DNA from: Desulfotomaculum nigrificans DSM 574
GTDB taxonomy: Bacteria > Bacillota > Desulfotomaculia > Desulfotomaculales > Desulfotomaculaceae
Length of the DNA: 64,000 nucleotides
Direction: 5' to 3'
Assembly: GCF_000189755.2 (NCBI RefSeq)
Contig: NZ_KI912183.1
Span: forward strand, 498,257-562,256
Below are positions 1 to 64,000 of this stretch, one piece after another. A model generated the notes under the pieces. It was given only the letters and a program-made list of their open reading frames with translations. It had not been told where the DNA came from and did not search any database. A program made the translations under genes and the position numbers. Numbering within the stretch: the first letter of the stretch is position 1; every line of letters begins with the position of its first letter.

Positions 1-1155
1 GATGGCGAAGTAATTGATTTTCACAAGTTTGCCCAATTGGGGGAAAAGGGCGTTCTGGTTATGATGTCGGACAGCACCAACGTGGAACGTCCGGGTTATA
101 CCATGTCTGAACGGGTAGTGGGTAACACTTTTGATGAAACATTCCGGAATGCCGAGGAAAGGATCATTATTGCCACTTTTGCCACAAATGTACACCGGTT
201 GCAGCAAGCAATATTGGTGGCCCATAAATATGGTCGTCATGTGGCTGTTGTTGGACGCAGTATGGTTAATGTCATGACAGTGGCAGCTGAATTGGGGTAC
301 CTGCAAATTCCGGAAGGAACTTTAATTGAGCTTGATGAAGCAGCTAGGTTACCCAAGAACAAGGTTGTCTTACTTACCACAGGCAGCCAGGGTGAGCCTA
401 TGTCAGCCTTAACCAGGATTGCTATGTCAGATCATCGTCAAGTGGAAATCATGCCCGGGGATACTGTGATTATCTCTGCCACACCTATACCCGGTAATGA
501 GAAATTAGTGGCACGGATTATTGATCAGCTTTTTAAACTTGGGGCCAAAGTTATCTATGAAGGTGTTTCTGGGATCCATGTTTCCGGTCACCCAAGTCAG
601 GAAGAGTTAAAAATGATGATTAATTTAATTCGACCCAAATTCTTTATACCGGTGCATGGTGAATACCGGATGTTGAAGAAACACGCGGATCTGGCCAAGG
701 AATTAGGTATACCCAGTGAAAACATATTTGTGGCCGAGAATGGGCAAGTGTTGGAGTTCACCCGCCGATATGGTCGAGTGGCTGGTAGAGTAACTTCGGG
801 TAAGGTTTTAGTGGATGGTTTAGGTGTTGGGGATGTAGGCAACATCGTGCTGCGGGATAGAAAGCAACTGTCCCAGGACGGGATATTGATTGTGGTAGTC
901 ACCATGGATAAGGAAACAAATCAAGTAATAGCTGGTCCAGATATTGTCTCCAGGGGCTTTGTCTATGTTCGGGAGTCTGAAATTTTAATGGAAGAAGCCA
1001 AAATGAAGGTTAAAACTGCTTTAGAAAAGTGTAATCATCGAGGGGTTTTCGAATGGGCAGCCATTAAGTCCCAAGTAAGAGATGACTTAGGAAAATTCTT
1101 GTATGAGAGAACTAGGAGAAGGCCCATGATCTTACCGATCATTATGGAAGTATAA
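1..1155 (+). CDS. rnj: Ribonuclease J, C-terminal part (5' end outside window)
   Basis: The reading frame is open from base 1, so this is the C-terminal part of a longer protein of the metallo-beta-lactamase/beta-CASP family. RNase J is a cytoplasmic 5'-3' exo- and endoribonuclease for mRNA decay and RNA maturation. Visible family features are MMSDSTNVERPG, the beta-CASP stretch with TTGSQGEPMSAL, HVSGHPSQEEL, and PVHGEYRMLKKHA, whose His is a late metal ligand. The C-terminal domain follows. The next genes, tepA, ylzJ and spoIIIE, have the same order as downstream of rnjB (ymfA) in B. subtilis. A strong terminator follows the stop. The catalytic HxHxDH motif lies upstream of the window and cannot be checked. 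Confidence 0.93.
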   Translation, partial: DGEVIDFHKFAQLGEKGVLVMMSDSTNVERPGYTMSERVVGNTFDETFRNAEERIIIATFATNVHRLQQAILVAHKYGRHVAVVGRSMVNVMTVAAELGYLQIPEGTLIELDEAARLPKNKVVLLTTGSQGEPMSALTRIAMSDHRQVEIMPGDTVIISATPIPGNEKLVARIIDQLFKLGAKVIYEGVSGIHVSGHPSQEELKMMINLIRPKFFIPVHGEYRMLKKHADLAKELGIPSENIFVAENGQVLEFTRRYGRVAGRVTSGKVLVDGLGVGDVGNIVLRDRKQLSQDGILIVVVTMDKETNQVIAGPDIVSRGFVYVRESEILMEEAKMKVKTALEKCNHRGVFEWAAIKSQVRDDLGKFLYERTRRRPMILPIIMEV

Positions 1156-1160
1156 TTAAA

Positions 1161-1206
1161 AGCTCTCGTAAAGGTGCTCATCCTTACGAGGGCTTTAATT
1201 TTTTTA
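1161..1206 (+). terminator. Rho-independent terminator after rnj
   Basis: An 11-bp stem (1161-1171 pairing with 1184-1194, one G-U pair) is followed by a T-rich tract with seven Ts near 1200-1206. It lies directly after the RNase J stop codon. Confidence 0.85.
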
Positions 1207-1289
1207 TGATTTACATTTTTTAATACATTAGGAGGCGCATGGGAAACCATAATAGTAACAGTCACAAAAATTATAGGAGTGAACTGTTA

Positions 1290-2108
1290 ATGGCACAAAA
1301 ATATGTAAATAATATTCCAGGTCCCACTACATTTAATCCAAACAATCCTAATCCAATGCAACCCCATACGCCTGTTACCCAGCCAAACCCCAGCCAGCCT
1401 GCTACCACTCCCAAAAGGATAACTGGCCAGACTAAAGGAACTTTGGAAAACATCAAAGAATTAGGTACACCTGCGGTACCTGAAGTTAAAAGCAACATTC
1501 ATTGTGTTACCATAGTTGGCCAAATAGAGGGCCACATCATGTTACCTTCCCAAAACAAAACAACCAAATACGAACATATCATACCACAATTGGTAGGTAT
1601 TGAGCAGGCTGAGGACATTGAAGGTGTTTTGTTAATTCTCAATACTGTTGGTGGAGACGTAGAGGCGGGCTTGGCCATTGCGGAAGTTATTGCTACCATG
1701 ACTAAACCTACCGTTAGCCTGGTACTGGGCGGTGGTCATAGTATCGGGGTACCCATTGCTGTATCCAGTAATTACAGCTTTATAGCTCCTACAGCATCCA
1801 TGACCATTCACCCTATTAGACTTAATGGATTAGTTATCGGCGTACCCCAGACCTATGATTATTTAGACAAAATGCAAGACCGAGTGATCCGTTTTGTAAC
1901 GGAGCATTCTAAAATCTCTGAACAAAAATTTAGGGATTTAATGTTTAAAACTGGCGAATTGGCCAGAGATATTGGCACCGTAGTAATTGGCAAAGATGCT
2001 GTGGAATACGGCCTAATTGATGAAGTGGGTGGTATTGGTAAGGCCCTGGCTAAGCTGAAACAAATGATTGAAGAGCGAAAAACCACTAAGGGGGTTCCCT
2101 TACAATGA
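1290..2108 (+). CDS. tepA: ClpP-like serine protease, TepA/YmfB family
   Basis: About 272 residues of a Clp-fold (ClpP-class) protein of the TepA type, first described as translocation-enhancing in B. subtilis. After a Pro/Asn-rich N-terminal 50 residues comes the Clp fold: [19 protein letters not shown], the nucleophile region [13 protein letters not shown] with the putative catalytic Ser, and [11 protein letters not shown] with the putative catalytic His. The start at 1290 is chosen because AGGAGTG lies 9 bases upstream. An in-frame ATG at 1239 also has AGGAGG, but only 3 bases away, and would add 17 residues. The stop overlaps the start of the YlzJ-like gene by 4 bases. Order rnj-tepA-ylzJ-spoIIIE is conserved, which supports the family call. 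Substrates are unknown. Confidence 0.88.
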
Positions 2109-2311
2109 TTATATGGACGGTTCTGCCTTTAGAACAGGTGCTAGCCGGTTTTGATAATAATACATACCCGAACTATGAAACCGGGGAGGTGGCGGGCATT
2201 CCTGTCTTGTTAGAAAAAATGAATGATGGACACAAGCGAGTGGTCAAAATAAACAGTTCCAACCCGTCTCACTTCCTGGATTCGGCTGTTTATCCAGGTC
2301 TGGTGGTATAA
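2105..2311 (+). CDS. YlzJ-like small protein
   Basis: A 68-residue protein beginning [16 protein letters not shown], the typical opening of the YlzJ-like family, with a later conserved [14 protein letters not shown] segment. Its ATGA overlap with the tepA stop indicates translational coupling. In Bacillus the equivalent small gene sits between tepA and spoIIIE, as here. No catalytic motif is visible and the role is unknown. The operon ends at a strong terminator just downstream. Confidence 0.8.
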
Positions 2312-2329
2312 TGATGAAATTAGTACCTG

Positions 2330-2369
2330 AAAAATAAATGGCACCCCGGTGGGGTGCCATTTATTTTTC
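2330..2369. terminator. Bidirectional terminator between convergent genes
   Basis: A near-perfect long stem (about 2330-2347 with 2351-2368, loop GGT) has A-rich and T-rich flanks, so it can end both the plus-strand tepA-ylzJ transcript and the minus-strand coat gene. Confidence 0.88.
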
Positions 2370-2373
2370 AGGA

Positions 2374-2823
2374 TTATCTACCATAATTTTGTTGATAGAT
2401 ACCACCATAATTTGTTTGATTATTGGTATAATAGGCAGGTGTCATATAATCTTGATAATTAACCATGCCCTGGTTCATGTTGTTCATAGCATAACCGGTG
2501 GTTTGTATTGCCTGGTGCTGGGCTTGTTGGTGGATCGAGGCCATACTTTGCTGCTGCTCTTGGATCATGGTAGGCATGGCCTGTTGGAGTTTATTGATTT
2601 GAGTTTGCTCAGCCATGGTGGGTTTGTACCAACCTTGCTGGTGAGCAAAATCAAATACACTTTTTTGTTCCGTGAAGGTACGGTTTAAAACATTGATATA
2701 GTCTTGGCGCAATTGGGGATCTGCGCATTCAAGGATTTTATTGGTTAAGCAAGTAGCGGTCCATTTTAATTCATTTAGCATAGCCAGGCATAAAGTTTTA
2801 TCTGTAACTTGATCACCACGCAT
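2374..2823 (-). CDS. CotF-family spore coat protein
   Basis: 149 residues with an N-terminal helical CotF-type domain (LCLAMLNELKWTATCLTNKILECADPQLRQ, roughly residues 10-45). This is followed by a Gln-rich helical part and a C-terminal Tyr/Asn/Gln-rich tail, a composition common in coat and exosporium proteins. AAAGGAGG lies 7 bases before the ATG. The next gene upstream on the same strand is a smaller related protein, so the two probably form a sporulation operon. Expected in the mother cell and deposited on the spore surface. The family call is good. The exact coat layer cannot be told. Confidence 0.8.
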   Translation of the reverse strand: MRGDQVTDKTLCLAMLNELKWTATCLTNKILECADPQLRQDYINVLNRTFTEQKSVFDFAHQQGWYKPTMAEQTQINKLQQAMPTMIQEQQQSMASIHQQAQHQAIQTTGYAMNNMNQGMVNYQDYMTPAYYTNNQTNYGGIYQQNYGR

Positions 2824-2840
2824 AATTTAACCTCCTTTCA

Positions 2841-3053
2841 CTATTGGATGGGACCCATGTTGGTGTGTCTGGCCAGTAAGTGGAAACAATCCATCCGACT
2901 ACGGGCCATCTGTTGGCATATTTGGCTCAGTTGTGGGTTAGTGCACTCCCGGGCAAAATGATTAAACTGGCCCACTAAGTTTGTTTCCAGTCCCAGATGG
3001 TCTTGCAGATCCACTAATTCCCGGGCGGTAATTTTACCGGTGGTATGTGGCAT
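2841..3053 (-). CDS. Small CotF-like/coat-associated protein
   Basis: A 70-residue protein with the pattern ELVDLQDHLGLETNLVGQF...ECTNPQLSQICQQMARSRMD. This resembles the first helices of CotF-type proteins, including the C(A/T)(D/N)PQL motif shared with the gene 17 bases downstream. GGGGG-type ribosome site at about 3062-3068 precedes the ATG. The sequence CATATTAAA on the minus strand (3095-3103) looks like a mother-cell sigma -10 element, but I could not place a clear -35. Role inferred from the neighbour and from similarity. Confidence 0.68.
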   Translation of the reverse strand: MPHTTGKITARELVDLQDHLGLETNLVGQFNHFARECTNPQLSQICQQMARSRMDCFHLLARHTNMGPIQ

Positions 3054-3207
3054 GTTGTTTAGCCCCCTTTCTTAAAGTGTTTTTGATTTCCCGTTTTAAT
3101 ATGTGTAGCATTGGCTTGTTTATACACTGAAGTATATCCTGGCTAAGTATTGAGTAAAAGGATTTTGGAAATTTCTGTAGTATATATTATTGGGAGGTGA
3201 CCAAGGC

Positions 3208-5505
3208 TTGGAATTTCTCAAAAAATTAAAGGATGACCTCAAATATGAAATATTTGGTATTGGCTTAGTTTCTATTGCAGTTCTAGGCCTGGTTAGCTTT
3301 GCCGATACATCTCTAGGTGCCATTGGTGGTTTCATTGGGCGGGTTCTCAAGGGTCTGTTTGGGAACTTTGGTGGCGTTGTTTTGATGATCTTTCTGGGAC
3401 TCTTTGGTGTCAAACTAATTGTGGAACGGGGCCGCACCCCGGTAAATATAAAGGCCTATGGGGCGGCCTTATTATATTTAATTACCTTGACAGTGCTAAG
3501 TCTCATGTTTCCCTTGAAATCATCCTTTTTAGAGGTATTAAAGGGTGTTCTTGATGAGCATACGGCCGCCCAAGGTGGCGGGTTAATTGGTTCCATCATG
3601 ACTTTTCTGCTGGTACAATCCTTTGGCCGGGCCGGTACTTATATTATTTTAACGGCCGGGTTTGTCATAGCTATTTTATTACTAACTAATATATCAATTT
3701 CTGTACTGGCCACAAAATCCATGAATAGAGCTAAAAACTGCCTGGGCGGTATTGGCAGTAGGTTAGGTAACTTCCTGTTTACTGAAGTGGAGGAGACCGG
3801 CGAAGGGCCAAAAGGGACCTATAAATACAATAATGATGACACCCTACCGCCGGGAACGGTGTTAATTGAAGGGGATCAGGGGAAGATTCAGTTTATTGAT
3901 GCCAATGGAGAGATAAATAAAATTCCCCCAGAAGAAATACCCGAGCAGCCCAAAACCCTTAATTTTACACCAGATGTAAAACCTGCTGCAGATAAGGAAA
4001 CCGGACCAAAGAGTATCGATGAGGAACAGGATATTTCCTCATATACTCAACTTTCTTTAAATGATGTGACAGCCTTTAAATTACCACCCACCAGTCTTTT
4101 AGCCAGGCCACTTAGAACAGGTAAAAATATTTCCAGTGCTAAGGATATCAGCGACAATATTGCTACCCTGGAAGAAACATTGGAGAGCTTTGGCATCAAG
4201 GCTAAAGTCACCCAGGTTTCCCGGGGACCGGCCATCACCCGTTATGAAATCCAACCACCGGCCGGAGTGAAAGTAAGTCGCATTGTGGGGTTAGCCGATG
4301 ATATTGCTTTAGCCATGGCTGCACCTGACGTGCGGATTGAGGCACCCATCCCGGGCAAACCAGCGGTGGGTATTGAGGTCCCCAATAAAGAAATTTCCAT
4401 GGTTCATATCAGAGACTTGTTAGAAGCAAAAGAGTTTACTAACGCTTCCTCCCGTTTAACAGTGGCTTTAGGTAAAGATATAGCCGGTACGCCCATTGTA
4501 ACGGATTTAACCAAGATGCCGCACCTTTTAATTGCCGGAGCCACCGGGGCTGGCAAAAGTGTTTGCTTAAATACGCTGATCGTCAGTATTTTATTTAAAT
4601 CTACACCGGATGAAGTTAAATTCTTAATGATTGACCCTAAAATGGTGGAGTTAGCCACTTATAACGGTATTCCCCACCTGGTGTCACCGGTGGTCACCAA
4701 TGCCAAAAAAGCCGCCACGTCCCTGCGCTGGGCCGTAAGGGAGATGGAACGGCGGTACGAATTGTTTGCTAAAGCTGGGGTTAGAGATATTACCAGGTAT
4801 AACAGTCTTTTTAACAATAAGGAACCGAGCCCCGGTCAAAAACCTTTGCCTTTAATGGTGGTAATCATTGATGAGTTAGCGGACTTAATGATGGTGGCTC
4901 CAGCGGATGTGGAAGATGCCATCTGTCGTTTGGCTCAAATGGCCAGAGCGGCTGGCATTCATCTAGTGGTGGCTACCCAAAGACCATCAGTTGATGTTAT
5001 TACCGGATTAATTAAAGCCAACATTCCTTCTCGCATATCTTTTGCCGTTTCTTCTCAAGTGGACTCCAGAACCATTTTGGATATGGCGGGAGCGGAAAAA
5101 TTACTGGGTAAGGGTGATATGTTATTCTTCCCGGTAGGAGCCTCTAAACCCCTAAGGGTACAAGGTGCTTACCTGTCGGATCGGGAAGTGGAAGATGTTG
5201 TTGGTTTCCTTAAAAAACAAGCTGAGCCTGTCTATGATGAATCAGTGGCTAAAGAGGAGCCAAAGGAAGAGGTGGAGCAAGAGGTAGAGGATGAACTTTT
5301 GCCGGAGGCCGTAAGGATTTTGATTGAAACCGGACATGCCTCCATTTCCATGTTACAGCGTCGCCTACACATCGGATACGCCAGGGCCGCCCGCTTGATA
5401 GACATTATGGAGAAAAAGGGCATTGTCGGCGGATACGAAGGAAGTAAACCCAGGGCCATTCTTATGACTATGGAACAGTATCAACAAACCTTTAATAAAA
5501 AGTGA
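3208..5505 (+). CDS. ftsK: DNA translocase FtsK/SpoIIIE
   Basis: About 765 residues. Four membrane helices occupy roughly residues 15-175. An acidic/Pro-rich linker follows to about 300, then the RecA-like motor with Walker A GATGAGKS and Walker [15 protein letters not shown]-terminal winged-helix gamma domain ([20 protein letters not shown]) reads the polar DNA motifs. The protein pumps chromosomal DNA through the septum in division and sporulation. The start is set at TTG 3208, because GGAGGTGA at 3193-3200 is its ribosome site. The longer frame from 3190 would begin inside that site. Position after tepA-ylzJ matches spoIIIE of Bacillus. Whether one protein serves both FtsK and SpoIIIE roles cannot be decided here. 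Confidence 0.93.
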
Positions 5506-5540
5506 GCAGATTAAACAGTGTTTTGAGGTTAGTAATAATT

Positions 5541-5568
5541 GAGGTACGCTGGTTAGCGTACCTCTTTA
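5541..5568 (+). terminator. Terminator after ftsK
   Basis: An 11-bp stem GAGGTACGCT/AGCGTACCTC around a 4-base loop is followed by a short T run, 35 bases after the translocase stop. Confidence 0.75.
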
Positions 5569-5746
5569 AGTTGATTGCTTGGGAAACCCGTGCCTTTATC
5601 TTGTTTTAATTTTTGTATTTATTCGTTATAATATCAAAGAGAAGTTCTGGTAAGAGACCACTTATTTGGAATAATTATTTATTCAATAAATTTGGCAGGA
5701 TAATAAAAAAGATTAGAGAATAGAAGGCTGCAAGGATGTTAGACTT

Positions 5747-6874
5747 ATGGTTAAAGATATATCTATTTCCGAGGCATTAAAAATCCCCAATGCTTGTTTT
5801 GTTGATATTCGTTCAGAGAAAGAATTTGCTGAGGGGGCAATTCCTGGGGCAATTAATATACCGTTATTTAACAATGAAGAACGGGCCCAGGTTGGTACAA
5901 CTTATAAACAGATAGGGATCGATGAGGCTAAGATATTAGGCTTGCAAATTGCCGGTCCTAAATTTCCGGGGCTGTTTAATCAATTAAGTGCCTTGTCCAA
6001 AGAAAAACCAGTGGTTTTATACTGCTGGCGGGGCGGCATGCGAAGTAAATACACTGCGGCGGTGCTGAGTTCCCTGGGGGTTAATCTTTATCGAATAAAA
6101 GGTGGTTATAAGGAATATCGCCGTTATGTACATAATTATTTGGACAGGCAGATTATTCCCCATAAAAGTATTGTATTGCACGGATTGACTGGAGTTGGCA
6201 AGACCACCATCTTAAAAAAACTGGCGGTTCAAGGCTACCCAGTACTGGATTTGGAAGGATTAGCCCGTCACCGGGGGTCTGCTTTCGGCAAGATTGGTTT
6301 GCCCCCTTCACCTTCCCAAAAGGATTTTGAGGCTGCCATTGTGCAAATCCTAACCAGTGCCGCGCCTCAAGGAATGATTATTGTTGAGTGTGAAAGTCGT
6401 CGGGTGGGTAAGCTAATTGTACCACCGGCTGTATTTAACTCAATGACTGAAGGGTACCGGGTATTGCTTTATGCTTCAGTGGAACAACGGGTACAGCGAA
6501 TTATTAATGAGTATACTAATGGTCCCAATAACAATGTTGAGGAACTACAGAAATGCACTACTATGTTGACTAAGTCCCTGGGTAAGCGGGTAGTGGAAGA
6601 GCTTAACGCTAAATTATCCCAGAGAAATTTCACTGAGGTATTTACTTATTTACTCACCCGTTATTATGATCCCTTGTATAAGTACCCCGATAAACCCAGT
6701 GACGATTATGATTTATCTGTTGATTGTAGCAATTTAGACCTAGCCACCTCAAAAATAGCAAGATGGGTTGAATCCCTACCGGAGTACGGTGTATCAGTGG
6801 AAAACGGAGGTGAAAACTATGCAGATAGGGGAAACACTGAGGAAAGCGAGGACGGAGAAGGGCTATTCTCTTGA
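5747..6874 (+). CDS. mnmH: tRNA 2-selenouridine synthase MnmH
   Basis: 375 residues, close to the usual family length. The N-terminal rhodanese domain carries the catalytic Cys in LYCWRGGMRS (about residue 90). The second half is a P-loop domain with HGLTGVGKTT. The enzyme replaces sulfur with selenium at the wobble uridine of some tRNAs through a geranylated intermediate, using selenophosphate. Its presence implies selenium use by this cell, although selD is not in the window. The last 18 codons overlap the start of the RodZ-like gene by 56 bases in another frame. A TATAAT at 5627-5632 could serve as -10. Confidence 0.92.
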   Translation: MVKDISISEALKIPNACFVDIRSEKEFAEGAIPGAINIPLFNNEERAQVGTTYKQIGIDEAKILGLQIAGPKFPGLFNQLSALSKEKPVVLYCWRGGMRSKYTAAVLSSLGVNLYRIKGGYKEYRRYVHNYLDRQIIPHKSIVLHGLTGVGKTTILKKLAVQGYPVLDLEGLARHRGSAFGKIGLPPSPSQKDFEAAIVQILTSAAPQGMIIVECESRRVGKLIVPPAVFNSMTEGYRVLLYASVEQRVQRIINEYTNGPNNNVEELQKCTTMLTKSLGKRVVEELNAKLSQRNFTEVFTYLLTRYYDPLYKYPDKPSDDYDLSVDCSNLDLATSKIARWVESLPEYGVSVENGGENYADRGNTEESEDGEGLFS

Positions 6875-7574
6875 GTTCTTAGAGGAATCCACCAAGATTC
6901 GGGCCAAATATCTTGAGGCCCTGGAAAATGAAAAATTCGATGTTTTGCCCGGTCAAGTGTACGCTAAAGCCTTTTTACGCACTTATGCTAAGTACCTGAA
7001 TTTAGATGTTGATGAAATTATGGCGGAATTTAATCAAAGACAGAACAAAGAGGAACCAGTTGAGGTTAGTGCCCCCGAACCTGAACCACAAATTAACGGC
7101 AGCAGTAAAAAGTGGCGGTACCTGGTGGCAGGACTAGCCATTGTATCTTTATTCGCCTTTAAATCTTACTATGGTGCAGGTGGCCACCCTGAAGGCAACA
7201 AACCTACCTTACCTAAAACAACCCAACAACAAACCGCCGAAAACAAGACTAACCAAACAAATCCCAGCCAGGCAGTCAAGCCAGAAACCCAGGGGCAACA
7301 GTCGGTTCAAGGGGTACGGGTGGTTTTAAAGGTTACCGATAATCAAAGTTGGATGCGGGTTGTGGCTGACGGTAACACGGTATTTACTGGGATGGTGAAC
7401 CCCGGAGAAATGAAAGATTTTCAGGCTCAGGAAAAGATATTGCTGCATGTGGGCAACGCGGGGGCGGTGGAAGTTAATGTAAATGGCAAAGATCTCGGCC
7501 GCCTGGGAAAAAACGGTCAGGTGGTACAGATACCATTTGCCGCCGGTGAAGTACCTAAATTGACCCAAGGTTAG
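6819..7574 (+). CDS. rodZ: RodZ-like cell-shape protein (HTH plus membrane anchor)
   Basis: About 251 residues: a HTH_25-type helix-turn-helix at residues 1-75 (IGETLRKARTEKGYSLEFLEE), a single membrane helix near 103-120, a Gln/Thr/Pro-rich linker, and a C-terminal DUF4115-type beta domain (SWMRVVADGNTVFTGMV). RodZ links MreB filaments to the wall-synthesis machinery. GGAGGTGA (6806-6813) fixes the ATG at 6819, inside the end of mnmH, so the genes overlap by 56 bases and are probably co-transcribed. The equivalent gene (ymfM) in Bacillus also lies upstream of pgsA. Confidence 0.87.
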   Translation: MQIGETLRKARTEKGYSLEFLEESTKIRAKYLEALENEKFDVLPGQVYAKAFLRTYAKYLNLDVDEIMAEFNQRQNKEEPVEVSAPEPEPQINGSSKKWRYLVAGLAIVSLFAFKSYYGAGGHPEGNKPTLPKTTQQQTAENKTNQTNPSQAVKPETQGQQSVQGVRVVLKVTDNQSWMRVVADGNTVFTGMVNPGEMKDFQAQEKILLHVGNAGAVEVNVNGKDLGRLGKNGQVVQIPFAAGEVPKLTQG

Positions 7575-7686
7575 TTGATCGGGAGTAAAATGAATCAAAG
7601 AAAACTTGACTGGCGCCAAGCCATTGGGCGCCGGCGGCAGCCTTAGTTGGACTTGTGCATGTCGGAAAGTCTTTCCGATATGCCAA

Positions 7687-7712
7687 AAAAGGAGCCCAGT
7701 GGCTCCTTTTAA
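7687..7712. terminator. Bidirectional terminator between rodZ and minus-strand gene
   Basis: A perfect 10-bp stem AAAAGGAGCC/GGCTCCTTTT with loop CAGT sits between convergent genes, with A and T tracts on either side. A second inverted repeat (TCGGAAAG/CTTTCCGA, 7664-7680) precedes it. Confidence 0.85.
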
Positions 7713-8017
7713 TCTTCTGAAATACTTTTATGGCAGTGGGGGCACTTTTCCAAGTTGCCCCGGTAAAACTTCCCACAGCGGGGGCAGCGCTGGTACATTT
7801 CGGAAGTTACATCCTGTGGTTCTGTTCGTTTATTATATCGTTTTAGTTTCTTGATAAGGTTAGCCTGTAAAATATAGAACGGAATTACCACGGCGGGGAC
7901 CAGCAGGGCGCCCATAGCCCAGCGAAGGGAGGATTCAAAGGTATAACCTTGTTTTCTGGTGTCCCAAAAGACCCAGATAGCCCCTAAAAGTCCAATGATT
8001 AACCAAATATAAGGCAA
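7709..8017 (-). CDS. Small membrane protein with C-terminal zinc ribbon
   Basis: About 102 residues. Two hydrophobic helices (IIGLLGAIWVFWDTR and MGALLVPAVVIPFYIL) are followed by a basic linker and a zinc-ribbon CPRCGKFYRGNLEKCPHC near the C-terminus. The start is placed at TTG 8017, 5 bases behind GAGGTGA. A GTG at 8026 lies within that site. No specific family recognised; zinc-ribbon membrane proteins of this build are widespread and of unknown role. First (most 3') of a row of small minus-strand genes. Confidence 0.65.
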   Translation of the reverse strand: MPYIWLIIGLLGAIWVFWDTRKQGYTFESSLRWAMGALLVPAVVIPFYILQANLIKKLKRYNKRTEPQDVTSEMYQRCPRCGKFYRGNLEKCPHCHKSISED

Positions 8018-8075
8018 TTTAATCACCTCAATTGTTTATTCAGGGAACTAAAAAAATCTTCTTCTATCTTAACAC

Positions 8076-8110
8076 AAAAAAGAATAACCCAACCGGATGG
8101 TCGGGTTATC
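8076..8110 (-). terminator. Minus-strand terminator
   Basis: Inverted repeat ATAACCC...GGGTTAT (about 8084-8090 and 8102-8108, extended inwards by CCGACC-type pairs). On the minus strand a T-rich stretch follows. It ends the transcript of the 58-residue gene. Confidence 0.7.
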
Positions 8111-8124
8111 ATCTAAAAATTTTT

Positions 8125-8301
8125 TTAAAAACCTGGTTCCTTATTTTGAGGCATCCTTTCTGGAAAACTCATGTTATTTTCATGACCAGCATGACATCTG
8201 TTTTCTGCAACCTTAAAGGCTAAATATCCTAGTGCAGCCAAAGAAACGGCATGAACTGCCCAGAAACCAAAGTTTGGGTATCTCCAGGTGGTATCTTTCA
8301 T
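8125..8301 (-). CDS. Small single-pass membrane protein, unknown
   Basis: 58 residues beginning MKDTTWRYPNFGFWAVHAVS, with one hydrophobic helix (VHAVSLAALGYLAFKV) and a His/Cys-containing tail (CHAGHENN). GGAGGTGA lies 8 bases before the ATG at 8301, which is why the longer GTG form from 8313 was not used. The clear ribosome site and its own terminator support a real gene. No family recognised. Confidence 0.55.
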   Translation of the reverse strand: MKDTTWRYPNFGFWAVHAVSLAALGYLAFKVAENRCHAGHENNMSFPERMPQNKEPGF

Positions 8302-8416
8302 TAAAATATTCACCTCCCGGTAATTATTAATACTATTTTTCCTACCGGAAGGCGATTTTACTCCTAGTAAAGAATGTTTGAAGATAAAAAATCAAACCCA
8401 AGACCACATTTAATAA

Positions 8417-8569
8417 CTAGCGTTTTTTAAATTTTGGTTTAATCATGCCTATCAAGAACAACACAGCACCCACTATAATTAGCCATTTTTGCTGTGGGTA
8501 AAACATACTGGCACCAATCATAATAAATCCTATGGTACTCAACATTAACTTCCAATTAAACTGACTCAA
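8417..8569 (-). CDS. Small two-helix membrane protein, unknown
   Basis: 50 residues with two hydrophobic stretches (MLSTIGFIMIGASMFY and WLIIVGAVLFLIGMIK) and a basic end. The start is TTG 8569, 7-8 bases behind AAGGTGG. A good sigma-A promoter at 8601-8629 would place the transcript start about 20 bases upstream, which rules out the longer frame from 8635. Unknown role. Confidence 0.55.
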   Translation of the reverse strand: MSQFNWKLMLSTIGFIMIGASMFYPQQKWLIIVGAVLFLIGMIKPKFKKR

Positions 8570-8600
8570 AAAAACAACCACCTTATGATTTTTGGAAAAA

Positions 8601-8629
8601 ATTATAGCATGATTTGGCTGATTGGCCAA
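8601..8629 (-). promoter_or_regulatory. Sigma-A promoter for the 50-residue gene
   Basis: On the minus strand TTGGCC (8624-8629) and TATAAT (8601-8606) are separated by exactly 17 bases, with a TGC just before the -10 (extended form). Confidence 0.7.
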
Positions 8630-8642
8630 GCCCAATATTATT

Positions 8643-8906
8643 TTATGATACTTCGTCTTGTTCCTCGGTTAAATGATGCCGATAGGTATACTTAAAATTT
8701 ATGGCTTCAGGAGATAAATAATCTACAATATAACTGGCGATGGTTTCCACATCCAGTGAGCCGTTTATAGCTATTTGAATCATCTTCAAATGTTTTTCTT
8801 CTATGGGAGTTGTATAGTTATTATATTCCAGCACTTGATCCACCAGCATAGCCAACCATTCCAGGTCAATAATTTCTTCCAAAGAAAGCCTTCTTACGTA
8901 TATCAT
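8643..8906 (-). CDS. Conserved-looking hypothetical protein
   Basis: 87 residues starting MIYVRRLSLEEIIDLEWLAM, acidic and helical, with no membrane segment. GAGGGG lies 9 bases before the ATG at 8906; the longer frame from 8984 lacks a ribosome site. No domain recognised. The composition suggests a small soluble protein. Its stop lies just upstream of the promoter of the next minus-strand gene. Confidence 0.55.
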   Translation of the reverse strand: MIYVRRLSLEEIIDLEWLAMLVDQVLEYNNYTTPIEEKHLKMIQIAINGSLDVETIASYIVDYLSPEAINFKYTYRHHLTEEQDEVS

Positions 8907-9012
8907 ATTAATATCCCCTCTATTTCCTGACCGCTTTTGGCCTATATTATTAAAATCTAAAAAAACATGCAAGGCTTTGCACAATTATTTAAATATTCGC
9001 ATTTGAGCAACA

Positions 9013-9041
9013 AATAAACCCGCTATCTCAGTGGGTTTATT
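9013..9041 (-). terminator. Terminator after the DprA-like gene
   Basis: An 11-bp stem AATAAACCCGC/GTGGGTTTATT (one G-U) with a 7-base loop. The minus-strand transcript runs on into a T-rich tract. Confidence 0.75.
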
Positions 9042-9049
9042 ATTGACCA

Positions 9050-9625
9050 TTATTCCTGAATTAAAACCTCTTTGTCCCTAAGAACCACAAAACTGTTGCC
9101 AATTTGCCGGTAATGGTACAAGGGCTTACCCAATTTCCGGGCCCACCGGGCACAATATTTAGTGCCACCGGTGATCACTCCGTTGGGTGGAAAGGTACCC
9201 ACAACCAGTACTTTATCTGACAACATGGCCTGGGTTTTGTCCCGGGCAACAAAAGTCCATTTTACGGCGGGTTGCTCAGGGGCAAATTGGCTCACCAGGC
9301 ACCCGCCGTAACTAATAATATCTTTAGCCAATTTTTCACTTTCTGGTGGGTAAACTGGTGCCGACAGGCCAAAGGGAACAACGGCAACAGTTAAACCACC
9401 TTCATCTAAACAGCCCAGATGAGCGGCGGTATCAATACCACTGGCTAATCCAGACAAAATCACAATTCCTTTTTTGGCGGCTTGTCGGGCAAGTTCATAG
9501 GCCATGGCACAATCCCGCTGGTGTTGTATAATTTCTGCACTACAGTTATTACTTGGTCCCCTGGGACCAATAATGGCTATAATTTCTTTGTCGGCGGGAA
9601 ATTTACCTCGATAATGAAGAATCAA
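9050..9625 (-). CDS. DprA/Smf-like Rossmann-fold protein
   Basis: About 191 residues that correspond to the DprA Rossmann core only: IIAIIGPRGPSN, then LSGLASGIDTAAHLGCL, AVVPFGLSAPVYPPE, and TGGTKYCARWARKLGKPLY. Full DprA, which loads RecA on incoming DNA in transformation, is about 290-370 residues and usually has SAM and winged-helix ends. These are missing here, so this is a stand-alone core and may bind nucleotides or nucleic acid for another purpose. The start TTG 9625 follows GGAGGT by 7 bases. Single gene with its own terminator. Confidence 0.72.
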   Translation of the reverse strand: MILHYRGKFPADKEIIAIIGPRGPSNNCSAEIIQHQRDCAMAYELARQAAKKGIVILSGLASGIDTAAHLGCLDEGGLTVAVVPFGLSAPVYPPESEKLAKDIISYGGCLVSQFAPEQPAVKWTFVARDKTQAMLSDKVLVVGTFPPNGVITGGTKYCARWARKLGKPLYHYRQIGNSFVVLRDKEVLIQE

Positions 9626-9671
9626 TATAATTACCTCCAAAAGTAATTATACCAAAAAACAAGTAGAACTT

Positions 9672-9699
9672 TTGACAACATTATCCAATATGTTATAAT
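9672..9699 (+). promoter_or_regulatory. Sigma-A promoter of yajQ
   Basis: TTGACA at 9672-9677 and TATAAT at 9694-9699, 16 bases apart, with TG one base before the -10. A perfect -35 and a perfect -10 together suggest strong expression. Confidence 0.85.
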
Positions 9700-9728
9700 T
9701 TAATGAGCTTATAAGCAGGAGGTATATT

Positions 9729-10229
9729 ATGGCTAAGGATAATAGTTTTGATATAGTAAGTAAAGTGGATCTGCAGGAAGTTGTTAATGCAGTGAACCAG
9801 GCAGTCAGAGAAATTGAAACTAGATTTGATTTTAAGGACAGTAAAAGTAAAATTTCTTTCGACGGCAAATCCGAAATAACCCTGGTAAGTGATGATGATT
9901 TTAAACTACGCAATGTGGTTGACATATTAGAAAGTAAGCTGGTCAAACGGGGCGTTAATTTAAAGGCCCTGCGCTACGGAAAAATTGAGCCTGCGGCAGG
10001 TAATACCGTACGACAGAACGTAACACTGGTGCAGGGCATAGAACAAGACATAGCTAAAAAAATTGTTAAAGCTGTAAAGGATAGTAAAATCAAGGTACAA
10101 GCAACTATTCAGGGAGATCAAATCAGGGTATCTGGCAAAAATCGTGATGACTTGCAGAATGTAATCAAATTAATCAAAGAGATGGATTTAAACATACCGG
10201 TAGAATTTGTAAACTTTAGGACATTCTAA
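9729..10229 (+). CDS. yajQ: YajQ family nucleotide-binding protein
   Basis: 166 residues, typical for the family (UPF0234/DUF520). Recognisable parts are [35 protein letters not shown], and the C-terminal [19 protein letters not shown]. YajQ proteins have two ferredoxin-like halves and bind nucleic acid or cyclic di-GMP in some bacteria. The function here is not fixed. AGGAGG precedes the ATG and a strong promoter lies 30 bases upstream. It is the first gene on the plus strand after the minus-strand cluster. Confidence 0.93.
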
Positions 10230-10297
10230 AGGACTTTGACAGTATTGTCCTACTGATTTATACTGATTAAAGATATTCTTAAGCGAAAGGAAAAACC

Positions 10298-11635
10298 ATG
10301 TTCATTAACGTTGGATTAGTGAGTTTAGGTTGCCCCAAAAATCTGGTAGACTCGGAAGTTATGTTAGGTTTGCTGAGGGAAGCCAAGTTTAATATAACCA
10401 GTAATGAAGCCGAGGCTGACGTGTTAATAGTTAATACCTGTGGTTTTATCCAGTCGGCTAAGGAAGAATCCATCAGGCATATATTTGAATTGGCCCAGTA
10501 TAAAGACCGTGGTCGCTGTCAGGCTCTGGTGGTTACCGGTTGCTTGGCCCAGCGCTATCATCAGGAATTGATGGAAGAAATACCGGAGATAGATGCTTTG
10601 GTGGGACCTGGTCATATTAATGATATTGTTCAAATCATTAAGGAAATTTTGGCCAATAAGCAGAGAAAATCTCACATTTGTGAACCTGAATACATATACG
10701 ATGAGTATGCGCCCAGATTACTCAGTACACCGACCTACACTGCTTATATCAAAGTAGCTGAGGGTTGTGATAATCGTTGTGCCTATTGTGCCATTCCCAA
10801 TATTCGAGGTCGCTTTCGCAGTCGCCCCCTGGAATCCATAGTAGCCGAGGCAAAAACTCTGGTGGCTAACGGAACCAGAGAAATTATTTTAATTGCCCAG
10901 GACACTACTCGTTATGGGCAGGATATTTATGGTCAGTACAGTCTGGATAAATTATTATGGCTACTTCAGGATATACCTGACCTCAAATGGATTCGGATAT
11001 TATATTGCTATCCCAATCGATTTACTGATGGTTTAATTAAAGCCATTGCTCAATTACCTAAGGTATGTAAATACATTGATTTACCTGTACAACATGCTAA
11101 TAACGAAATTTTACGGGCTATGGGACGCCCCGGTAATCAACAACAGGTACGTAGCTTGATTGACCGTCTGCGCCGGGAAATTCCCGGTCTGGTTTTAAGG
11201 ACATCTTTTATTGTTGGTTTCCCCGGAGAAACAGAGGAACAATTTCAAGAATTACTTAACTTTATGCAGCAAGTAAAATTTGATCGAGCCGGGGTCTTTA
11301 CTTATTCGCAAGAGGAAGGTACTCCGGCGGCGGAATTGCCAAACCAAATTCCCGAAGAAATTAAACAGGAACGGTACCATCGGGCCATGACATTACAAAG
11401 GGAAATTTCTTTAGCCCAAAACCAGCGAAGAATTGGTCAGGTTTTGGAGGTACTGGTGGAGAAAGTAATTGACGGGAGTAAAAATATTTATGCCGGTCGT
11501 TCCATGGGAGATGCTCCGGAAATCGATGGCACCGTAGAGATCGTAAGTACCAGGCCATTAATCAGCGGAGAATTTGTTCACGTAAAAATTACCAGGGCCT
11601 TAGAGTATGACTTGATGGGAGAGTTGGCCCAATGA
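10298..11635 (+). CDS. rimO: Ribosomal protein S12 methylthiotransferase RimO
   Basis: 445 residues in the normal order. The N-terminal UPF0004 domain starts VGLVSLGCPKNLVDSE, with cluster Cys also in NTCGF and VTGCLAQRY. The radical-SAM core has CDNRCAYC (CxxxCxxC), and a C-terminal TRAM domain follows. RimO adds a methylthio group to an Asp of ribosomal protein S12. The signature SLGCPKNLVDSE separates it from MiaB, which is present at 56.8 kb. Its stop overlaps pgsA by 4 bases, so the two are translationally coupled. Confidence 0.95.
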   Translation: MFINVGLVSLGCPKNLVDSEVMLGLLREAKFNITSNEAEADVLIVNTCGFIQSAKEESIRHIFELAQYKDRGRCQALVVTGCLAQRYHQELMEEIPEIDALVGPGHINDIVQIIKEILANKQRKSHICEPEYIYDEYAPRLLSTPTYTAYIKVAEGCDNRCAYCAIPNIRGRFRSRPLESIVAEAKTLVANGTREIILIAQDTTRYGQDIYGQYSLDKLLWLLQDIPDLKWIRILYCYPNRFTDGLIKAIAQLPKVCKYIDLPVQHANNEILRAMGRPGNQQQVRSLIDRLRREIPGLVLRTSFIVGFPGETEEQFQELLNFMQQVKFDRAGVFTYSQEEGTPAAELPNQIPEEIKQERYHRAMTLQREISLAQNQRRIGQVLEVLVEKVIDGSKNIYAGRSMGDAPEIDGTVEIVSTRPLISGEFVHVKITRALEYDLMGELAQ

Positions 11636-12177
11636 ATTTACCCAACCGATTAACCCTGGCCAGAATTTTTTTAGTTCCCGTATTTCTGACTATTGTTACG
11701 TTGCGCATCAAATACGGTGATATCATTGCGGCCGCGGTATTTATATTGGCCGCCAGTACTGATGGCCTAGACGGGTATATAGCCAGAAAAAACAAACAGA
11801 TAACCACCCTGGGTAAATTTATGGACCCATTGGCTGATAAACTACTTGTTTCAGCAGCGCTGATTGTGCTGGTGGAATTGGGTAAATTGCCGGCTTGGGT
11901 AGCTGTTATCATTATCGGCCGGGAATTTATGGTTACCGGGTTAAGGGCCATTGCTGCGGCCGATGGTGTGGTGATATCAGCCAGTAAATTAGGTAAGTGG
12001 AAAACGATTACCCAAATAATAGCTATTGTGGCTATGTTTTTATACAATTTTACCCTACAAATATTTGGCTTTGATTTTGCCCGGGTGGCCATGGGAGTGG
12101 CGGTATTTTTTACTATTTGGTCAGGTGTAGATTACATGGCCAAAGGTTGGCATTTGCTTAAAAAGGGTGAGTATTAA
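11632..12177 (+). CDS. pgsA: CDP-diacylglycerol-glycerol-3-phosphate 3-phosphatidyltransferase
   Basis: 181 residues of a CDP-alcohol phosphotransferase. The catalytic pattern is visible as STDGLDGYIARKNKQ...LGKFMDPLADK (DGxxAR...GxxxDxxxD). Several membrane helices follow. The enzyme makes phosphatidylglycerol phosphate, the entry to the anionic membrane lipids. It starts inside the rimO stop (ATGA). The pair is followed by a terminator, so the rimO-pgsA operon ends here. In Bacillus pgsA also lies between rodZ (ymfM) and cinA. Confidence 0.94.
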   Translation: MNLPNRLTLARIFLVPVFLTIVTLRIKYGDIIAAAVFILAASTDGLDGYIARKNKQITTLGKFMDPLADKLLVSAALIVLVELGKLPAWVAVIIIGREFMVTGLRAIAAADGVVISASKLGKWKTITQIIAIVAMFLYNFTLQIFGFDFARVAMGVAVFFTIWSGVDYMAKGWHLLKKGEY

Positions 12178-12179
12178 TG

Positions 12180-12211
12180 ATCAGGATGAGGATTACTCTC
12201 CTGATTTTTTA
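12180..12211 (+). terminator. Terminator after pgsA
   Basis: Stem ATCAGGA/TCCTGAT with further pairing inside, followed by TTTTTT. Confidence 0.8.
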
Positions 12212-12300
12212 TTTCCAATGGTTTCATAAAGATTCGTATATACGATCATGCTATAATTGTATAGCATAATATAAGTACTAAACTGGAAAGGATGATGGCT

Positions 12301-12870
12301 ATGCAATGGCACGGCCTTAGGCTTCCGGTTGTTTTTTTGGCTTTTGTTTGCGGATTGATTTTGGCCTTTGGCGGTCAATACGTATATAAAGAATATATTT
12401 TCCAACAGCCGCTAAACGAAATTTTAGCCGAAAATAAGCTGGTGGATGAATTTAAGGTAGATAACGATACTCAAATACCGGTGATAAAGGTTAAGCTGGC
12501 TAATAATCATGTTAGTTTAATGGAGGCTTATCAACAACTTAACCAATCAGTTGGACGAGTTATGAACAAAAAGCCTTATGAGCTGGAGTTTATTAGTAAT
12601 TCTGACGCTTCTCTGGACCAGGCTTTTTACGAAAGTCATTACGTAATTTACCAGGCTCAGGTTGCCGGTAACTTCCCTGATGTGGCGGCAAAGGTAAAGC
12701 AGGCCGCGGCTAAGCAGGGAGCTGAAGGAAAGGTGTTTGTAGATGAAAACAATATCTACATTCAAATGTATAAACCTGACGGCCATTATTTAAACAAAGT
12801 AATCCCCAGACAAAACACTCTAAATGGGGTGACCTTACAGGGAGGTGGCCAAATTGCTAAAGGAAATTAG
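12301..12870 (+). CDS. Membrane-anchored protein of unknown function, coupled to FtsH-like gene
   Basis: About 189 residues: one N-terminal membrane helix (LPVVFLAFVCGLILAFGGQYV, about residues 9-29), then an extracytoplasmic or cytoplasmic alpha/beta domain with no motif I recognise. The start is set at ATG 12301, which has GGAAAGGA 8 bases upstream; ATGs at 12292 and 12295 are too close. An extended -10 (TGCTATAAT, ending 12257) lies upstream. The 3' end overlaps the FtsH-like gene by 17 bases, so the two are co-translated. It could be an adaptor or partner of that protease; this is inference only. Confidence 0.7.
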   Translation: MQWHGLRLPVVFLAFVCGLILAFGGQYVYKEYIFQQPLNEILAENKLVDEFKVDNDTQIPVIKVKLANNHVSLMEAYQQLNQSVGRVMNKKPYELEFISNSDASLDQAFYESHYVIYQAQVAGNFPDVAAKVKQAAAKQGAEGKVFVDENNIYIQMYKPDGHYLNKVIPRQNTLNGVTLQGGGQIAKGN

Positions 12871-14335
12871 TTTAGGTTTAGGGGTAGCCATGTTGATTTT
12901 TGCCATTTCGGCTGGTTATGATGTTACTCCCATTATTTTTCTACTGGCCTTTGGGGGTGGTCTGTTTTATATGGTCAGCGCCAAGGGTATGGTCAAAGGA
13001 TTTACCAATGATTCCGGTCAACCCAAACGGCAGGAGATATCCTTTGATGATATCGGAGGACAGGGTTCGGCCATTAAAGAGTTAAAAGAGGCCCTGGATT
13101 TTATTAAGAACGAAAGCGAAATAAAAAGATTGGGTATTCGGCCCCTAAAAGGGATTCTCATGACCGGCCCTCCGGGGACCGGTAAAACTTTAATGGCTAG
13201 AGCTGCAGCTAACTATACTGATGCGGTCTTCGTTTCGGCCAGTGGCTCTGATTTTGTGGAAATGTATGCCGGAGTGGGTGCCCAGCGGGTGCGTAAGATT
13301 TTTCAAACCGCCCGTGATACAGCTAAGAAACAGAAGAAACGTAATGCCATTATCTTCATTGATGAGATAGAAGTTTTGGCAGCTAAAAGGGGCCAAAATT
13401 CCAGCCATATGGAGTACGACCAGACCCTTAACGCCTTACTGGTGGAAATGGATGGCCTTAAGGTGGATGATAGTGTAAGAATCCTGATCATGGCTGCCAC
13501 CAACCGGGTGGATATTATGGACCCGGCCCTGTTGCGTCCGGGTAGATTTGACCGGCAGGTGAAGGTTGACTTACCGGATAAAGCCGGTCGGTTGGAGATT
13601 CTGAAGATCCATACCCGTAATAAACCACTGGCTGCAGATGTTGACCTTAACCAATTGGCGCGGGAGTCCTTTGGTTTCTCCGGTGCCCATCTGGAGAGCC
13701 TGGCTAATGAGGCAGCCATTTTAGCCATGCGGGAGGGATTAAAGGAAATTCACTACCGGCATTTCCATGAAGCGGTAGACAAGGTAATCATGGGTGAAAA
13801 GTTAGAGCGTCAACCTAACCAGGAGGAACTTAAACGGGTGGCCATTCATGAAACAGGCCATGCTCTAATCAGTGAATTGGCCCGGGCCGGCTCGGTGTCT
13901 ACCCTAACTGTTACACCCCGCGGCGGCGCCCTGGGCTACATGCGACAAAACCCGGAAGATGACACCTATTTATACACCAAGGAGTATTTGGAAAATCAAA
14001 TAGCCATTATGTTGGCTGGGGCAGCGGCTGAAGAAGTTGTGCTGGGTAATCGTAGTACCGGTGCTTCCAATGATTATGAAAAAGCATTGCATACTGCAGA
14101 AACCATTATAAAGTCAGGATTATCTGAACTGGGGGTAGTAAATATAGACAACCTACCAGGTGACCTCAGACACCGCACGGTGTCGGATATTATTAAAAAA
14201 CAAGAACAAAAGGTACTGGCTTACCTGCAAGAGCACAAAGGTTTATTAAACTCTGTTGTGGCCATTCTACTGGAAAAGGAAAAAATATCCGGAGATGAAT
14301 TCAGACGTTTAATAAATCAAGAAATCGCTGTATAA
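12854..14335 (+). CDS. Short FtsH-like membrane AAA+ zinc metalloprotease
   Basis: About 493 residues, against 600-650 for housekeeping FtsH. The N-terminal 45 residues form a tight hydrophobic hairpin with almost no periplasmic loop, where FtsH has about 70 residues. The AAA+ domain has GPPGTGKT (Walker A), IIFIDEIE (Walker B) and the SRH with NRVDIMDPALLRPGRFDR. The protease domain has HETGH (near residue 333) and the third ligand Asp in GASNDYEKA. All catalytic residues are therefore present. The start is TTG 12854, 5 bases behind GGAGGTGG. Likely a specialised paralogue working with the upstream anchored protein; substrates unknown. Confidence 0.85.
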   Translation: MLKEISLGLGVAMLIFAISAGYDVTPIIFLLAFGGGLFYMVSAKGMVKGFTNDSGQPKRQEISFDDIGGQGSAIKELKEALDFIKNESEIKRLGIRPLKGILMTGPPGTGKTLMARAAANYTDAVFVSASGSDFVEMYAGVGAQRVRKIFQTARDTAKKQKKRNAIIFIDEIEVLAAKRGQNSSHMEYDQTLNALLVEMDGLKVDDSVRILIMAATNRVDIMDPALLRPGRFDRQVKVDLPDKAGRLEILKIHTRNKPLAADVDLNQLARESFGFSGAHLESLANEAAILAMREGLKEIHYRHFHEAVDKVIMGEKLERQPNQEELKRVAIHETGHALISELARAGSVSTLTVTPRGGALGYMRQNPEDDTYLYTKEYLENQIAIMLAGAAAEEVVLGNRSTGASNDYEKALHTAETIIKSGLSELGVVNIDNLPGDLRHRTVSDIIKKQEQKVLAYLQEHKGLLNSVVAILLEKEKISGDEFRRLINQEIAV

Positions 14336-14358
14336 ACAAATAATTCCTGTAAACACTT

Positions 14359-14390
14359 AAAGAGATCAGTGTTTTGGTCTCTTTTATCTT
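14359..14390 (+). terminator. Terminator after FtsH-like gene
   Basis: A 10-bp stem AAAGAGATCA/TGGTCTCTTT (one G-U pair) is followed by a T-rich tract. Confidence 0.75.
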
Positions 14391-14462
14391 TTATGTGAAG
14401 GGAAATTTAGGTGTACCGGCGAAGTATTAATAGTTTTATTAACAACGGAAGTGGTGATCACA

Positions 14463-15698
14463 TTGCAAGCAGAAATAATTTTTACCGGTACAGAGTTACT
14501 GGTGGGTGAAGTTTTAAATTCCCATGCCCAGTATTTAGGACGCCGTTTAACCGAAATGGGCATAGAAGTGATACAGCACTCAACCGTCGGTGATTACTGG
14601 GGGCGTATGGGTCTGGTGCTGTTACAGGCACTGGAGAGGGCAGACATAATCTTTATTACCGGCGGATTAGGTCCCACCATTGATGACCTGACTAAAGAAA
14701 CAGTAGCCGAAGTGCTGGAACTGGATATGAAATTAGACGAGTCCTCTTTGGAGGCAATTAAAGAGTTTTTTGCCAAAAGGGGTATGGAAATGCCTGCCAA
14801 TAACATTAAGCAGGCTTACTTTCCAGAAGGGGCAAAGATTTTACCTAACCCCAGGGGGACGGCACCCGGTGCCATAGTAGAGGTGGATAAAAAAGCCATT
14901 ATTATTTTACCTGGTCCGCCGTGGGAATTAGAAACCATGTTCGAGGCTTCGGTGGTACCTTATTTAAACAGTTTACCCCACCGGGGTGTTCTCAGCACAT
15001 CCAAAATTTTTAAGCTTACCGGCATTACGGAGAGCACCGTACAAGAAATGATTGAAGACTTGTGCGGCAAAAGCAATCCTGAAATTGCTTTTTTAGTACA
15101 ACCCGGTGTAGTGGAAGTAAGAATAACCGGTCAGGGTAAAACCCTGGAAGAGGCCAATGCTTTGGTACAACAATTATCAGATCAGGTACGCAGAAGATTG
15201 TTTCAATATATTTTTGCTGAGGATCGGGAAAAAATTGAGCAGGTGGTAGGGCAGCTACTAATTGATGCCGGGTTAACCCTGGCGGTGGCCGAATCCTGTA
15301 CCGGAGGTTTAATTGAAGCTCGATTATCTGATATTCCTGGCGCATCCCGTTATCTGGTGGGTGGTATTATTGCGTATAGCAACCAAGTAAAGGAAAAAAT
15401 ATTAGGTGTACCGGCGGAAACCCTGGCTCAATACGGGGCAGTTAGTCGCCAAACAGCCATTGCTATGGCTGAAGGGGTACGCCGGGAACTGGGTAGCAAC
15501 ATTGGTTTGGCAGTAACCGGTGTGGCTGGCCCCACTTCTTCTGAAGGCAAACCAGTGGGCCTGGTTTATATCGCTTTATCATCACCCACCGGTACTTGCT
15601 TCCGTGAATATCGCTTTCCTGGCGAAAGAAAAGCCATTCGTAATGGTACAGTGAATGCAGCTCTTAAAATGGCTAAACATTTTTTACAGGGTAAATAA
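14463..15698 (+). CDS. cinA: CinA, competence/damage-inducible protein (NMN deamidase)
   Basis: About 411 residues, the usual length. The N-terminal MoaB-like COG1058 domain starts QAEIIFTGTELLVGEVLNSH, with FITGGLGPTIDD. The C-terminal CinA domain has AESCTGGLIEARLSDIPGAS and AVTGVAGPTSSEGKPVG, the nicotinamide-nucleotide amidohydrolase part. The start TTG 14463 fits the family N-terminus; the longer frame from GTG 14451 adds four unlikely residues. In many Firmicutes cinA lies directly before recA. Here a helicase gene separates them. Confidence 0.93.
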   Translation: MQAEIIFTGTELLVGEVLNSHAQYLGRRLTEMGIEVIQHSTVGDYWGRMGLVLLQALERADIIFITGGLGPTIDDLTKETVAEVLELDMKLDESSLEAIKEFFAKRGMEMPANNIKQAYFPEGAKILPNPRGTAPGAIVEVDKKAIIILPGPPWELETMFEASVVPYLNSLPHRGVLSTSKIFKLTGITESTVQEMIEDLCGKSNPEIAFLVQPGVVEVRITGQGKTLEEANALVQQLSDQVRRRLFQYIFAEDREKIEQVVGQLLIDAGLTLAVAESCTGGLIEARLSDIPGASRYLVGGIIAYSNQVKEKILGVPAETLAQYGAVSRQTAIAMAEGVRRELGSNIGLAVTGVAGPTSSEGKPVGLVYIALSSPTGTCFREYRFPGERKAIRNGTVNAALKMAKHFLQGK

Positions 15699-15727
15699 TT
15701 ATTTTCTTTTAAGAAAGAAGGAAATAG

Positions 15728-17326
15728 ATGAACCAAGAAAGGGTAACAAAGTTCTTTGGCAACCTTGAATTAGACTCGTGTATTGTACAAGGGTTAGTGG
15801 ATATGGGGTTTGAGGAACCAACCCCCATTCAACAACTTGCTGTTCCTCTGGTGCTGGCCGGGCATGATATTATTGGCCAGGCCCAGACAGGAACCGGGAA
15901 AACGGCTGCCTTTGGTATCCCCCTGGTGGCCCGGCTAAATTTTCGTAAGCGGGGTGTACAGGCCATTATAATTACCCCCACCAGGGAGTTAGCTATTCAA
16001 GTAGGGGAAGAGATTAACAAGATTGGTCGCTACCGGAGAGCTAGAGTATTGCCCATTTATGGAGGCCAATCCATTGAACGACAAATTCGTTCACTGCGTC
16101 AAGGGGTCCATGTTGTGGTGGGTACTCCCGGTCGGCTGTTGGACCATTTAAGACGTCAGACATTAAAACTTGATCAGGTTAGCATGGTGGTTTTGGACGA
16201 GGCAGATGAAATGTTGGATATGGGGTTCATTGATGACATCGAAGAAATCCTTCGTCATACACCACCAGAACGGCAAACTCTACTTTTTTCTGCCACTATG
16301 CCCGAGGAAATTAGCAGGTTAGCCCGCCAGTATATGACTGACCCTAAATTTGTTACTGTCAGCAAGGCCAACATAACTGCACCTAGTATTGAACAGATTT
16401 ATTACGAAGCGCCGGAAAAACATAAACTAGAAGCATTGTGCAGAATTCTTGACACCACAGAGATTACCCAGGGGATAGTTTTTTGTCGCACCAAACGCGG
16501 CGTGGATGAACTGGTGGCTGGCCTACAAGCCAGGGGTTATACTGCTGTATCATTACATGGGGATCTAAGCCAACAGCAACGAAATACTGTTATGAGACAA
16601 TTTCGTTCGGGGGAGGTAGAATTACTGGTGGCCACCGATGTGGCAGCCAGAGGCCTGGATATAGAGGGTGTTTCCCACGTAATTAACTATGATATCCCCC
16701 AGGATCCCGAATTTTATGTGCATCGTATTGGTCGCACCGGTCGCGCGGGACGATCCGGGGTGGCTATAACCATTATTACTCCGCGGGAATACCGGCAACT
16801 CAGACTAATTGAAAACCTAACCAAAACCAGAATCAAGCGGGGTCGGTTGCCTAGTATTGCTGATGTCGCTGAGCGGCAACGAGAAGGAATTAAGGATAGA
16901 CTGGTGCAAATTATTGAAGAGGGTAAGTTGGCATATTATCGATCTGTTGTAGATCCTTTAACAGACGAATATGATCCCATTGATATTGCCGCTGCTGCCC
17001 TTAAAATATCTTTAGATTTAGAACCAGCGGGTGAAGACATCGACCTGGATACGGTAAATTTTGGTGATACCGGGGCTAGGCCAGGTATGGTTAGGTTGTT
17101 TCTGACCCTGGGACGGAAAGATCAAACCTCTCCGGCCGAGATTGTTAAGTTGTTCTCGGAGGAATCGGGCATTCCGGGTAGCAAGATTGGCAGTATTAAC
17201 ATTTACGAGAATTTTAGTTTTGTTGAGGTACCGGAAGATTGGGCCAACTGTGTCATCAGCTGCTTACACCGCAAAAACTTTAAAGGCCGGAGATTGTTTG
17301 TGGAACCAGCACGGGCCAGAAAGTAA
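15728..17326 (+). CDS. DEAD-box RNA helicase (CshA/DeaD type)
   Basis: 532 residues. The helicase core shows the Q motif (FEEPTPIQQLAVPLV), AQTGTGKT, PTRELAIQ, VLDEADEML, SATMPEE, and HRIGRTGRAGRSG. The C-terminal part (about 450-530, GMVRLFLTLGRKDQTSPAEIVKLF) resembles the DbpA RNA-binding domain found in DeaD/CshA helicases. It unwinds structured RNA in ribosome assembly, mRNA decay or cold growth. Ribosome site AAGAAGGAAA precedes the ATG. The 30-base gap to cinA without a terminator suggests co-transcription. A long stem-loop follows the stop. Confidence 0.93.
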   Translation: MNQERVTKFFGNLELDSCIVQGLVDMGFEEPTPIQQLAVPLVLAGHDIIGQAQTGTGKTAAFGIPLVARLNFRKRGVQAIIITPTRELAIQVGEEINKIGRYRRARVLPIYGGQSIERQIRSLRQGVHVVVGTPGRLLDHLRRQTLKLDQVSMVVLDEADEMLDMGFIDDIEEILRHTPPERQTLLFSATMPEEISRLARQYMTDPKFVTVSKANITAPSIEQIYYEAPEKHKLEALCRILDTTEITQGIVFCRTKRGVDELVAGLQARGYTAVSLHGDLSQQQRNTVMRQFRSGEVELLVATDVAARGLDIEGVSHVINYDIPQDPEFYVHRIGRTGRAGRSGVAITIITPREYRQLRLIENLTKTRIKRGRLPSIADVAERQREGIKDRLVQIIEEGKLAYYRSVVDPLTDEYDPIDIAAAALKISLDLEPAGEDIDLDTVNFGDTGARPGMVRLFLTLGRKDQTSPAEIVKLFSEESGIPGSKIGSINIYENFSFVEVPEDWANCVISCLHRKNFKGRRLFVEPARARK

Positions 17327-17329
17327 TTT

Positions 17330-17388
17330 AAGGTTCGAGGTTCGCAATTTCGAGTACTCTCTTCCAATTGCGAATTTCGAGCCTTTTT
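17330..17388 (+). terminator. Long stem-loop terminator after the helicase gene
   Basis: Arms of 20 bases (17330-17349 and 17366-17385) pair throughout if three G-U pairs are allowed; the loop is 16 bases and a run of five Ts follows. The arms themselves contain the direct repeat GGTTCGAGGTTCG. The stem is longer than usual for a terminator and may be a mobile palindromic repeat that has been co-opted. Confidence 0.75.
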
Positions 17389-17393
17389 AGTTA

Positions 17394-17423
17394 TTGACCA
17401 GTTAGTCCAAAATACCTTATAAT
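17394..17423 (+). promoter_or_regulatory. Promoter of recA
   Basis: TTGACC (17394-17399) and TATAAT (17418-17423) with an 18-base spacer. The expected start near 17430 falls on the edge of the SOS box. Confidence 0.75.
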
Positions 17424-17431
17424 GGCATTAG

Positions 17432-17445
17432 CGAACATATGTTTA
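17432..17445 (+). promoter_or_regulatory. LexA (DinR) SOS box in the recA promoter
   Basis: CGAACATATGTTTA matches the Firmicutes LexA site CGAACN4GTTCG at 8 of the 10 fixed positions and keeps the 4-base spacing. It covers the predicted transcript start, so LexA would block initiation. A lexA gene is not in the window. Confidence 0.85.
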
Positions 17446-17488
17446 ATTACTCATTGTACTTTCGTGAAAATAGAAAGGAGACATGTTT

Positions 17489-18532
17489 ATGTCCGATAAA
17501 GTCAAAGCCCTTGAGTTGGCACTTTCCAACATTGAAAAACAGTTTGGTAAAGGGTCAATTATGAAACTGGGAGAAGCCACCAAACTTAACATTGAGGCAA
17601 TATCTACCGGGGCATTGTCTTTGGATATTGCCCTGGGGGTAGGCGGAGTGCCACGTGGGCGAGTGATAGAAATTTATGGACCTGAATCATCAGGTAAAAC
17701 TACGGTGGCTTTACATATCATTGCCGAGGCCCAAAAAACGGGCGGTATGGCCGCTTTTATCGATGCAGAACACGCCCTTGACCCGGTTTATGCCCGGAGA
17801 TTGGGCGTAGATATCGATAACTTGCTGGTTTCTCAACCTGATACCGGGGAGCAAGCGCTGGAGATATGTGAAGCACTGGTGCGCAGCGGGGCTATAGATG
17901 TGGTGGTGGTGGACTCTGTGGCTGCCCTGGTGCCTAGAGCCGAGATTGAGGGAGAAATGGGCGATACCCATGTGGGCTTGCAGGCCAGGCTGATGTCCCA
18001 AGCCTTGAGAAAACTTACCGGTATTGTCAGTAAGTCTAGAAGTATTGTTATTTTTATTAACCAGGTGCGGGAAAAAGTCGGAGTGGTATACGGTTCTCCG
18101 GAGGTAACTACCGGCGGCAGGGCTTTGAAATTTTATGCCTCCGTACGCTTGGAGGTGCGCAAGCACGAAAATATTAAACAAGGTGTGGACATAATCGGCA
18201 GCCGGACGAAAGTGAAGGTGGTTAAAAATAAAGTTGCCCCACCCTTTAAAATGGCTGAATTTGATATTATGTACGGTACCGGTATTTCCAAAGAAGGAAG
18301 TCTCTTAGATGTAGCCACCGATTTAAAAATAATAAATAAGAGCGGGGCCTGGTATTCTTATGGGGATGAGAGGTTGGGCCAGGGCCGTGAAAATGTGAAG
18401 GAATTGTTTAAGGAGCGCCCGGAATTATGCCAGGAGATCGAAGCTAAGGTACGGGAAAAATTAGCTTTAGGTAGTACCTTACCGGCCAAAGAAGATCTCA
18501 CAGATCAACCTGAGACAGTGGATCCTGAATAA
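17489..18532 (+). CDS. recA: Recombinase RecA
   Basis: 347 residues of classic Rec[21 protein letters not shown], Walker [10 protein letters not shown], the Mg/ATP segment with [14 protein letters not shown]1 around [22 protein letters not shown]2 near [20 protein letters not shown], and an acidic C-terminus. RecA catalyses strand exchange and triggers LexA self-cleavage. The start at 17489 follows AAAGGAG by 8 bases; an in-frame ATG at 17483 is only 2 bases from that site. A promoter and an SOS box lie upstream. No recX follows. Confidence 0.97.
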
Positions 18533-18576
18533 ACTAACATGAAGTAGCTGGTTCATGCCGGTTGCCAGGTACAATC

Positions 18577-18605
18577 TTGACAGTGACAATAAAAATCTGT
18601 ACAAT
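18577..18605 (+). promoter_or_regulatory. Sigma-A promoter upstream of rny
   Basis: TTGACA (18577-18582), a 17-base spacer, and TACAAT (18600-18605). Start expected near 18612, about 245 bases ahead of rny. Confidence 0.75.
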
Positions 18606-18783
18606 TATTGTTGGGAGAAAATAGAATTTGATATCTGGCAACAGGTTTTATATATACAAAATCCAATATCTTTAAGGCATTACCCTTGGATAGGTATAGG
18701 GGGTTTGTGTTGCCATCCTGTACCTTAGGTGGTTTTGTTTTTTCACCTGGTATATGGACAACCCCGGATATCGGTTCTTTTTC

Positions 18784-18810
18784 TACCGAGTTTTACTCGG
18801 TATTTTTTAT
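18784..18810 (+). terminator. Terminator in the rny leader
   Basis: A perfect 8-bp stem TACCGAGT/ACTCGGTA with loop TTT followed by six Ts. It lies 45 bases before the rny start, so transcripts from 18612 must read through it to express rny. Confidence 0.8.
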
Positions 18811-18855
18811 TGTCAAAGCAATTAACTTAGTTTATTTAGAACAGGAGGTGAAAAC

Positions 18856-20397
18856 GTGGATCTTACGCAAGCAGTTTTAATAATTATTATTACAGCTTTG
18901 GTTAGTCTCGCTGTTGGTTTTTTTATCCGTAAAAATATTGCCGAAGGGAAAATTGCCTCAGCCGAATCCCAAGCTAAAAAGATTGTGGAAGAGGCTGAAA
19001 AGGAAGCCGAAGCTAAAAAGCGGGAAGCTGTTGTAATGGCTAAAGAGGAAGTCCTTAAGCTTCGTAACGAACTGGAAAGAGAAATTCGTGAACGAAGGAA
19101 TGAGCTTCAACGCTTAGAGAGACGTCTGGTACAAAAAGAAGAAACACTGGACAGGAAAATGGATTCCATGGAGAAGAAAGAGGAATCCCTCAGTCGAAAA
19201 GAAGCTGAAATTGAAAGCACCAAAGTTGAACTTGCCAATATTCTGAATCGTCAGTTGGCCGAACTGGAACGAATTTCCGGTCTATCATCGGAAGAGGCTC
19301 GTCAAATTCTGCTGAACGATATTGAGAAAGAGCTTCAGCATGATACGGCACTTATGATTAAGGAATATGAAAATAGGGCCAAGGAAGAATCAGAAAAAAG
19401 GGCACGGGATATTATTGCTTCAGCAATTCAAAGATGTGCTGCGGACCATGTGGCGGAAGCCACCGTGGCCGTTATTCCTCTGCCTAATGATGAAATGAAG
19501 GGCCGTATCATTGGTAGAGAGGGTCGCAATATTAGGGCCTTTGAAACCTTAACCGGTATTGATTTAATTATCGACGATACACCTGAGGCAGTTATACTAT
19601 CAGGTTTTGATCCAATTCGCCGTGAGGTAGCCCGTTTGGCTTTGGAAAGACTGATATCCGATGGTCGCATCCACCCGGCTCGTATTGAGGAAATGGTGGA
19701 GAAGGCGCAGAAGGATGTTGAGGTGCAAATTAGAGAAGCCGGCGAGCAGGCAACCTTTGAAACAGGTGTGCATGGGTTACACCCCGAGTTGGTAAAATTA
19801 CTGGGGCGACTCAAATTCCGTACCAGTTACGGGCAGAATGTGCTTAAGCATTCTATTGAGGTTTGCCACTTGGCAGGGCTGATGGCAGCTGAACTGGGTA
19901 TAGATGTTAAGTTGGCCAAGCGGGCAGGTTTGTTACACGATATTGGTAAAGCTGTGGACCATGAGGTAGAAGGGCCCCACGTGGCCATTGGTGTTAACTT
20001 GGCTCAAAAATATAAGGAAAGTCCTGAAGTTATTCATGCCATTGCTGCTCACCATGGCGATGAGGAACCAAAGACCATTGAAGCTGTACTTGTCCAAGCT
20101 GCTGATGCCATTTCTGCAGCCCGCCCAGGCGCTCGCAGGGAAACCCTTGAATCTTATATTAAGCGCTTACAGAAGTTGGAGGAAATTGCCAGTACCTTTG
20201 AAGGTGTGGAAAAATCCTTTGCCATCCAAGCTGGACGGGAAATTCGCATCATGGTTAAGCCCGATAAGGTTGACGATCTGGCTGCTATTCGCTTGGTGCG
20301 AGATATTGCTAAAAAGATTGAAAACGAACTGGATTATCCCGGGCAAATTAAAGTTATGATAATTCGGGAAACCAGGTATGTTGAATATGCTAAATAA
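18856..20397 (+). CDS. rny: Ribonuclease Y
   Basis: 513 residues, the normal length. One N-terminal membrane helix ([19 protein letters not shown]) is followed by a long charged coiled coil (about 35-190). Then come a KH RNA-binding domain ([21 protein letters not shown] split over 205-240) and an HD nuclease domain with [12 protein letters not shown]. RNase Y is the membrane-bound endonuclease that starts much mRNA decay in Firmicutes, and acts with RNase J, whose gene is at the left edge. AGGAGGTG lies 6 bases before the GTG start. The recA-rny-ymdB order is conserved in Bacillus. Confidence 0.96.
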
Positions 20398-20409
20398 ACC
20401 CAATATCTA

Positions 20410-20446
20410 CAAAACGACTCTCTTTAGCAGGGTCGTTTTGTGTTTT
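20410..20446 (+). terminator. Terminator after rny
   Basis: A 9-bp stem CAAAACGAC/GTCGTTTTG, loop about 13 bases, then TGTTTT. Confidence 0.7.
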
Positions 20447-20568
20447 AATAAAGAATTTCCTCTTCTGGAATAAACTTTTTACTTGGTAAATGACTATTTT
20501 TGCAGGAATGTATAGTTAACAACCGAATTATAAATATTTGACTGTGAGAAATAGGTGGTGACAATATT

Positions 20569-21087
20569 TTGGATTTCCGTTACAAAGGTAAAGGAGATGT
20601 AACCAATAGCGTTAGTCTATTGATCTCCATACTAATACGATATCCAGAGGTGGCCAAAATTAATTTTGATCCGGATCGGCAGGTTTTACGATTTACCTTT
20701 ATTTATTCAAGAGTTTTGTCAGAGGCTGAAATTAATGCCTTACGTGAAAAAATCCTAAGCAGTATAGAAGTTTATAACCTTTTAGAAAATAAGCAGCCCC
20801 AGGTGATTAATCTGGATTACAAAATTTCTGAGAATCTGACAATGATTGAAATTCAAAGGGATGTGGATACACTAGTACAAGAGGAAATTGCCCTAATGGT
20901 GGAATTGTTCCAACAGTATATTAATAAAAACCTTGTAACAGAAGAGCATGATCAATTGGTGGACGAAGATTTAGTGGTGCAGGAAGAGTTAATTGAACAT
21001 ATGTTAGAAAGTGTCAAAACAAAGTCTGAGAACAAACGACTATATGCCTTCAGGGAAGAAGGACGGGTTTTGGTTTTTAACAAATAG
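20569..21087 (+). CDS. Hypothetical protein between rny and ymdB
   Basis: 172 residues, acidic and mostly helical in its second half, beginning MDFRYKGKGDVTNSVSLLIS with a TTG start behind GGTGGTGA. The pattern IRYPEVAKINFDPDRQVLRFTF looks like a small alpha/beta domain. No membrane segment and no known motif. Only 17 bases separate it from ymdB, so the two are probably co-expressed. Function unknown. Confidence 0.65.
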   Translation: MDFRYKGKGDVTNSVSLLISILIRYPEVAKINFDPDRQVLRFTFIYSRVLSEAEINALREKILSSIEVYNLLENKQPQVINLDYKISENLTMIEIQRDVDTLVQEEIALMVELFQQYINKNLVTEEHDQLVDEDLVVQEELIEHMLESVKTKSENKRLYAFREEGRVLVFNK

Positions 21088-21104
21088 GGAGGCACTTTTA
21101 AAAA

Positions 21105-21884
21105 TTGCGTATTTTAATGATTGGAGATATTGTGGGACGTCCTGGAAGACGTGCTATCTTAAATAGTCTGCCTGATCTGAGATCAGAATTAAACATTGAT
21201 TTTGTTATTGCCAACGGGGAAAATGCTGCTGCCGGACATGGCATTACCAAAGAAATTGCTAAACAGCTTTTTGCAGCTGGAGTAGATGTTTTGACCATGG
21301 GTAATCATGTTTGGAATAAAAAAGAAATCATTGATTATATTGATAAAGAAAAAAGGATTATCCGTCCTGCTAATTACCCCCCAGGTACTCCCGGACTTGG
21401 TTATAATATATTCCCCGCCAAAGACGGGGTGCTTATTGCGGTGGTTAATATTTCCGGGAGAGTGTTCATGCAGGAGCTTGATTGTCCTTTTCGGGTAGTA
21501 GATCAAGTTTTGGCAGAGATTGGTGATCAAACCAATATCATTATCGTGGATTTTCATGCGGAGGCCACCTCGGAAAAGGTGGCCATGGGGTGGTACCTTG
21601 ACGGTAGGGTGACGGCTATCTGTGGTACCCATACCCACGTGCAAACAGCTGATGAGCGGATTTTACCCAAGGGTAGTGCTTATATTACTGATGTTGGCAT
21701 GACCGGCCCAAGGGATTCGGTAATCGGGGTAACCGTAGATAGTGTGATAGAAAAATTTATTACCCAAATGCCCCGTAAATTTGAGGTGGCAGATACCGAT
21801 TATCAGTTAAATGCCGTAGTTATTGGTGTTAACCCTCAAAATGGATTGGCCTATGAAATTGAACGAGTTTTTAACCTGGAATAA
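21105..21884 (+). CDS. ymdB: YmdB-type metallophosphoesterase
   Basis: 259 residues, full length for the family. Metal-binding motifs are seen in order: MIGDIVGRPGR, ANGENAAAGHGIT, MGNHVWNKKE, DFHAEATSEK and CGTHTHVQTADE. YmdB of B. subtilis is a phosphodiesterase acting on 2',3'-cyclic nucleotides and affects biofilm and motility decisions. The start TTG 21105 lies 12 bases behind GGGAGG. Position after rny and before spoVS matches Bacillus. Confidence 0.93.
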   Translation: MRILMIGDIVGRPGRRAILNSLPDLRSELNIDFVIANGENAAAGHGITKEIAKQLFAAGVDVLTMGNHVWNKKEIIDYIDKEKRIIRPANYPPGTPGLGYNIFPAKDGVLIAVVNISGRVFMQELDCPFRVVDQVLAEIGDQTNIIIVDFHAEATSEKVAMGWYLDGRVTAICGTHTHVQTADERILPKGSAYITDVGMTGPRDSVIGVTVDSVIEKFITQMPRKFEVADTDYQLNAVVIGVNPQNGLAYEIERVFNLE

Positions 21885-21928
21885 TTATAAACCTCCCCAT
21901 ACTAAAAATTTATAAATTTCTTACAAAA

Positions 21929-21955
21929 GAAGGAATTTTTAGGGCTTTGACGAAT
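21929..21955 (+). promoter_or_regulatory. Sigma-H-type promoter of spoVS
   Basis: GAAGGAATT, an 11-base spacer, then GACGAAT fits the sigma-H pattern RnAGGAwWW-N11/12-RnnGAAT at every defined position. spoVS is controlled by sigma-H in B. subtilis. Confidence 0.72.
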
Positions 21956-22009
21956 AAAATTAATACAGGGATTAGAGCAATCATCCAAACAAACTAAGGG
22001 GGTTTCAGC

Positions 22010-22270
22010 ATGGAAGTGTTAAAAGTTTCAGCAAAGTCCAATCCAAATTCTGTAGCCGGAGCACTGGCCGGTGTGCTTAGAGAACGTGGTTGCGCTGAAA
22101 TGCAAGCCATCGGGGCTGGTGCGTTAAATCAGGCGGTCAAAGCTATTGCCATTGCCAGAGGTTTTGTTGCACCCAGCGGAGTAGATTTGATTTGCATCCC
22201 TGCATTCACTGATGTCATTATAGACGGAGAAGAAAGAACAGCTATTAAACTTATTGTAGAACCCAGATAA
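22010..22270 (+). CDS. spoVS: Stage V sporulation protein S
   Basis: 86 residues, the standard length, with almost the family's consensus: MEVLKVSAKSNPNSVAGALA, then AIGAGALNQAVKAIAIARG and the C-terminal FTDVIIDGEERTAIKLIVEPR in parts. SpoVS is a small Alba-like fold protein needed for spore coat assembly and late sporulation steps, and also affects septation. A GGGGG ribosome site precedes the ATG, and a sigma-H-type promoter lies about 55 bases upstream. A terminator follows, so it is a single-gene unit. Confidence 0.97.
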   Translation: MEVLKVSAKSNPNSVAGALAGVLRERGCAEMQAIGAGALNQAVKAIAIARGFVAPSGVDLICIPAFTDVIIDGEERTAIKLIVEPR

Positions 22271-22297
22271 ATTATAAATAACTAGTTGGTTAGAGTA

Positions 22298-22332
22298 CAA
22301 CCTGTTTGCTCTGTGCAAACAGGTTTCTTACT
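22298..22332 (+). terminator. Terminator after spoVS
   Basis: A 10-bp stem AACCTGTTTG/CAAACAGGTT with a 7-base loop, followed by a T-rich tract. Confidence 0.8.
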
Positions 22333-22375
22333 TCAAAAAGCTAAAATTGCTTTAACCGGTAAGGAGGGACTGAAT

Positions 22376-23317
22376 ATGCCGGTTGTAGATGCACATTGTG
22401 ATACCTTAACTATATTAGCCAGTCAGAAACGTTCGTTAGGGACGGAATCAACTAATGGTCATCTAGACTTGCCCCGTTTAAGAAAAGGTGGCGTAAACGT
22501 TCAGTTTTTTGCTATATTTGTAGGGCCTGAATATAGCAGTAGCCCGGTTAAATATACCAATCAAATTATTACCTTGTTTAATGAGGAAATACAAGCTAAC
22601 CAGGACTTCATTAAGCATGTGACAAGTTCAAATGACATAAAAGAAACTTTGGCGGCCCAAAAAACCTGTGCTGTGCTAACCATTGAAGGCGGCGAAGCCT
22701 TAAATGGACAAATAGAACAGTTAAAGGAATACTACCATTATGGAGTAAGGGCTTTAACTCTGACCTGGAATGGTCGTAACGATCTAGCAGACGGCGTAGG
22801 AATGGGTGCCGGGGCAGGAGGACTGACTAACTTTGGTCGACAGGTAGTTCAAAGCATGGCCAGTTTAGGGATGATAATAGATGTATCCCACCTGGCTGAA
22901 CCGGGCTTTTGGGACGTCATGGATGAGGTAAAGGTGCCTATCGTGGCATCTCATTCAAACTGTGCCAGTGTTTGCAACCACCCGAGAAATCTTACAGATA
23001 AACAAATTAAGGCCATTGCTGCCTCCGGTGGAGTTATCGGAGTAACCTATGTGCCACAATTTATTGATTTCCATCAGCCCACAATTGACCGGTTACTGGA
23101 TCATATTGATCACCTGTATAAAGTGGGCGGAGTCTCCTGCATTGGCCTGGGCTCAGATTTTGACGGTATTGACGAACCGCCGGACGGTTTACATGACGCC
23201 AGTGTAGCGGTGCCCAACATAATTAATGGTTTAACGCAAAGAGGATATAAAACAAGTGAAATAGAAAAGATTTTAGGCGATAACTGGCTGCGATTATTTA
23301 AAGAGGTTTGTGGTTAA
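22376..23317 (+). CDS. Membrane dipeptidase family (peptidase M19)
   Basis: 313 residues of the M19 renal-dipeptidase family. Visible metal-site segments are VVDAHCDT at the N-terminus, LTIEGGEALNG (bridging Glu), DVSHLAEPGFWD (His), ASHSNCASVCNHPRNL, and GLGSDFDGID near the end. Enzymes of this family cleave dipeptides, including D-amino-acid ones. AAGGAGGG lies before the ATG at 22376. The longer frame from 22286 overlaps the spoVS terminator and was not used. Cytoplasmic, since no signal peptide is present. Confidence 0.9.
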   Translation: MPVVDAHCDTLTILASQKRSLGTESTNGHLDLPRLRKGGVNVQFFAIFVGPEYSSSPVKYTNQIITLFNEEIQANQDFIKHVTSSNDIKETLAAQKTCAVLTIEGGEALNGQIEQLKEYYHYGVRALTLTWNGRNDLADGVGMGAGAGGLTNFGRQVVQSMASLGMIIDVSHLAEPGFWDVMDEVKVPIVASHSNCASVCNHPRNLTDKQIKAIAASGGVIGVTYVPQFIDFHQPTIDRLLDHIDHLYKVGGVSCIGLGSDFDGIDEPPDGLHDASVAVPNIINGLTQRGYKTSEIEKILGDNWLRLFKEVCG

Positions 23318-23415
23318 GCAGGAAAATCTCCTAAATAAATCGAAAGAAGAAAAAAAGTAGGAATATAAACAATTGTGGGTATAATGGGAACAAAAAACAA
23401 AGCGGTGATCTATAA

Positions 23416-24270
23416 TTGAATGCAGACCTGCATATTCATACTACTGCTTCCGATGGCAGTGACCGGCCTGAGGAAATAGTACGAAAGGCCTTAAGGTTAG
23501 GACTGGGGGCCATTGCTGTTTCAGATCATGATACTATGGCCGGAGTAACCGAGGCCCAAAGAGCAGCAAAGGACTTTAAAATCGAGGTTTTACCTGGCAT
23601 AGAGATAAACACCTACTTTCAAGGACGTGAAATCCACGTATTAGGATACCTGATTGATCCTAAGAACCAACTATTTTTGGCTAAACTAGCTGAGCTTCAA
23701 CAAGAACGATTGGTCAGAACTAAAAAAATGATAGCTAAATTAAAACAGTTAAATATAAACATCAGTCTGGATCAGGTTATGGCATATGCACAAGGCGGCA
23801 GTATAGGCCGGCCTCACGTGGCTGAGGCCATGATAGAAGCTGGTTATGTCTCCTCCAAGGAGGAAGCCTTTGATAAGTTTATTGGTGCCGGCAAGCCAGC
23901 CTTTGTTCCCAGGGAACAGCTTACCCCATTGGGAGCTATAAAATTAATAACAGCAGCAGGGGGAGTTCCTGTTTTAGCCCATCCAGGCTTAGCCAAGATT
24001 GACGATCAAATACCCACCCTGGTGGCAGCGGGACTTAAAGGTTTGGAAGTTTGGCATCCCAAGCACGACTACTTAATGGTTGAACATTACTATAAATTAG
24101 CTCAGAAATATAATTTAGTTCAAACTGGCGGCTCAGATTACCATGGGCCCGGGCACAGCACAGGTAACCAATTGGGGGCGGCAACTGCCCCTATGTCTAC
24201 GGTGCAAAAATTAAAGGATTTATCAATAATTAAGGATTTCAGTTTTGCTGAAAAATGTAAGGAGAGATGA
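23416..24270 (+). CDS. PHP-domain phosphoesterase (YciV/RNase AM type)
   Basis: 284 residues of the PHP family: DLHIHTTASDGSDRPEE at the start, AVSDHDTMAG, PGIEINTYFQGREIHVLGY, and GGSDYHGP near the end. Relatives are nucleoside 3',5'-bisphosphate phosphatases and 5'-3' RNases, so a role in RNA end trimming or nucleotide salvage is likely. TTG start behind GGTGATC. Only 6 bases separate it from the aminotransferase gene. Confidence 0.87.
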   Translation: MNADLHIHTTASDGSDRPEEIVRKALRLGLGAIAVSDHDTMAGVTEAQRAAKDFKIEVLPGIEINTYFQGREIHVLGYLIDPKNQLFLAKLAELQQERLVRTKKMIAKLKQLNINISLDQVMAYAQGGSIGRPHVAEAMIEAGYVSSKEEAFDKFIGAGKPAFVPREQLTPLGAIKLITAAGGVPVLAHPGLAKIDDQIPTLVAAGLKGLEVWHPKHDYLMVEHYYKLAQKYNLVQTGGSDYHGPGHSTGNQLGAATAPMSTVQKLKDLSIIKDFSFAEKCKER

Positions 24271-24276
24271 AGTAAC

Positions 24277-25443
24277 ATGCAGTTGGCCCGGCGAATGCAA
24301 GCCTTAGCCCCCGGTATATTTACAGCTATGACTAAGGCTAAAACAGAGGTGGAAGCTAAAGGGGTAAGAGTTATTAATCTGGGCATTGGCAGCCCTGATT
24401 TACCTCCGGCGCCCCATATCATAGAAGCCCTCCGTCAAGGGGTAGAAAATCCCCGCAATTATACCTACCCCATTGGGGGGAATTTAAAACTGCACCAAGC
24501 GTTAGCCAATTGGTATAAAGAAAGGTTTAACGTAATTCTAGACCCACAAACAGAAATAATAACTCTGATGGGCTCCCAGGATGGCCTGGCCCATATTGCT
24601 TGGGCGTACATCAATCCCGGGGATATCGCCTTGGTACCGGATCCCGGCTATCCTATATACTCTGCGTCTATTTTATTAGCAGAGGGAGAATTATACCCCA
24701 TGCCCCTATTGGCCAGCAACAAGTTTCTACCTGATTTAAAGGCTATTCCCCGGGATGTAGCCAAGAAGGCTAAATTAATGACTATCAACTATCCCAACAA
24801 CCCCGTTGCCGCTTCGGCAAATGCTGATTTCTTTAAAGAGGTAGTGGAGTTTGCCCGGAATTATGATATTATCGTATGTCATGACGTGGCCTATGCGGAG
24901 TTAGCATACGACGGCTTTAAACCCATGAGCTTCCTAGAAGTGCCCGGAGCCAAAGAGGTAGGCATTGAGTTCTACTCCCTTTCTAAAACTTATAATATGG
25001 CGGGTTGCCGTATTGGCTTTGCTGTGGGCAATGCAGAGGTTTTACAGGCCTTGGATACTATCAAATCAAACATTGATTATGGAGTTTTTGCTGCAGTCCA
25101 GGAGGCAGGAATCGCTGCTTTAACCGGTGACCAGGCTTGTGTCCGTCAAACAGCTGCCATTTACCAAAGACGCCGGGATATTTTGATTGACGGTCTTGGT
25201 AGCTTGGGTTGGCATATGCCTAAGCCACAAGCTTCCATGTTTGTCTGGGCACCATTGCCAAATGGCTATACCTCATCCATGGAATTTAGCATTGAACTAT
25301 TAAATAAGGCTGGAGTACTGGTCATCCCGGGCGTTGCCTTTGGGTCCCAGGGTGAGGGTTATGTAAGAATCGGCCTGGTGCAGCCGGCTGAAGAATTACA
25401 GGAAGTCATTCAAAGGATTGGGTCATGTTTTAACTTTAACTAG
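24277..25443 (+). CDS. Class I aminotransferase, LL-diaminopimelate aminotransferase-like
   Basis: 388 residues, fold-type I PLP enzyme. Features are INLGIGSPDLPP, the cofactor-binding YPNNPVAASA, and the PLP lysine in YSLSKTYNMAGCRIGF. The PDPGYPIYSA and SKTYNMAGCRIGF segments are typical of DapL-type and related enzymes that make LL-diaminopimelate from tetrahydrodipicolinate. No other lysine genes are nearby, so substrate is uncertain. The alternative is a general aspartate/alanine-type aminotransferase. AAGGAG overlaps the end of the PHP gene, so the pair is an operon. Confidence 0.85.
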   Translation: MQLARRMQALAPGIFTAMTKAKTEVEAKGVRVINLGIGSPDLPPAPHIIEALRQGVENPRNYTYPIGGNLKLHQALANWYKERFNVILDPQTEIITLMGSQDGLAHIAWAYINPGDIALVPDPGYPIYSASILLAEGELYPMPLLASNKFLPDLKAIPRDVAKKAKLMTINYPNNPVAASANADFFKEVVEFARNYDIIVCHDVAYAELAYDGFKPMSFLEVPGAKEVGIEFYSLSKTYNMAGCRIGFAVGNAEVLQALDTIKSNIDYGVFAAVQEAGIAALTGDQACVRQTAAIYQRRRDILIDGLGSLGWHMPKPQASMFVWAPLPNGYTSSMEFSIELLNKAGVLVIPGVAFGSQGEGYVRIGLVQPAEELQEVIQRIGSCFNFN

Positions 25444-25510
25444 TTAAATGTCTACTTCTTCACCCCTTCGCATATACTAAACCAAGGTAGAGTTAAGGGG
25501 TGGTGCGCTA

Positions 25511-25777
25511 TTGAACGGAGCGGATATTCAGTATCTACAAAAACGCATTGAGGAATTAGAAGAAAAGGTTGAACAACTTCGCCTCAGCCGTAGGGTATTA
25601 ATGAATCTTATCGAAAAGATTGAAAAGGATAAATCCGGCTTTCTTTCACAATTAGAAAAAGAAAATCGTAAGCTGCACAAAGATAATTACCGCTACGCAC
25701 AAAGTATATTAAAACAAAACAGGCGTATTGTAGAACTGCAAAACAAATTGGATAATCTGTTAACAGACCAAAGCTAA
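25511..25777 (+). CDS. Small coiled-coil protein, unknown
   Basis: 88 residues, almost entirely charged helix with heptad pattern (YLQKRIEELEEKVEQLRLSR, then a second coil). TTG start behind GGGGTGG. A clean terminator follows. Small coiled-coil proteins of this type often serve as structural or adaptor proteins. No family recognised. Confidence 0.65.
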   Translation: MNGADIQYLQKRIEELEEKVEQLRLSRRVLMNLIEKIEKDKSGFLSQLEKENRKLHKDNYRYAQSILKQNRRIVELQNKLDNLLTDQS

Positions 25778-25779
25778 CC

Positions 25780-25807
25780 AAAACCGCCTCCTAATAGGCG
25801 GTTTTAT
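25780..25807 (+). terminator. Terminator after coiled-coil gene
   Basis: A perfect stem AAAACCGCCT/AGGCGGTTTT with a 6-base loop. Confidence 0.85.
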
Positions 25808-25881
25808 CATGTAATAAAAAAGATAGTTATTAGCACAAGAAAAATCCCTTATGGTATAATGAGAAACTGAGGCGATGTGTA

Positions 25882-26187
25882 ATGAATATTGCAGTGGTTG
25901 ACGGGCAAGGCGGGGGGATTGGTAAGCATATTGTTGAGAAGCTCAGAAAAGAATTGCCCGAACAGGTAGAAATCCTGGCTCTGGGTACCAATGCTCTGGC
26001 CACCTCGGCTATGGTAAAGGCCGGAGCTAATGAGGGCGCCAGTGGCGAAAATGTGGTGATTTACAACTCCAGCAGGGTTGATCTAATTGTTGGGAGAGCT
26101 AACGGTGTACAAATTGTCGGCTTACGTGGTGAACCAATGCCTCATTTAATTGATGAATTGGTAACCAGAATTAAAAGGTTAGTTTAA
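25882..26187 (+). CDS. DUF3842 family protein
   Basis: 101 residues starting MNIAVVDGQGGGIGKHIVEK, with ALGTNALATSAMVKAGANEGASGENV and a C-terminal GEPMPHLIDEL. This is the well-kept pattern of the DUF3842 family found in anaerobic Firmicutes. The Gly-rich start looks like a Rossmann nucleotide-binding loop. Function unknown. An extended -10 (TGGTATAAT, ending 25860) lies 20 bases upstream. Its 3' end overlaps the convergent HD gene by 9 bases. Confidence 0.85.
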   Translation: MNIAVVDGQGGGIGKHIVEKLRKELPEQVEILALGTNALATSAMVKAGANEGASGENVVIYNSSRVDLIVGRANGVQIVGLRGEPMPHLIDELVTRIKRLV

Positions 26188-26703
26188 ATCATCCGCCTGA
26201 CGCAAAATTGTTAATTCCAGTGGCTCACCAGCTTTTGCCGGTTGGTGATGAGATTTTAACAAATAAACCACCTCAGGTGACATGCCAGCTTGTTTAGCCA
26301 GTTGAGCTCCCTGATCGGGGTGGTTAACATGGATTAAAAATGATCTGCCCAGACGACCCCAAGATTTGTTTTTTTTGATAATTTTATAAAATAGGTCTGG
26401 GGCCAGGGCCTTGATCAACACAATCATAACCCGGTCCAGGGTCTTAATGGCATTTGCCGGTTTACCAATGTCATGCAGGAGAGCAGATTTAATTAAAAGT
26501 TCTTTATTTACCGGTTGGCCTGGTGGCATTATCTTTAAACAGGTTTTAGCTACCCGTACACAGTGAGTTTGCGTGGGCCTGTCCATTTGGAAAAACAATC
26601 TTTGTTCCTCTAAGTTTAAGCTGGACCTGACAAAGGAAATTTCTGAACTGCCCATTCGACTAAAAAGAGCATGCCAGAACTGCCTTATCCGATTTAAGAT
26701 CAT
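26179..26703 (-). CDS. HD-domain phosphohydrolase
   Basis: About 174 residues with an HD domain: H in RPTQTHCVRVAKTC, SALLHDIGKP (HD pair), HVNHPDQGAQLA, and LLKSHHQP. The pattern is that of HDIG-type metal-dependent phosphohydrolases acting on nucleotides or related phosphates. Start at ATG 26703 with GGGGGAG close upstream; the longer form from 26715 lacks a ribosome site. Convergent with, and overlapping, the DUF3842 gene. Substrate unknown. Confidence 0.8.
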   Translation of the reverse strand: MILNRIRQFWHALFSRMGSSEISFVRSSLNLEEQRLFFQMDRPTQTHCVRVAKTCLKIMPPGQPVNKELLIKSALLHDIGKPANAIKTLDRVMIVLIKALAPDLFYKIIKKNKSWGRLGRSFLIHVNHPDQGAQLAKQAGMSPEVVYLLKSHHQPAKAGEPLELTILRQADDLN

Positions 26704-26752
26704 TTTCTCCCCCATTTGCTATACCAATTTTCGCTAGTATTGGTTCTCCCTG

Positions 26753-26780
26753 GCAGGAGTTTTTGCCACAACTGTAGAAT
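26753..26780 (+). promoter_or_regulatory. Sigma-H-like promoter candidate upstream of cobU
   Basis: GCAGGAGTT, a 12-base spacer, then GTAGAAT agrees with RnAGGAwWW-N12-RnnGAAT except one -35 position. It would start a transcript about 100 bases before cobU. Such matches can occur by chance. Confidence 0.4.
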
Positions 26781-26888
26781 GTGAATACAATATTCAGTAA
26801 TGTGACGTTTTGCGCGAAATTACTACAAAAAAGATAATAACTAATTTTACTGTGAGATGCAATTGTTTTTGGGGGGAAGGGTATAAAA

Positions 26889-27461
26889 ATGGCTAAAGGC
26901 AAGCTTGTTTTGGTGTTGGGGGGAGCCCGCAGTGGTAAAAGTCAATTTGCTGAAAAGCTGGCGGAAAAACTCGGGGAACATATTGTTTATTTGGCCAGTG
27001 CTTCTGTAGCTGATGAGGAAATGGCCAGGCGGGTGAAAATCCACCAAGAGCGGCGTCCATCAAATTGGCAAACCAAAGAAGAGACGTTAAAGATTGTTAA
27101 TGCTGTGGCGGAACTTAATGGTAATTGTGAAGTTATTTTATTTGACTGCTTGACTCTATGGTTATCCAATTTGTTACTTAATGGTTTGCTACCTAAATCC
27201 GGTACTTCCTGGCCCGAAAAGGAAAACTATATACTAAAAGAAGTCGAGAGATTGGCCGAATATTGTACCACCATGGATACCCATGTAATCATCGTGAGTA
27301 ATGAGGTTAGTCTTGGCATTGTGCCTGATAATCGGTTGGGTCGTTCATTTCGGGATGTAGCCGGCCGGGCCAATCAAATTATCGCCCAACATGCCGATGA
27401 AGTTTACTTAGTGGCTGCCGGAATACCCATTGAAATAAAGTCCAAGGCTTACCAGATATAA
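26889..27461 (+). CDS. cobU: Adenosylcobinamide kinase/guanylyltransferase
   Basis: 190 residues with the CobU signatures: P-loop VLGGARSGKSQFAEKLA, the phosphate/nucleotide region HQERRPSNWQTKEE, LFDCLTLWLSNLL, and SNEVSLGIVPDNRLGRSFRD. The enzyme activates adenosylcobinamide for the final steps of vitamin B12 assembly. The next gene is a CobC-type phosphatase of the same pathway. No cobalamin riboswitch is seen in the 185 bases upstream. ATG start behind GGGGAAGG. Confidence 0.94.
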   Translation: MAKGKLVLVLGGARSGKSQFAEKLAEKLGEHIVYLASASVADEEMARRVKIHQERRPSNWQTKEETLKIVNAVAELNGNCEVILFDCLTLWLSNLLLNGLLPKSGTSWPEKENYILKEVERLAEYCTTMDTHVIIVSNEVSLGIVPDNRLGRSFRDVAGRANQIIAQHADEVYLVAAGIPIEIKSKAYQI

Positions 27462-27481
27462 TTATGAAAGGATTGGTGCTG

Positions 27482-28102
27482 TTGAAGACCATGATATGCC
27501 TGGTGCGTCATGGTGAAACTGTTTGGAACTCTAACGGTAAATTTCAGGGTCATACAGATGTACCTTTATCCGATGTAGGCCGGGAACAGGCCAGAGCTTT
27601 AGCCTTACGCCTTAGCCAGGAAAAAATAGATGCCTTTTATAGCAGTGACCTTGCCCGGGCCAGAGAAACCGCCGAAATATTGGCCAATCCCCACAACAAG
27701 TCGGTAGGTTGTTTAAGTGATTTAAGGGAAATTAACTTTGGTCAATGGGAGGGCCTCACCATCAAAGAAATATCCGAACGTTTCGGTGAAATAATTTCTA
27801 AATGGTGGAATGATCCTCTATCAACGCAAATCCCCTCTGGTGAAAAATTACAAGATGTGGTTATTCGTTGCAATAAAGCTTTAAATGAAATTGTTACTAA
27901 ACATGCAGGGGAAACAGTAGTAATTGTCACGCATGGAGGTGCGATCCGCACCATTGTTGCTTCCGTTCTGGGGCTAGATCTAAAAAATTACGCTAAGTTA
28001 CGTATGGATAATGTTTCATTAACTATATTAGAATACTATGAGCCCGGCAAAGCTATTTTAAAACTGTATAATGATACTTGCCATTTGAGATGTAAGAAGT
28101 GA
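27482..28102 (+). CDS. Histidine phosphatase, alpha-ribazole phosphatase (CobC)-like
   Basis: About 206 residues of the phosphoglycerate-mutase-like histidine phosphatases: LVRHGETVWNSNGKFQGHTD with the phosphorylated His, SSDLARARETAE, LREINFGQWEG, and VTHGGAIRTIVA with the second His. Directly behind cobU, so an alpha-ribazole phosphatase role in cobalamin synthesis is likely, although the family also holds general phosphatases. The start is uncertain: ATG 27464 is 2 bases from cobU and contains AAAGGA, which better serves TTG 27482 or ATG 27491. Confidence 0.85.
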   Translation: MKTMICLVRHGETVWNSNGKFQGHTDVPLSDVGREQARALALRLSQEKIDAFYSSDLARARETAEILANPHNKSVGCLSDLREINFGQWEGLTIKEISERFGEIISKWWNDPLSTQIPSGEKLQDVVIRCNKALNEIVTKHAGETVVIVTHGGAIRTIVASVLGLDLKNYAKLRMDNVSLTILEYYEPGKAILKLYNDTCHLRCKK

Positions 28103-28204
28103 GAAATTGGAAGTGAACCACCTGAAGGTGGTTTTTTTATATGCTTGGATAATTGACCGTGAGGCGAGAAAAACTATTGACAGAAAAGATAGGGAGGGTT
28201 ATAT

Positions 28205-28429
28205 ATGGAGGAATATATAAGATCAAGGGTACCTTGGAGCACAGAGCCAAGCCTGGAAACCAAAGCTAATGAAGTAGGAATAGACTTTGACGAGCTTATC
28301 GAAGGAATAAAAAATAACAGATCGGATGAAGAAATGGCCAAGCAATTTGGGGTTACTCCCAAAACCATAGGCTATCTTAAAGAGCATTTTTGGACTAAAG
28401 GAATCGGATCAATTATGGGTCAAGATTAA
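28205..28429 (+). CDS. Small helix-turn-helix protein
   Basis: 74 residues. The central part (IEGIKNNRSDEEMAKQFGVT, then PKTIGYLKEHFWTKG) reads as a helix-turn-helix with the usual A..FGV.P.TI pattern. GGGAGGG lies 8 bases before the ATG. Flanked by its own terminator. Probably a small DNA-binding regulator; target unknown. Confidence 0.72.
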   Translation: MEEYIRSRVPWSTEPSLETKANEVGIDFDELIEGIKNNRSDEEMAKQFGVTPKTIGYLKEHFWTKGIGSIMGQD

Positions 28430-28436
28430 TACTATA

Positions 28437-28482
28437 ATTAAGACTCACGCTGTGTATAATACGGCGGGGTCTTAATTTTTAA
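28437..28482 (+). terminator. Terminator after HTH gene
   Basis: A 10-bp stem ATTAAGACTC/GGGTCTTAAT with inner CGC/GCG pairing, followed by five Ts. Confidence 0.8.
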
Positions 28483-28691
28483 ACACCCCTAAGTTTAATA
28501 TCTAGAAAAAAAACACAAATTCACTTAGGACAGTAATATGTATTGCCTAAGCAATTAGTATGGAAAAGAATTTATTTAAATGCAAATTATAAAGTCTTTC
28601 TTACGTTACCGTTCTGGCATCCTTTTACTACCTATGTTATAATAAACGAATAAATTTTTAGTCGAAATTTGGAAAGAAGGGAGAGGGCTAG

Positions 28692-30146
<1,455 letters not shown>

Positions 30147-30151
30147 AGCAA

Positions 30152-30187
30152 AATAAAACCACAGGATCAGGGTCCTGTGGTTTTATT
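30152..30187 (+). terminator. Terminator after guaB
   Basis: A perfect 15-bp stem (30152-30166 with 30173-30187) with a 6-base loop. Confidence 0.88.
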
Positions 30188-30230
30188 GGTAAATCAAAAA
30201 GTATAAAAACCTTCTGATTTGCATAATGGC

Positions 30231-30281
30231 AAACTAAGCCTTCGCCAAGTCTTTAGACTTGGCGAAGGCTTAGTTTTTCTT
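30231..30281. terminator. Second terminator, 21-bp perfect stem
   Basis: A perfect 21-bp inverted repeat (30231-30251 with 30256-30276) around TTTA, followed by TTTTTCTT on the plus strand. It sits between guaB and the convergent acuA gene and can stop either transcript. The stem is unusually long. Confidence 0.85.
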
Positions 30282-30293
30282 AATAATGCCTAA

Positions 30294-30953
30294 TTATCTG
30301 TTTAAAAAGGTTAATTCCTCAAAGCGTTGAATAGCTTCCTTAGGTACATTTTTACCAAATCTAACCATTAATACATTGGCCGGGTGTTCCGTGATATCCG
30401 GATCATCAGTGGCTCTTTTCTGTAAACCAACGGTGGAAAATAATTTTGTTAGCATCTTTTGGTAGTTTAACATAGTTAAGCCGCTGTTTTTTAAATCCCA
30501 GTGCCAGCAAAATTCAATGGTAATCACGATGTAGTTTTCCACAAAGCTATGAGCAAAGGCCTCCAACAGCAAATAATGAGCTATTTTATCATTACGCCAC
30601 TCCGGACTTATTTCCACAGCTCCCAATTCCAAAACATAGGGATTTTTACTCCAGCGGCTGTAATCGTCTGGGTAATGAAATGTTACATAGCCAATTATTT
30701 TATCTTGAAATCTAGCGATAAATACTTTTCCTTCTGGTAGATTGGATATAAGCATTAACGCTTCCTTTTGGCGGGTGGGGGGACGGAAATTCCTTAGACC
30801 TTCATCCATAGATAAGCGTCCAATATAGTCGGAGCTACAAGGTCCTTCCAGGTGTACCAAGCCACGGGAAGTTTTGAGCACTCCGTTATCTACCCTCTTG
30901 ACTAAAGCAAGATTTTCCTGATCGCCTGAATTGGTATTTAAGACCATGCTCAT
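30294..30953 (-). CDS. acuA: AcuA-type GNAT acetyltransferase (acetyl-CoA synthetase regulator)
   Basis: 219 residues with strong likeness to B. subtilis AcuA, remembered from its sequence pattern: VHLEGPCS, FRPPTRQKEALM, NLPEGKVFIARF, IIGYVTFHYPDDYSRWS, LELGAVEISPEWRN, YIVITIEFCWHWDLK, and ATDDPDITEHPANVLM. AcuA acetylates and inactivates acetyl-CoA synthetase. Here it stands alone. An AcuC-like deacetylase is at the right edge and an acyl-CoA synthetase at 46.2 kb, so the pieces of reversible acylation control lie in the same window but in separate units. GGGAGGTGG precedes the ATG. Confidence 0.87.
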   Translation of the reverse strand: MSMVLNTNSGDQENLALVKRVDNGVLKTSRGLVHLEGPCSSDYIGRLSMDEGLRNFRPPTRQKEALMLISNLPEGKVFIARFQDKIIGYVTFHYPDDYSRWSKNPYVLELGAVEISPEWRNDKIAHYLLLEAFAHSFVENYIVITIEFCWHWDLKNSGLTMLNYQKMLTKLFSTVGLQKRATDDPDITEHPANVLMVRFGKNVPKEAIQRFEELTFLNR

Positions 30954-31328
30954 TAACCCACCTCCCGTCTACCGTTTAGACTACCTTAACGACTGTTAAA
31001 GTTAAAAAACGACCTTTTAAATTTATTATATGGTACTTGTGCGGGTATTTACAAGCATCAAACAACCATTAAACAGCCTTTTTTCTTTAGGCAGGTGGCT
31101 ATGATTTTTCATTGACAAGGGAGGTCTTATTTTAGTTTATAACGACAATAGTCAGGTGGGTTGTAGTCAATATTCGTAAACCTGTGTAAAGTGGCTGCGA
31201 AAGCTGTAGGAAATTTTTTACAGATAAAACGCAGGGAACTTTAAAGAAAAAGGGAATATTAGTTTAGGAAAAGGCATATATTTCCAGATTTGCCTGGTAA
31301 TTATAATACAGGAAGGTGATGGGACTAA
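30954..31328. other. 375-bp intergenic region with no recognised gene
   Basis: Divergent spacer between acuA (minus) and the coiled-coil gene (plus). It holds a TTGACA at 31111-31116 without a matching -10, and a TATAAT at 31302-31307 very close to the plus-strand ribosome site. A stretch near 31175-31215 contains AAACC...AAAG...GCGAAAGC, distantly like part of a cyclic-di-GMP-I riboswitch, but the rest of that fold is not apparent. No open frame with a ribosome site was found. Confidence 0.5.
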
Positions 31329-32708
31329 GTGGTGGCCAAGCTAAATTCTCTAACTGATGTTTTAAAGAAAACCCTATACTTTTTTGATGGTTTATCGGTA
31401 GATGAAATATCCCCTTACGTTCAGAAAAAAATGTTACAGGATTGCAGCACGGAGATGGTTACTGAAAGAATCACGCTTTGTTTAAAGCAACATCAGTGCT
31501 TTTATACCGATGAAAATGGTAAATGGCGTTTAAAGCTACAAGGTTTTCCCGAGAACGATCATTTTTACGCCATGTTAATTAAGCGTCAGCAACCCATGGC
31601 CCTCCGACAAATAGTAAGTAACTCGGTGGCTAAAAGAAAAAGAATCCGGAAATTAGCGGAAGAAGCCGCATTAATACCGGACGGACGTTTTGTCCAATTG
31701 GACAATGGCAATTGGGGATTAACCGAGTGGAACGTTGAGTCCGAGCAATACTCCCTCAAGCACCTGGTTATCAAGGCGTTAAAACTCCATCAGGGTGGCT
31801 TATCCACCCAGCAACTTTTTGAAATTGTCAATACCTGGCGACCCACCAGTAAACCGGCTGTACAGCAAATACTAAATAAATTTCCCTATTTTGAGAGGGT
31901 CAGTAGTGATGTGTGGATTTATAATCAACCTGCTCACGTATTATATGATGACCTGATCAAAAGGTATTTGAAAATTATCCAAAAACAAAAAAATAAATGG
32001 CAAAATGACAGGCAAAGATGGACTCAAAAGACAGAAAATTTGGCCCGTCAATTGCAAGAAATTGGAGCGGCCCAGAAGGAGGCGGCGGCTGCATTAGCCC
32101 AACGGGCTTCTATAGTGGAACAATATAATCATCTGGCCACCCAATTATCTGAAAAGGACTTGTTGCTTAATCTACGTAAAAAAGAGATTTTACGTTACCG
32201 CCATGAACTGGAACGATTAGATAACAAAGCCAACAGCATCCTTTACCAGTGCCGGTTGTGGGTACGCCGAGCCAGGGAGGCAGAAAGTGAGGTTGCTAGA
32301 TTAAGACAGTCTGCCGAAAAGACCCAAAACAGTCTGGAAGGATTGTTTAGCAAGCTACAGCAATATAAAGAAAGAGACCGTGAAAATAAGGCTCGCCTGG
32401 CAGAATTAAAGGAACGTTATAGTACCAGAGTAGCAGAACTACAAACAGAGATTGTTGAGTTAAAACAAAAATTAGAGAAATACCAGGATAAGGCTGGTCT
32501 GGAAGAACGCCGTTTGCACCAGGATATAAATATTCTTAGTAATGACTTAAAGGAGGCTTTGGAGGAAGGGGAAGACCTACAGAAATCCTTGCGTTTAACC
32601 CAACAGGAACTGGCTAGGGTGCAAGAGGAAAAATTACAACTGGAAAAAATCCTTAATCGGCCGTTAGTAAAACTAGTTAGCCGGGTTAGTACATTTTTTG
32701 GTTGGTAA
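31329..32708 (+). CDS. Winged-helix plus long coiled-coil protein, unknown
   Basis: 459 residues. The N-terminal half (1-215) holds two HARE/RpoE-like winged-helix modules, recognisable by the repeated build ...LKQHQCFYTDENGKWRLKL... and ...NKFPYFERVSSDVWIYN..., with a short third unit (GRFVQLDNGNWGLTEW) between. From about 220 to 450 the chain is nearly unbroken coiled coil. No membrane helix. GTG start behind AAGGTGA. It is convergent with the MinD-like gene and shares a terminator with it. A structural, chromosome-linked or regulatory role is possible, but nothing in the sequence proves it. Confidence 0.75.
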   Translation: MVAKLNSLTDVLKKTLYFFDGLSVDEISPYVQKKMLQDCSTEMVTERITLCLKQHQCFYTDENGKWRLKLQGFPENDHFYAMLIKRQQPMALRQIVSNSVAKRKRIRKLAEEAALIPDGRFVQLDNGNWGLTEWNVESEQYSLKHLVIKALKLHQGGLSTQQLFEIVNTWRPTSKPAVQQILNKFPYFERVSSDVWIYNQPAHVLYDDLIKRYLKIIQKQKNKWQNDRQRWTQKTENLARQLQEIGAAQKEAAAALAQRASIVEQYNHLATQLSEKDLLLNLRKKEILRYRHELERLDNKANSILYQCRLWVRRAREAESEVARLRQSAEKTQNSLEGLFSKLQQYKERDRENKARLAELKERYSTRVAELQTEIVELKQKLEKYQDKAGLEERRLHQDINILSNDLKEALEEGEDLQKSLRLTQQELARVQEEKLQLEKILNRPLVKLVSRVSTFFGW

Positions 32709-32710
32709 AT

Positions 32711-32741
32711 AAAAGGGCGCATTTTAATCTGCGCCCTTTTA
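32711..32741. terminator. Bidirectional terminator
   Basis: An 11-bp stem AAAAGGGCGCA/TGCGCCCTTTT with an 8-base loop between convergent genes. Confidence 0.88.
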
Positions 32742-32745
32742 AACA

Positions 32746-33510
32746 TTAAAGTGCTGCTAATACATCTTTGACCGCCTGCAAAAATTCAGGATTTTTGTCA
32801 GGCTCAGCCACTGTTAAATTAATGTCTTCAGTTTGCATAGTGGCAGCTTTTGTTCCTTTAGTCAGTACCGGGATAATACCAATTACTTTAAGACCGGACT
32901 CCTGTTCCAACTCTTCAATACTAACTTGCAGGGGATTTGGCACTTTGTTTAATACAATTTTGAAATTTAGGGTGGAAAAACCGATATCATGCATTTTCAT
33001 GACATAATGTCGGAGGTCCTTCACACTATATCTAAAGTTATCAGTTACAATGAGCACATGATCTGCTTCTTGAATAATAGCCTGGTTATAGTCGCGGGCA
33101 CTGCTGTCTGTGTCAATTATTAGATAATCATAGGGCAGTTTTTTTAGACTTCTTACCACTACCGTTAATTTCTCGGCAATTCTCTCATCGGAGGCCAGGT
33201 ATTTAGCATTTTCACTGGATAAAACCTTTAACCCTGAGTTATGGGTCAGCAAATATTGGTTCATTTGCTCCTCTGAAAAATTAATGTTAAAAAAAGGATT
33301 TATTTTAGACTGCCGAGTAATTTCTTCCAGTAAATCTTCCAAGTTTGGTGTGCTTGGTAAGCCTAGAGCCCGACGTGCCGGGTCAGTAACAAAGTCCAGA
33401 TCAGCCAACAGTGTACTTTGCCCCTGCAACTGAAGGTAACCGGCCAGTTCTTTAGCCACTTTGGTTTTTCCTTCACCAGGATGGATACTATGTATTACTA
33501 TCGTTTTCAT
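32746..33510 (-). CDS. MinD/ParA-like P-loop ATPase
   Basis: About 254 residues. Deviant Walker A in HPGEGKTKVAKELA lacks the first signature Lys of true ParA/MinD (KGGxGKT), which brings it nearer to CpaE/FlhG-like or Mrp-type ATPases. Walker A' is DLDFVTDPAR and Walker B YDYLIIDTDSSARD. There is no amphipathic C-terminal MinD helix. The start ATG 33510 follows GGGGGG. It could position a protein or DNA complex; a partner is not evident. minC lies 4.4 kb away. Confidence 0.78.
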   Translation of the reverse strand: MKTIVIHSIHPGEGKTKVAKELAGYLQLQGQSTLLADLDFVTDPARRALGLPSTPNLEDLLEEITRQSKINPFFNINFSEEQMNQYLLTHNSGLKVLSSENAKYLASDERIAEKLTVVVRSLKKLPYDYLIIDTDSSARDYNQAIIQEADHVLIVTDNFRYSVKDLRHYVMKMHDIGFSTLNFKIVLNKVPNPLQVSIEELEQESGLKVIGIIPVLTKGTKAATMQTEDINLTVAEPDKNPEFLQAVKDVLAAL

Positions 33511-33709
33511 TATACTGCCCCCCATATTATACTTGAAAGCACATTTTTCCTTAAATTCCCCTACAGCAAATATGCCATAAAATTACCTTAATGACAATAA
33601 TTAATCATTATATTTACTTAAAAGCCTTCTGATGGTTTTTTGTTTTTAATGACAAGTATTTTTTGTCAATAACAAGATTTATAAAATATACAATATTTTT
33701 TACCGGTTC

Positions 33710-35022
<1,313 letters not shown>

Positions 35023-35034
35023 TTACAAATATTT

Positions 35035-35063
35035 TTTACCAAATTAACGCTTTGTGATAATAT
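35035..35063 (+). promoter_or_regulatory. Candidate promoter of the response-regulator operon
   Basis: TTTACC (35035-35040), 17 bases, TAATAT (35058-35063). The -35 lies in the copy of the direct repeat just outside the IS30 right end, so the element forms the immediate upstream context of this promoter. Confidence 0.4.
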
Positions 35064-35094
35064 TTAATTGGTTCAGAAAGAGAGGTGGGTTAAA

Positions 35095-35787
35095 ATGCCT
35101 AAGATACTAATTATTGATGATGAAGCGAAAATTAGAGACTTAGTCAAGGTTTACTTGGTTAAGGAAGGGTTTGAGGTCCAGGAACTCAGTGATGGCAATG
35201 AAGCAGTGAACTTAATTAAAGCAGAACATTATGACTTAGTGCTGCTTGATTTAATGCTGCCCGGGGTTGATGGTTTAACCATTTGCAAAGAAATCCGCAA
35301 ATTCTCCCAGGTACCTGTGATAATACTTACTGCTAGAGGAGATGAGATCGACCGGGTCATTGGTTTGGAAGTGGGGGCAGATGACTATATCGTCAAACCC
35401 TTTAGCCCCCGGGAAATGGTGGCCAGAGTAAAGGCAGTCCTTAGGCGGATGGCACCAGGAACGGTTAATTTGCCTCAACCGGAAAGATTACTAACCTTCC
35501 CTGATTTAGAAATAAACCCAGAATCACGGGTAGTGGTGGTTAAAGGTCAGGAAATTTCTTTAACTCCCAGAGAGTTTGATCTGCTGCTATTTTTAGCTAG
35601 TTTCCCCGGTCGGGCCTTTTCCCGGGAACAATTGTTAACCAATGTATGGGGTTATGATTATTTCGGTGACCTCCGTACCGTGGATACACATATCAACCGA
35701 CTGCGGGATAAACTATCCGTTAACGGAGCCAGACAACCCATTGCCACTGTATGGGGTGTAGGTTATAAGTTTGAGGTGCCTAAATGA
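35095..35787 (+). CDS. OmpR/PhoB-family response regulator
   Basis: 230 residues. The receiver domain has the acidic pocket IIDDE, the phospho-Asp in LVLLDLMLPGVDG, and Lys in IVKPFSPREM. The winged-helix DNA-binding domain has LTPREFDLLLFLA and RTVDTHINRLRDKL. Start ATG 35095 behind GAGAGGTGG. It overlaps the kinase gene by 4 bases, so the pair is one two-component system. The signal is suggested by the unusual outer domain of the kinase. Confidence 0.95.
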   Translation: MPKILIIDDEAKIRDLVKVYLVKEGFEVQELSDGNEAVNLIKAEHYDLVLLDLMLPGVDGLTICKEIRKFSQVPVIILTARGDEIDRVIGLEVGADDYIVKPFSPREMVARVKAVLRRMAPGTVNLPQPERLLTFPDLEINPESRVVVVKGQEISLTPREFDLLLFLASFPGRAFSREQLLTNVWGYDYFGDLRTVDTHINRLRDKLSVNGARQPIATVWGVGYKFEVPK

Positions 35788-37280
35788 TAAAGGACAGCAT
35801 CGTTAGAAAGCTGTGGCTGGCTACATCATTATTGGTACTTTTAACGCTGGGTCTGGCCACTGTAACTCAAGTATGGCTGTTAAAAAATACTTATTACCGG
35901 CAACAAGTTAAAACGATTCTGGATGGTACAACTGAAGTAGCTAACAGTGTTGGACAGGATAATACTCCGGAGGTAATTACCGACAGGTTAGAGGGCTTGG
36001 CTAACGGCCTACGAGCCAGAGTTTTTCTGGTAAATGAATCAGGACAGATTATTTATGCTTCCAGTGAGGGGACTGGCTGGCCCCGGGGTATGATGCACGG
36101 CATGGGAGGACCGGGTTACGGATTTGGTGCTAGAAGTATGTTTGGTCAGGTAGATATGGAGCAAATTTTAGCAGGAAAGTCCGTGATTACCCAAGGGCAT
36201 CATCCTATGTTTGATATGGACATGATTACGGTGGCAGTACCTGTCCGACAAAATAAAAAGGTGGTAGGGGCGGTGCTGGTGAGTGCTGCCTTACAATCCA
36301 TTGATGCCAATCTGAGGGCATTACAGGGAGTAAGTGTTTATAGTTTATTAGGAGGTCTGCTGCTGGCCACGGGACTTAGCTGGTTGCTGTCACGTTCAAT
36401 TTCCCGCCCCCTTTTAAAAATGAATAAAGTGGCCCGGGCCATGGCCCAGGGAGACTATACCAATCGTATAGACATGACCAGGCATGATGAAATTGGCATG
36501 TTAGCCCAATCCCTGAACACCTTGTCTAAAGAATTAAACGATAAAATTAATTTATTAAGGCAAATTGATGAAACCAGGCGAGATTTTGTGGCTAGTGTTT
36601 CCCATGAATTACGTACGCCACTTACCATTATCCAGGGATATACTGAAGCGCTGCTTGATGAAGTGGTGGAGACCCCGGAGAAAAAAGAAGAGTATTTACA
36701 TAGTATTTTAGAAGAAACCCTGCGTTTAAGACGTTTGGTTAATGACTTGCTTGATTTAAGACAAATAGAAACTGGTCAAGTAAAATTGAATAAGCAAGCA
36801 GTAGATTTAGCCGACCTTTTCAGCGCGGTGTTACAAAAGATGGAAGGGCTATTCCGGGAAAAACAGGTTGATCTCAAACTAGCTCTGCCCGAAAAACCTG
36901 TGGTGGCCGAGGTTGACCCTGATCGTATTGGTCAGGTATTAATCAATTTGGTTGATAATGCCCTCAGGGCTACTCCTGGGGGTGGTCGGATTTTAGTGAA
37001 ATTAATGGTATCTGACAATGAGATCACGGTTAAAGTTACGGACAGCGGGCCGGGAATTCCTAAGGAAGAACAGAAGTTGATCTGGCATAAGTTTTATAAA
37101 ATAGATAAATCACGGTCCCGCTCCGGTGGGGGAACCGGCCTTGGTTTAGCCATCGTAAAGCAATTAGTGGAAATCCACGGTGGGCGGATAACCCTGGACA
37201 GCCAGCCTGGTCAAGGTACCACCTTTAGCTTTACTTTACCTATGCAACCGGGGGCTGCCCCAAAATATCACCAGGAGTAA
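35784..37280 (+). CDS. Sensor histidine kinase with Met/His/Gly-rich sensor domain
   Basis: 498 residues: membrane helix 1 (about 9-34), outer domain (35-180), helix 2 (about 183-203), HAMP (204-256), HisKA with phospho-His 274 in SVSHELRTP, and HATPase with NLVDNALRATPGGG and GGGTGLGLAIVKQL. The outer domain has a stretch at 101-147 very rich in Met, Gly and His (RGMMHGMGGPGYGFG, GHHPMFDMDM). Met/His clusters outside the membrane often bind copper or silver, so metal sensing is possible but unproven. Coupled to the response regulator upstream. Confidence 0.94.
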   Translation: MIKDSIVRKLWLATSLLVLLTLGLATVTQVWLLKNTYYRQQVKTILDGTTEVANSVGQDNTPEVITDRLEGLANGLRARVFLVNESGQIIYASSEGTGWPRGMMHGMGGPGYGFGARSMFGQVDMEQILAGKSVITQGHHPMFDMDMITVAVPVRQNKKVVGAVLVSAALQSIDANLRALQGVSVYSLLGGLLLATGLSWLLSRSISRPLLKMNKVARAMAQGDYTNRIDMTRHDEIGMLAQSLNTLSKELNDKINLLRQIDETRRDFVASVSHELRTPLTIIQGYTEALLDEVVETPEKKEEYLHSILEETLRLRRLVNDLLDLRQIETGQVKLNKQAVDLADLFSAVLQKMEGLFREKQVDLKLALPEKPVVAEVDPDRIGQVLINLVDNALRATPGGGRILVKLMVSDNEITVKVTDSGPGIPKEEQKLIWHKFYKIDKSRSRSGGGTGLGLAIVKQLVEIHGGRITLDSQPGQGTTFSFTLPMQPGAAPKYHQE

Positions 37281-37311
37281 TTAGGTGGAAGTAGAAAGGA
37301 AGGTAGAAATA

Positions 37312-37863
37312 ATGCAATTAGAAGAAAAAACAATTTCATCCAAGATGATTTACCGGGGTAAAATTTTAAACCTGCGTGTTGATCAGGTATTGTTACCTAA
37401 TGGCAAAGAAAGTGGCAGGGAAGTGGTTGAATTTTCTCAGGCGGTGGCTATTGTTCCGGTTACCAGTGATAATAAAGTGTTATTAGTATGCCAGTACCGG
37501 TATCCGGTGGCAGAAATTTTATGGGAAATACCGGCCGGTAAAATGGACAAGCAGGAGAACCCGGAGCAGTGTGCCCGCCGGGAGTTGGCGGAGGAAACCG
37601 GTTGCACCGCCGGTTCCTTAGTAAAAATAGCCGAATTTTATACCACACCAGGTTTTACAACTGAATTGATGCATGTATACTTGGCCCAAGGGCTTATCCA
37701 CGGGGACCAGAACCCTGATGAGGATGAGTTCCTCACATTGGAGGAGGTACCATTTGAGAAAGCAATCCAGATGATTTTTCGAGGCCAAATTAGGGACGGC
37801 AAAACCATTGTTGGATTGCTGGCGGCCCAATCCATGCTAAAGGGCCAAGGTGAAACACTGTAA
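37312..37863 (+). CDS. Nudix hydrolase, ADP-ribose pyrophosphatase type
   Basis: 183 residues. The Nudix box is GKMDKQENPEQCARRELAEE followed by TG, matching GX5EX7REUXEEXGU. The strand order around it (VCQYRYPVAEILWEIPAGK) is that of ADP-ribose pyrophosphatases (NudF/YqkG), which split ADP-ribose to AMP and ribose-5-phosphate. Start ATG 37312 behind AAGGAAGG; an upstream GTG at 37285 is less likely. 31 bases after the kinase gene and ended by a terminator, so probably last in the operon. Confidence 0.92.
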   Translation: MQLEEKTISSKMIYRGKILNLRVDQVLLPNGKESGREVVEFSQAVAIVPVTSDNKVLLVCQYRYPVAEILWEIPAGKMDKQENPEQCARRELAEETGCTAGSLVKIAEFYTTPGFTTELMHVYLAQGLIHGDQNPDEDEFLTLEEVPFEKAIQMIFRGQIRDGKTIVGLLAAQSMLKGQGETL

Positions 37864-37879
37864 CATCTTAAATAAAATA

Positions 37880-37923
37880 AAACCCGGAACTTAGCCGAGT
37901 TACTCGGAAATTCCGGGTTTTTT
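37880..37923. terminator. Bidirectional terminator between nudix and minC
   Basis: Outer stem AAACCCGGAA/TTCCGGGTTT with an inner hairpin CCGAG/CTCGG, then a run of Ts, between convergent genes. Confidence 0.85.
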
Positions 37924-38609
37924 CAGTTGCTGCTTCTGCCAGCCGGACGGCTGCTGTTATAGGCTTCCACAATAATTTGACCATCCGGCGAGAGATAAGC
38001 TATTTCAGGGTAATCCGCGTCATTTTCACCATCTGCCGGAGAACAGGCGATGGATGAACTGATACGGAGTTGGGCAGGGGTTAGACGGTGTGCCACCACC
38101 CTGGCATTTTCATCACCGGCGGCCCCGGCATGTACTACACCCCGGCAACTACCCATAACCATAACATTGCCATAGGCTACCACTTCGGCTCCGGCATGAA
38201 CATCGCCCAGGATTACCACATGGCCGGGATAATTAATTCGTTGTCCGGAGCGGAGGCTTCTTTTTACTAAAAGGGTACCGTTCTGGCTGGGTTGACTTGC
38301 GGTTGCATCGTTCACCAGATGGGAACCAGTAGATGAGCCGACAGTAGGAGTTGTGGTATTAGGGATTATCTTAGCCCTAATTTCCGGTTGGTGAATTAAC
38401 CCGTATTGCTGACATATTTGTTCCAATTTTTCCTTATGTTCATTTTTTACCGGTTCTTGATAAAAGGCAAACTTAGCCCCTTTGAAAAAACCCCGGGCAG
38501 CCTCCATTTTTTTATATAAATTTTGTCGGATATCTTCAAAGTCTTTTTCTGGATCAAAAAGAATCAGCAGCCCATGCCGGGTCCCTTTAATAGTAACAAC
38601 TTCACCCAT
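37923..38609 (-). CDS. minC: Septum site-determining protein MinC
   Basis: 228 residues. The N-terminal domain (VTIKGTRHGLLILFDPEKDF, about 1-100) and the C-terminal beta-helix (residues 120-210, SGQRINYPGHVVILGDVHAGAEV split over two turns, then MGSCRGVVHAGAAGD) are both present. MinC blocks FtsZ ring formation at wrong sites. minD and minE are not adjacent, which is unusual, since minC usually precedes minD. The start ATG 38609 follows AGGTGA by 5 bases. In Desulfotomaculum-type genomes minCD may lie apart; the MinD-like gene at 32.7 kb is not a close MinD. Confidence 0.88.
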   Translation of the reverse strand: MGEVVTIKGTRHGLLILFDPEKDFEDIRQNLYKKMEAARGFFKGAKFAFYQEPVKNEHKEKLEQICQQYGLIHQPEIRAKIIPNTTTPTVGSSTGSHLVNDATASQPSQNGTLLVKRSLRSGQRINYPGHVVILGDVHAGAEVVAYGNVMVMGSCRGVVHAGAAGDENARVVAHRLTPAQLRISSSIACSPADGENDADYPEIAYLSPDGQIIVEAYNSSRPAGRSSN

Positions 38610-38681
38610 AGAGGTCACCTGCCAATTTTTTTCATTATTAAATATTTGTTCGACTATTGGTGACCAATTCCTTCTATATTT

Positions 38682-40079
38682 CTACAAAAATATGGGTAGA
38701 AGTTTATTTTGTTTTAAATGGTAAATCAACAGTGGTAGCCAGGCAATTATGAAAGTACCTAACTGAACCGAGAGACTTATACTATCAGCAATTAATTGCG
38801 GGAGTCGCGATAGTTCAGCTGAAAATGTCAAAAACAGGCCGACATAAGCCAGTGAGTTTGGCAGTTTACTAACAGCCACCAAAGGCATAACCCAGGCCAA
38901 GTACCAGGGCTGAAACCATTTATTGGCAATGAAGAGATATATAATCGTAACCACCATGCTGCAAATGATTAGCAAATTATTGCTAGGTTTGGCCTTAAGC
39001 CAATACCGCCCCAATATGTATCCGTATACTACCACAAAAACCATCGTTAACACCAAGGATGTGGCCTCAAACACTAACCTTTGGGGTAGCTGGGGCAGCA
39101 GCTGGTAAAGTCCTTGAGAGATAACCGTATGCAGGGATTTAATGGAGTAAAAGTTCATTTGCTTAATTAAACCGTTAAAAATTTGCCAGCCGGCCCAGTA
39201 GGGACTAAACCATAGCAGGGCGAGAATTAAAGAAATCAGCCCTCCCACTAAGAGTGTTCTTAACCTGTTGTTTAACAAGTACCAGACGATAAAAAAGGGC
39301 AATAATATGGCCGGAACATACTTGGTTAATATGGCCATGGTGAGGCTGGGAATAGATAAAACTCCCCCTTGGTATGAGAGAAGGAGTAGCGCCAGGGTGA
39401 TAAAAGTTAAGACCAGGGCATCATTATGAGCGTGCCCAGGTAATTCAAATAACAGCAGGGGATTCCAGCCATAAATAAGCATAGCAGGTCCACTGCTTAA
39501 ATGATTCTTCTGAGCGGCCAACCCCACCAGTATAACATTAATTAAATGTATTATCCCTGCCCAGAGCTTAAATAAAATAATGGCCAAGAACAGGTTATTG
39601 CCGGATAACCAGACCACCCAGGCAGTAATCTTGGCCCAGACCGGTCCGTATACATGGGTCAGAAAACCCCAATCTGTGTTACTTAAAAAGGGGTCCATAC
39701 GCCAGCCGGCAATTTGGTGGGCAGTAGTAATGTAAGGGTTAGATCGGTAAAAGCTTTGCAATTTACCTGTAGCTATATAATAGTAAACATCCTGGCAGGC
39801 AAAGGGGTAGAGGAAAACCAGGAGTAGAGTAAAAACAGCCGTCCAGGCCAACACCACCACTGGCTTTATTGTTCTGAGGTCAGCCCTGACACACTTAAAG
39901 TATAAAGTGAAGGTGACAACAAAAACTAATAATAAGAATAAAGGTTCTAACCACTGATAATCCCCGCCAAATAAATATGGCTGGTAACTGTCCTTAAAGA
40001 ACCCCCGAAGACCTGGCAGTATTAGGACAAGCCAGGCCAGCGCGGTAAGTGCGGCCATGGTATTTAATCTTCCTTGCAC
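38682..40079 (-). CDS. Polytopic GT-C type glycosyltransferase (MptB/GT87-like)
   Basis: About 465 residues with around 12 hydrophobic helices. Short loops carry aromatic and acidic residues such as YPFACQDVYYYIATGKL and LPGHAHNDALVL, the kind seen in polyprenyl-phosphate-sugar-dependent GT-C enzymes. The family moves a sugar from a lipid carrier onto a glycan on the outer face. Start GTG 40079 behind AAAGGTGA. Divergent from the GT2 gene, whose lipid-linked sugar product could be its donor; that link is inference. Confidence 0.8.
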   Translation of the reverse strand: MQGRLNTMAALTALAWLVLILPGLRGFFKDSYQPYLFGGDYQWLEPLFLLLVFVVTFTLYFKCVRADLRTIKPVVVLAWTAVFTLLLVFLYPFACQDVYYYIATGKLQSFYRSNPYITTAHQIAGWRMDPFLSNTDWGFLTHVYGPVWAKITAWVVWLSGNNLFLAIILFKLWAGIIHLINVILVGLAAQKNHLSSGPAMLIYGWNPLLLFELPGHAHNDALVLTFITLALLLLSYQGGVLSIPSLTMAILTKYVPAILLPFFIVWYLLNNRLRTLLVGGLISLILALLWFSPYWAGWQIFNGLIKQMNFYSIKSLHTVISQGLYQLLPQLPQRLVFEATSLVLTMVFVVVYGYILGRYWLKAKPSNNLLIICSMVVTIIYLFIANKWFQPWYLAWVMPLVAVSKLPNSLAYVGLFLTFSAELSRLPQLIADSISLSVQLGTFIIAWLPLLIYHLKQNKLLPIFL

Positions 40080-40207
40080 AATAATCACCTTTCTGAATTA
40101 ATAACTTGGTTATTATTGCCATTTACTAAATATTATAACCTGTATAGATAGAGTAAATCTTGGTGAAACTCGTTATTGGGAAAAAATCCTAATAAGGAGA
40201 CATTAAA

Positions 40208-40528
40208 ATGATCGATAGTCCTAAATTATCGCTGGTTTTACCCATGTATAACGAAGAAGATAACGCCCGGCAAGTGGCCCTGGAACTACAGACTGAACTG
40301 GCCAGGGAAGGGATAAATCATGAATTAGTCCTGGTGGATAATGGTTCCACCGATCATACCGGTCAAATTCTTGCTCGGTTAGCCCATGAAAATCATGCCA
40401 TCAAGGTTGTGCGGGTGCCGGTAAACCAGGGCTACGGCTGGGGTATTATAAATGGCCTGCGTTGGGCCAACGGAGATTATTTAGGTTTTATGGGGGGGGA
40501 CGGTCAGATCAAACCACCGGATGTGTAA
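40208..40528 (+). pseudogene. GT2 glycosyltransferase, N-terminal fragment (cut by IS66)
   Basis: 106 codons encoding the front half of a dolichyl-phosphate-mannose-synthase-like GT2: LSLVLPMYNEEDNARQVALE, VDNGSTDHTGQIL and YGWGIINGLRWANGDYLGFM. The frame runs into an IS66 element after codon 105 and ends at a TAA supplied by the element. Removing the element and one copy of the 8-bp duplication joins it in frame to the fragment at 42990, giving a normal protein of about 253 residues. The enzyme would have made a lipid-linked sugar for the surface-glycan locus. Confidence 0.92.
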
Positions 40529-40575
40529 GCGTCAAATAGCCCCCACCTGTACATAAGGTGAAGGCATAGATATTA

Positions 40576-42165
40576 TTATTTATGTGCCCTGCAGTTTGCA
40601 GGTAATGTATCCGACCAGGGGAGAAACTTATCTAAGACATTAGGGTCATTGATATTGGAGTTGGGAAGTTTCTCAAAAATATAACTAAGGTAGTTGAAGG
40701 GGTTTAAACCATTTTCCTTGGCCGTTTCAACAATGCTATAAATGACAGCGCTAGCCCTGGCACCACGCTGGGTGTTAGCAAATAGCCAGTTCTTACGGCC
40801 AACTACAAAAGGTTTGATGGAACGTTCGCTACGGTTATTGTCAATTTCCAAACGTCCATCTTGCAAAAAGGCCTCGAGCTTATTCCACTGGCTAAGGCAA
40901 TAGTGTATAGCCTTACCAAAGGTACTTTTGGGAAGCACCTGTGAATTCTGCTCATTAAGCCACGCCCAAAAGGCATCCAGCACAGGGCGGCTGCGTGCCA
41001 AACGAGTTTTATAACGTTCTTCGGGAGTGGCATCTTTTAATTCACGCTCAATTGCAAAGAGACGATTACAAAACTCTAGCCCCTCCTTAGCAGCTACATT
41101 GGCTGAACGTTTTGATTGGGGTAGAGCTTTCAGCGCCTCATCAAACTTACGCCGAGCGTGAGCCCAACAACCGACCAGGATAACATCCGGTACTTTGTTG
41201 TAACCACTATAACCATCCACATGCAGAAAGCCCTTAAACCCATTAAGAAACCTGCTGGGATGTTCTCCCTCCCGGGTTGGCTGGTATTCATAAAGGACAA
41301 TGTGCGGACCCATACGTCCTGTACGATACAGCCAGAGATAAGATTTAGCTTCTGCATCCCGCCCCGGTTCATGAAGGACCTGCAGGACAGTTTCATCAGC
41401 ATGAAGGATATCCTGCTTTAGTAGGTGCTGGTGCATCCTATCGTAGAGAAGTGTTAACCAGCGGTTCGCGCCATAGAGCATCCAGTTAGCAAGGGTTTGG
41501 CGAGAGATTTCGATCCCAATACGAGCTAACTCTTGTTCCTGGCGATAGAGAGGCAGGCCCTGAACGTATTTCTGGCTCATAACGAAAGCCATAGCTGAAG
41601 GGGAAACTAAGCTTCCGGGAAGCACAGGTTTGGGCATGGGAGCAGTGGTAATGGGCGTAGTTATATTTTCACGTTCACAACGACGGCAGGCGTAAACATG
41701 GGACACATGTTTAATTATTTTTACTTGAGCCGGAATAACTTTCAATTCTTGACGCACTTCTGTACTCATTTCGTGCAACGGCCCGCCACAACAAGAGCAG
41801 ATCTGCTCCTCAACGGGTAGACGGTATTCAATAGTTTCAACCGGGAGATCTTTAAGCATCATCTCCCGGTGCCCACGTTGTTTTCTGCGTTTATATGTAA
41901 TGGTTTCTAAAGTCGGCTCAGCCAAGAGCACTTGGGCTTCCTTTTCGGCTTCATTGAAAAGGAGAAGCTGCTGTTGCTCAGAGGCTGTTTTTTCGCTTGA
42001 AGCCCCGAATTGCCGTTGTTTACTTAAGCGAAACTGTTCCTCAAACCAGTTTAGCTTAGCAGTTAGTTCAGCAATTTGCTTTTGCTGTAAAGCACAAAGT
42101 TTTTGAAGTTCTTCGAGGGATTGGGCATTATTAACTATATTATTCATGCCTTTATATTTCGACAT
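40576..42165 (-). CDS. tnpC: IS66 transposase TnpC
   Basis: 529 residues, the main transposase. It starts with a coiled-coil segment (LEELQKLCALQQKQIAELTA). Next is a zinc-binding part with ICSCCGG and YACRRCE, then the DDE core: LHADETVLQVL, FLHVDGYSGYN and RLEIDNNRSERSIKPFVVG. The triad residues are all present and the frame is whole. It shares a transcript with tnpB and tnpA. Confidence 0.95.
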   Translation of the reverse strand: MSKYKGMNNIVNNAQSLEELQKLCALQQKQIAELTAKLNWFEEQFRLSKQRQFGASSEKTASEQQQLLLFNEAEKEAQVLLAEPTLETITYKRRKQRGHREMMLKDLPVETIEYRLPVEEQICSCCGGPLHEMSTEVRQELKVIPAQVKIIKHVSHVYACRRCERENITTPITTAPMPKPVLPGSLVSPSAMAFVMSQKYVQGLPLYRQEQELARIGIEISRQTLANWMLYGANRWLTLLYDRMHQHLLKQDILHADETVLQVLHEPGRDAEAKSYLWLYRTGRMGPHIVLYEYQPTREGEHPSRFLNGFKGFLHVDGYSGYNKVPDVILVGCWAHARRKFDEALKALPQSKRSANVAAKEGLEFCNRLFAIERELKDATPEERYKTRLARSRPVLDAFWAWLNEQNSQVLPKSTFGKAIHYCLSQWNKLEAFLQDGRLEIDNNRSERSIKPFVVGRKNWLFANTQRGARASAVIYSIVETAKENGLNPFNYLSYIFEKLPNSNINDPNVLDKFLPWSDTLPANCRAHK

Positions 42166-42225
42166 GAAAAGCTAATTTCCTGCATAAATTACCGATAGTT
42201 GAAATTATTTCTTCCTTGCCACTTC

Positions 42226-42582
42226 TTACAAAATGGTACGTGCTTTTACTTCTGAATGTGCTTTTGGCTGTTTCAAAGAAAGGCCATCAAGTAACCAACG
42301 CAACTCCCGGCGGCTAATGTTTACTGTTGAGGAACTAGGCTCCATTGGCCACTCAAACTTCCCGTCCTCCAATCTACGGTAATAGAGCCAGAAACCATTA
42401 TGATCCCACTGAAGGATTTTTAGTTTATCGCGTTTACGATTGCAAAAAACAAAGAGGCAGGGGGAAAAGGGGTCTAGGTAGAAGTATTCTTTAACCAATA
42501 CAGCTAACCCGTCAATTGACTTGCGTAAATCAGTACTACCACAGGCCAGGTAAACCCGCTCTACGCCGATTTCATTAATCAT
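42226..42582 (-). CDS. tnpB: IS66 accessory protein TnpB
   Basis: 118 residues with the IS66 Orf2 pattern VYLACGSTDLRKSIDGLAVLV, then CLFVFCNRKRDKLKILQWD and NGFWLYYRRLEDGKFEWP. Needed for transposition of IS66 elements; the exact biochemical role is not known. It overlaps tnpA by 4 bases (ATGA). Confidence 0.95.
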   Translation of the reverse strand: MINEIGVERVYLACGSTDLRKSIDGLAVLVKEYFYLDPFSPCLFVFCNRKRDKLKILQWDHNGFWLYYRRLEDGKFEWPMEPSSSTVNISRRELRWLLDGLSLKQPKAHSEVKARTIL

Positions 42583-42896
42583 AGTTCTGTTAGTGTTTGT
42601 ACTACTTCTTTAAGTAGTTCCGGGTTGAAGCCTGATTGTACTTCGATGACCGCTTGCCCCACTCTTACAACTAGTCCATTTCTATCTTTGTTTGGACTTA
42701 TGTCATTCAATTCCAATGATACCCACTGTGATGGAGTTGCAGTAGGTGTGCCTTTGGGGTTAAGCCTTCTGAGCCAATACCGTAGTTGATGAGGTTTCAA
42801 ATTATGGGCTGCACACCATGCTGTTGTACTTTGCCCACTAGCTACAAAGGTAGCCACTCGTGCCTCCCATTCTTTTCGTAGTTCTGCTTTTGTCAT
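42579..42896 (-). CDS. tnpA: IS66 accessory protein TnpA
   Basis: 105 residues with a helix-turn-helix-like start (LRKEWEARVATFVASGQSTT, then AWCAAHNLKPHQLRYWLRRL). Start ATG 42896 behind GGGAGG; the longer frame from 42953 runs into the inverted repeat and lacks a ribosome site. First gene of the IS66 transcript. Confidence 0.9.
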   Translation of the reverse strand: MTKAELRKEWEARVATFVASGQSTTAWCAAHNLKPHQLRYWLRRLNPKGTPTATPSQWVSLELNDISPNKDRNGLVVRVGQAVIEVQSGFNPELLKEVVQTLTEL

Positions 42897-42989
42897 AAAA
42901 AAATCCTCCCTATTAGTATCATTGGGAAGATTATCGCATAAATCAAAAGACATGGGTATGTGGGTACTATTTGACGCTTACCCGGATGT

Positions 42990-43434
42990 AATTAAGGTAT
43001 TCCGTAAATTAGTTGATGGAGAGTATCAGATATGTAAGGTTACCAGGTATAGAAGAGAAGATGGTGTTACTAGAAGAATTGTGTCACTCATATTTAATAA
43101 GCTGTTTGTATATACATTTAAGGTAAATGTTGGGGATATTAATGGTTCTCCCAAAATAATGACCCGCCAGTTTTACCAAAAATTAAACCTGAGCTGTAAG
43201 GATTGGTTCCTTGACGCGGAGGTCATGCTGAAGGCAGTAGCCCTCGGTGCCTCCATTGGAGAGGTACCGGTGGTGTTTAACCCCAGATTAGGGGGGAGCT
43301 CCAATGTAAAGATTGGTACAGTATGTGAGTTTTTACGTAATATGTCTACCTATCGGAGAAAGGGTGTCTGGCATGAAAGTGGTGCTGTTATGTGGCGGGA
43401 AGGGGACACGGCTCAAGGAGGAAACCGCCTTTAG
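42990..43434 (+). pseudogene. GT2 glycosyltransferase, C-terminal fragment (cut by IS66)
   Basis: The remaining 147 codons of the broken GT2 gene, starting VIKVFRKLVDGEYQICKVTR. It carries the membrane-facing C-terminal part of the DPM-like family (DWFLDAEVMLKAVALGASIG and FNPRLGGSSNVKIG). It has no own ribosome site; an open frame reaches back into the IS66 end at 42922 but is unlikely to be translated. The last 62 bases overlap the start of rfbF, which carries its ribosome site inside this fragment. Confidence 0.9.
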
Positions 43435-44158
43435 ACCGAAACCCCTGGTATCTGTAGGGGAAAAGCCAATTCTGTGGCACATTATGAAATTATATGCCCA
43501 CTTTGGCTATAAAGATTTCGTCCTTTGTTTGGGTTACCTGGGTGAGATGATAAAACAATATTTCCTTAACTACGAATTAATGAACAGCGACTTAACCCTT
43601 TCTTTTACACCTGAACGAAAGATAGAAATACATAAAAAGCCGCAATTAGATTGGCAGATAACCATGGCTGACACCGGTATCGAGGCTATGACCGGTTGTC
43701 GTCTGAAAAGAATAGAACCATACATAGGTACCGATTCAGATTTTATGGTGACCTATGGCGATGGTTTGACCGATGTAGATATCAGTAAACTGGTGGCTTT
43801 TCATAAGAGCCATGGTTGTCTGGCCACAGTCACCGGTGTACGACCGTTATCCAGATTCGGTGAATTGGATGTACAGGGAGATATAGTCAAGGAATTCAGC
43901 GAAAAATCCCAGGTTACCAGGGGTTGGATTAATGGCGGATTTTTTGTTTTTCGCCGGGAATTCTTTAACTATTTAACTGATGATAATAATTGTATTTTAG
44001 AACGGGAACCATTGGAGCGCTTAGCTCGGGACGGGCAATTAAAGATATATAAACACCGGGGGTTCTGGCAGTGCATGGATACCTACCGGGACATGGAGCA
44101 GTTAAACAAGCTGTGGCGGGAGGGAAATGCGCCGTGGGAGGTATGGAGAAATGAGTGA
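43373..44158 (+). CDS. rfbF: Glucose-1-phosphate cytidylyltransferase
   Basis: 261 residues. The nucleotidyltransferase start is MKVVLLCGGKGTRLKEETAF, followed by RPKPLVSVGEKPILWHIMK, and later VTYGDGLTDVDI and the C-terminal FWQCMDTYRDMEQLNKLW. This is the RfbF/DdhA family that makes CDP-glucose from glucose-1-phosphate and CTP. ATG 43373 lies 8 bases behind GAAAGGGTG inside the GT2 fragment. Overlap of 8 bases with the next gene shows an operon. Transcription may be weakened by the IS66 upstream. Confidence 0.93.
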   Translation: MKVVLLCGGKGTRLKEETAFRPKPLVSVGEKPILWHIMKLYAHFGYKDFVLCLGYLGEMIKQYFLNYELMNSDLTLSFTPERKIEIHKKPQLDWQITMADTGIEAMTGCRLKRIEPYIGTDSDFMVTYGDGLTDVDISKLVAFHKSHGCLATVTGVRPLSRFGELDVQGDIVKEFSEKSQVTRGWINGGFFVFRREFFNYLTDDNNCILEREPLERLARDGQLKIYKHRGFWQCMDTYRDMEQLNKLWREGNAPWEVWRNE

Positions 44159-45140
44159 CTGGCAAGATAAATATGTGTTGGTTACCGGTTGTACCGGGAT
44201 GATCGGCAGTTGGTTGACGTCCAGATTAGTTCAGGAAGGGGCTCAGGTAGTTGGTATTGTGCGGGACCATGTGGCCTGCAGCAACTTATTTATTAATCAG
44301 TTAGACAAACACATCTACATTGCTTATGGAGATATTACAGATTTTAATTTTATTACCAGGGTGATGGCTGAATACGAGGTTGACACCGTCTTCCACCTGG
44401 CATCACAAACCATTGTGACCATTGCCAACCGTTCCCCCTTGTCCACCTTTGAATCAAACATAAAAGGCACCTGGAACATTTTAGAGGCATGCCGCCTATC
44501 ACCCACCGTGGAAAGGGTGGTAGTTGCTTCCAGTGATAAAGCCTACGGTCCTCAGGATCAATTACCTTACCTGGAGGAATACCCCCTCCGGGGGCGGCAC
44601 CCCTACGATGTATCTAAATCATGTGCCGACCTCATTGCCCAAAGTTACTTCTATACTTACGGCTTACCGGTGGCCATTTCCAGGTTGGTCAACGTGTACG
44701 GAGGCGGAGATTTAAATTTTAACCGCATTATACCAGGAACTATTAAATCGGTACTGGAAAACAGAAACCCCATTATTCGTACAGACGGCAGCCCCTTGCG
44801 TGAGTATATTTATGTCCAAGATGCGGTGACAGCTTATTTAACCCTGGCCCAAAATTTACACCGCCGGGAGGTAATGGGGCAAGCTTTTAATTTCGGTCCC
44901 CATTGTCCCGTTTCAGTACTGGAAATTGTGCAGGAAATAATTAAAGTTTCCGGACGAAAACTAATGCCCGATATCCGGGGCAAAGGGTCGTCGGCTGGTG
45001 AAATCAAGTATCAGTACAGTGATAGCACTAAGGCTAGGGAGATTTTAGGATGGCGTCCCAACTGGAATTTAAACCAAGGGTTACTGGAAACCATGGCTTG
45101 GTACAGTAACTTTTTTGAGAAGGTGAAAGCCTTGGGATAA
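44151..45140 (+). CDS. rfbG: CDP-glucose 4,6-dehydratase
   Basis: 329 residues, short-chain dehydrogenase type. NAD site VLVTGCTGMIGSWL, catalytic SSDKAYGP and YDVSKSCADL (YxxxK), and a C-terminal LGWRPNWNLNQGLLET. Following rfbF directly, it is best read as CDP-glucose 4,6-dehydratase (RfbG/DdhB), giving CDP-4-keto-6-deoxyglucose. GDP-mannose dehydratase is the alternative. The start ATG 44151 follows GGGAGG and overlaps rfbF. Confidence 0.9.
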   Translation: MSDWQDKYVLVTGCTGMIGSWLTSRLVQEGAQVVGIVRDHVACSNLFINQLDKHIYIAYGDITDFNFITRVMAEYEVDTVFHLASQTIVTIANRSPLSTFESNIKGTWNILEACRLSPTVERVVVASSDKAYGPQDQLPYLEEYPLRGRHPYDVSKSCADLIAQSYFYTYGLPVAISRLVNVYGGGDLNFNRIIPGTIKSVLENRNPIIRTDGSPLREYIYVQDAVTAYLTLAQNLHRREVMGQAFNFGPHCPVSVLEIVQEIIKVSGRKLMPDIRGKGSSAGEIKYQYSDSTKAREILGWRPNWNLNQGLLETMAWYSNFFEKVKALG

Positions 45141-45154
45141 CCGGTAAGCGGATA

Positions 45155-46087
45155 TTGGTGACAGGCGCAGGTGGATTTATAGGCACCCACCTGTTAGACA
45201 GACTTGCCGGTGAAGTAGAAGTAGGAGAAATTGCCGTAGTTATTAGAGGTAAGGGGCTATCCGCACCGGCTAGGGTCATGTGCAAAATTCAGATTATTGA
45301 AGCAGATATTTTGGATTACCAAAGGTTAAGCAATGAAATAAGTAAATTTTATCCTGATATGATTTTTCACTTAGCCGGCACCAGACCCCGCAGCCGTTCC
45401 TGGGGAGCCATACAACAAGCTTATCAAACTAACTTAACCGGTACCATGAATCTTTTAAGATCAGTGCAGGAGATCCCTTGTCAATCTATTGTTTTAGTGG
45501 GAAGTACCGCTGAGTATGGCCGAGGACCGGCACCTTATCAGGAAAGCCAACCGTTACAACCCAGCGACCCTTACGGTGCCTCAAAGGCCGCTGCCACAAC
45601 TTTAGCTGTTTTAACCTACCAATTATTTAATTATCCGGTGATTATATTACGGCCAACACTGGTTTATGGTCCCGGCCAAAACGACGATTGCTTTATGTCT
45701 CAATTAATTAGATCATTGTTATCGGGCCGTCATTTTTCCATGACCGGGGGAGAACAGTACCGGGACTTTGTCTATGTAAGCGATGTGGTGGAAGCATTGT
45801 GGCAAGCGGCCAATAACCCCAGGGCCTTGGGAGGAATTTTTAATATCGGCAGCGGCAAATCATATCCCCTGCGGGAAGTAGCCCGAATGATTGCAGACTT
45901 TATTGGCCAGCCTGATGATCTATTAAAAATTGGCGCTCTACCCTACAACAAGGAAGAACAGTTTGCATACTGTGTTGACATCAATAGCGCCAAGCAAGTT
46001 CTCAACTGGCAACCTAAAATTATGTTGCGGGAAGGGATTAAAGCAACAGTTGATTGGTTTCGCCGACAACATCTGAAAAATTTTTAG
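45155..46087 (+). CDS. NAD-dependent sugar epimerase/reductase; start unclear
   Basis: At least 310 residues of an extended SDR: TGAGGFIGTHL (NAD loop), VGSTAEYGRG, YGASKAAATTL (YxxxK), and RDFVYVSDVVEALW. Probably the next step on CDP-4-keto-6-deoxyglucose, for example an abequose/paratose-synthase-like reductase. The first in-frame usual start is TTG 45155. The frame is open from 45119 and encodes ITGKRILVTGAG, where the family's beta-1 strand should be. The real start may be a rare codon such as ATA 45137, 10 bases behind AAGGTGA. Confidence 0.82.
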   Translation: MVTGAGGFIGTHLLDRLAGEVEVGEIAVVIRGKGLSAPARVMCKIQIIEADILDYQRLSNEISKFYPDMIFHLAGTRPRSRSWGAIQQAYQTNLTGTMNLLRSVQEIPCQSIVLVGSTAEYGRGPAPYQESQPLQPSDPYGASKAAATTLAVLTYQLFNYPVIILRPTLVYGPGQNDDCFMSQLIRSLLSGRHFSMTGGEQYRDFVYVSDVVEALWQAANNPRALGGIFNIGSGKSYPLREVARMIADFIGQPDDLLKIGALPYNKEEQFAYCVDINSAKQVLNWQPKIMLREGIKATVDWFRRQHLKNF

Positions 46088-46113
46088 GGTCCAAAGTTCT
46101 TAGGACCCTAAAA
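46081..46113 (+). terminator. Terminator after sugar operon
   Basis: A perfect 12-bp stem (46081-46092 with 46103-46114) spanning the stop codon of the epimerase gene, loop of 10 bases. Confidence 0.78.
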
Positions 46114-46237
46114 ATATGTCCATTGATCCCTGGTTTCTGGTATAATTAATTTTACAACTTATCAGTCAATTAAATATCAGAAAGTTCAGGCTGTTCTGAT
46201 GATGTTCTTTTACCTTACTAAAACAGGAGGAATTAAT

Positions 46238-47887
46238 ATGGCATACAACATGATTGATTACCAGAAGGAAAGGGAGACATTTAAATGGCAACTCCCAGAG
46301 TACTTTAACTTTGCCTCTGATGTGGTTGATAAATGGGCTGAGAATCCGGACAAGCTGGCTATGATTTGGGTTAATGAACAGGATGAGGAAGTTAGACGCA
46401 CTTTTCGGGATTTTAAAGAGCGTTCCAATCAGCTGGCCAATCTTTTAGTAAGCCAGGGAATCAAGCCTGGTGATGTAATCATATTAATTATGCCCCGTTA
46501 CATAGAGTGGTGGGAGTCATTTTTAGCCTGTCTAAGGGTAGGAGCCATAGTAAGTCCAGGAACTGTGCAACTCACCACCAAGGATTTGGCCTTCCGTATA
46601 AAGGCAGCCAATGCCTCGGCCATCATTGTGGATGAACGTACCGCTAAGAAATTTGATGAACTGACTGAAGGTCTGGAAGCTATTAAATGTAAGGTGCTAG
46701 TGGGTGAGCCAAGAGAGGGCTGGTTACACTATCAGTCAGAGATTAACAAATTCCCTACCGAATTTAATACGGTCAGAACCAGGAGTTCTGATGGAGCCAT
46801 TCTTTTCTTTACCTCCGGTACCACCGGTAACCCTAAAATGACTTTACATACCCATGGTAGTTATCCCTTTGCCCATATTGTAACCGGCAAGTACTGGTTG
46901 GACTTAACTCCGGATGATTTACACTGGAACTTATCCGATACCGGCTGGGGAAAGGCAGCCTGGAGCAGTTTATTTGGTCCTTGGCATATGGGTGCCACCA
47001 TATTTGTACACCATGAAACCCGTTTTAATCCTAAACGCTGTCTTGAGGTATTACAAAGATACCCCATCACCACATTGTGTGGGGCACCAACCAATTACCG
47101 TATGCTGGTCTTAGAAGATCTTTCAAAATACAAGTTTCCTTCTTTAAGGAGTTGTACCGGTGCCGGGGAACCATTAAATCCAGAAGTAATTGCCACCTGG
47201 CGGGAGGCCACCGGCTTAACCATTAGAGATGGTTATGGCCAAACTGAAACAGTTCTGGTCATCGGTAACTTTCCTTGTCTGCCGGTTAAGCCCGGTGCCA
47301 TGGGAAAACCGGCTCCTGGCTTTACCGTTGAGGTGATTGACGAGAAAGGTAACATTTTACCCCCGGGTAAAGAAGGGGATATAGCTATTCAGGTCAAGCC
47401 GGAGCCACCGGTGGGGCTGTTTAAACAATACTGGCAGGAACCGGAGCGGACAGAACGTTGTTTCCGTGGGCAATGGTATCTTACTGGCGACAGGGCGGTA
47501 AAGGATGAGGACGGCTATTTTTGGTTTGTCGGGCGGGCAGATGATGTTATTTTGGCTTCCGGTTATCGTATAGGTCCCTTTGAGGTGGAAAGTGCTCTGA
47601 TTGAACATGATGCGGTGGCGGAATCTGCGGTAGTGGCCAGTCCTGACGAACTAAGAGGGGAAATTGTTAAAGCCTTTGTGGTTTTAGCTGATGGTTATAC
47701 ACCATCACCTCAATTAGTTAAGGAACTGCAGGACCATGTAAAGAAAACAACTGCTCCCTATAAGTATCCCAGGGAAATTGAGTTTGTTGACTATTTACCT
47801 AAAACCGTCAGCGGCAAGATTCGCCGGGCCCAACTACGCGAGATGGAGTGGGCCAAAAAAGGTAAAAATAGGCACATGCTTGGATAA
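46238..47887 (+). CDS. AMP-forming acyl-CoA synthetase (medium-chain type)
   Basis: 549 residues of the ANL superfamily. Phosphate loop LFFTSGTTGNPKMTLHTH, aromatic/adenine motif DGYGQTE, hinge region WYLTGDRAVKDEDGYFWFVGR, and the catalytic Lys in LPKTVSGKIRRAQLRE. Closest in build to medium-chain/MACS-type acyl-CoA ligases, which also includes acetyl- and propionyl-CoA synthetases. The SGKIRR Lys is the site acetylated by AcuA in related enzymes, and acuA is in this window. AGGAGG lies 8 bases before the ATG, and TGGTATAAT (ending 46146) may be the -10. Confidence 0.9.
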   Translation: MAYNMIDYQKERETFKWQLPEYFNFASDVVDKWAENPDKLAMIWVNEQDEEVRRTFRDFKERSNQLANLLVSQGIKPGDVIILIMPRYIEWWESFLACLRVGAIVSPGTVQLTTKDLAFRIKAANASAIIVDERTAKKFDELTEGLEAIKCKVLVGEPREGWLHYQSEINKFPTEFNTVRTRSSDGAILFFTSGTTGNPKMTLHTHGSYPFAHIVTGKYWLDLTPDDLHWNLSDTGWGKAAWSSLFGPWHMGATIFVHHETRFNPKRCLEVLQRYPITTLCGAPTNYRMLVLEDLSKYKFPSLRSCTGAGEPLNPEVIATWREATGLTIRDGYGQTETVLVIGNFPCLPVKPGAMGKPAPGFTVEVIDEKGNILPPGKEGDIAIQVKPEPPVGLFKQYWQEPERTERCFRGQWYLTGDRAVKDEDGYFWFVGRADDVILASGYRIGPFEVESALIEHDAVAESAVVASPDELRGEIVKAFVVLADGYTPSPQLVKELQDHVKKTTAPYKYPREIEFVDYLPKTVSGKIRRAQLREMEWAKKGKNRHMLG

Positions 47888-47889
47888 CA

Positions 47890-47924
47890 AAAAGGCTCTT
47901 ACCTAAAGGTAAGGGCTCTTTTTA
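47890..47924 (+). terminator. Terminator after acyl-CoA synthetase
   Basis: A stem built on CTTACC/GGTAAG with outer G-C and G-U pairs, followed by five Ts. Confidence 0.75.
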
Positions 47925-48159
47925 TAATCTAGTCCTTTAATAAAATGTACATTTGGGCCACATCAAAGCAGTTATTATAAAGTATTTAGAAATTGGGACT
48001 TAAGAACTATAGTAAATGTCACCTGGCTGATATTAATATTGTTAGTAATAAATTAAAATATTAAGATAAAGATTTTATACCTTAAATTTAAAGATTTAAA
48101 TGATATTATATAAATCTATTGCTGTATGAAAGATATTAAGGAAAGGAATGGGGTTTCTT

Positions 48160-48291
48160 ATGAGGAGAGTTTTTATAGCCCTTTTATCTGTAGCTATAGT
48201 GACCTTGGCCATGTGGATTGCACCTAATGTAACATTTAATGCTTCTGCCTTAATGGAAGCGGTAATAAAGAGTGGTAAGGGTCTGCTGTAA
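48160..48291 (+). CDS. 43-residue hydrophobic or exported peptide
   Basis: A short frame starting MRRVFIALLSVAIVTLAMWI, which is a basic end plus one hydrophobic segment as in a signal or anchor peptide, followed by a short polar tail ending KSGKGLL. AAGGAAAGG lies about 12 bases upstream, and a strong terminator (48326-48362) follows. No relatives known to me. Lies in an otherwise empty stretch of about 600 bases. Confidence 0.5.
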   Translation: MRRVFIALLSVAIVTLAMWIAPNVTFNASALMEAVIKSGKGLL

Positions 48292-48325
48292 TTACCTGGC
48301 ATAATCATACTGATATACCTATTTG

Positions 48326-48362
48326 AACGCTTAACCGGCATGGATGGTTAAGCGTTTTTTAT
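48326..48362 (+). terminator. Terminator
   Basis: An 11-bp stem AACGCTTAACC/GGTTAAGCGTT with an 8-base loop, followed by six Ts. It closes the short gene just upstream. Confidence 0.88.
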
Positions 48363-48532
48363 GTTAATTTCCCATTAGAGTAATTTTATTTCAGGCTTTT
48401 ATCTTTTATAATAGATAAGTGATGTTACAAAAAAACACCACTGACCGGTACATGTGATTATTTTTATGGGATAGGTTAAGAAACATAATGTCAGGTATAG
48501 AGATAAAACTTTCATATAAGGGGAAATGTTCT

Positions 48533-48901
48533 ATGCATAAAGATAACATTACTTGTATACAGAGAGCCAGGTTCTTTTTCTACTTTTACGAAAAAAAGGA
48601 ATGGTTACCCGGCGAGGAACCTCCATTGGATAACATTATTAAGGTCAAAAATGTAGAACCCCAAGCAGTCAGGAAGTTGGGCCAATTCTTATCCAACCGC
48701 TTGGAAAGAATCGCCACCATGATGGAAATTTTAACATCAGCCCATGATGATTGGGCCATTACCGGAAAAAAAGATATGATTCTAATGGAAACAGAGACAT
48801 TTGATTTTAATGATGCCCTTAAGATATTGAAGGATCACGGGTTTAATGATGACGAATTCATCTTAAAGGTTGAATACAATCGTAAATGGGGTATATTGTA
48901 A
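48533..48901 (+). CDS. Hypothetical soluble protein
   Basis: 122 residues starting MHKDNITCIQRARFFFYFYE, alpha/beta, with no membrane helix after the start. AAGGGGAAATG lies 8 bases before ATG 48533, while the longer frame from 48488 has no ribosome site. A TATAAT at 48407-48412 may be its -10. The terminator at 48903-48928 closes the unit. No family recognised. Confidence 0.6.
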   Translation: MHKDNITCIQRARFFFYFYEKKEWLPGEEPPLDNIIKVKNVEPQAVRKLGQFLSNRLERIATMMEILTSAHDDWAITGKKDMILMETETFDFNDALKILKDHGFNDDEFILKVEYNRKWGIL

Positions 48902-48902
48902 T

Positions 48903-48928
48903 GAAGCCTGGTTGTCAGGCTTCTTTTA
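48903..48928 (+). terminator. Terminator
   Basis: Stem GAAGCCTG/CAGGCTTC with loop GTTGT and a T run. It lies directly after the hypothetical gene. Confidence 0.8.
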
Positions 48929-49032
48929 TTTAAGGCCCAAAATGGTAAAATTTCATTATTTTGTAATAAACAGTATACAGTTAGTAGTAAATTACCTATA
49001 ATATGTTTAAAACCCTGTTGGAGGGATAATCA

Positions 49033-49683
49033 ATGGGCAGGGGTATCATGATTATTTTTCTCAGTTTCATGTTATTGGGCTGTAGTAATACCCGCATGAC
49101 TTCCTCAGAAGTGAGTGAAGAGATAAAACCCAAGAAATATGATACGCCGGCCATTGAGTTTCTCTATCCCGCCAATTTATTTCCTAAACCGTCGGCCAAC
49201 GGTAATGTTATATTCTGTGCCACCAGTATCGACCCGGATGAGAATATTAATAACCTTACCTATAATGAGTTAAGGGACTTAATTGTTATCAATGTGGTGC
49301 AAAAGCATGCCAACAGGCCAATTAATTCAGAGGAACTTAGAAAGATAGGCATGGAGGATATTAAAGAGTTAGGGCGGGTGGAATTTATTGATACCAAGAC
49401 TTTACTGCAAGATAATATCCCGGTGCTGGAGTTTATTGTTAGCAACCCGCAAACTTCCTTGCATATGAAGCAATACTTTCATGCTAATGAAGGGGAAGAA
49501 TATGTTATCAGCATAAGCACTTCCCGAGAAAACTGGCCATATATCAATTCAACCATTGCCATGTTTGAGAAAAGTATTAAGTTTAAAAGGTCGTCCCAAG
49601 TAAGCCAAACTAAAAATTCCCTGGGTTTGCCGAGACAATACCCAGGGAATTTTGTATTTTATTACTTAACAGCCATCCAGTAG
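49033..49683 (+). CDS. Putative lipoprotein
   Basis: 216 residues. A short basic start and hydrophobic segment lead to the lipobox MLLGCSNTRM (Cys about residue 17), so it should be lipid-anchored to the outer face of the membrane. The mature part is alpha/beta with no known domain (resembles PsbP/DUF-type stress proteins only in general build). GGAGGG lies 7 bases before ATG. The last 25 codons contain a terminator hairpin and overlap the convergent transporter gene by 22 bases, so the natural end may have been shorter. Confidence 0.68.
   Translation: MGRGIMIIFLSFMLLGCSNTRMTSSEVSEEIKPKKYDTPAIEFLYPANLFPKPSANGNVIFCATSIDPDENINNLTYNELRDLIVINVVQKHANRPINSEELRKIGMEDIKELGRVEFIDTKTLLQDNIPVLEFIVSNPQTSLHMKQYFHANEGEEYVISISTSRENWPYINSTIAMFEKSIKFKRSSQVSQTKNSLGLPRQYPGNFVFYYLTAIQ
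49613..49657. terminator. Bidirectional terminator inside the lipoprotein 3' end
   Basis: A perfect 14-bp stem (49613-49626 with 49640-49653), loop of 13 bases, followed by a T-rich tract on both strands. It lies inside the lipoprotein frame and just beyond the stop of the convergent transporter gene. Confidence 0.85.
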
Positions 49684-50996
49684 GAACCGAATACCAGCAC
49701 TGACAGAATATATCCCAGAGGAACGTTAACTAATACGCCGGTAGTAAAGGCAGCAAATGGTCTCCAACCTACTGCGGTAAGTTCTCTAAAGCGAGTTGTC
49801 AAACCAATAGCAAAGAAGCAGAATACGAAGGCCCAGGTCCTTAAAGTTTTCAGAGGAGCAATAACGCTCTTGGAAACTGCTTTAGCAGTGGCCGGATCTA
49901 CAGATGCCATTATAACGGTAACCAGAGCAGAAGCTATAAAGAAACCAATAACAAATTTAGGGAAGCGGTACCAGATTTCTTTGGCATCAGGTTTAGTACC
50001 ATCATCTCTTTTTTCCCACTTGGTAATGGAGATAAGAGCTAAGATGAAGCACCAGATACCAACAAACATATCACGACCTACAACCTTCATCAGGGTAAAG
50101 GTGGCAATGGCCTGCTCGTTAATAGCGGCAGCGGCGGCGATACCGGCGGCATCAGCAAACTCAGAGGTACCAATCCAGGCACCGGCAGGACCAGCAGGGA
50201 TACCAAAGATTTTAATAAAGATAGGTAAAGCATAGATCATTACGATAGCCCAAACAACTACCAGGGAAATGGCTACGGAAACATGATTCTTGTCAGCTTT
50301 AACTGCACCACCAATGGCGATGGATGCAGAAACACCACAGATGGAACCACCAGCTCCCAGTGTAGCTGCAAATCTCTTATCCAGACCAAACAATCTGGTA
50401 CCAGCGAAGTAAATAGTTAAGAAGGTAGTAACAGCAATTACAGTAGCTTGACCGAAGGCCAAGGGACCAGCTTGTACAATTAAGGTAAAGGGCAGAGTAG
50501 CACCCAGTAAAACAATACCTACTTTTACGTAAAATTCAGTTCTTAAAGCGGCTTCCATCCATTTAGGAATGGGCAGGGTATTACTTATAATCATTCCTAA
50601 ACCAAGAGCAACCAGAGGAGCTTCCAGGTTATACTTTTGCGCTACATCCCAAGCCCCAAAGATGGTTACCAGAACACTCATTACGAAAACGAAGGTAAAA
50701 CCAGGAATGAATTCGCTTAATTTATGACCCAAAATTTTAACAGCAATGGAGAAGAGAACTAAGAACACTGCAAAAAGTAATACATAGCCACTAATTTTGT
50801 CTGCAAAGTGGGCGGAAACTTGACTAAAGTGTGACCAGTTAGGAACACTAACGGCCATGGTTTTAATGGAGCTTCCAGATTTCCATAATAAAATAGCAGC
50901 GATTGTAAGACCGAGACCAAGCCATACGGCCCACCAGTCTTCCTTTTTCCAAAGGTCTGACCAACCACCGCTGGGGGTAGTGGCTTTACCAGCCAT
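49662..50996 (-). CDS. YeiH-family putative anion exporter (long form)
   Basis: 444 residues, about 10-11 membrane helices, family signature GAGGSICGVSASIAIGGAV. The family (PF03601, YeiH) is often named putative sulfate exporter, but transport of sulfate is not firmly shown. Compared with the second copy at 55470-56600 it has an N-terminal extension of about 70 residues with one extra helix pair. AAAGGAGG lies 5 bases before ATG. It points away from the sensor operon and shares a 579-bp intergenic region with it. Confidence 0.88.
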   Translation of the reverse strand: MAGKATTPSGGWSDLWKKEDWWAVWLGLGLTIAAILLWKSGSSIKTMAVSVPNWSHFSQVSAHFADKISGYVLLFAVFLVLFSIAVKILGHKLSEFIPGFTFVFVMSVLVTIFGAWDVAQKYNLEAPLVALGLGMIISNTLPIPKWMEAALRTEFYVKVGIVLLGATLPFTLIVQAGPLAFGQATVIAVTTFLTIYFAGTRLFGLDKRFAATLGAGGSICGVSASIAIGGAVKADKNHVSVAISLVVVWAIVMIYALPIFIKIFGIPAGPAGAWIGTSEFADAAGIAAAAAINEQAIATFTLMKVVGRDMFVGIWCFILALISITKWEKRDDGTKPDAKEIWYRFPKFVIGFFIASALVTVIMASVDPATAKAVSKSVIAPLKTLRTWAFVFCFFAIGLTTRFRELTAVGWRPFAAFTTGVLVNVPLGYILSVLVFGSYWMAVK

Positions 50997-51575
50997 GTCA
51001 ATTCCTCCTTTAGTTGAAAATTCTTTGTCAGCGCCGCATACAAACTGCCGGCGTTATTTATATGCAGCACCAGACAATCGCCTTTGGCATAATTTTCACG
51101 TTACCTTTAACTTTTACTTAAAGATAACGAATTGCCCATTTTGATTAAGAATTTTTAGCTTGAGAAATATTTAATTTTTAACAAATATCAAAAAGCCATT
51201 GATCAGCAAAATTTTTTATTTAATTGACAAATTTAATGCAATATAACTGACCGGTTAATTGTAATATGCTTGACAAACATTAAATTAACCCAAAGGTTGT
51301 TTTAACTTGCATGATAATCTGTTCACATAATCCTTAACTAAATCTTAATTTTTTAATGATACCTAGTCAACGTAACGGAAACACTATGAACGTTTTAGGT
51401 ATTCAAGTGAAATATTTTAACCAACACTGTGAACATTTTGTGTCACCTTGTTGGTTATCTTAAATCAGGACGTCTGGCATGATAAAATAGTTACTAGAGG
51501 AAGGAATCTATAAATGTCAAATTTTTGTTTTAAGTGAAAGTGATAAGATTCTGATATTCGAATGGTGGCGAAAAA
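50997..51575. other. 579-bp divergent regulatory region
   Basis: No gene seen. It separates the minus-strand YeiH gene from the plus-strand kinase. It contains two TTGACA boxes on the plus strand (about 51222 and 51273) without good -10 partners, and a pair of imperfect 17-base direct repeats at 51380-51396 and 51423-51439. The size and the repeats suggest a regulated promoter region. Confidence 0.6.
51380..51439 (+). repeat. Tandem operator-like direct repeats
   Basis: AACACTATGAACGTTTT (51380-51396) and AACACTGTGAACATTTT (51423-51439): 15 of 17 positions identical, with a start-to-start distance of 43 bases, about four helical turns. They lie about 140-195 bases ahead of the kinase gene. 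A binding-site pair for the NarL-type regulator of this locus is a fair guess. Confidence 0.5.
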
Positions 51576-53207
51576 ATGATCAGCAAAAACAAACTCAGGC
51601 TAATCTTGATATTACTAGGATTGGTTTTGTTATCGGCCTTATTATTACTTTTTGATTCCTACAATAGTGCCAGGAAGCTTAAAGAATTTGAACAATATTC
51701 TGAGCAAATGTCTGTATATAATAAATTGGCCGATGATATTTTCAATTTAACTGTTAAAGGGGAAGACTATATTTTACATCCTAATCCGCAAAACCTTGAT
51801 GAATTTAGGGAGCTTGGTGCTGCGGTTACCAATCATGAATTAGAATTGTTTAACACCTCAAAGGGCAGTAACAAACAACAGCTTAGTAATCTCATGGAAA
51901 CGACAAAAACCTTCCTTTCTTTCATAGAAAAAGAAGTGGTACCGGTTATTCAGTCCAGGCATTCCAATAACTTAGAATATATTTATTTACAACAAAGAAA
52001 CCAGGAATTCATCCAGAAACTTAGAACCGATGCTAATTTGCTGTCATTGGCTACGCAAAAAGAAGTTAATGAATATTTTCAAACCATTATTATAAAGAAA
52101 AGCTATAAAGCAGCCTTTTTGCTTGTGATCATGTTATTGGCCATGGCCTTATTGTTTCACGAAACATTAAAGTTAATTAAGAAATTATTAATTGAGTACA
52201 GTTACCTGGATAAACTGGCTAAAAGTAGCAAAAGTGCTGTAATCATGGTAGATAAATTCGGTAATTTAAAATACTTCAACAAGGCCGCCCAGGAGTTATT
52301 TAGCCTGGGGGAAGAAGTTCTAACAGGTAAAAATCTTAGTGACATACCGGTGCTTTATCCCCATCTACAAAATGTGACTGAGCCACTTTACGAAGTTATC
52401 ATGCATCAAAAGGAATTACTTAAAAATCCAGTTAACTATTTATTTGTCGGACAGAAATTACAACTTATGGTGGACTACATGCCGGTATTTTGGGACAATC
52501 GGTTGTTGGGTGCGCTACTGACAGCTAACAGGGTGGAAGCGCATAAGGATAAGTATATTTTGCTAGATACCTTGGAAACTGAAAGAAAAAGGATTTCTAT
52601 TGAAATTCATGACTGGATAGGCAGGTACATGTCCACCATTATCCACTCATTAGATTATATTTTGCGACAACATGATATCGTGCATGGGGAATTGAGGGAT
52701 AACCTGTTAGCTTTACGAGCCCATTGCCAGAACTCCGCCATTGAGATGAGAGGAATCATGAATGATATTCACCCATATTTAATTGACAAAGTGGGACTCA
52801 TCTCGGCCCTGGAATCCTATATTGTTACCTTCGAGAAACTTAATAATATCAAGGTTTATATTTTTTACCAAGACAGATCCTTAAAAATTAAAAAGAAGGA
52901 TGAAATTATCTTATACCGGATTATTCAAGAGGCCCTGAGTAATGTAGTAAAACATTCTAAAGCTACCGAGGTGGATGTTCACTTTACGGTTTCCCATGAT
53001 ATCTTAAGGATAGAAATAGAAGATAACGGGGGCTTTAGTGGTGAATTTGCCGCCGGTAAAGGATTATGGGGCATGAAAGAACGAGCCAAGTTAATTGGCG
53101 GGGACATTAGTATTGATCAAAGTGAGTCAGGCTTTTGCGTTATTATTAACGTTCCTTTAATATCTGGGGGTCAGCCTAATGGAAAAGATAAAAGTGATGT
53201 TAATTGA
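51576..53207 (+). CDS. NarX/LiaS-type sensor histidine kinase with PAS domain
   Basis: 543 residues: membrane helix 1 (about 7-26), outer helical sensor (27-175), helix 2 (about 178-197), PAS domain (about 213-320), HisKA_3 dimerisation domain with phospho-His 345 in ISIEIHDWIGR, and a HATPase_c domain ending near GKGLWGMKERAKLIGGDISI. This is the NarL-type kinase class. It overlaps the next gene by 29 bases. The outer domain is a 4-helix-bundle-like part with no recognised ligand motif. Confidence 0.9.
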   Translation: MISKNKLRLILILLGLVLLSALLLLFDSYNSARKLKEFEQYSEQMSVYNKLADDIFNLTVKGEDYILHPNPQNLDEFRELGAAVTNHELELFNTSKGSNKQQLSNLMETTKTFLSFIEKEVVPVIQSRHSNNLEYIYLQQRNQEFIQKLRTDANLLSLATQKEVNEYFQTIIIKKSYKAAFLLVIMLLAMALLFHETLKLIKKLLIEYSYLDKLAKSSKSAVIMVDKFGNLKYFNKAAQELFSLGEEVLTGKNLSDIPVLYPHLQNVTEPLYEVIMHQKELLKNPVNYLFVGQKLQLMVDYMPVFWDNRLLGALLTANRVEAHKDKYILLDTLETERKRISIEIHDWIGRYMSTIIHSLDYILRQHDIVHGELRDNLLALRAHCQNSAIEMRGIMNDIHPYLIDKVGLISALESYIVTFEKLNNIKVYIFYQDRSLKIKKKDEIILYRIIQEALSNVVKHSKATEVDVHFTVSHDILRIEIEDNGGFSGEFAAGKGLWGMKERAKLIGGDISIDQSESGFCVIINVPLISGGQPNGKDKSDVN

Positions 53208-53793
53208 AGATCATAATGTATTTCGTGAGGGTTTAAAAAAACTTATTGACCTGGAAGACAACATGTCCGTGGTGGCTGAAGCCGGATCTTGCCAGGAAGC
53301 ATTGGAAAATGTTAATCAGGACATTGATGTAATTCTTTTGGACATTGGTTTACCTGACGGTGATGGTCTAGAGTTGTGTGAAAAAATCAGGGCTAAATAT
53401 CCCAAGATAAAACACGTTGCCCTCACTACCTATGATGATGCCATATTTATTAAAAAGGCCATGGAATGTGGGGTGAAAGGCTTTGTTCCCAAATATGCCT
53501 TTTTTGATGAAATTAGAGCAGCCATATTGATGACCAGTAAAGGTGGAACCTATTTATACCCTGGATTAAATACAGATATATTGTTTAATCTTTCCGACCC
53601 GGGGTTATCCGATATAGAGTTAAAAATTTTGCAAATGCTGGCCAGTGGTCAAAGTCAAAAGGATATTGCCACTAATTTATTTATTAGCCTCTCCACCTTT
53701 CGGCGCAGACTTAAGACTATTTTTTCCAAACTGAAGGTTAATACTGTGGAGGAAGCCTTAACTGTTGCCACTAAAAAGGGACTGATTAAATAA
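53179..53793 (+). CDS. NarL/FixJ-family response regulator
   Basis: 204 residues. The receiver has MLIEDHNVFREG, the phospho-Asp in DVILLDIGLPDGDG, and Lys in FVPKYAFFDE. The C-terminal LuxR-type HTH is LSDIELKILQMLASGQSQKD followed by STFRRRLKTIFSKL. It starts inside the kinase gene (29-base overlap) and ends 2 bases before the PAS sensor gene. It likely controls the flanking YeiH genes, perhaps through the direct repeats in the 51.4 kb region. Confidence 0.93.
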   Translation: MEKIKVMLIEDHNVFREGLKKLIDLEDNMSVVAEAGSCQEALENVNQDIDVILLDIGLPDGDGLELCEKIRAKYPKIKHVALTTYDDAIFIKKAMECGVKGFVPKYAFFDEIRAAILMTSKGGTYLYPGLNTDILFNLSDPGLSDIELKILQMLASGQSQKDIATNLFISLSTFRRRLKTIFSKLKVNTVEEALTVATKKGLIK

Positions 53794-53795
53794 CT

Positions 53796-55274
53796 ATGAA
53801 AGTATTGCTTGAAGCTAAAAACATCCTTTCAATGGTAGTCATCGTATTTTTGCTAAGCATTATCACTTTATTTGGGATTATGCAGTTCAGGTTTTTTACC
53901 GGGATATTAGACAGCTATGAGAACGATATGCAACAGGCGGTCGTTAACAAAACAACGTTTTTCTTAAACGATTTAACTGCTATATCAGAAAACGCTGCCA
54001 AACGAATAGTGTCCCAGGAACAGGAAACCAGGTCAATTCTAAAGCTCATCTCAACCTACGATTACCGTATTGTCAATGTTTATTTACTGGATGCTAAAGG
54101 AAACCTGCAGGATGCCTTGGTTAATAAACCTGAAGACAGCGAAAATATCTCCTGGTTGGGCCGACCCACTCAATTATCAGTTTCCCCGGTACATGTAGAT
54201 CAGGCTACTCATCTTAACATTGTAAGCTTTGGCCGACCGTTGCATTATAAAGATGGCAGTCAAGGTTGGTTAGTTCTGGATTTTAGTATTGACCAGTTTC
54301 AAAAGGAAATAATGCAGGAATTTGCCGGCGAAAACTTTAAAGTTGCACTTTTTGATAACCAAGGTCACCCGATAATTTGGCCCTTTGATCAGACTAAATT
54401 AGCTGTTTTTCGCTCCCAACCAACGAAGTTTTATGATCACCAGAGCCAGTTTGATGTGAGGAAAAATGAAGTTGGAACTGCTAAATGGCAACTATACTTT
54501 TTTCTAAAGGAAACCAATTTTGAAACTTTCCGGGCTATTGCAGTTATTATTTTAGTATTTGTGTTATATATTTGCCTTTACCAAATGCTGGTGGAATTCT
54601 GGGGGGTCAACAGCGCCAAAACCTACTTTGAAAACATAGACTTTGCCATATTTAATCAAATTAACGAAGGAGTAATATTGTCTAATAATGCCGGCCGTAT
54701 TATTTTTGCCAATAAAGCAGCCCAGGAGATTTTTGTCGAACGGAAAAATAGTTTAAGAAATGTAAAGCTAAAAGAAATTTTGGGACACATTGATGAGAAC
54801 CAGCACCTGATTGATAAGTCTAAAACATTTACACTTAAAGTATCAGATCGATTATTGGAGGCTATTCATTCACCGATTATTAAACAACGTAAGAAACTAG
54901 GATCACTTACTGTGATCAGGCCCAATGTAAAAGAAGAGAAAACCTACAGAAATGTGCTGAGCCGGCTAGTGGAGACCATTCCGGAAGGGGTGGTTTATGT
55001 TGACAAAAACTTTGAGGTAGTGGCGGCCAATTTAATGGCTAAACTTTATCTGGGTAATATAGAGACGGGGACTAATATTTACAGTGTTGACCCGGGTCTG
55101 GCGGCCGAAATCAACAATCATATCGGATCTCGATCGGTGATTAGAACAGGATTATCCAACTATGATCTTCCCTGTGAGATAGCACCAGTATACGATGATG
55201 ACGGGGTGTATGCCGGTACCCTGGTAGTATTGCTAACTGCTTTGCATGATAATAATCCAGCCTGCCCAAGCTAA
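53796..55274 (+). CDS. Membrane sensor with outer Cache-like domain and two PAS domains, no kinase
   Basis: 492 residues: membrane helix 1 (about 10-32), a large outer domain (33-244) with dCache-like order (IVNVYLLDAKGNLQDALV, then LHYKDGSQGWLVLDFS and ALFDNQGHPI), and helix 2 (247-267). Two cytoplasmic PAS domains follow (about 283-375 and 388-485). There the protein ends: no kinase, GGDEF, HTH or methyl-accepting domain. It must signal by contacting a partner, probably the kinase of the same operon. It starts 2 bases after the regulator gene. Confidence 0.85.
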   Translation: MKVLLEAKNILSMVVIVFLLSIITLFGIMQFRFFTGILDSYENDMQQAVVNKTTFFLNDLTAISENAAKRIVSQEQETRSILKLISTYDYRIVNVYLLDAKGNLQDALVNKPEDSENISWLGRPTQLSVSPVHVDQATHLNIVSFGRPLHYKDGSQGWLVLDFSIDQFQKEIMQEFAGENFKVALFDNQGHPIIWPFDQTKLAVFRSQPTKFYDHQSQFDVRKNEVGTAKWQLYFFLKETNFETFRAIAVIILVFVLYICLYQMLVEFWGVNSAKTYFENIDFAIFNQINEGVILSNNAGRIIFANKAAQEIFVERKNSLRNVKLKEILGHIDENQHLIDKSKTFTLKVSDRLLEAIHSPIIKQRKKLGSLTVIRPNVKEEKTYRNVLSRLVETIPEGVVYVDKNFEVVAANLMAKLYLGNIETGTNIYSVDPGLAAEINNHIGSRSVIRTGLSNYDLPCEIAPVYDDDGVYAGTLVVLLTALHDNNPACPS

Positions 55275-55296
55275 AAAGGGCAGGCTTATTGTTTGT
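55259..55296 (+). terminator. Terminator over the PAS-sensor stop
   Basis: A perfect 9-bp stem AGCCTGCCC/GGGCAGGCT with a 10-base loop that contains the TAA stop codon, followed by a T-rich tract. Confidence 0.8.
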
Positions 55297-55312
55297 TTAA
55301 AGGGTATAAAAG

Positions 55313-55453
55313 TTAAGACATGACTAAAATGATGATTAATATTAAAAGGGTAAGGGATAAGGCCACATAGTCCTCGATTCTTTCTGTGGCAAACAGAGAA
55401 ATGAAATGGTAGTCGTTGTTGTCTTTGTCATTATTTATTGGTTCTTGGTTCAT
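55313..55453 (-). CDS. 46-residue single-pass membrane protein behind the second YeiH gene
   Basis: Encodes MNQEPINNDKDNNDYHFISL, a linker (FATERIEDYVAL) and one membrane helix of about 16 hydrophobic residues (SLTLLILIIILVM). GAGGTG lies 5 bases before the ATG. It begins 16 bases after the stop of the YeiH gene on the same strand, so the two form one transcript. Small helper subunits are known in other transporter families. A role as partner of YeiH is inferred from position only. Confidence 0.65.
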   Translation of the reverse strand: MNQEPINNDKDNNDYHFISLFATERIEDYVALSLTLLILIIILVMS

Positions 55454-55469
55454 GGGAACACCTCATCTG

Positions 55470-56600
55470 CTAGGGCTGTTTGTCTACGAAAAGAAGCACG
55501 ATGATTAAAACCAGTAATGCTTTTAAACAGGCAGCTGCTGAGCCGACAATTAAGGGCTTGCCCCCGGCCTTTCGCAGTTCATTAAAAGAAATTTGCATAC
55601 CCAGGCCGGCCAAACCAATGGCAAATAACCAGCTATAAAGTTTGTGGATAAGTCGTAACTCATGCGAGGGCGGTGAAGTAGAACCTAGAAAGCCAAAGGA
55701 AGTGAGGACCACAACTACCAGAAAACCCAGAACAAAAACTGGGAATCTGCTCCATAGTCCGGTATTAATATTAACGTCATCTTCTGGTAATTGAGCGGTA
55801 CGGCTGCTATACACGGCCAAGGCCAAAACCACAAAGGGTAAAAAAATGACTCTGGTTAAATTGTAAATCTCACCGGTTTTTAAACTTTCCGAGACATGGT
55901 TGGTACTACCTGGGTCAAAGGCTAAACAAACAGCCAGTACCTGGCCGGAATTAACAATGCCAGTACCGGCCCAGACACCGAACTGGTGCGGGCTTAAATC
56001 CAACAGAGTGCCTAATAAAGGAAAAATAAATAAACTAACCAATCCAAAGGAAAGAATGGTGGCAATAGAATAAACCACATCAGTAGTTTTGGCCCGGACA
56101 GCAGGGGCAGCGGCCACAATGGCGGAAACACCGCAGATGCTTGTGCCGGCTGATAACACGGCGGCTGCCTCGGGGTTCATGCCTGTTTTACGGCCCAGCC
56201 ATAACGTAAATAAAACGGTAAAAACTATAAAGGTTAAAACCAAAATTATGGCCGTGCCACCTAAGCGGGCTACATCCACCACGCTATATAAGGAACCTAA
56301 CAGGATAACACCCATCTTCATGAATAAGCTAGAAGTTCTGACTCCGGGGGCAGCCCACCTGGGAATGGTCAAAATATTGCGCATAAGCATACCGATAATT
56401 ATTGATAAAAGTATGTAATTTAAGTGCAGAATATCAATTAAAAGTTTCTTAGAATAAGGATTGGCAGCAAAATAAGTTTCCAGACCCCGCCACTGATAGA
56501 AGCCAAAATCCTCACCGCCTTTTGCAAAAAAGGCAATGGCAAACATTAGGAAGATCCCTGGTATAGTCCGGATAACTAAGGGGACTTTGTTCAAAGACAT
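55470..56600 (-). CDS. YeiH-family putative anion exporter (short form)
   Basis: 376 residues with about 10 membrane helices and the family signature LSAGTSICGVSAIVAAAPAV. Lacks the N-terminal extension of the copy at 49662-50996. GGGAGG lies 4 bases before the ATG, and an extended -10 (TGCTATAAT on the minus strand, 56634-56642) is upstream. Both YeiH genes are on the minus strand and flank the sensor operon. Substrate not established; sulfate or another anion is the usual guess. Confidence 0.87.
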   Translation of the reverse strand: MSLNKVPLVIRTIPGIFLMFAIAFFAKGGEDFGFYQWRGLETYFAANPYSKKLLIDILHLNYILLSIIIGMLMRNILTIPRWAAPGVRTSSLFMKMGVILLGSLYSVVDVARLGGTAIILVLTFIVFTVLFTLWLGRKTGMNPEAAAVLSAGTSICGVSAIVAAAPAVRAKTTDVVYSIATILSFGLVSLFIFPLLGTLLDLSPHQFGVWAGTGIVNSGQVLAVCLAFDPGSTNHVSESLKTGEIYNLTRVIFLPFVVLALAVYSSRTAQLPEDDVNINTGLWSRFPVFVLGFLVVVVLTSFGFLGSTSPPSHELRLIHKLYSWLFAIGLAGLGMQISFNELRKAGGKPLIVGSAAACLKALLVLIIVLLFVDKQP

Positions 56601-56633
56601 GTTTCCTCCCGATAAGATAACCTAAACATGTTT

Positions 56634-56642
56634 ATTATAGCA
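56634..56642 (-). promoter_or_regulatory. Extended -10 of the short-form YeiH gene
   Basis: Minus strand TGCTATAAT, with the -10 hexamer at 56634-56639, about 33 bases before the ATG. No good -35 was found, as is common with extended -10 promoters. Confidence 0.55.
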
Positions 56643-56849
56643 TCATTTATTATTATTAGGTAATTTTTGAAAATAATTTAAGGTTGGTTAAAGTTAAAAC
56701 TTCTTATTTTTAGATTCAGACAGATAAGGACTAGTATGTTTATATTACAAAAACCTAAAACTAAAAGTAATAGTTTGCAAAAGTGGTATAAATGTGGGAA
56801 AATGTTAGTGCTTAATGATTATTTTCCAACCTTTTGGAGGGTTATATAT

Positions 56850-58229
56850 ATGGCAGACAAGATTGAATATAAGGTACCGGAAATTAAATCTGAAGGGCAA
56901 AAATTCTACCATGTGATAACCTTTGGTTGCCAGATGAACGAAAGGGACTCTGAATCTCTGGCTGGTATGCTGGAAGACATGGGATACCTCCCTACGGAGT
57001 CCCGGGAAGAGGCCGATATCATCATTCTCAACACCTGTTGTGTACGGGAAACTGCCGAAAGTAAGGTTTTCGGCCTGCTTGGCCGTTTGCGCCAGCTTAA
57101 AGTGGCCAAACCCGACTTAATTATTGGGGTAGCCGGTTGTATGTCCCAACAAGAAGAGGTGGCGAAAAAAATTCGTCATAGTTTTCCTTTTGTGGATATT
57201 ATTTTTGGTACCCATAACATCCACGAGCTACCCAGAATGATTCAGCAAGTGCGGGAAAACCAGGAGGCCGTGCTGGAAGTTTGGGCCACCGAAAAAGGTA
57301 TCGCTGAGAACGTGCCTGTTCGCCGTAAGGACAAGTTAAAAGCTTGGGTTACCATCATGTATGGATGTAACAATTTCTGTACTTATTGTATTGTTCCCTA
57401 TGTGCGGGGCCGGGAACGCAGCCGTAATCCGGAAAATATTATTGAAGAGATAAAAGGACTGGTGGCCCAAGGGTATAAAGAAGTAACTCTGCTGGGACAA
57501 AATGTTAACTCCTATGGTAAAGATCTGCAAATGGACTACCGTTTTGCTGATTTACTGCTGGACCTAGATAAAATTACCGGGTTAAAGCGCATTCGCTTTA
57601 TGACCTCGCATCCTCGGGACTTTGACCAGCGGTTGATTGATGTCATTGCCTCCACCAACAAGGTTTGTGAACACTTCCATTTACCTGCCCAGGCCGGCAG
57701 CAACCGAATTTTGAAGCTGATGAACCGAGGCTATACCAGAGAACATTACCTGCAGTTAATTGACAATATCCGTAAAGCCATTCCTGGTGCCAGCATCACG
57801 TCAGATATCATGGTGGGCTTCCCCGGTGAAACCGAAGAGGACTTTGCAGATACCCTTGATCTGGTGCGCCGGGTTCGTTACGACAGTGCCTTTACTTTTG
57901 TGTACAACATTCGCAGTGGCACCCCGGCGGCCAAAATGGAGCAGGTACCGGAAGAAGTTAAGAGTGCCAGAATTCAAAAATTAATCGACTTGCAAAACCA
58001 AATTTCTCTGGAGAATAACCGACAAGAAGAAGGAAAAGTCTTAGAAGTGCTGGTGGAGGGTGAAACAAAAACCAACCCGGACAAGCTGGCGGGCCGTTCC
58101 CGCACCAACAAGCTGGTGGTATTTGATGGCTCTCCTGACCTGACCGGCCAACTTGTGCCAATAAAAATAACTAAAGGTCGCCTAAACTTACTGGAGGGAG
58201 AACTGGTGCCCGGTGGCGCCGTTAAATAA
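56850..58229 (+). CDS. miaB: tRNA-2-methylthio-N6-dimethylallyladenosine synthase
   Basis: 459 residues. UPF0004 domain with cluster Cys in [20 protein letters not shown] and GVAGCMSQQ. Radical-SAM CNNFCTYC, then [10 protein letters not shown], and a TRAM domain at the end. It adds a methylthio group to i6A37 in tRNA. Start ATG 56850 behind GGAGGG; the longer frame from 56736 is non-coding. The order miaB-ymcA-mutS is that of Bacillus. miaA is not present here. Confidence 0.95.
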
Positions 58230-58264
58230 GTCTCTGATAACATGATGTGGAGGAGGTGAAAAGA

Positions 58265-58627
58265 ATGAGTGACTTAATTTTAGAAAAGGCATTCGAGTTA
58301 GGGAAGCTTATTGCTGAGTCCGACAGATACAAAACTATGCGGGAAAAAGAAGCTGCTATGATGGCTGATGTCGATGCTGTTATGTTAATTGAACGATATC
58401 AGGATCTGCAAAGATCCCATCAGATGGCAAGAATGCAAGGTCAAGAACTTACTGAGTCACAGCTCAATGAAGTTTACGAGCTGGAAGATAAAATGATGCA
58501 ACATCCTCTGATAAAGGAGTTTGCTCTGATTCAAGAGGATTTTCAAAAGTTCCTGAACCAAGTAAATGATCATATCAGTGAGGGAATCGAAGGCCCCCGA
58601 CCGGCCCATAGCTGTGGACATACCTGA
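58265..58627 (+). CDS. YlbF/YmcA-family protein
   Basis: 120 residues, helical, with ILEKAFELGKLIAESDRYKT at the start, which is the YlbF/YmcA pattern. In B. subtilis YmcA, YlbF and YaaT form a complex that affects RNase Y action, competence, biofilm and sporulation. rny is in this window. Start ATG 58265 behind GGAGGAGGTGA. Position between miaB and mutS equals ymcA. The C-terminal tail has CGH and may bind metal. Confidence 0.85.
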   Translation: MSDLILEKAFELGKLIAESDRYKTMREKEAAMMADVDAVMLIERYQDLQRSHQMARMQGQELTESQLNEVYELEDKMMQHPLIKEFALIQEDFQKFLNQVNDHISEGIEGPRPAHSCGHT

Positions 58628-58677
58628 GGCTAAAGCGGTCTGTCAGAGGTCTCTGACATTAATTAAAACCTATTATC

Positions 58678-58705
58678 ACCCCCGGCAAGGGCCGGGGGTT
58701 TTCCT
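58678..58705 (+). terminator. Terminator after YlbF-family gene
   Basis: A 9-bp GC-rich stem ACCCCCGGC/GCCGGGGGT followed by TTTTCC. A smaller hairpin TGTCAGA/TCTGACA (58641-58658) precedes it. Confidence 0.85.
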
Positions 58706-58754
58706 TTAGGTGACCACCCACCTGTGTTATAATTGGTACAGGAGGGAGATATTA

Positions 58755-61376
58755 GTGGCTTTAACCCCGATGATGCGTCAGTACTTAGAAATCAAAGAGC
58801 AATACCCTGATGCCATTTTGTTTTTTCGGTTAGGGGATTTTTATGAAATGTTTTTCGAGGATGCTAAACTGGCATCCCGGGAATTAGAGATAACTCTTAC
58901 TGGTCGGGATGCCGGTGAGCCTGAGCGGGTTCCCATGTGTGGTGTCCCTTTTCATGCCGCTGATAATTATATTGCCAAACTAATAGATAAAGGATATAAA
59001 ATTGCCATCTGTGAACAGGTGGAGGATCCTAAGTCGGCCAAAGGCCTGGTTAAGCGGGAAGTAATTCGGGTGATTACCCCTGGTACTGTGATTGATGGGA
59101 ACATGCTGAGTGACAAAGATAATAATTATTTGGTAGCAGTTTGCCGGATAGGCCAGAGTTACGGCTTGGCAGTATCAGATTTATCAACCGGATTGTTTCA
59201 AGTAACCCAGATGACAGGCCAGTGGGCCCTGAATCAATTATTGGACGAATTAATCAGGTTAGCTCCCAGGGAAGTGGTGCTACCACATAGCCTGTGGCAG
59301 GATGAAGGGGTGAAAAAATCTTTCCAAGAGCTAGAAGGGACTACCATTACCAGTTTAGCTGATCAGATCTTTACCCAGGAACAGGCCCAGCAGGCCATAA
59401 CGGAACATTTTGGCCAGGCTAAAACAACTGCCCTGGACTGCTGGCAAAGCCCAGCGGTTTGCGGCGCCGCCGGCGGACTCTTACACTATTTACTGGAGAC
59501 GCAAAAACGTAAACTTCAGCACATCACGGAAATCACTTCTTATTTCACCCAATCTTACATGATTTTAGATGGTATCGCCAGGCGTAATCTGGAAATATGC
59601 AAGTCACTCCGGGATGGCGGGAAAAAGGGTAGCTTACTATCAGTTCTGGATTTAACCAGGTCAGCCATGGGAGGTAGACTGTTAAAAGCCTGGTTGGAAC
59701 AACCCCTAATTGATATAAAGGCCATTAATGAACGGTTGGACGCCGTACAGGAACTGGTTGACTCTGTGTTACTGAGGGACGAGTTAGCTACAGCTTTAAA
59801 AAACGTCTATGATATGGAGCGGTTGACCGCCCGGGCCGCTTACGGCAGTGCCAATGCCCGGGATATGTTAGCCTTGCTGGCCTCTTTGCAAATGCTGCCC
59901 CCCCTGCGGCAGGCCTTAACCAACTGTCAGAGTAAGCTGTTAAAAAGGATATATGACCAATTTGATACTTTGGAGGATCTCAAAGGCCTGTTAGAATCAT
60001 CCATTGCTGAGGATGCCCCGATAACCCTTAGGGACGGAGGGTTAATTAAAGCGGGCTACAGTCAGGAAGTTGACCAGTTAAGGGCGGTGGCCAGGGATGG
60101 CAAGTCCTGGCTGGCCGGTCTAGAAAGCCGGGAAAAGGAAAAGACCGGTATTAAATCTCTGAAAGTAGGATTTAACAAAGTCTTTGGTTATTATCTGGAA
60201 GTAACCAAGGCCAATTTAAATCTGGTGCCGGAGTATTACCAGCGGCGCCAAACACTGGCCAATGCCGAGCGGTTTATCACCCCTGAACTTAAAGAATATG
60301 AAAGCATGATTTTAGGGGCCGAGGACCGGTTGGTAGAATTGGAATATAACCTGTTTGTTGATGTACGCAACCAGGTGGCAGCGGAAGTGTCCCGGATTCA
60401 ACATACAGCCTTACTGGTGGCCCAGGTAGATGTATTGGTAGCCCTAGCGGAAGTAGCTGCCCGCCAGGGATATGTACGCCCCGAAGTAAACAATAGCGGT
60501 GTGATTGAAATAACCGAAGGCCGCCACCCGGTGGTGGAAATTAACCTGGGGCCTGGTTGTTTTGTACCAAACGATACCTATATAGATACCGACCGGCACA
60601 GATTGGCCCTCATCACCGGTCCCAATATGGGTGGTAAGAGTACCTATCAACGTCAGGTGGCCCTAATTGTATTAATGGCCCAGGTGGGTAGTTTTGTACC
60701 CGCCAGCAAAGCCAGTATTGGCATTGTGGACCGGATATTTGCCCGGGTTGGTGCTTCCGATGATCTTACCTCAGGCCAAAGTACATTCATGGTGGAGATG
60801 TTGGAAACTAAACAAATTATGGATCATGCTACGTCCCAAAGTTTAGTCATTATTGATGAGCTGGGCCGGGGAACTTCCAACTTGGAGGGTATGGCCATTG
60901 CTCAAGCGGTTATCGAGTTTTTGCATGATGTGGTAGGATGCCGCACCCTGTTTTCCACTCACTATCATGAATTGGCCGAGTTAGAAGGCCGGTTGGCCGG
61001 GTTAAAAAATTACGCCACAGCTGTCAAGGAGCAGGGGGATGAGGTCACCTTTTTGCGTAAAGTGATTCGGGATCAGGCCAGTAAAAGTTATGGCATCCAT
61101 TGTGCTCGGTTGGCCGGACTCCCCGGGCAGATAATCCAGCGGGCCAACCAGTTGGTGCAACAACTGGAGTTTAACCAGCGGGCTGCCCAGGAGGTGGTGG
61201 CCGGTAAAACCCAGGTGGCGGCCTCAGTCGAACAGTTGGCCTTGTTCCCGGAAAAAAATGAAGAACATGATGAATTTAAGAAAGAAATTGTGGCCCTGGA
61301 TATTGCCAACATGACTCCCTTAGAAAGTCTAAATTATTTGTACCAACTGCAACGCAGGCTACAGGGTAAGAAGTAA
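58755..61376 (+). CDS. mutS: DNA mismatch repair protein MutS
   Basis: 873 residues. The mismatch-reading FYEMF motif lies in the N-terminal domain. The core includes RGTSNLEGMAIAQAVIEFL, Walker A TGPNMGGKSTY, and STHYHELAELE. MutS finds mispaired bases. Start GTG 58755 behind GGAGGG; the longer frame from 58710 overlaps the promoter (TGTTATAAT, -10 at 58728-58733). mutL, which usually follows, is absent; a hydantoinase-family gene comes next instead. Confidence 0.97.
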   Translation: MALTPMMRQYLEIKEQYPDAILFFRLGDFYEMFFEDAKLASRELEITLTGRDAGEPERVPMCGVPFHAADNYIAKLIDKGYKIAICEQVEDPKSAKGLVKREVIRVITPGTVIDGNMLSDKDNNYLVAVCRIGQSYGLAVSDLSTGLFQVTQMTGQWALNQLLDELIRLAPREVVLPHSLWQDEGVKKSFQELEGTTITSLADQIFTQEQAQQAITEHFGQAKTTALDCWQSPAVCGAAGGLLHYLLETQKRKLQHITEITSYFTQSYMILDGIARRNLEICKSLRDGGKKGSLLSVLDLTRSAMGGRLLKAWLEQPLIDIKAINERLDAVQELVDSVLLRDELATALKNVYDMERLTARAAYGSANARDMLALLASLQMLPPLRQALTNCQSKLLKRIYDQFDTLEDLKGLLESSIAEDAPITLRDGGLIKAGYSQEVDQLRAVARDGKSWLAGLESREKEKTGIKSLKVGFNKVFGYYLEVTKANLNLVPEYYQRRQTLANAERFITPELKEYESMILGAEDRLVELEYNLFVDVRNQVAAEVSRIQHTALLVAQVDVLVALAEVAARQGYVRPEVNNSGVIEITEGRHPVVEINLGPGCFVPNDTYIDTDRHRLALITGPNMGGKSTYQRQVALIVLMAQVGSFVPASKASIGIVDRIFARVGASDDLTSGQSTFMVEMLETKQIMDHATSQSLVIIDELGRGTSNLEGMAIAQAVIEFLHDVVGCRTLFSTHYHELAELEGRLAGLKNYATAVKEQGDEVTFLRKVIRDQASKSYGIHCARLAGLPGQIIQRANQLVQQLEFNQRAAQEVVAGKTQVAASVEQLALFPEKNEEHDEFKKEIVALDIANMTPLESLNYLYQLQRRLQGKK

Positions 61377-61444
61377 AAAGTTAAATTATGAAAAATATCG
61401 ACTCTATAACCATATTTTAGTACATTATTAAATGGTATTGTGAT

Positions 61445-61461
61445 AAACTTAAATTAAGTTT
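61445..61461. promoter_or_regulatory. 17-bp palindrome upstream of the hydantoinase-family gene
   Basis: AAACTTAA-A-TTAAGTTT, a perfect inverted repeat in the 166-bp gap after mutS. Size and symmetry fit an operator. AT-rich, so chance is possible. Confidence 0.35.
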
Positions 61462-61542
61462 CTTTAAGATAGATAAATGTTAATTTGGCACTGATACTAC
61501 CCCATTACATAAAGCTGCTTGGGGAAGATAGGGAGGCCCGGC

Positions 61543-63228
61543 ATGTTTATCGGCATTGATGTTGGCGGCACCTGTACAGATGCTGTGTTACTGGATGGTG
61601 GTGCTGTACGTGCCACCGCCAAGGTAGAAACTCAGGAAGATTTATTAATATCTTTGGGGGATGCCCTGGACAACTTATTAAAGGGAATTCCCGGTCATAA
61701 GGTAGATAGGGTTGTTTTTAGCACTACCATCGTAACTAACCTGATTGCAGAACATAAGTACGAACCGGTGGGTGTTCTTTTAATGCCCGGTCCTGGCCGG
61801 GCCTTTGCAGATATAGTTAAAGACGAAAATGTGTATTTCCTGCCCGGGGCCATCGATTACCGGGGACGGGAAATTATTCCCTTAAGTAAAACAGAAATAG
61901 AAAAGGCTATTGGGTGGTTAGAGAAAAAAGGCTACAACCGGGTGGCGGTGGTAGGTAAGTTCTCCCCCCGCAACAATGCCCATGAAATTAAAGTAGCCCA
62001 GTATATTCTTGAGCGCCACCCCGACTGGCGGGTGGAGACCGGTCACCAGGCCGGCGGCCAATTAAATTTCCCCAGGCGAATTGCTAATACCGTATTAACC
62101 TGTGCTGTTAGGGATAAGTATCGTTATTTTACCAATGCCGTACGAGATGCCTTGAAACGTCGAGGTATTACTGGCAGTGTATCCATATTAAAGGCCGATG
62201 GTGGCACCTTACCACTGGAGGCCTCAGAGCAAGTCCCAGTGGAGACTATTTTTTCCGGTCCGGCAGCCAGTACGCTAGGCGTGCAGGCCCTGACCCCGCC
62301 GGGGGAAACATCCCTGGTAGTGGATATTGGCGGTACCACCACTGATTTGGCCTTAATACTTTCCGGTCAACCACTCATGGCCTCCAAAGGGGTTAAAATT
62401 GGCGACCGCTTCACCCAGGTACGGGCCCTGTCAGTAAAATCAGTGCCGGTGGGCGGGGATAGCGTGGTAGAACGTGTAGGGCGCCAGTTTATTATCTATT
62501 CGGAACGAGTCGGACAGGCCTTTTGCCTGGGCGGGCCGCTACCCACCCCCACTGATGCTTTAAGGGTGATGGGCCTAACCCAGATCGGCGATGAGGACCG
62601 GGCCCGTGAGGCTATGGCTAACCTGGGAACTCCGTTAGGTCTGAACCCGGTGGAGGTAGCCCGCACCGTTATTGACTTGGTGGTGGATTCAGTGGTGGCG
62701 GAAATAGAGAAGATGTTTTTAGAATGGGAACAGGAGCCGGCCTACCGGGTGTGGGAGGTTCTGCAAAAGAGAAAAGTTCGCCCGCAAAATGTTGTTGGAG
62801 TAGGCGGGGGTGCTGTGGGTTTCGTGCCTCAGATAGCGGCCCGCATGGGTTGCCAACCAATCCTGCCACCTTACGCACCGGTGGCTAATGCCATTGGCGC
62901 AGCGGTGGCCAAACCTACCCTGCAGGTGACCCTACGGGCGGATACCGAGCGGCAAACCTTTAGTATTGAGGAAGAGGGCTACCAGGGTAAATTGGCGGGA
63001 AAACTGGATGAAACTGGGGCAGTGGAACTGGCCAAAACCTGGCTGTTTAAACGAGCGGCTAAAATGAATCTCACTGATTATGTTAAGGATATTGAAATAA
63101 CCCGTAAGGATGTTTTTAATATCGTACGAGATTGGCAAACCACCGGTAAACTTTACGATATATCTGTGCAAACACCCCGAGGGATTTTAGGCCATATCGG
63201 CAGAGGGGGGAGATTGCTAAGTGATTAA
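61543..63228 (+). CDS. Hydantoinase/oxoprolinase family protein (HyuA-like)
   Basis: 561 residues. The N-terminal actin-like domain has FIGIDVGGTCTDAVLLDGG, VFSTTIVTNLIAE, and later VVDIGGTTTDLALI. The second ATPase-like half carries VGGDSVVERVG and GVGGGAVGFVPQIA. Members cleave hydantoins, oxoproline or related lactams, or carboxylate acetone/acetophenone with a B subunit. No HyuB partner is seen within the window. Start ATG 61543 behind GGGAGG; the longer frame from 61519 lacks a ribosome site. Overlaps the next gene by 8 bases. Confidence 0.85.
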   Translation: MFIGIDVGGTCTDAVLLDGGAVRATAKVETQEDLLISLGDALDNLLKGIPGHKVDRVVFSTTIVTNLIAEHKYEPVGVLLMPGPGRAFADIVKDENVYFLPGAIDYRGREIIPLSKTEIEKAIGWLEKKGYNRVAVVGKFSPRNNAHEIKVAQYILERHPDWRVETGHQAGGQLNFPRRIANTVLTCAVRDKYRYFTNAVRDALKRRGITGSVSILKADGGTLPLEASEQVPVETIFSGPAASTLGVQALTPPGETSLVVDIGGTTTDLALILSGQPLMASKGVKIGDRFTQVRALSVKSVPVGGDSVVERVGRQFIIYSERVGQAFCLGGPLPTPTDALRVMGLTQIGDEDRAREAMANLGTPLGLNPVEVARTVIDLVVDSVVAEIEKMFLEWEQEPAYRVWEVLQKRKVRPQNVVGVGGGAVGFVPQIAARMGCQPILPPYAPVANAIGAAVAKPTLQVTLRADTERQTFSIEEEGYQGKLAGKLDETGAVELAKTWLFKRAAKMNLTDYVKDIEITRKDVFNIVRDWQTTGKLYDISVQTPRGILGHIGRGGRLLSD

Positions 63229-64000
63229 GAAAACCGGCTTAATTTTCTTCCCGGCCTTTGACTGGGCCATTTCCGCCACCCACCCGGAAAGAGAGGAGAG
63301 ATTATTATATACCAGGGATCAAATGTTTGAAGAAGGTATTTTGGATTTACCGGAAATAGTAGAATACTCCCCGCGGTTGGCCAGCGAACAGGACATTGCC
63401 CGGGTACATTTCTGTGTACCGGGGGTGGCTGATCAGGTTGTGGAGGCCCACCGTATTGCAGCGGGGGCAGCCTTAAATTTAGGCGATCGGATCATGGCGG
63501 GGGAAATCCATAATGGTTTTGCCCTGGTTCGTCCGCCCGGACACCATGCCATGCGGGTGGTTCATGGTAACCGTGGTTTTTGTAACATTAATAATGAAGC
63601 TATTCTGATAGAATACCTGCGCCGGGCCCATGGAGTGAAAAAAATCGCCATTGTGGATACCGATGTGCATCATGGTGACGGCACGCAAGACATTTTTTAT
63701 CACGACCCCGATGTGCTATTTATTTCTTTTCACCAGGACGGTCGTACCCTCTACCCGGGCACCGGCTTTACTTATGAACTAGGGGGGCCGGGAGCTTATG
63801 CCAGAACCATTAATATTCCGCTGCCACCAGGTGCCACTGATGCCAGCTTACATTATGTGGTGGATAATTTAATCCTGCCCATATTAAAGGAATGGCAGCC
63901 GGATTTTATTGTAAATTCCGCCGGCCAGGACAACCATTTTACGGATCCCTTGGGCAACATGCGCATAACAGCCCACGGATATGCCCGGTTAACAGAAAAG
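63221..64000 (+). CDS. Histone-deacetylase-family protein, AcuC-like (3' end outside window)
   Basis: 260 codons before the window ends. Class I/II HDAC fold: LVRPPGHHAMR with the catalytic His pair, NINNEAILIEYL, IVDTDVHHGDGTQDIFY with Asp and His Zn ligands, and NSAGQDNHFTDPLG carrying another Zn Asp. AcuC deacetylases reactivate acetyl-CoA synthetase in Bacillus; other members act on polyamines. GTG start behind GGGGGGAG, overlapping the HyuA-like gene by 8 bases, so the two form an operon. The substrate is not fixed by the sequence. Confidence 0.88.
   Translation, partial: MIKKTGLIFFPAFDWAISATHPEREERLLYTRDQMFEEGILDLPEIVEYSPRLASEQDIARVHFCVPGVADQVVEAHRIAAGAALNLGDRIMAGEIHNGFALVRPPGHHAMRVVHGNRGFCNINNEAILIEYLRRAHGVKKIAIVDTDVHHGDGTQDIFYHDPDVLFISFHQDGRTLYPGTGFTYELGGPGAYARTINIPLPPGATDASLHYVVDNLILPILKEWQPDFIVNSAGQDNHFTDPLGNMRITAHGYARLTEK

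Follow-up and report, generated by a model that had tools for sequence, protein, structure and literature searches.

The locus lies within a 64,000-nucleotide stretch of the Desulfotomaculum nigrificans DSM 574 genome, referred to here as the window. PSE1 (49662-50996, minus strand) encodes a long-form transporter of 444 residues, placed in Pfam family PF03601 by Pfam and by alignment with 16 relatives. It is divergent from the gene for a sensor histidine kinase of 543 residues with an N-terminal membrane region and PAS, HisKA_3 and HATPase_c domains (51576-53207, plus strand). There follow a NarL/FixJ-type response regulator of 204 residues (53179-53793, plus strand), recognised like the kinase by Pfam and NCBIfam models, and a membrane protein of 492 residues with a Cache-PAS-PAS build by Pfam and neither a kinase nor any other output domain (53796-55274, plus strand). 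PSE2, a short-form PF03601 transporter of 376 residues (55470-56600, minus strand), and a tiny protein of 46 residues with one membrane helix and the motif TERIEDYVALSL (55313-55453, minus strand) complete the set. On re-check the positions, strands and lengths of these six reading frames matched the preliminary description exactly. A 16-bp inverted repeat, TGAACATTTTGTGTCA, which that description had missed, was recognised at 51430-51445 (no strand assigned) by comparison of loci. No Rfam match at the gathering score and no tRNA were found in the window, and promoter and terminator scans returned numbers at chance level.

Both transporters belong to PF03601 (Cons_hypoth698, a putative sulfate exporter family), with 173.3 bits for PSE1 and 205.7 bits for PSE2 against a gathering score of 24.5. 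They had been called YeiH transporters, a name that proves too narrow, since both fall below the NCBIfam cut-off of 232.6 for the YeiH subfamily TIGR00698 (105.6 and 125.7 bits, respectively). A PDB sequence search returned no relative of either protein at E <= 1. The AF2 model of PSE2 (pLDDT 81) resembles CitS (Z 15.0 over 271 residues at 4.5 A) and NapA (Z 14.9), values to be read against the best Z of about 14 that helical models commonly attain; Foldseek alone gave no match for it at E <= 0.001. The CPA/AT elevator-type fold, that of the clan of NapA and ASBT, to which CitS is related, is shared over most of PSE2, and PF03601 is placed in the CPA/AT Pfam clan in one report (PMC8562792). 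The PSE1 model (pLDDT 46) was unusable. PSE1 itself is 86% identical to an unlinked copy in genome G007.

The kinase and regulator were earlier termed NarX-type and NarL-type, which holds for their domain types, HisKA_3 with HATPase_c and Response_reg with GerE, as in the NarX-NarL nitrate system, but not for the equivalogs, as the scores lie far under the cut-offs (NarX 72.7 bits versus 578, NarL 89.3 versus 250). The same is true of UhpA (99.7 versus 258) and UhpB (88.7 versus 408); MctS and UhpB are the NCBIfam models closest to the kinase. The phosphorylation sites are present: regular expressions found the phospho-acceptor box in 36 of 37 kinase homologues, the N-box in 32 and the G-box in 31, and 32 of 33 regulator homologues carry the aspartate motif. 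The description of the third protein as Cache-PAS-PAS without an output domain was borne out, with two PAS_8 stretches, a dCache_1 match below the cut-off (30.4 versus 45) and no output domain by Pfam. Its 36 homologues of 469-554 residues all lack the kinase H-box (regular expression), and no PDB sequence relative was found for it at E <= 0.01.

The arrangement and co-occurrence of the sensor genes and PF03601 transporters are conserved beyond chance. The PAS protein is present in 39 of 113 genomes of the order, one match (G110) being weak, and of the 37 kinase loci that could be tested, 36 have a PF03601 gene divergent from the kinase gene. This divergent position is exchanged among five subfamilies (14 PSE1, 13 PSE3, 3 PSE4, 4 PSE5 and 1 PSE6, with one gene, in G112, unplaced), and in nine PSE3 loci a small membrane-anchored gene sits between kinase and transporter. 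PSE2, by contrast, is constant. It occurs in 37 of the 113 genomes, every one of them PAS-positive (G110 by the weak match), that is, in 37 of 39 PAS-positive and none of 74 PAS-negative genomes, and it lies on the same retrieved stretch as the PAS gene in 35 of the 39. The idea of a joint system had been said to fail were the genes rarely neighbours in relatives; on these counts they are regular neighbours, which favours a unit.

Neither Pfam nor NCBIfam yielded a match to the 46-residue protein at E <= 0.1, but it is a genuine gene, as its relatives follow this transporter in other species too. A tiny single-helix reading frame lies downstream of 38 of 39 PSE2, 15 of 16 PSE3, all four PSE4 and six of seven PSE5 genes, compared with 13 of 372 control genes. 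When an HMM of the tiny proteins was run against 1311 proteins of at least 100 residues, the best 13 rows (11 genes) were all N-termini of PF03601 proteins. In PSE1 relatives it aligns to a helix that corresponds to codons 18-38 of PSE1 (KEDWWAVWLGLG..., 50883-50945, minus strand), located by alignment and HMM, in which E19, D20 and W22 are invariant in 16 of 16 aligned relatives. The tiny protein is thus probably a split-off subunit of PSE2, matching the N-terminal helix of the long PF03601 transporters. Such a split subunit is not universal, since an HMM of the PSE2/3/4 type, which PSE5-type proteins would escape, gave no convincing hit next to 30 short PF03601 genes from other families, and a downstream single-helix frame, lacking the motif, was seen at one of 29 testable loci there. 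KdpF and CydX are likewise very short single-helix subunits encoded beside a large membrane protein; unlike them, the helix here has a similar form fused into the N-terminus of long paralogues. Some members of this poorly characterised family may therefore have a single-helix subunit, either fused or supplied by a separate gene of ~30-80 residues. A gene of that size is easily overlooked, and heterologous expression may require its product.

The inverted repeat is a hybrid of two lineage forms, TGAACN6GTTCA and TGACACN4GTGTCA. Repeats of this kind occur in 25 of 39 kinase-upstream regions, against a mean of 0.4 and a maximum of 3 in 200 dinucleotide shuffles. The pattern TGACACNTTTGTGTCA has 12 matches in the 113 genomes, all within 10 module-positive genomes, and its reversed control has none. 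Repeats also precede unlinked PF03601 genes in three genomes (G007, G003 and G046), whereas the upstream regions of three unlinked PSE5 genes (G000, G112 and G051) score below 5, and two of eight such regions in module-negative genomes score 14.7 and 15.5. The pattern TGAMMNNTTTNKKTCA has a single exact match in the genome, the window site, but its reversed control also matches once, so that uniqueness is by itself no proof. Of 20 matches to TGAACNNTTTNGTTCA in the 113 genomes (reversed control 11), ten lie between kinase and transporter and eight of the other ten inside reading frames, whilst a degenerate pattern gave 39 matches in nine genomes versus 48 for its reversed control. As the looser patterns, genome-wide, either do not outnumber their reversed controls or do so by less than twofold, single remote sites are weak evidence. 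The half-site pattern was found in none of 39 PSE2 upstream regions. Taken together, comparison of the loci indicates that the repeat is probably the site of this module's own regulator, serving the divergent transporter and not PSE2. Two further candidate targets were rejected. For dsrA as a general target, 30 upstream regions from 28 module-positive genomes gave a single score over 20 (G003; next best 14.2), and ten from module-negative genomes gave none (best 12.9). For TauE, one exact repeat lies ~520 bp from the gene in G005, and the match in G004 falls inside a transposase-like reading frame.

The preliminary description had suggested that the system moves an anion such as a sulfur oxyanion. 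A sulfur oxyanion is indeed the likely substrate, because the carriers are nearly all dsrA-positive and PSE1 has a relative within a sulfur gene string. The dsrA gene scores above its cut-off in 37 of 39 module-positive genomes and in the three carriers outside the 113 that a set of six genomes contained; the module is absent from 38 of 75 dsrA-positive genomes. This link is partly phylogenetic, as 24 of the 25 genomes of family f16 are dsrA-negative and all 25 are without the module. In G114, from another family, a 77%-identical PSE1 lies in the single string DASS-aprA-aprB-hdrA-C-B-like-PSE1-h137-dsrK-J-O-P-M. Furthermore, Salmonella YeiH confers sulfite resistance according to PMC12880088, a result that has to be carried across subfamilies, since both transporters here lie below the YeiH cut-off.

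The favoured reading, to which a probability of about one half is assigned, treats the locus as a conserved module for signalling and transport, with which spore-forming sulfate reducers of the Desulfotomaculales type sense and export a sulfur oxyanion. Sulfate reducers produce sulfite intracellularly as a toxic intermediate, and the module may be a control unit for the export of such an anion. The kinase, aided by the kinase-less Cache-PAS-PAS protein and perhaps by PSE2, both in putative signalling roles, would sense the sulfur oxyanion state, most likely an excess of sulfite (or sulfate) near the respiratory pathway. Once phosphorylated, the regulator would bind the predicted site and switch on the divergent elevator-type transporter, PSE1 here and another subfamily in relatives, which would then expel the anion. 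The 46-residue protein would act as a separate transmembrane helix of PSE2, the counterpart of the ED(W/Y) helix fused in long PF03601 proteins such as PSE1.

In Salmonella, as PMC12880088 describes it, yeiH is divergent from the gene for YeiE, a LysR regulator responsive to a sulfur oxyanion. The module resembles this pair in having a PF03601 gene divergent from a regulatory gene, and would share the sulfur-oxyanion response. It differs in pairing a two-component system and an extra membrane sensor with two transporters, in place of a LysR regulator and one transporter, in the sub-threshold YeiH scores, and in the tiny reading frame, for which the count at short PF03601 loci of other families was 1/29.

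The hexose phosphate system UhpABC-UhpT has an HPK7-type kinase, a FixJ/NarL-type regulator and two paralogous transporter-like proteins, one of them regulated. The kinase and regulator types and the paralogous transporter pair are alike here; the Uhp transporters are MFS proteins instead of PF03601, no Cache-PAS protein is involved, and the UhpB and UhpA models score far below cut-off. The constancy of PSE2 beside the sensor genes hints, by this analogy and no more than suggestively, at a sensing transporter homologue. More tentatively still, PSE2 and its helix may form a transporter-derived sensor, or 'transceptor', and not mainly a pump: together with the Cache-PAS-PAS protein it would read the flux of the sulfur anion and gate the kinase, the exchangeable PF03601 proteins would be the regulated pumps, and the tiny protein would have split off from the long-form N-terminal helix. 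This possibility draws on the strict tie of PSE2 to the sensor genes, on the 0/39 count for the repeat upstream of it, and on its keeping its place while its partner is swapped.

The main rival to sulfur-oxyanion export is the same module working on C4-dicarboxylates (succinate, fumarate or malate), with the Cache-PAS protein sensing an organic acid that the PF03601 pair moves. PSE2 lies near malate dehydrogenase in 8/8 genus-mates and near sdhA/sdhB-type genes in 7/8, and an exact repeat in G001, G003 and G008 is flanked by the gene for a dCache membrane protein on one side and a gene pair for a 191-residue protein and succinyl-CoA ligase on the other, both pointers to C4 acids. The ranking of MctS and UhpB as the kinase's closest models and of the citrate symporter CitS among the best structural neighbours of PSE2 fits too, but in the fold list Na+/H+ antiporters rank level with CitS. 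Moreover, the mdh/sdh linkage of the genus-mates was found neither in the window, which has no such match and where miaB follows, nor in L071, from another family. With dsrA in nearly all carriers and PSE1 inside the apr-hdr-dsr string, the C4 reading is judged unlikely. It is quite improbable, too, that the pair serves respiration by taking up sulfate or another sulfur oxyanion, with the two-component system tuning uptake to supply. The sulfur linkage would fit import equally, and exchange of the second transporter could mirror affinity classes. Against this, a DASS-type symporter shares the G114 string with PSE1, D. ruminis, D. reducens, D. carboxydivorans and D. kuznetsovii have other candidate sulfate transporters (PMC5840216), and the single relative that has been studied gives resistance to sulfite (PMC12880088). 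That the six genes are accidental neighbours without joint function might be argued from a left flank unlike that of genus-mates (PSE1 in the window, PSE3 in 7/8) and from the lack of a repeat at PSE2, but is contradicted by the 36/37 loci, five exchangeable subfamilies and 37/37 co-occurrence, which rule out a chance neighbourhood.

How sulfate reducers sense and handle sulfite is, to our knowledge, not settled. In titles and abstract openings, searches of open-licence papers turned up neither this module nor a tiny partner protein for YeiH. The module offers a compact, testable candidate: both a site and a target are predicted for the regulator, and a kinase-less protein, so far unstudied, is the proposed co-sensor. 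A peripheral gene at 48488-48901 (plus strand), also missed in the preliminary description, encodes h137, an uncharacterised protein recognised by its linkage to PSE1 in other genomes; its 61%-identical copy adjoins PSE1 in G114.

Two-component control of transport is of a known kind, while the make-up described here appears new to us. All six open reading frames of the preliminary description lie where it had placed them in the window (G000:C1:498257-562256, from a single-contig genome of 3.05 Mb). The plus-strand kinase (51576-53207) carries PAS, HisKA_3 and HATPase_c domains and its regulator (53179-53793) a receiver and a GerE domain. The third plus-strand gene (53796-55274) encodes a 492-residue protein, hereafter the PAS protein, with a Cache-like membrane region and two PAS stretches; as had been claimed, no output domain was found in a domain search. 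PSE1 (444 residues; 49662-50996, minus strand), divergent from the kinase, and PSE2 (376 residues; 55470-56600, minus strand) had both been called YeiH transporters; both belong to PF03601 in Pfam, though both fall under the cut-off of the NCBI YeiH subfamily. Another PF03601 gene of this genome (G000:C1:2641873-2642777) is split into overlapping frames of 226 and 141 residues by a frameshift or sequencing error.

The module is real and conserved. The PAS protein was matched at E <= 1e-10 in 39 of 113 genomes of the order, strongly in 38 and weakly in G110 (2.5e-13). Loci around the matches were retrieved and their genes mapped with a custom ORF script; G013, whose kinase lies at the end of its contig, and G110, represented by a fragment on a contig of 3.4 kb, fall outside the 37 loci compared. 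Conservation of the neighbourhood in relatives, the check proposed at the outset, was borne out: 36 of the 37 loci have a PF03601 gene in divergent orientation to the kinase, the sole exception being a fragmented draft (G002). With subfamilies called from a tree, or by best match for loci fetched later, the divergent transporter is PSE1 in 14 genomes, PSE3 in 13, PSE4 in three, PSE5 in four and PSE6 in one; that of G112, 37% identical to PSE3, occupies a long, unsure branch. SVY153, a small membrane-anchored gene, lies between kinase and transporter in nine PSE3 loci. Of the 39 genomes, 35 have PSE2 on one fetched stretch with the PAS gene; it lies about 5 kb away in G007 and is cut by the contig end in G068. 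No description of the module was found in the literature searched.

PSE2 occurs, at 62% identity or more, in 37 of the 113 genomes, all of them PAS-positive (G034 and G052 are the PAS-positive genomes lacking it), and no match above 39% exists in the 74 PAS-negative ones. The related PSE4 matches PSE2 at 56-57%. Unlike PSE2, other PF03601 subfamilies are found in PAS-negative genomes too. The PAS-positive share is patchy within families (f4 7/16, f5 4/8, f7 4/7, f2 3/8), and repeated joint loss or gain of the PAS protein and PSE2 is therefore likely. Among 398 genomes drawn evenly from the phylum, only those of this order matched PSE2 at 1e-60. Scanning species genomes yielded 33 loci; 27 are close, at 61-76% identity, and among these are Moorella stamsii and two records with odd labels. 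In 24 of the 27 the kinase, the regulator and the PAS gene lie nearby (L139 being partly cut); L137 and L142 are cut by the contig start, and the solitary L125 belongs to G064, which carries its PAS gene on a separate contig. The genomes of L126 (Moorella stamsii), L135 (a MAG labelled Actinomycetes) and L137 (an unidentified bacterium, its contig cut before the kinase) contain dsrA as well as the module, reflecting either joint transfer or mislabelled bins.

The tiny protein noted behind the second transporter (46 residues; 55313-55453, minus strand) has counterparts elsewhere: an ORF of 38-79 residues with one membrane helix follows 38 of 39 PSE2 genes, starting -4 to +236 bases from the PSE2 stop and bearing a motif around ERxEDYxALSL. 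Versions of their own follow PSE3 (15/16), PSE4 (4/4) and PSE5 (6/7, without L238, which is cut by the locus end), and the same criteria found such a neighbour for 13 of 372 control genes. No tiny ORF with the motif lies behind PSE1 (22 rows) or PSE6 (six rows). When an HMM built from 43 PSE2/3/4-type tiny proteins was run against 1311 proteins of at least 100 residues from the fetched loci, its best 13 rows (11 genes; E < 0.1) were PF03601 proteins only, aligned at residues 5-53 with ED(W/Y). When 153 such proteins from 20 loci outside the training set were searched, the best four rows (E < 0.1) were likewise PF03601, one with a second, internal alignment. Bit scores are low, about 7-20, which is to be expected over 20 residues. 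Residues E19, D20 and W22 are invariant in an alignment of 16 PSE1 proteins, and (E/D)D(W/Y) is present in 22 of 24 listed PF03601 N-termini from other families, one of the other two being cut by a contig end. Judged by sequence, the tiny protein and the fused PF03601 N-terminal helix are likely to share an origin; the best reading is of one helix that is part of the polypeptide in long PF03601 forms and has its own gene beside short ones. In PSE5 the two coexist: its N-terminus carries ED(W), and a tiny protein is encoded downstream. Short PF03601 genes of other families lack such a partner: among the 29 that could be tested, a single-helix ORF lies downstream of one, without the motif.

At L049:3949-6260 and equivalents, PSE3 is accompanied by a universal stress protein (147 residues, Usp domain) and a membrane-anchored protein of about 153 residues, without a Pfam match and ending in SVY. 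Loci L273-L275, of another family, contain a tandem string of PSE5, a single-helix protein of 57-68 residues and a second long PF03601 transporter; paired PF03601 transporters therefore also occur outside the module.

A motif search of kinase-upstream regions yielded a 16-bp inverted repeat with the lineage forms TGAACN6GTTCA and TGACACN4GTGTCA, of which the copy in the window, TGAACATTTTGTGTCA (51430-51445), is a hybrid. Exact palindromes of either form occur in 19 of 39 kinase-upstream regions, and 25 of these 39, which include close relatives, have the common half-site pattern; 200 dinucleotide shuffles gave 0.4 on average and at most 3. There are 12 copies of TGACACNTTTGTGTCA in the 113 genomes, only in ten module-positive ones (reversed control, 0), and eight of the copies lie in the kinase/transporter gap. 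One more (G046) precedes an unlinked gene string made up of a 67-residue single-helix ORF, a 90-residue ORF and PSE5. TGAACNNTTTNGTTCA has 20 matches in the 113 genomes versus 11 for its control. In G007 and G003, the unlinked PSE1 and PSE4, respectively, are preceded by looser matches, found with a degenerate pattern that has 39 matches in nine genomes versus 48 for its reversed control. These control counts caution against reading much into such matches. Upstream of other unlinked PF03601 genes (PSE5 of G000, G112 and G051) there is no repeat; in module-negative genomes two of eight PF03601 upstream regions score 14.7 and 15.5. Neither form precedes PSE2 (half-site pattern 0/39, best matrix score 13.8), and dsrA upstream regions are without the repeat, one in 30 being strong. 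From the position of the repeat we infer that the regulator binds it.

Passages of a published report (PMC8562792) place PF03601 in Pfam clan CL0064. A structure model of PSE2 (pLDDT 81) aligned best with CitS (Z 15.0) and NapA (Z 14.9), values near the best Z usual for helical models in general; the modelled fold would be that of an elevator-type secondary transporter and gives no information on substrate. We propose a membrane sensor made up of the kinase and the kinase-less Cache-PAS-PAS protein, a regulator that acts via the repeat to activate the adjacent transporter and probably its own operon too, and a transporter that relieves a surplus of sulfite or of an anion akin to it. PSE2 and its tiny helix might act as an additional pump, as a partner in a heteromer or, on the boldest view, as a transporter-derived sensor comparable to UhpC. 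UhpB/UhpA are among the systems that the module kinase and regulator resemble, with scores far under their cut-offs.

The suggestion that the unit handles an anion such as a sulfur oxyanion is our main reading: we give a sulfur anion, export and import taken together, a probability of about 65%. A dsrA match over cut-off is present in 37 of 39 module-positive and 38 of 74 module-negative genomes (Fisher p 9e-7, uncorrected for kinship), that of the window's genome being strong. The module-positive genomes without one, G013 (72%) and G017 (80%), are incomplete, one having a dsrA fragment. Of six module-bearing genomes examined in addition, three outside the 113 (Moorella stamsii G496, G497 and G498) are dsrA-positive; judged by their contigs and the places of the matches, the remaining three seem to repeat G068, G013 and G017. 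One published report (PMC12880088) names yeiH as the main determinant of sulfite resistance in Salmonella. Export of a sulfur anion has about an even chance. C4 acids, an improbable substrate, have in their favour a malate dehydrogenase gene near PSE2 in all eight genus-mates and sdhA/sdhB-type genes in seven, although neither lies near PSE2 in the window, and the three remaining TGACACNTTTGTGTCA sites (G001, G003, G008), whose relatedness was checked, flanked by a dCache membrane protein gene and a pair encoding a 191-residue protein and succinyl-CoA ligase. At L157, L158 and L175 the exact repeat lies where this dCache gene, with no output domain in the part read, diverges from the 191-residue gene (family not assigned) and the ligase gene. 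Import of a sulfur anion by the module transporters is less probable still.

The sulfur reading also draws on gene order in G114, from another family of the phylum. There a PSE1 77% identical to that of the window lies beside h137, a gene at 48488-48901 (plus strand) in the window, within a run of genes on a single strand, in the order Crp-type regulator, DASS symporter, AprA, AprB, Hdr-type A, C and B, PSE1, h137, RsbRD-like protein, DsrK, J, O, P and M. AprA (654.5 bits against 557), DsrK, DsrJ, DsrO, DsrP and DsrM exceed their cut-offs; AprB (99.7 against 135.65), DASS (155.1 against 198.6) and the Hdr models fall under theirs, the C-type protein being called solely from iron-sulfur domains. 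Between the B-type protein and PSE1 lies a gap of about 1 kb with no convincing gene. In two genomes of one other genus, a PF03601 gene is followed by NarI-like and DsrK-like genes (332-334 bits; cut-off 400).

PSE3 occupies the place of PSE1 in seven of eight genus-mates, and G007 has the module with PSE3 and an unlinked PSE1. G+C is 0.37-0.38 at 48001-54000 of the window versus 0.41-0.47 on both flanks; this composition, combined with the presence of PSE1 where the genus typically has PSE3, may reflect recent exchange of the PSE1-h137 part.
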